12,406 nucleotides of DNA, taken from positions 1 to 12,406 of the forward strand of contig PSRF01000092.1 in the NCBI GenBank assembly GCA_003175865.1, read 5' to 3'. This document shows, piece after piece, positions 1-12,406 of the stretch; within the stretch, counting starts at the first letter, position 1; each line of letters begins with the position of its first letter. The DNA is from Blastocatellia bacterium (lineage in GTDB: Bacteria > Acidobacteriota > Blastocatellia > Pyrinomonadales > Pyrinomonadaceae). The notes beneath the pieces were generated by a model, which saw only the letters and a list, made by a program, of their open reading frames with translations, was not told where the DNA came from and did not search any database. The translations under genes and the position numbers were made by a program.

Positions 1-1569
1 CACTACAAGCGAAGCAGGCACACTCGAGTTATGTTGGGTTGGACTCGTCAGATTTTCTGGACCGGGCGCACCTAAACGCTGTCCCGCTCCAGCTGAAGTT
101 CCAATCGTATCGACAAAGATAAAGTCAGCAGCGTTGTTGTTAGTGTCCTGAACCGCACCGCCATTGGGACACTGCCCCATCGTTGTAATCGATCCACCCT
201 TGCCACACATATCGCGATAGAACGAATAATTGATTGAGAGCGGCGTCAGGGCTGGATAACCTGTGCCCTCTTTGTACAGCGTGTTCGCTTCGCTCGTTGA
301 ACCAACGGCGTCGAGTCGATTCGCTAGAGTGAAACTGGCGCCTCCAGTGGAGTTGTTGAAGAGAGCTATACCAGCGTTATCGGGAATGTCGGTGGTATAA
401 GTCGCGTCGCCAGTCGCTGTTGTCCCGTCACCAGCTGGGTAGGCGTCGTAAGCGTAACCAACTGAGTTCACACACAAGTAATGACCAGCAGTGGGTATGA
501 CGGTGCCGTTCGGTACGACACAACGAATAACACCATCAGATGCTGCGAGGGCTAAACCGGAAGACGCATCTGCAGCCTCAACAGTCAAAGGAGATCCAGT
601 CGTGTTATAGAACTCGACGAACTCGTCACTCGCGCCGTTCGGGCCGCGCAAACGAAACTCAGAAATGATTAGCTGACCCGTTGTTGTTGGTGGATTGAAT
701 TCCGTGATATCGAGTGAGACGCCGCCGGCGATAATACCTCCGTTGCCGTCAGTGTCGTCGGTGATGTACAGATTCCACGTTCCATTCGCTTGTGCAGCAG
801 TTAATCCATGAAAAACGCTTGTGAATGTAGCGGCACCCGCCGGGGCAGGTTCACTAAAGGACGCTGGTGCAGGACTCGGAAACGTATCCTGGTTTGTATC
901 GGCGTTGAATGGTTGATAGGTACCACTCGTGAGTGGTCCATCATCTGGAAGCGGCGTGGCACCGCTGTCTGACACGGTGATCGTCAGGTCGGAAACTGCG
1001 TTAGCGCCCCCAACATCAGACCAGAAGTGAAAAGCCTGACCTGATGGCGCAACCAACAACATGTCGAGATCGTCGACATTGTCATGAGTTAGATTGTTAA
1101 TAGTCACAGTAACTGTGTCAACGCTACCGGTTAATCCGAACACATCAATTTCTACCGGATATGGCAATGCAGGTTGTGGATCCGATGTATTGACCGGATC
1201 CATCTGAATAGATGAAGGGTTCGAAAACGACGAAAGCGGTGCTACTTGACGCAACTCCGGCATTATATGAACGCTGGGAGTTCTTGCGGCTCTGGATCTG
1301 GGCCGGGCGGGTGCCGTGATTTGTGTTGGTCTAGCAACCGCTGTTGCGGGATCAGGCGTCGTGAAAGGCGCCAAGACGAGTGTTGGGGCGGAAGTGTTCT
1401 GTTTTTTCTTCTTCGGTTTTTTTGAGCGGCGCGACTTGATGTTTCGGTTTGAATCAATTTGTGCTCGTGAGGAGTTGTTATTTGCAAATACTGCAACTGG
1501 TGAAAGCACCATTATGGCGGCGAGCAACATACAAACACAGTTCGCGAGCCTCGCTGACTTGCGCATCAT
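1..1569 (-). CDS. Secreted protein with P-domain-like and lamin-tail domains (C-terminus beyond the window)
   Basis: The frame stays open for 523 codons from ATG at 1569 to the left edge, so the C-terminus is missing. Residues 1-29 form a signal peptide with a hydrophobic core and an AVFA^N-like cleavage site, so the product is exported. A Lys/Arg-rich patch (about 45-57) and a Pro/Thr/Ala linker follow. Residues about 136-290 resemble the proprotein-convertase P domain, with the typical NGTWNLYITDD near 262-272. From about 299 (LIISEFRLRGP) there is a lamin-tail domain with conserved DEFVEFYN. Lamin-tail domains in bacteria occur on secreted or surface proteins; the exact role is unknown. 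It is a paralogue of the gene at 1860-3380, nearly identical over stretches such as the TSEANTLYKEGTGYPALTP block. Two ATGs stand in tandem (1569 and 1566); AGGAG lies 3 and 6 nt before them, so 1566 may be the real start. Confidence 0.88.
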   Translation of the reverse strand, partial: MMRKSARLANCVCMLLAAIMVLSPVAVFANNNSSRAQIDSNRNIKSRRSKKPKKKKQNTSAPTLVLAPFTTPDPATAVARPTQITAPARPRSRAARTPSVHIMPELRQVAPLSSFSNPSSIQMDPVNTSDPQPALPYPVEIDVFGLTGSVDTVTVTINNLTHDNVDDLDMLLVAPSGQAFHFWSDVGGANAVSDLTITVSDSGATPLPDDGPLTSGTYQPFNADTNQDTFPSPAPASFSEPAPAGAATFTSVFHGLTAAQANGTWNLYITDDTDGNGGIIAGGVSLDITEFNPPTTTGQLIISEFRLRGPNGASDEFVEFYNTTGSPLTVEAADASSGLALAASDGVIRCVVPNGTVIPTAGHYLCVNSVGYAYDAYPAGDGTTATGDATYTTDIPDNAGIALFNNSTGGASFTLANRLDAVGSTSEANTLYKEGTGYPALTPLSINYSFYRDMCGKGGSITTMGQCPNGGAVQDTNNNAADFIFVDTIGTSAGAGQRLGAPGPENLTSPTQHNSSVPASLVV

Positions 1570-1634
1570 GTTCTCCTGCTTTTATCTGCAAAAATAGTGG
1601 GGCGCTCGATGACAACCTGACCTTGCTGTTTTGA

Positions 1635-1663
1635 AAACTAACACCGGCTGTAGAGGCAGTCAA
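1635..1663 (-). promoter_or_regulatory. Predicted sigma70-type promoter of the leftmost lamin-tail gene
   Basis: On the minus strand a -35 TTGACT (1658-1663) is followed after 17 nt by TAGTTT (1635-1640), preceded by TG as in an extended -10. It implies a leader of about 60 nt before the ATG at 1569. The same pattern, TTGAC plus TGnTAG, precedes the paralogue at 3380 and the gene at 9458, which strengthens the call. The -10 matches the consensus poorly by itself. Confidence 0.5.
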
Positions 1664-1701
1664 CGTTTTCTTTTTTCTGACGTTCGCCGCTTTTGAGTTA
1701 G

Positions 1702-1788
1702 AGAACCGGAGCGGTAGCGACGGGTAGCACAACGTTTAAGTTTCGTTCAAGTTGAGTGCTCCTACCGGTCGCTACCGCTCCGGGTTCT
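1702..1788. repeat. Long imperfect inverted repeat (REP-like candidate)
   Basis: Two arms face each other between the two lamin-tail genes. The core is a perfect 14-bp match: GGAGCGGTAGCGAC at 1708-1721 against its reverse complement at 1768-1781. Outer flanks AGAACC (1702-1707) and GGTTCT (1783-1788) also pair. Inner pairing continues through GGTAG/CTACC and GCAC/GTGC with small bulges. No transposase is nearby. It could be a dispersed REP-type element or a folded RNA/DNA structure; copy number in the genome cannot be judged from this window. Confidence 0.7.
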
Positions 1789-1800
1789 GTAATAGCCGCA

Positions 1801-1832
1801 CAAAAAAGGAGAGGCGACGTGCGGCCTCTCCT
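1801..1832 (-). terminator. Intrinsic terminator of the 1860-3380 gene
   Basis: A perfect 9-bp stem, AGGAGAGGC (1807-1815) with GCCTCTCCT (1824-1832), encloses an 8-nt loop. Read on the minus strand it is followed by TTTTTTG. It begins 28 nt after the stop codon at 1860, exactly where the terminator of that gene should be. Confidence 0.88.
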
Positions 1833-1859
1833 CGTCAGATTACTGTTTGCCAAGTTCAA

Positions 1860-3380
1860 TTATGGTAGCGACTCGACATTTATATAAAACTTGAAGCTAC
1901 CGGTCTGTTGAATTCCAAGCAAAAATCGAACGTCGAGCGATGCACCATTGGCAAGTGGCGTCCCTAACGTTACGGTGCCGGAGGACATCGATGAGTTGAA
2001 ACCTCCACCGTTTGGCTGGCTGGGAGGTTGCTCAAGAGTCGTACCTTGAACTGTGATGTTGCTCGTCCCCGATCCACACGGCGGTCGATCAACTGTAACG
2101 ACCACTGCAGTCGAAGTTCGTGGTCGTAAATCGGCAATGCCACTTGGCGCAGGGAAGGTAGTCAGATCGATTACACGCCATCGGAGGCGCGTCACGTTAC
2201 CGCCAGTGTTATTTGTGACTGTTCTGCGAATATCCAGCGTACCGAATGTTGAATTATTGGGTGGATCTGAAGTGAAATCGCGAACGCGATTCGGTGGGCT
2301 TGCAGCAGCAACACAAGTATCCAACAGGTTAACGGCAAATGAAGGGTTACGCTGGATAGGAGACGACAGGTTCTCCGGCCCCGGTGCGCCCAAGCGCTGA
2401 CCAGCACCTGCTGAGGTGCCATTCGTATCGACAAAAATGAAGTCCGCGGCGTTGTTGTTTGTATCTTTCGGAGTGCTTATCGTACATTGCCCGAATGTCG
2501 TGATAGAACCACCTTTCCCACAGGTATCTCGATAGAATGAGTAATCGATGGAAAAGGGTGTCAACGCCGGATAGCCCGTTCCCTCCTTGTAGAGGGTATT
2601 GGCTTCGGAAGTGGAACCGACGGCATCCATTCTATTCGCCAAGTTAAAATTAGCGGCGATGGAGGTATTAAAGATGGCAATGCCGGCGTTATCCGGAATG
2701 TCTGTTGTATATGTCGCGTCGCCGGTGGCAGTTGTACCGTTTCCAGCGGGATAAGAGGCAAGGCTGTACGCAAGGCTGTTGACGCACAGGTAATGTCCTC
2801 TATTTGGAATTACAGTGCCGTTAGGAATGACACAACGGGCAGCACCGTCAGAAGCGGCTATCGCATAGCCTGTACCCCCTCCTGCCACAGTGTGATCGGC
2901 ACCACTATTGTTATAGATTTCAATGAATTCATCGTTCATTCCGCTCGGGCCCCGCAGCCGAAACTCGGAGATAATCAGTCCACTCGGAGATGGGCCACTA
3001 GGTCCCGGTACAGTAGCAGGCAAAGTATGAACCCCGATTACTTTTGTGGCTCTTGATGAATTTTTTGGTGTTTCAACTGGGGTTGTGGGAGCTACATCCA
3101 CTGATTCCATGATGACTGGAGTGGTTGGAGCCGTCGCAGTAGCTGGGCTGCTCTGCGTCGGTGCACTCAATATGACGTACGGAAAATTGGTATTAGAGTT
3201 GTTCTTCTTTCGCCTTTTTGAACCCCGCTTCGTCTTTGTTGCTGTCCTGTCAGCATTACTTCCATTACTTCCATTCTGTTCCTGGAAGCTGCCGTTACGT
3301 GCGAAGCCAGCAGCTGAAAAGATCAAAATAATCGCAACTCCAGCTATAAGACTGGCCGAGGGTCGAACTGTTTGTTGCAT
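1860..3380 (-). CDS. Secreted lamin-tail domain protein
   Basis: 506 residues. The start is ATG at 3380 because AAGGAG (3388-3393) lies 7 nt upstream and a clean signal peptide follows (hydrophobic core about 10-25, cleavage near GFA^R at 27). The frame extends 39 nt further upstream, but that part has no ribosome site and would spoil the signal peptide. After export come an Asn/Ser/Gly linker and a basic patch (KRGSKRRKK, about 51-59), then a Thr/Pro-rich stretch. The lamin-tail domain starts near 134 (GLIISEFRLRGP) and has DEFIEIYNN. The C-terminal part, about 330-506, looks like a beta-sandwich with no recognisable catalytic motif. The paralogue at 1-1569 shares most of the lamin-tail region but has an extra P-domain-like module that is absent here. 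Function unknown; a surface or adhesive role is only a guess. Confidence 0.9.
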   Translation of the reverse strand: MQQTVRPSASLIAGVAIILIFSAAGFARNGSFQEQNGSNGSNADRTATKTKRGSKRRKKNNSNTNFPYVILSAPTQSSPATATAPTTPVIMESVDVAPTTPVETPKNSSRATKVIGVHTLPATVPGPSGPSPSGLIISEFRLRGPSGMNDEFIEIYNNSGADHTVAGGGTGYAIAASDGAARCVIPNGTVIPNRGHYLCVNSLAYSLASYPAGNGTTATGDATYTTDIPDNAGIAIFNTSIAANFNLANRMDAVGSTSEANTLYKEGTGYPALTPFSIDYSFYRDTCGKGGSITTFGQCTISTPKDTNNNAADFIFVDTNGTSAGAGQRLGAPGPENLSSPIQRNPSFAVNLLDTCVAAASPPNRVRDFTSDPPNNSTFGTLDIRRTVTNNTGGNVTRLRWRVIDLTTFPAPSGIADLRPRTSTAVVVTVDRPPCGSGTSNITVQGTTLEQPPSQPNGGGFNSSMSSGTVTLGTPLANGASLDVRFLLGIQQTGSFKFYINVESLP

Positions 3381-3387
3381 GTTTTTT

Positions 3388-3393
3388 CTCCTT
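3388..3393 (-). promoter_or_regulatory. Ribosome binding site AAGGAG deciding the start at 3380
   Basis: AAGGAG on the minus strand sits 7 nt before the ATG at 3380. It supports this start over the upstream in-frame one at 3419. Confidence 0.8.
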
Positions 3394-3394
3394 A

Positions 3395-3407
3395 GGTTGG
3401 TCCAACC
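3395..3407. promoter_or_regulatory. Perfect 13-bp palindrome next to the ribosome site
   Basis: GGTTGG-T-CCAACC is a perfect odd palindrome one base upstream of the AAGGAG of the 3380 gene. It could be an operator half of a pair with the palindrome at 3414-3426, or fold as a 5-bp RNA hairpin that affects ribosome access. No known regulator is recognised. Confidence 0.45.
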
Positions 3408-3413
3408 GGGCTG

Positions 3414-3426
3414 GCCCACTGTGGGC
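3414..3426. promoter_or_regulatory. Second perfect 13-bp palindrome at the predicted transcription start
   Basis: GCCCAC-T-GTGGGC lies 5 nt downstream of the predicted -10 (3432-3437), so it overlaps the expected transcription start. Its centre is 19 bp from that of the palindrome at 3395-3407. Position fits an operator; the sequence differs from its neighbour, so two sites of one factor are not assured. Confidence 0.42.
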
Positions 3427-3431
3427 TAAAA

Positions 3432-3461
3432 ACGCTAACATTTTGAAATCAATCGAGTCAA
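3432..3461 (-). promoter_or_regulatory. Predicted promoter of the 3380 lamin-tail gene
   Basis: TTGACT (3456-3461) and TAGCGT (3432-3437), 18 nt apart, with TG before the -10. CGTTGACT and TGTTAG are shared exactly with the promoter of the paralogue at 1635-1663. It lies between the end of the RiPP-like operon (3496) and the gene, so the lamin-tail gene is probably a separate unit, although no terminator is visible after 3496. Confidence 0.5.
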
Positions 3462-3495
3462 CGAAAATTTTTTTAACGATATGTACGCAAAGTGT

Positions 3496-4398
3496 TTAAC
3501 GATCGCGTGTCTCGACAGGTTGAACTGATTGTCTTAGCTTCGCAGCGACTCGATCCCAGTTGACAAACACCAGGTAGGAAATCAGGAAGTATGGAAAGAA
3601 CACATTCATCACCGGCAAAGTTGTGAGATGAAAGACAACTCCGAACCCAAGAATCCACCAACGAATTCGTCGAAAGAGAACTGTTAACGGAAAGAGCAGC
3701 TCCCACAACAGAACAACACCAACAATGTACGGTAGAAGCCAACGCACTTGCGGCAGCAGGAAGGCCAAACGGAAGTTTGTGTCATGCAAGTTGTCGAGTG
3801 AGTGATAAATCGCCAGCGTCGGTAGGTTGTCCACTGCGAAGTATTTGAGGCCGGCCACACGTAACTTCACGAGTGCAGAACTGAAGTAAGCCCAGGCCAG
3901 GAGAAGCTGCATTAACAAGATCGGATATGAATAAACAAATGACGATGACTTTGGGGATTTTCTTTCGGACCATCTATCGAGTGAAAACGAGTCACCGCAC
4001 GGACTAAACGCAAGCACGCATAAAAAGTAGACTCCGATCATCTCATCGTGATTAAAGTGGCCAAAACTTCGCACCAATCCTTCATAGAAGACTACAAACA
4101 GGAAAGAAACCTTCGTAGTTAACGAAGTCAGATAACCAGCCGTGCTTAGCAGCAACGAGAGAATCATGACCCACTTGAGAACGGTCATGGTAGCTGGGTT
4201 CAATAACTGGTCATAAAAACTCCAGGGCAATAACTTCATGGCCCCCACTGGACGAAGAATTGTCGTAGGTAACTGACCGAGATCTGAAAAGGAGGTGACA
4301 AGAATCGTGATCAGGAAAGCGCCGTGCATGACGGAACGCATGATGCCAAGCGACAACGCACTCCCAGGCACGATGCGGTTTACAATTCTTTGCGCCAC
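3496..4398 (-). CDS. HTTM-type (vitamin K-dependent carboxylase-like) integral membrane protein
   Basis: 300 residues with several strongly hydrophobic segments (roughly 20-38, 72-92, 95-110, 118-133, 158-176, 220-241, 246-263, 264-280). The layout resembles HTTM/DoxX-like proteins. Family-like marks are HFNHDE (114-119) before a helix ending AFSPC, then AYFSSALVKL (170-179), and WELLFPLTVLFRRIRWW (232-248) followed by a helix carrying H257. Eukaryotic relatives carboxylate glutamate; bacterial HTTM proteins are mostly of unknown activity. It is the last gene of the operon that begins with the RiPP-like precursor, and its GTG start overlaps the preceding gene by 19 nt, so translation is probably coupled. 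It may modify, cleave or move the matured peptide at the membrane; this is inference. A later ATG (M20 or M24) would cut into the first hydrophobic segment. Confidence 0.85.
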   Translation of the reverse strand: MAQRIVNRIVPGSALSLGIMRSVMHGAFLITILVTSFSDLGQLPTTILRPVGAMKLLPWSFYDQLLNPATMTVLKWVMILSLLLSTAGYLTSLTTKVSFLFVVFYEGLVRSFGHFNHDEMIGVYFLCVLAFSPCGDSFSLDRWSERKSPKSSSFVYSYPILLMQLLLAWAYFSSALVKLRVAGLKYFAVDNLPTLAIYHSLDNLHDTNFRLAFLLPQVRWLLPYIVGVVLLWELLFPLTVLFRRIRWWILGFGVVFHLTTLPVMNVFFPYFLISYLVFVNWDRVAAKLRQSVQPVETRDR

Positions 4399-4928
4399 GA
4401 TTCTATGAATTTGTCGAAGCGGTTGTAATCGCCACTTTCCCAGCGATACATATCAAGCCGAATTGCGCGCAGACGGTTTGGCGAGTCTGCCGGTTGGCGC
4501 TCGTTGTATATCTGGCCCCACGCCTGAAGGAGATCTGACATACGTGCGCCGGCTGGAAGCGCATCGAGCCCGCCGACCTGCAAAAGCAGGTGCTCGTTAT
4601 CTGGGTGAAGAGTCGAGAGTTTGAAGTTGTCGTTGTTCGCCGTCGCAGCGACCAACCCCCATGTACGTCCGTACAGGGCATTCGTCAGCTTTGCGCCTCG
4701 AATATCGACAGTGTTACCGCCGACTGTCTCGCCTCGCAGGATGAAGTACGTGCGACTGCGTTGAAGTTCCCCACCAGCCTGCATCATGTTCCAAACTGCA
4801 ACGGGATAAGTGTTCGTCACACGCACAAACGCTACTAGCAACGGGAGGAAGATGGCCACCGTTAAGACTGCGTACTGAACAATGAAACGAAACTCAGAAG
4901 TATGATGTTGTTCGGACTGAGAAGCCAC
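4380..4928 (-). CDS. Single-pass membrane protein of unknown function, partner of the HTTM protein
   Basis: 182 residues, GTG start 3 nt after the stop codon of the PqqD-like gene, end overlapping the HTTM gene by 19 nt. A hydrophilic N-terminus rich in His/Gln/Ser is followed by one membrane helix at about 18-36. The remaining 145 residues are soluble, probably outside the cytoplasm given the single anchor, with a Trp-rich end (W137, W163, W178). I see no catalytic motif and do not recognise the family. Small single-pass proteins are often encoded beside HTTM proteins, so a two-protein membrane unit is plausible. The tight spacing on both sides puts it within the peptide-modification operon. 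Confidence 0.78.
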   Translation of the reverse strand: MASQSEQHHTSEFRFIVQYAVLTVAIFLPLLVAFVRVTNTYPVAVWNMMQAGGELQRSRTYFILRGETVGGNTVDIRGAKLTNALYGRTWGLVAATANNDNFKLSTLHPDNEHLLLQVGGLDALPAGARMSDLLQAWGQIYNERQPADSPNRLRAIRLDMYRWESGDYNRFDKFIESWRKEL

Positions 4929-4931
4929 AAG

Positions 4932-5204
4932 CTATTCAGATGTGACGAGTTTGTAGGATTGAAAGTTTCCCAGCAGTTTTTCGACACTGCGCTTCGCGTG
5001 GTCGAGGCTTATTTCATATTCCGTCGTAACCTGCCCGACGATTTCGTCCACTGTCTTGCCCTGTTCCAATCCTTTCCAAACCAGCATTGCAGTTTCGTTT
5101 AACTGGTAGTACTTCTTTGTGTTCAGATCGACAAGAATGCCTTCCGTACCATCGAAGTCAGTGAACACTATGTGCTTGCCGGGAAGAATACTTGTTGAAT
5201 TCAC
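4932..5204 (-). CDS. PqqD-like peptide chaperone (RiPP recognition element)
   Basis: 90 residues, the usual length of a stand-alone PqqD-type protein. The fold signature is visible: an N-terminal beta strand region ending in ILVDLNTKKYYQLNETA (23-39), then helices MLVWKGLEQGKTVDEIV (40-56), and a C-terminal helical part covering TEYEISLDHAKRSVEKLL (61-78). PqqD-type proteins bind the leader of a ribosomal peptide and present it to a modifying enzyme, often a radical SAM protein. Here the radical SAM gene is two genes upstream and the proposed precursor heads the same operon. The start is GTG; 6 nt separate it from the TAA of the sulfotransferase-like gene. No other start leaves the first strand intact. 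Confidence 0.88.
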   Translation of the reverse strand: MNSTSILPGKHIVFTDFDGTEGILVDLNTKKYYQLNETAMLVWKGLEQGKTVDEIVGQVTTEYEISLDHAKRSVEKLLGNFQSYKLVTSE

Positions 5205-5210
5205 TTTAAT

Positions 5211-6206
5211 TTACCAACCTTTATCAACCTGCGCCTCTGTTTGTTCGAGAACGTCATAGGCGCGAACGGCCCATTGTTCCACTAGATCCCTAACAAGTTT
5301 TGTGGCAGACCTGCGCTTCATATCTGAGTCATTTACGAACGATAGTGATTGTGAAGCATCCTTTGAGTAAACTGCCGTAGCTCTTTGTATCGCGTCAGCT
5401 TCTTCTCGAGACGCTTCGACGTTGAAAAATTCTAACGCGCTGAGAATTCTTGATGTCGATAACCGGCGGTAATTAAGCAACAGCGATCGGTCGTTAGCAA
5501 GCTGTTGCGCCGCCGAATAGAAACTTGCGATGGATCTTACACAAAGTTCCTCATCTGACATCGTTCGAATCGTGTCGATGGAAACACCTATGATCGCTGC
5601 AAGCACGCGTCGGTCGGGATCCAAAAGCCACTCCGGTTTTGTTGTCAGGTTTGACACTGCAGTTTCAACCGGATCGCGATAGAGAAATACGCACGGGACA
5701 TTAGGCCATATACGGCGAATGCGTTGCACCTGACTTGTACTACAACAGGACCACTTCACAAACAGACGTCGCTCGTCGCCTGTTCGTCTTTGACCAAAAG
5801 CACTAACAACAGCTCGAAGAATGACTGAATAAATACTCTCCTTACCTGCATCTGTCATAAGGCGAACCACCAACTTGTCGATTGCACTCGCTTCAGACAC
5901 AACGATTGCGTCTTTGATGCAACGGAGTGCATTCGAAATTAGGGTTGAACCGCACCGCGATGAATGAAAAATAAACCCATCTGGCTTGATAGTTTCTGCT
6001 AGTTTTTCAAGTTGCAGGGCTGCATCAAAATCGCTGAACCATTCAATAGGCTTGGGCTGTTTCGTGCGAAGACGTTCGACGGTTTGCTGAAAAAAAGGTT
6101 CGGAAAACTCTTCACCATTCGCGTTCATCCATAACAAGCCAGGCCGCCCTTCCGACACCACGGCATCAATGGGCACCCATCCCTTTAGGTTTTGAACGTC
6201 AACCAT
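5211..6206 (-). CDS. Sulfotransferase-like protein
   Basis: 331 residues from ATG at 6206, 4 nt after the radical SAM stop. The frame runs 54 codons further upstream, but that part overlaps the radical SAM gene and is basic and unlike the family, so I reject it. FIFHSSRCGSTL (78-89) matches the 5'-phosphosulfate loop of PAPS-dependent sulfotransferases, and FLYRDPVETAVS (174-185) matches the 3'-phosphate site with R177 and S185. These enzymes move sulfate from PAPS to a hydroxyl or amine. The proposed precursor has no tyrosine, so the acceptor would be Ser/Thr, a modified residue, or another molecule. Related sulfotransferase-like genes occur in some RiPP clusters next to kinases. Catalytic activity is not proven, since many family members are uncharacterised. 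Confidence 0.85.
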   Translation of the reverse strand: MVDVQNLKGWVPIDAVVSEGRPGLLWMNANGEEFSEPFFQQTVERLRTKQPKPIEWFSDFDAALQLEKLAETIKPDGFIFHSSRCGSTLISNALRCIKDAIVVSEASAIDKLVVRLMTDAGKESIYSVILRAVVSAFGQRRTGDERRLFVKWSCCSTSQVQRIRRIWPNVPCVFLYRDPVETAVSNLTTKPEWLLDPDRRVLAAIIGVSIDTIRTMSDEELCVRSIASFYSAAQQLANDRSLLLNYRRLSTSRILSALEFFNVEASREEADAIQRATAVYSKDASQSLSFVNDSDMKRRSATKLVRDLVEQWAVRAYDVLEQTEAQVDKGW

Positions 6207-6210
6207 GATT

Positions 6211-7290
6211 TCAGTGAATACTGTTGAAGACAGGCAAGCTGCGGATTCCTGGTTCCTCAGTATCTGTCGAATTGTGCCAGGGAACCTTGGTGAACGAATG
6301 CAAACAAAAGAGACACGGAGACCCGGTGAAGAGATCTGGAGTAACACCCTCCGCTTGCATCGTCGCAAGTCTGTTGATCCGCTTTTGATGTTGGGCTAAC
6401 GACAGGTCCTGCATTTTTTGGTGGGCTTCAACGAACGGCTCAACATTCAAATCCGCAACAACATCTGTCTCATCAGTGCCATTTCGAAAGCCCGACAAAT
6501 TGCAGCAAAGCGAGAGACGTCCTCGATAGTCGATATTCATACTCGTTCCGGCCAAAGGGGAACACGGAGGTTGCGCATCGATGTTGTAGTACCCGACGTC
6601 AATCGCGACGTTCATCTTGAAGATCCGCGACAATACAGCGACTTCTTCTTCGACAAGTCTGCGCTCGTCAAGAGCTAGAGAAGTGTTGTCTATTTCAGCG
6701 GAAGTTGGCATCGTGTGAACAAAGTGAAGTGCATTTGCCCCCATGCGAGCCGCGAAAATCGCGATCTGTTCCAGTTGGTCAGAGTTGTCGCGACGAACCA
6801 CGACCTTGATTGCAAAGGGCAAGCTCGAGAAATGACAACGCGCAAACGCGCGTACCAGTCGATCAAACGAACCGCCACCTCGCCAGCGATCATTTTCCTC
6901 ACGCGTGATCCCGTCCAAACTGAATGCGACATGGGTCACGGAATCACGATGAGCCGCAATAGCCGGCCACACTCTTTCGAAATGCCAACCATTCGTCACA
7001 AAACTGGACTTCATACCTGACTCAGCAACAGCCGATAGTACGGTCTCAAATTCTGGATGCAGAGTCGGTTCCCCACCTGTAAAAATGACACGTGTTGTAC
7101 CAGCAACCCGCTTCGCATCAGACAAAACTTTCCTTAGCACTGGGACGGAAAGGAATTCTGGTTTTGAATTGTACAGAGCGTCTTCGGCGCGAAAACAGTA
7201 GCTACAGTGCAGGTTGCAGATGTTGACGAGTTCGATAGTGAGGCGTTGAGGTCCGTAATCGTTAGTGAAGGCTGTTTCAGAGTGAATCAT
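6211..7290 (-). CDS. Radical SAM peptide-modifying enzyme with SPASM-like C-terminal cysteines
   Basis: 359 residues. ATG at 7290 overlaps the TGA of the kinase-like gene (ATGA); the frame extends upstream to 7329, inside that gene, without a ribosome site. CNLHCSYC at 25-32 is the CxxxCxxC that binds the SAM-cleaving iron-sulfur cluster, and TGGEP (71-75) contacts SAM. The core barrel covers about 14-235. Beyond it C243, C262, C263, C326 and C329 suggest one or two auxiliary clusters, as in SPASM or twitch-type enzymes that modify peptides or proteins; NIDYRGRLSLCC (252-263) fits the usual glycine-before-cysteine pattern. With a PqqD-like protein and a putative precursor in the operon, it probably installs a carbon-centred change such as a crosslink or epimerisation. 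A thioether to Cys is excluded because the precursor has no Cys. Confidence 0.93.
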   Translation of the reverse strand: MIHSETAFTNDYGPQRLTIELVNICNLHCSYCFRAEDALYNSKPEFLSVPVLRKVLSDAKRVAGTTRVIFTGGEPTLHPEFETVLSAVAESGMKSSFVTNGWHFERVWPAIAAHRDSVTHVAFSLDGITREENDRWRGGGSFDRLVRAFARCHFSSLPFAIKVVVRRDNSDQLEQIAIFAARMGANALHFVHTMPTSAEIDNTSLALDERRLVEEEVAVLSRIFKMNVAIDVGYYNIDAQPPCSPLAGTSMNIDYRGRLSLCCNLSGFRNGTDETDVVADLNVEPFVEAHQKMQDLSLAQHQKRINRLATMQAEGVTPDLFTGSPCLFCLHSFTKVPWHNSTDTEEPGIRSLPVFNSIH

Positions 7291-8303
7291 GGACTTTCGA
7301 TGTAAGGGCGAAACAGCAAGTCGGCGCAACGTGGAACAAGTAAATCACTTCCGGCTTCGAGATCGAATGATCTGCATTGGTGCGCAAGTCGTGACAGAAC
7401 TTGTAGATTGTCAGCTGCGATGTCTCTGTCGTAAGTGGCCCACGGACACGCACGTAGCAAACGGATCATCGATTCGGTTTTCGTCAGTTCAGTGAGGTGA
7501 GTTTGTGCCTTATGGGCAACACTTGTAAAGAAAAGAAAACGAGCTGCAGCAGTGTGCGCCTGTTCCGAGGCGAATATAGACCGTGGCTCGAAGCAAGCTT
7601 TTAGAGCAGCAGGCTGAATCGCTGCCGCTCCCTCCAACTCTGCAAGACCCGTCGCAATCATTGCATCAGTTGATAACGCAAAAAAGCTTCTGAATCCACG
7701 CGCGAGGACCTGATCATCTTCGATGCTCAATAAAATCTCGTCATCGGACAGGTACCCCCAGCCTGCGGCGACTAGCTGTGTAGTTAGAGTCGATTTTCCA
7801 CTACCGGATGGGCCAATTATCAAAACACCTGACGACGAACCTGGAGCGAGCACGCCTGCACCATGAACGTCAAACACCCCGTGACGTCGTAGTCCAGCAC
7901 ACACAGCAAACGAGACGGCCCTCGCAAGACTAGCATTAACAGTTTCCGGAATTTGTCTGAACCAAATCTCGATCTTAACTGGAGCTGAGGATGACAGCTG
8001 AAGAAGTGAGTTTCCGAGATCGAGATAAAAGCCCTCCTTAACAGGATAGCAACGCGCCTGTTCTGCAATCTCAAACTCATCGAGACCAAACGGAACTTCA
8101 GGGGGCTGTCGAGTACAACGGCAACTGATCAGGACGTCAGGGCGTTGATTGGTTGACTCGACTCTTGCCAAAAGCCAACCGGCAAACAACTGTTCCAATA
8201 GGCCAGACAAAACTGATTCATCACTGTCAACAAAAACAAACCGACCGGCAACCGTATAACAACGACGGTTTGCCGGTCGGTCCAAATCTCTAACAGCTTT
8301 CAT
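7287..8303 (-). CDS. HPr kinase/phosphorylase-like P-loop protein
   Basis: 338 residues, ATG start 15 nt after the precursor stop. GPSGSGKS (164-171) is a Walker A loop in the HprK style, preceded by DVHGAGVLAPG (145-155) as in HprK-related proteins. YLSDDE (184-189) fits the acidic Walker B position. Relatives that accompany PqqD and nucleotidyltransferase genes occur in lasso-peptide clusters, where kinases of this fold phosphorylate the C-terminal serine of the precursor (the paeninodin type). Here the precursor ends in a Ser/Thr-rich tail, so phosphorylation of that tail is a reasonable guess. The N-terminal domain (1-140) is not the usual HprK one. A strong hairpin lies in codons 8-22 (see 8240-8281). 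The ribosome site before the ATG is weak. Confidence 0.88.
   Translation of the reverse strand: MKAVRDLDRPANRRCYTVAGRFVFVDSDESVLSGLLEQLFAGWLLARVESTNQRPDVLISCRCTRQPPEVPFGLDEFEIAEQARCYPVKEGFYLDLGNSLLQLSSSAPVKIEIWFRQIPETVNASLARAVSFAVCAGLRRHGVFDVHGAGVLAPGSSSGVLIIGPSGSGKSTLTTQLVAAGWGYLSDDEILLSIEDDQVLARGFRSFFALSTDAMIATGLAELEGAAAIQPAALKACFEPRSIFASEQAHTAAARFLFFTSVAHKAQTHLTELTKTESMIRLLRACPWATYDRDIAADNLQVLSRLAHQCRSFDLEAGSDLLVPRCADLLFRPYIESP
8240..8281 (-). promoter_or_regulatory. Strong hairpin plus U-rich tract: possible attenuator inside the kinase gene
   Basis: On the transcript CCGACCGGCAAACCG (8280-8266) pairs with CGGTTGCCGGTCGG (8254-8241), with one bulged A and one more A-T pair at the base, around an 11-nt loop. 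It is followed directly by TTTGTTTTTG, as in an intrinsic terminator. It lies 38 nt after the precursor stop but within codons 8-22 of the kinase gene. CGGTTGC also occurs just before the kinase ATG (8304-8310), so the first arm could pair there instead. Confidence 0.55.
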
Positions 8304-8318
8304 GCAACCGGAAAGCGC

Positions 8319-8492
8319 CTAGTTTGTCGAGCCGCTACTTGCTGCCTGAAAGAAGGTTGTTGCCTCTAAGACATCAACAGGAACGGATATTGTAGGCTCA
8401 ACAAACGGCTTCTTTGCCGCTCCTATTGCTTCTTCGGTTTCTGACTGCGTTATTGATTGCTCTGACTTAAGAATTTCATTTTTTGTGGACAA
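8319..8492 (-). CDS. Putative RiPP precursor peptide (57 aa, TTG start)
   Basis: A 57-residue gene starting with TTG at 8492, with a perfect AGGAGG 9 nt upstream; stop TAG 15 nt before the kinase gene. Residues 1-27 are polar and acidic (leader-like). KPFVEPTISVPVDVLEATT (28-46) resembles the [YF]xxPxl...D-V/L...T segment by which PqqD-type proteins grip many lasso and radical-SAM RiPP precursors. The tail FFQAASSGSTN (47-57) has two Phe and four Ser/Thr, and is the likely core. There is no Cys, Tyr, Trp or Met after the start, which excludes lanthionine and Cys-thioether chemistry and direct Tyr sulfation. It heads an operon of kinase, radical SAM, sulfotransferase and PqqD-like genes. Upstream codons are closed by a stop at 8523-8525, and there is no in-frame ATG. 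The core boundary and the modifications are inferred. Confidence 0.83.
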   Translation of the reverse strand: MSTKNEILKSEQSITQSETEEAIGAAKKPFVEPTISVPVDVLEATTFFQAASSGSTN

Positions 8493-8501
8493 AGTTTTGC
8501 G

Positions 8502-8507
8502 CCTCCT
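8502..8507 (-). promoter_or_regulatory. Perfect Shine-Dalgarno AGGAGG of the precursor gene
   Basis: AGGAGG on the minus strand with a 9-nt spacer to TTG at 8492. It is the strongest ribosome site in the window, fitting a peptide made in excess over its enzymes. Confidence 0.85.
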
Positions 8508-8524
8508 GGGGTCATTGGGTGGTT

Positions 8525-8553
8525 ATATTAAGTTCTGAAATGAAACGTGGCAA
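8525..8553 (-). promoter_or_regulatory. Predicted promoter of the RiPP-like operon
   Basis: TTGCCA (8548-8553) and TAATAT (8525-8530) are exactly 17 nt apart on the minus strand, in the 105-nt gap between the STN-domain gene and the precursor. Transcription would start near 8518, giving a leader of about 25 nt that contains the AGGAGG. Confidence 0.6.
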
Positions 8554-8597
8554 CAACAAATTTGGACCACCCTTCCGTCGGACCTGTTGCGCAGGGC

Positions 8598-9458
8598 CTA
8601 GAAGCTCTGCGGTTTGTTCTTGGACGGCTCGCCCAATACTAGCCGAAGAGCTCTTCTTTCTGCTCGTTGCAAATCTGCGCGCATGAAAACTGTGATCTTC
8701 GGTGAAAGATGACGTAGCGCCTCTTCCACGGGAAGTTTGTTAATCTCGGTGTCGACTATGTCTGTAGATTCAGACTCGATATCAACCGGAATACCGAGTT
8801 CCTCTCCAATCTTCAACAAAACCAAAGATAACGGCTGTTTTTTCGCCTTGATGCTGAGGCTGTTGTCTTTGAATTGAACACGTAGAGGCTGTTCCTCAAG
8901 GCGTTTCCTCTGTTCGTCAGTGGTTGGCTCAACGCCATCCTCGGTATCGCCTTCGATCAGGAGCGATTGCGTACTGCCACCGGCGACAGCAGTATCCGAC
9001 GGTTCTCCATCAACAGGATAAAAGAAGATACCCAGCGTTTTTACCGGCCCGGTCGACGAAGTGTTGAATTGATAATCGATATAGACTTCGGGCGCCATCA
9101 ACTGCATTGCCGGTTCCAAAGTGAGCTCGCTGTATTCGATGGTGATTAATTGTTTCGCCAGAACGGGCGCCACCATCACAGTCGTTTTCAATTGCTTTGA
9201 CAACGACTCCGCAACCTCTGAAAGGTTTGCCTTCTCCGCCTTCAACGAGATATTGAGAATAGGTTTCGCTTTAACGGTCAAGGTAAATGAAGGTTTAGCA
9301 TTTGCAGATGAAGCTTGAGACTTATTGCCTGATTCTTTTGCAGCTTCAGTGTTGGCCTGGGACTGTTGCGCGGAAACGACGGGGAAGAGCAGCAGACTTA
9401 CTATGAACGCACTCAAAACTTCGCGGCAAAAACGCGCGCAGATAAAAGCTCGTATCAA
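8598..9458 (-). CDS. Exported protein with two STN/secretin-N-like modules
   Basis: 286 residues from TTG at 9458: AAGGAA lies 9 nt upstream, and the start gives a normal signal peptide (core about 14-29, VSA^QQ at 30). The frame runs back to another TTG at 9557, but that TTG belongs to the -35 box of the predicted promoter, and the extra 33 residues would be a poor N-terminus. A Gln/Ser/Ala linker (31-56) follows. Two regions, about 68-130 (ISLKAEKANLSEVAESLSKQL) and 200-277 (LSIKAKKQPLSLVLLKIGEEL), have the beta-alpha-beta pattern of STN domains found at the N-terminus of secretins and TonB receptors. No pore or plug domain follows, so it is a free periplasmic protein. Whether it serves the neighbouring peptide operon is unknown. 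Confidence 0.82.
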   Translation of the reverse strand: MIRAFICARFCREVLSAFIVSLLLFPVVSAQQSQANTEAAKESGNKSQASSANAKPSFTLTVKAKPILNISLKAEKANLSEVAESLSKQLKTTVMVAPVLAKQLITIEYSELTLEPAMQLMAPEVYIDYQFNTSSTGPVKTLGIFFYPVDGEPSDTAVAGGSTQSLLIEGDTEDGVEPTTDEQRKRLEEQPLRVQFKDNSLSIKAKKQPLSLVLLKIGEELGIPVDIESESTDIVDTEINKLPVEEALRHLSPKITVFMRADLQRAERRALRLVLGEPSKNKPQSF

Positions 9459-9467
9459 GTTTAGATT

Positions 9468-9473
9468 TTCCTT
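9468..9473 (-). promoter_or_regulatory. Ribosome binding site AAGGAA supporting the TTG start at 9458
   Basis: AAGGAA on the minus strand, 9 nt before TTG at 9458. No comparable site precedes the upstream TTG at 9557. Confidence 0.7.
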
Positions 9474-9528
9474 ATCCGGTTGAAGGGCGTGTTTCTTGGC
9501 GACTGACCTGTGCCACACGAGACGGCTG

Positions 9529-9557
9529 AAACTAGCACGTCGCTCCAAATCCGTCAA
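9529..9557 (-). promoter_or_regulatory. Predicted promoter of the STN-domain gene
   Basis: TTGACG (9552-9557) and TAGTTT (9529-9534) are 17 nt apart, with TG one base before the -10 (TGCTAG). The -10 hexamer is identical to that of the promoter at 1635-1663. A 7-bp A/T-rich hairpin (9558-9577) lies directly upstream and might weakly stop transcription from the nucleotidyltransferase gene. Confidence 0.55.
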
Positions 9558-9585
9558 ATTTCTGTTTTCTCAGAAATGAGTCGTA

Positions 9586-10737
9586 TCACGAATGCTTGCT
9601 CAAAAGTCGGAAGGGACGCATCAAGTAGTAGGCAAAACCAAGACCCTGCGGAAGTGACACTGTACTTAAGTCACCGTCCGTAGGTCGTAACATGAAAACA
9701 AAATAACGCACGCGTGCTCTCCAGCTTTTTCGTACCTGAAAGTTATACCGGAAGATCTCACTTGTTGTGGCGGGCACATGTACCGTGCCGTCGAAGAGTC
9801 GTCCTGCAATCCGTTCGGCTACTTTCGCCAGTTGTTTATCACTCTTGATGACAGCTCGAATCTCGTCAGGAAGATCGCATTCAAGCAGATCGTCAGCAAG
9901 TAACAACCCTAGATAGAACATCCGCTCAGTATCTGTTTTCCTTAGACGTTGCAACAGAGCACTCCAATTGACTCGATGCCTCTGAATTAACTCCGCAACA
10001 TCACACACCCAGGAAAGTCTTTCCCAAAGATGACGCGAGCCATGAATACAAAGCGAAAATAAAAGGTCTTCTGCTGAGAACGTTTTGATTGTCGAGCCGC
10101 AGAGTTCGGTCGACTCTAAACTGCGCCACAGAGTTTCAGAATCAACAGACGAAGCAAACAAGTGTGAAGCGACTTCCCAATGCAGCTCGACGATGTAGTG
10201 CCGATTATCGCGAGTGAACTGCATGTTGTGCTGTGTTCGTAACAGAACCTCTTGCTGAGCGCCAGACATTGATTTCGCGGCGAAGTAGCCATCTGCCAAT
10301 AACAATTCGCGCGCTTTCTGAACGTCGTCCCTACGAACCATTACATCGAGATCGACGAATCTACGAAGCGTGAGATCCCCGTATGCGTACTGGGCGAGGA
10401 GTGGTCCCTTGTATGGAATCGCCTCGATGTCTGCGTGTGAGAAGATCTGGATCAGACGAAGTAACTCTGAGGTGAGGATCTGATTTCGCGCACCATTTTC
10501 CTGGTAGTGCTTCCGCAATCTTTGCAGTTGATCGGTGGGGACCAGATCAGAAGCGTGTTTTTGAAGCTGGCGATAGATAAGCGGAAGTATGGCGTGCCGG
10601 CGTGCGAGAAGAAAGAAATATTCCCAGTCAATCTGCGATTCCGCGAGTTCTCGAATTCGTTGGCGTTGGGCTGTTGACGCAACCGTACGAGCACAACAGA
10701 GCAACAACTCGTGTTCTGCTCGTGTCGAGGGACGCAT
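9586..10737 (-). CDS. Nucleotidyltransferase family protein (PF14907 type)
   Basis: 383 residues from ATG at 10737, one base after the TAA of the TPR gene, with GGGGA about 9 nt upstream; an in-frame TTG at 10752 has no better site. IPYKGPLLAQYAYGDLTLRR (107-126) followed by FVDLDVMVRRDD (127-138) is the hallmark of this family, with the metal-binding acids D129 and D131. IVELHWEV and a CIHGSRHLWERLSWVCDVAE block later in the protein also fit. Such proteins are often found in lasso-peptide and related PqqD/HprK clusters, where their role is unclear; transfer of a nucleotide to a protein or peptide is the expected chemistry. It is cotranscribed with the TPR gene, and only the STN-domain gene separates it from the RiPP-like operon. 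Confidence 0.9.
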   Translation of the reverse strand: MRPSTRAEHELLLCCARTVASTAQRQRIRELAESQIDWEYFFLLARRHAILPLIYRQLQKHASDLVPTDQLQRLRKHYQENGARNQILTSELLRLIQIFSHADIEAIPYKGPLLAQYAYGDLTLRRFVDLDVMVRRDDVQKARELLLADGYFAAKSMSGAQQEVLLRTQHNMQFTRDNRHYIVELHWEVASHLFASSVDSETLWRSLESTELCGSTIKTFSAEDLLFSLCIHGSRHLWERLSWVCDVAELIQRHRVNWSALLQRLRKTDTERMFYLGLLLADDLLECDLPDEIRAVIKSDKQLAKVAERIAGRLFDGTVHVPATTSEIFRYNFQVRKSWRARVRYFVFMLRPTDGDLSTVSLPQGLGFAYYLMRPFRLLSKHS

Positions 10738-10738
10738 G

Positions 10739-12385
10739 TTACAAATCCCCAATCGACAACTTCGTATCTGAATTCTTCCAGGCAGCGTCGAATTGTCGTT
10801 TGACTACTTTCATTGCCGCCGTTTTCTTTTGCGCCTTCAGCGCTTCCAGCAAGCCAAATAACGATCGGCCGTTGCCCTTGTTGCGCTCCAGGTCGGCACG
10901 AAAGACTTTTTCCGCCTCAGCATAGTTATGATTGAGCAGGAGAGTTGCGCCCAGTGTTTCTCGAACAGGAGCGAACCATGGTTTTGGTTCATCGTATCTA
11001 AGCTGATCTTCCACAGCGATAGCCCCAGCGAAGATCTTCTCCGCCTCGTCAGGCTTTGAAAGTGCCACTGCGATTCTGCCCTCGAGAACTCTCTCTGCAA
11101 TGTCGAGTACTTGTCTCGCGGTGTTCAATCCAATTACAGCATCGGGCGCGACCTTGTTGTTTGCCTCCATGAGACTCGCATATTCACGTTTCGCATCGGC
11201 GAACTGTCCTGTCTTCGCAAAGGCTACTCCGCGAGCAAAGTGAAATATTGCTCGACTCGCTGTCCAGGCTTCATCAGGTTCTTTAAGGGTCTGAATGTCT
11301 GCCCATCGATTGAACTTTACCAACAAGAGAGGAGTCACAGTCATGAAACCCTCAAGCATTGGCATCTCTTTGAGATGAGGAGAGACATTGTCTTCCAACG
11401 CGCGAGCGGCCTTGATCGCGTCGTTGAAGCGGCCCTGCATTCCGTATGCGATTGCGAGGAAGTGAAGATTGTGACTGTAATACATCACCGGATAGAGACC
11501 TTCCGGACCACGCATCAACATGTAAGCACGGTCCGCAGCCGCAGCGGCTTCGTTGCTGCGAGCTGAATTCTCGAAGTCGCCGGTTCGCTCAAAAATGTGA
11601 GCAGGCATGTGAACAATGTGACCCGCAGCGGGCATAAGATTGCCGAGTCTTTGTGCGTAGACCAACGCTCGTTCAGGATTCGGTGAGGCTTCGACAGCGT
11701 GGATGTAGTAGTGAATCGCTCCGACGTGATTTGGATTCCGCTTCAGCACAGACTCAAGAACTGTGATTATTTCTTCAGTTCCTTCGGCAGGCTTTCCGTC
11801 TAAAGACCAGAGTTGCCACGGTCGCAGATCCATCGCTGCTTCGGCGTAAAGTGTCGCTGCATCGAGGTCTTTAGGATACTGTTGGACCATTTGACCCATT
11901 GCGTTCTTGTAATCGACTGCGAGTTTCTTTAGGTTGGCTTTCGGATCATTCGAATATCTCTTTGCTAGTGCAGCGATGTACGCACGTTCGTTAGCCGGGG
12001 CATTTGCCGATAGTGCTAGCGCCTTTTGCACTGCGTTGTAAGCCGCCTGCTCACGTTCGGGATCGACATCGAGATTGATGTTTGGACCAAGAGCCAGTGC
12101 GATTCCCCAATGCGCCATTGCAAGTTGGGGATCGAGTTCGGCAGCGCGTTTGAATGAACGGATCGACTCATCGTGGTTGAAAGCGTAGAGAAAACTCAAG
12201 CCCTGGTCGAAGAACTTTTGGGCTTCGGGGTTTTTAGTAGAGACCGGATGATGGAGATTTCCCATCCCGGGAATGATTCCCTCGATCGCTTTAGGTGGAT
12301 CTGCCTTCGTTTGGTGTGAGGTATGTTGAGCGTAGGCTGAACAAATCAACAACAGGATCAGAAAGGTTGGTCGAACACTTCTCAT
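10739..12385 (-). CDS. Secreted tetratricopeptide-repeat protein
   Basis: 548 residues. A signal peptide spans 1-19 (SAYA^Q); there is no lipobox. NLHHPVSTKNPEAQKFFDQG (43-62) and FNHDESIRSFKRAAELDP (69-86) open a series of helical repeats that runs to the C-terminus, with clear TPR-like units near 79-112, 380-410, 436-466 and 475-510. HIVHMPAHIFERTGDF (about 257-272) and the His-rich helices around MYYSHNLHFLAIAYGMQGRF (about 304-323) are typical of this large secreted family, common in Acidobacteria and Proteobacteria. TPR proteins act as scaffolds; the partner is unknown. GAGG lies about 5 nt before the ATG at 12385. The stop codon is one base from the nucleotidyltransferase start, so these two genes form one unit. 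The promoter is beyond the right edge. Confidence 0.9.
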   Translation of the reverse strand: MRSVRPTFLILLLICSAYAQHTSHQTKADPPKAIEGIIPGMGNLHHPVSTKNPEAQKFFDQGLSFLYAFNHDESIRSFKRAAELDPQLAMAHWGIALALGPNINLDVDPEREQAAYNAVQKALALSANAPANERAYIAALAKRYSNDPKANLKKLAVDYKNAMGQMVQQYPKDLDAATLYAEAAMDLRPWQLWSLDGKPAEGTEEIITVLESVLKRNPNHVGAIHYYIHAVEASPNPERALVYAQRLGNLMPAAGHIVHMPAHIFERTGDFENSARSNEAAAAADRAYMLMRGPEGLYPVMYYSHNLHFLAIAYGMQGRFNDAIKAARALEDNVSPHLKEMPMLEGFMTVTPLLLVKFNRWADIQTLKEPDEAWTASRAIFHFARGVAFAKTGQFADAKREYASLMEANNKVAPDAVIGLNTARQVLDIAERVLEGRIAVALSKPDEAEKIFAGAIAVEDQLRYDEPKPWFAPVRETLGATLLLNHNYAEAEKVFRADLERNKGNGRSLFGLLEALKAQKKTAAMKVVKRQFDAAWKNSDTKLSIGDL

Positions 12386-12406
12386 GATCTCCTCATTTCA
12401 CACCTG

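Follow-up and report, generated by a model that had tools for sequence, protein, structure and literature searches.

What does a 57-aa reading frame that begins with TTG and stands in front of a group of modifying enzymes encode in an acidobacterium? Acidobacteriota are common in soil and mostly uncultured. The DNA analysed here (the window) is a stretch of 12,406 nucleotides, contig PSRF01000092.1, from a Blastocatellia bacterium of the family Pyrinomonadaceae, and all genes located in it below lie on the minus strand. An initial annotation, made from the letters alone, had read the frame at 8319..8492 as a RiPP precursor recognised by a PqqD-like protein. With its TTG start codon at 8492-8490 and an AGGAGG ribosome site 9 nt before it (8502..8507), the frame was found as described there, and it consists of a leader (residues 1-46) and a predicted core (residues 47-57, FFQAASSGSTN). 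Its place directly upstream of kinase, radical SAM, sulfotransferase and PqqD-like genes, in this order, was confirmed as well, with 15 nt between the frame and the HprK-like kinase gene. The promoter that had also been proposed stood only in part. The TTGCCA-17-TAATAT element (8525..8553) agrees with the consensus at 9 of 12 positions, which taken alone is chance level (1 found against 0.9 expected), but similar hexamers (TTGCCA/TTGCAA-17/18-TATATT) were seen by eye at the same place in six of nine aligned upstream regions of precursor genes.

To find homologues in other genomes, as the initial annotation had suggested, we searched with the 57 residues and obtained 839 database proteins at E<=1; the best among the 120 matches listed was 75% identical over the full length. 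A profile of 30 rows recovered 3817 of 4231 candidates at E<=0.01. Within the taxonomic family, the single-sequence search matched 24 of 119 genomes. The match in G075 (E 0.009) was discarded as chance, having no locus gene adjoining and not being recovered by the profile, and 23 genomes remained, the window's own included. The profile added three genomes of the class outside the family (G488, G501, G502), giving 26 of 162. Most of the loci compared share the gene order NTP5-STN-precursor-HprK-rSAM-(SulT)-PqqD, with exceptions. In the precursor segment from -19 to +2, mean pS was 0.79 and pN 0.16 (pN/pS 0.20; 28 sequences in frame, the same motif-picked precursors as used for the start-codon counts below), while in the two other frames pN exceeded pS (19 and 11 stop-free sequences). 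Lack of conservation in homologous operons and lack of selection on the protein had been named beforehand as findings that would speak against the precursor, and neither was seen. That the frame is spurious could be argued from its shortness, its non-ATG start and the lack of any Pfam or NCBIfam family over cut-off, but the conservation and the codon pattern refute this, and judged by its sequence the frame is a real gene. The sole Pfam match was sub-threshold (0.056), and the lantibiotic identity that it offered was rejected. What was found, a short conserved frame beside an RRE and modifying enzymes, is what is looked for in a RiPP precursor.

Among the 28 precursors the start codons were TTG (22), GTG (3) and ATG (3), and in 27 of them the ribosome site matched AGGAGG at 5-6 of its 6 positions; these sequences were picked by motif and their starts by the best ribosome-site score, so both counts lean that way. 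With starts so chosen, a non-ATG start is conserved in 25 of 28 homologues, hinting at a controlled low translation. The first residue is L in 53 of the 215 precursor-family proteins retrieved, which we take as the mark of a called non-ATG start. The gene had been described as unlisted and easy for gene callers to miss. The former may hold for this contig, but homologues stand in the databases as 'hypothetical protein'; the latter is only partly right, because gene finders do call those homologues.

The leader was compared with those of lasso peptides. F30, P33, L42, T45 and F47 are invariant in the 30-row alignment, and when residue 47 is taken as core +1, F30 falls on -17, P33 on -14, I35 on -12 and T45 on -2. 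According to the available part of PMC10368454, lasso leaders carry YxxPxL at -17 to -12 and usually Thr at -2. The precursor leader fits this register as F(-17), P(-14), I/V(-12) and T(-2), with Phe replacing the usual Tyr/Trp at -17. The pattern F-x2-P-x-[IV]-x9-T-T occurred in all 215 retrieved proteins, which are the best-scoring matches and thus a biased sample. In G502 the core is different, with F, P, V and T(-2) retained. Seven lasso-type loci of the same or related genomes were inspected, and five of them gave eight lasso-type precursors, of which KKPYTSPTVTVLGDIEAITQ, for example, aligns ungapped with KKPFVEPTISVPVDVLEATT. All eight align to the family leader without gaps, with Thr at -2 in five and Ile/Val in three; the comparison of the two profiles was weak (probability 0.5%, E 0.11) yet found the exact register. 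L093, L094, L095, L097 and L098, from the same or related genomes, look like lasso loci and contain precursors as well as B2 and Asn_synthase genes. The segment FVEP...DVLEATT, which the initial annotation had likened to the recognition segment of PqqD-bound precursors, thus resembles the leader motifs that lasso B1-type RREs bind. The PqqD-like protein (4932..5204) points the same way: its match to the lasso PqqD model NF033530 (3.7e-13) is below the model's cut-off, and its three PDB matches at E<=0.01 are all lasso B1 proteins (9x90, TbiB1 and TfuB1). Together with the conserved frame and operon and the purifying selection, the leader motif favours, as the best reading of the sequence, what was first proposed: a RiPP precursor that the PqqD-like protein recognises. 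The lasso register, the B2 peptidase clade and the missing cyclase described below are additions to that proposal.

In relatives, a lasso-type peptidase also appears to belong to the system. The B2 peptidase domain PF13471 was detected in 28 of 29 genomes, the exception being the window's genome, which is 62% complete and whose contig ends inside the island. In 13 loci B2 lies on the same stretch as the precursor, always downstream, on the opposite strand and 1.4-7 kb away; in G470 and G431 it lies 4-5 kb from the radical SAM gene on another contig. It was absent from the fetched precursor stretches of G025, G469:C235 and G482, and the remaining loci, the window's included, end too early to show it. 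A profile of this B2 clade matched 24 of 119 genomes. All precursor genomes but the incomplete one of the window are among them (22 of 23), as are two of the 96 others (G471 and G414; p 1e-20). The B2 copy of G428 looks truncated, and the profile match in G433 holds a stop. Two of the three B2 proteins tested pass the lasso_biosyn_B2 model (46.4 and 42.9 against a cut-off of 33), the third scoring 30.8. In the B2 tree, a branch with support 94/94 separates the B2 of precursor loci from all six lasso-locus B2 included, 'lasso' meaning here that Asn_synthase is close by. The proteins of G431, G429, G482, G426, G427, G025 and G385:C214 side with the precursor-locus B2, and those of G385:C152 and G275 with the lasso B2; G428, G460, G468, G470:C219, G472, G471 and G414 were left out of this tree, and G470:C117 was dropped, having no frame. 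A distant version of the system in G165, G096 and G063 combines B2, a KKVF(V/I)EPEL precursor, HprK, rSAM, PqqD and NTP5, and its B2 gene lies directly upstream of the KKVFVEPEL-type precursor (L053 ~11.7-12.3 kb, L054 ~11.8-12.5 kb, L055 ~12.0-12.6 kb).

The lasso ring requires Asp or Glu at core position 7-9, and the window core FFQAASSGSTN, which begins with Phe, has neither there nor anywhere else; 174 of the 215 retrieved cores are free of acids. The cyclase (Asn_synthase) was not found on the window contig. The search covered 18 of the 23 precursor genomes of the family, many of whose contigs are short, and gave no such gene close to the locus; it shared the precursor contig only in G466 and G025, at least 350 kb away. 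In G063, of another family, an Asn_synthase gene lies ~12 kb from the locus. These observations bear on an alternative, a normal phosphorylated lasso peptide with its cyclase gene at another site in the genome. The leader register, the B1- and B2-like proteins, HprK and the nucleotidyltransferase are all as in phosphorylated lasso clusters, and Asn_synthase genes occur somewhere in all 21 genomes searched. The distance of these genes and the acid-free cores argue against it, and we consider this reading very improbable. Since no cyclase was seen near the locus in the genomes searched and the window core has no ring-forming acid, the precursor appears to work like a lasso precursor without being one. 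We therefore think, with a probability of roughly three in four, that the gene encodes the precursor of a RiPP sharing the targeting system of lasso peptides but lacking their ring.

The modifying enzymes suggest what the product may be instead. The HprK-like kinase (7287..8303) matches Hpr_kinase_C (2.9e-6) and HprK_rel_A (9e-12), both below cut-off. HprK homologues phosphorylate a core Ser in lasso peptides and in the linear polyphosphorylated peptides (LPP) of Popov et al. 2026, as stated in the available parts of PMC10368454, PMC8498205 and PMC13381572, and by analogy the kinase here would be expected to phosphorylate the core. An NTP_transf_5 nucleotidyltransferase (PF14907, 9586..10752, 1.7e-62) is a conserved neighbour of the precursor; hexoses are added by a nucleotidyltransferase in pseudomycoidin, as given in the accessible text of PMC8498205.

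The radical SAM enzyme (6211..7329 from the first in-frame start, though it may begin later) has a CxxxCxxC motif and a C-terminal Cys set, the latter seen in the nine sequences compared. Among PDB structures, its relatives at E<=1e-8 are PqqE and SkfB, and the models nearest to it, none of them over cut-off, include the maturases of the tungsten cofactor, mycofactocin and PQQ. The gene tracks the precursor, being present in 21 of 23 precursor genomes versus 1 of 96 others; four of 24 radical SAM matches hold a stop. No match at E<=1e-60 was found in G433 and G482, nor was a radical SAM gene present in the stretches retrieved for G501 and G502. The FF at the core start is kept in G433, G482 and G501, and thus is not explained by this enzyme. 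Beside PqqD in G502 there is a JmjC gene (PF08007, 5e-26), with no radical SAM gene on that contig; by locus, JmjC genes adjoin PqqD at L052 (13751-15079) and L145 (3238-4524), the L145 contig having no radical SAM gene.

PqqA and MftA are peptides from which small redox cofactors are made, and the precursor might serve as such a source. A radical SAM enzyme next to PqqD, the cofactor maturases among the nearest models and a core that hardly varies in close homologues (67 of the 215 cores, which fall into 43 types, are FFQAATSGATN) would suit this. The core end varies among genera, however, none of the 215 cores contains Tyr, Trp or Cys, and the distribution is patchy, with 23 of 119 genomes; we regard a cofactor source as very doubtful. 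Two precursor genes with different cores were found within one locus in L050 (G477) and L049 (G025).

A sulfotransferase (5211..6368 from the first in-frame start, possibly beginning later) is present in only some loci, namely six of the 22 compared. None of these six has an acid in the core, whereas all 16 loci without the enzyme have at least one precursor with an acid; in G025 the kinase-adjacent core has no acid and that of the second precursor has one. Placed on the tree, the association amounts to one independent pair on supported branches and two on all branches, and with so few independent events it is not established. In SG-type cores, position 6 is Ser or Thr in 6/6 with the sulfotransferase and in 1/9 without, a count that leaves out nine cores without SG, all from loci without the enzyme. 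A Fisher test of the sulfotransferase against acid gave p 0.0014, before allowing for the tree. We tentatively suggest, as a possibility short of an even chance, that Acidobacteriota have an undescribed RiPP family whose lasso B1/B2 leader handling has come to serve a radical SAM enzyme, a kinase and, optionally, a sulfotransferase, and whose core position 6 would bear a negative charge, supplied by Asp/Glu or, in loci with the sulfotransferase, by sulfated Ser/Thr.

Several other genes belong to the island. Between the precursor and the nucleotidyltransferase lies a protein with a hydrophobic N-terminus, judged by eye (8598..9557); two of its domains weakly resemble secretin N0/STN, and no fold match was obtained at E<=0.001. 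Downstream of PqqD, a 182-aa protein with an N-terminal helix and no family match (4380..4928) overlaps the gene of an HTTM-domain membrane protein (3496..4398, 1.4e-7), and this pair (3496-4928) accompanies the locus in several genomes. SdpA/SdpB is a known HTTM pair. This identity was considered for the two genes, the arrangement being alike, and was not adopted: there was no NCBIfam match, and the predicted structure of the 182-aa protein was a poor model. Near the island end lies a lamin-tail-domain protein (1860..3419; domain match below cut-off), and a second such match (4..729) is in a frame that runs off the contig end. Copies of the complete lamin-tail protein in G025 and G466 share 82-90% identity with it along about 370-400 aa, far above the identity of the enzymes, and loci contain 0-3 copies. 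A PHROGs search with three proteins gave no match. In six of 13 genomes an ABC exporter gene (PF00664) lies 11-17 kb upstream of the precursor: 11.5-12.3 kb, on the opposite strand and at nearly the same distance in G476-G480, and 16.5 kb in G430. It was not near the locus in the other seven, and it is possibly the exporter of the system or just a shared neighbour.

Taking the enzymes together, the product is most likely a peptide that is phosphorylated, modified by the radical SAM enzyme and, in this locus, perhaps sulfated; the LPP family of 2026 comes nearest to it. The RRE would grip FVEPxI and present the C-terminal part of the precursor, on which the HprK-like kinase would phosphorylate core Ser/Thr, perhaps with further elaboration by the nucleotidyltransferase. 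The radical SAM enzyme would alter the core and the sulfotransferase would add sulfate to it, and the B2 peptidase would cut after TT(-1) and release the modified 11-residue core. The HTTM, 182-aa and STN-like proteins may, as a guess, handle the product. If this is right, lasso leader recognition and cleavage form a portable module that serves chemistry other than the lasso ring.

The closest known systems share parts of this locus. As described in the available portion of PMC13381572, LPP clusters have the same kit of a discrete RRE, an HprK-like kinase, an NTP transferase, a [Y/W]xxP-type leader and no macrolactam cyclase. The locus could then be a close analogue or a member of LPP, with the radical SAM enzyme acting on something else; the precursors that persist where this enzyme is absent fit such a view, as does the exporter gene upstream in six of 13 genomes, an MsbA-like exporter being part of LPP clusters. 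The LPP clusters are reported there as restricted to Bacillota and use an SpI-like signal peptidase, whereas the peptidase here (in relatives) is a B2-type cysteine peptidase, in Acidobacteriota. An archaeal-type signal peptidase (TIGR02228) was over cut-off in none of 13 genomes, its sub-threshold matches not being near the locus. The LPP consensus in that text, YxxPxVLxHQxIxFETxxS, is not matched by FVEPxISVPVDVLEATTFFQ, and a radical SAM enzyme that tracks the precursor, and sometimes a sulfotransferase, are found here. This reading is accordingly unlikely in our view, though less so than an ordinary lasso peptide, and we prefer a separate RiPP with lasso-type targeting. SynChlorMet and HprK-rel-A cassettes (NCBIfam) are matched weakly by the HprK-like and PqqD-like proteins, and SynChlorMet also by the radical SAM protein, all below cut-offs. 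Titles and abstract openings of the open-access literature did not describe the precursor family, which may figure as an unnamed cluster in surveys of radical SAM RiPPs. The accessible text on RRE-Finder (PMC7470986) mentions about 300 'false positives', lasso-model RREs co-occurring with radical SAM enzymes, and the locus is of this kind, with a lasso-model RRE beside such an enzyme; that text names no precursor, peptidase or kinase for the 'false positives'. With the phosphorylated lasso peptides Bsf (PMC10368454), paeninodin and pseudomycoidin (PMC8498205) it shares, as far as the available parts of these sources go, the leader motif at -17 to -12, B1, B2, the kinase and the nucleotidyltransferase, and some of those clusters also carry sulfotransferase genes. 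It differs from them in its radical SAM enzyme, in the lack of a neighbouring cyclase gene and in a window core free of ring acids.
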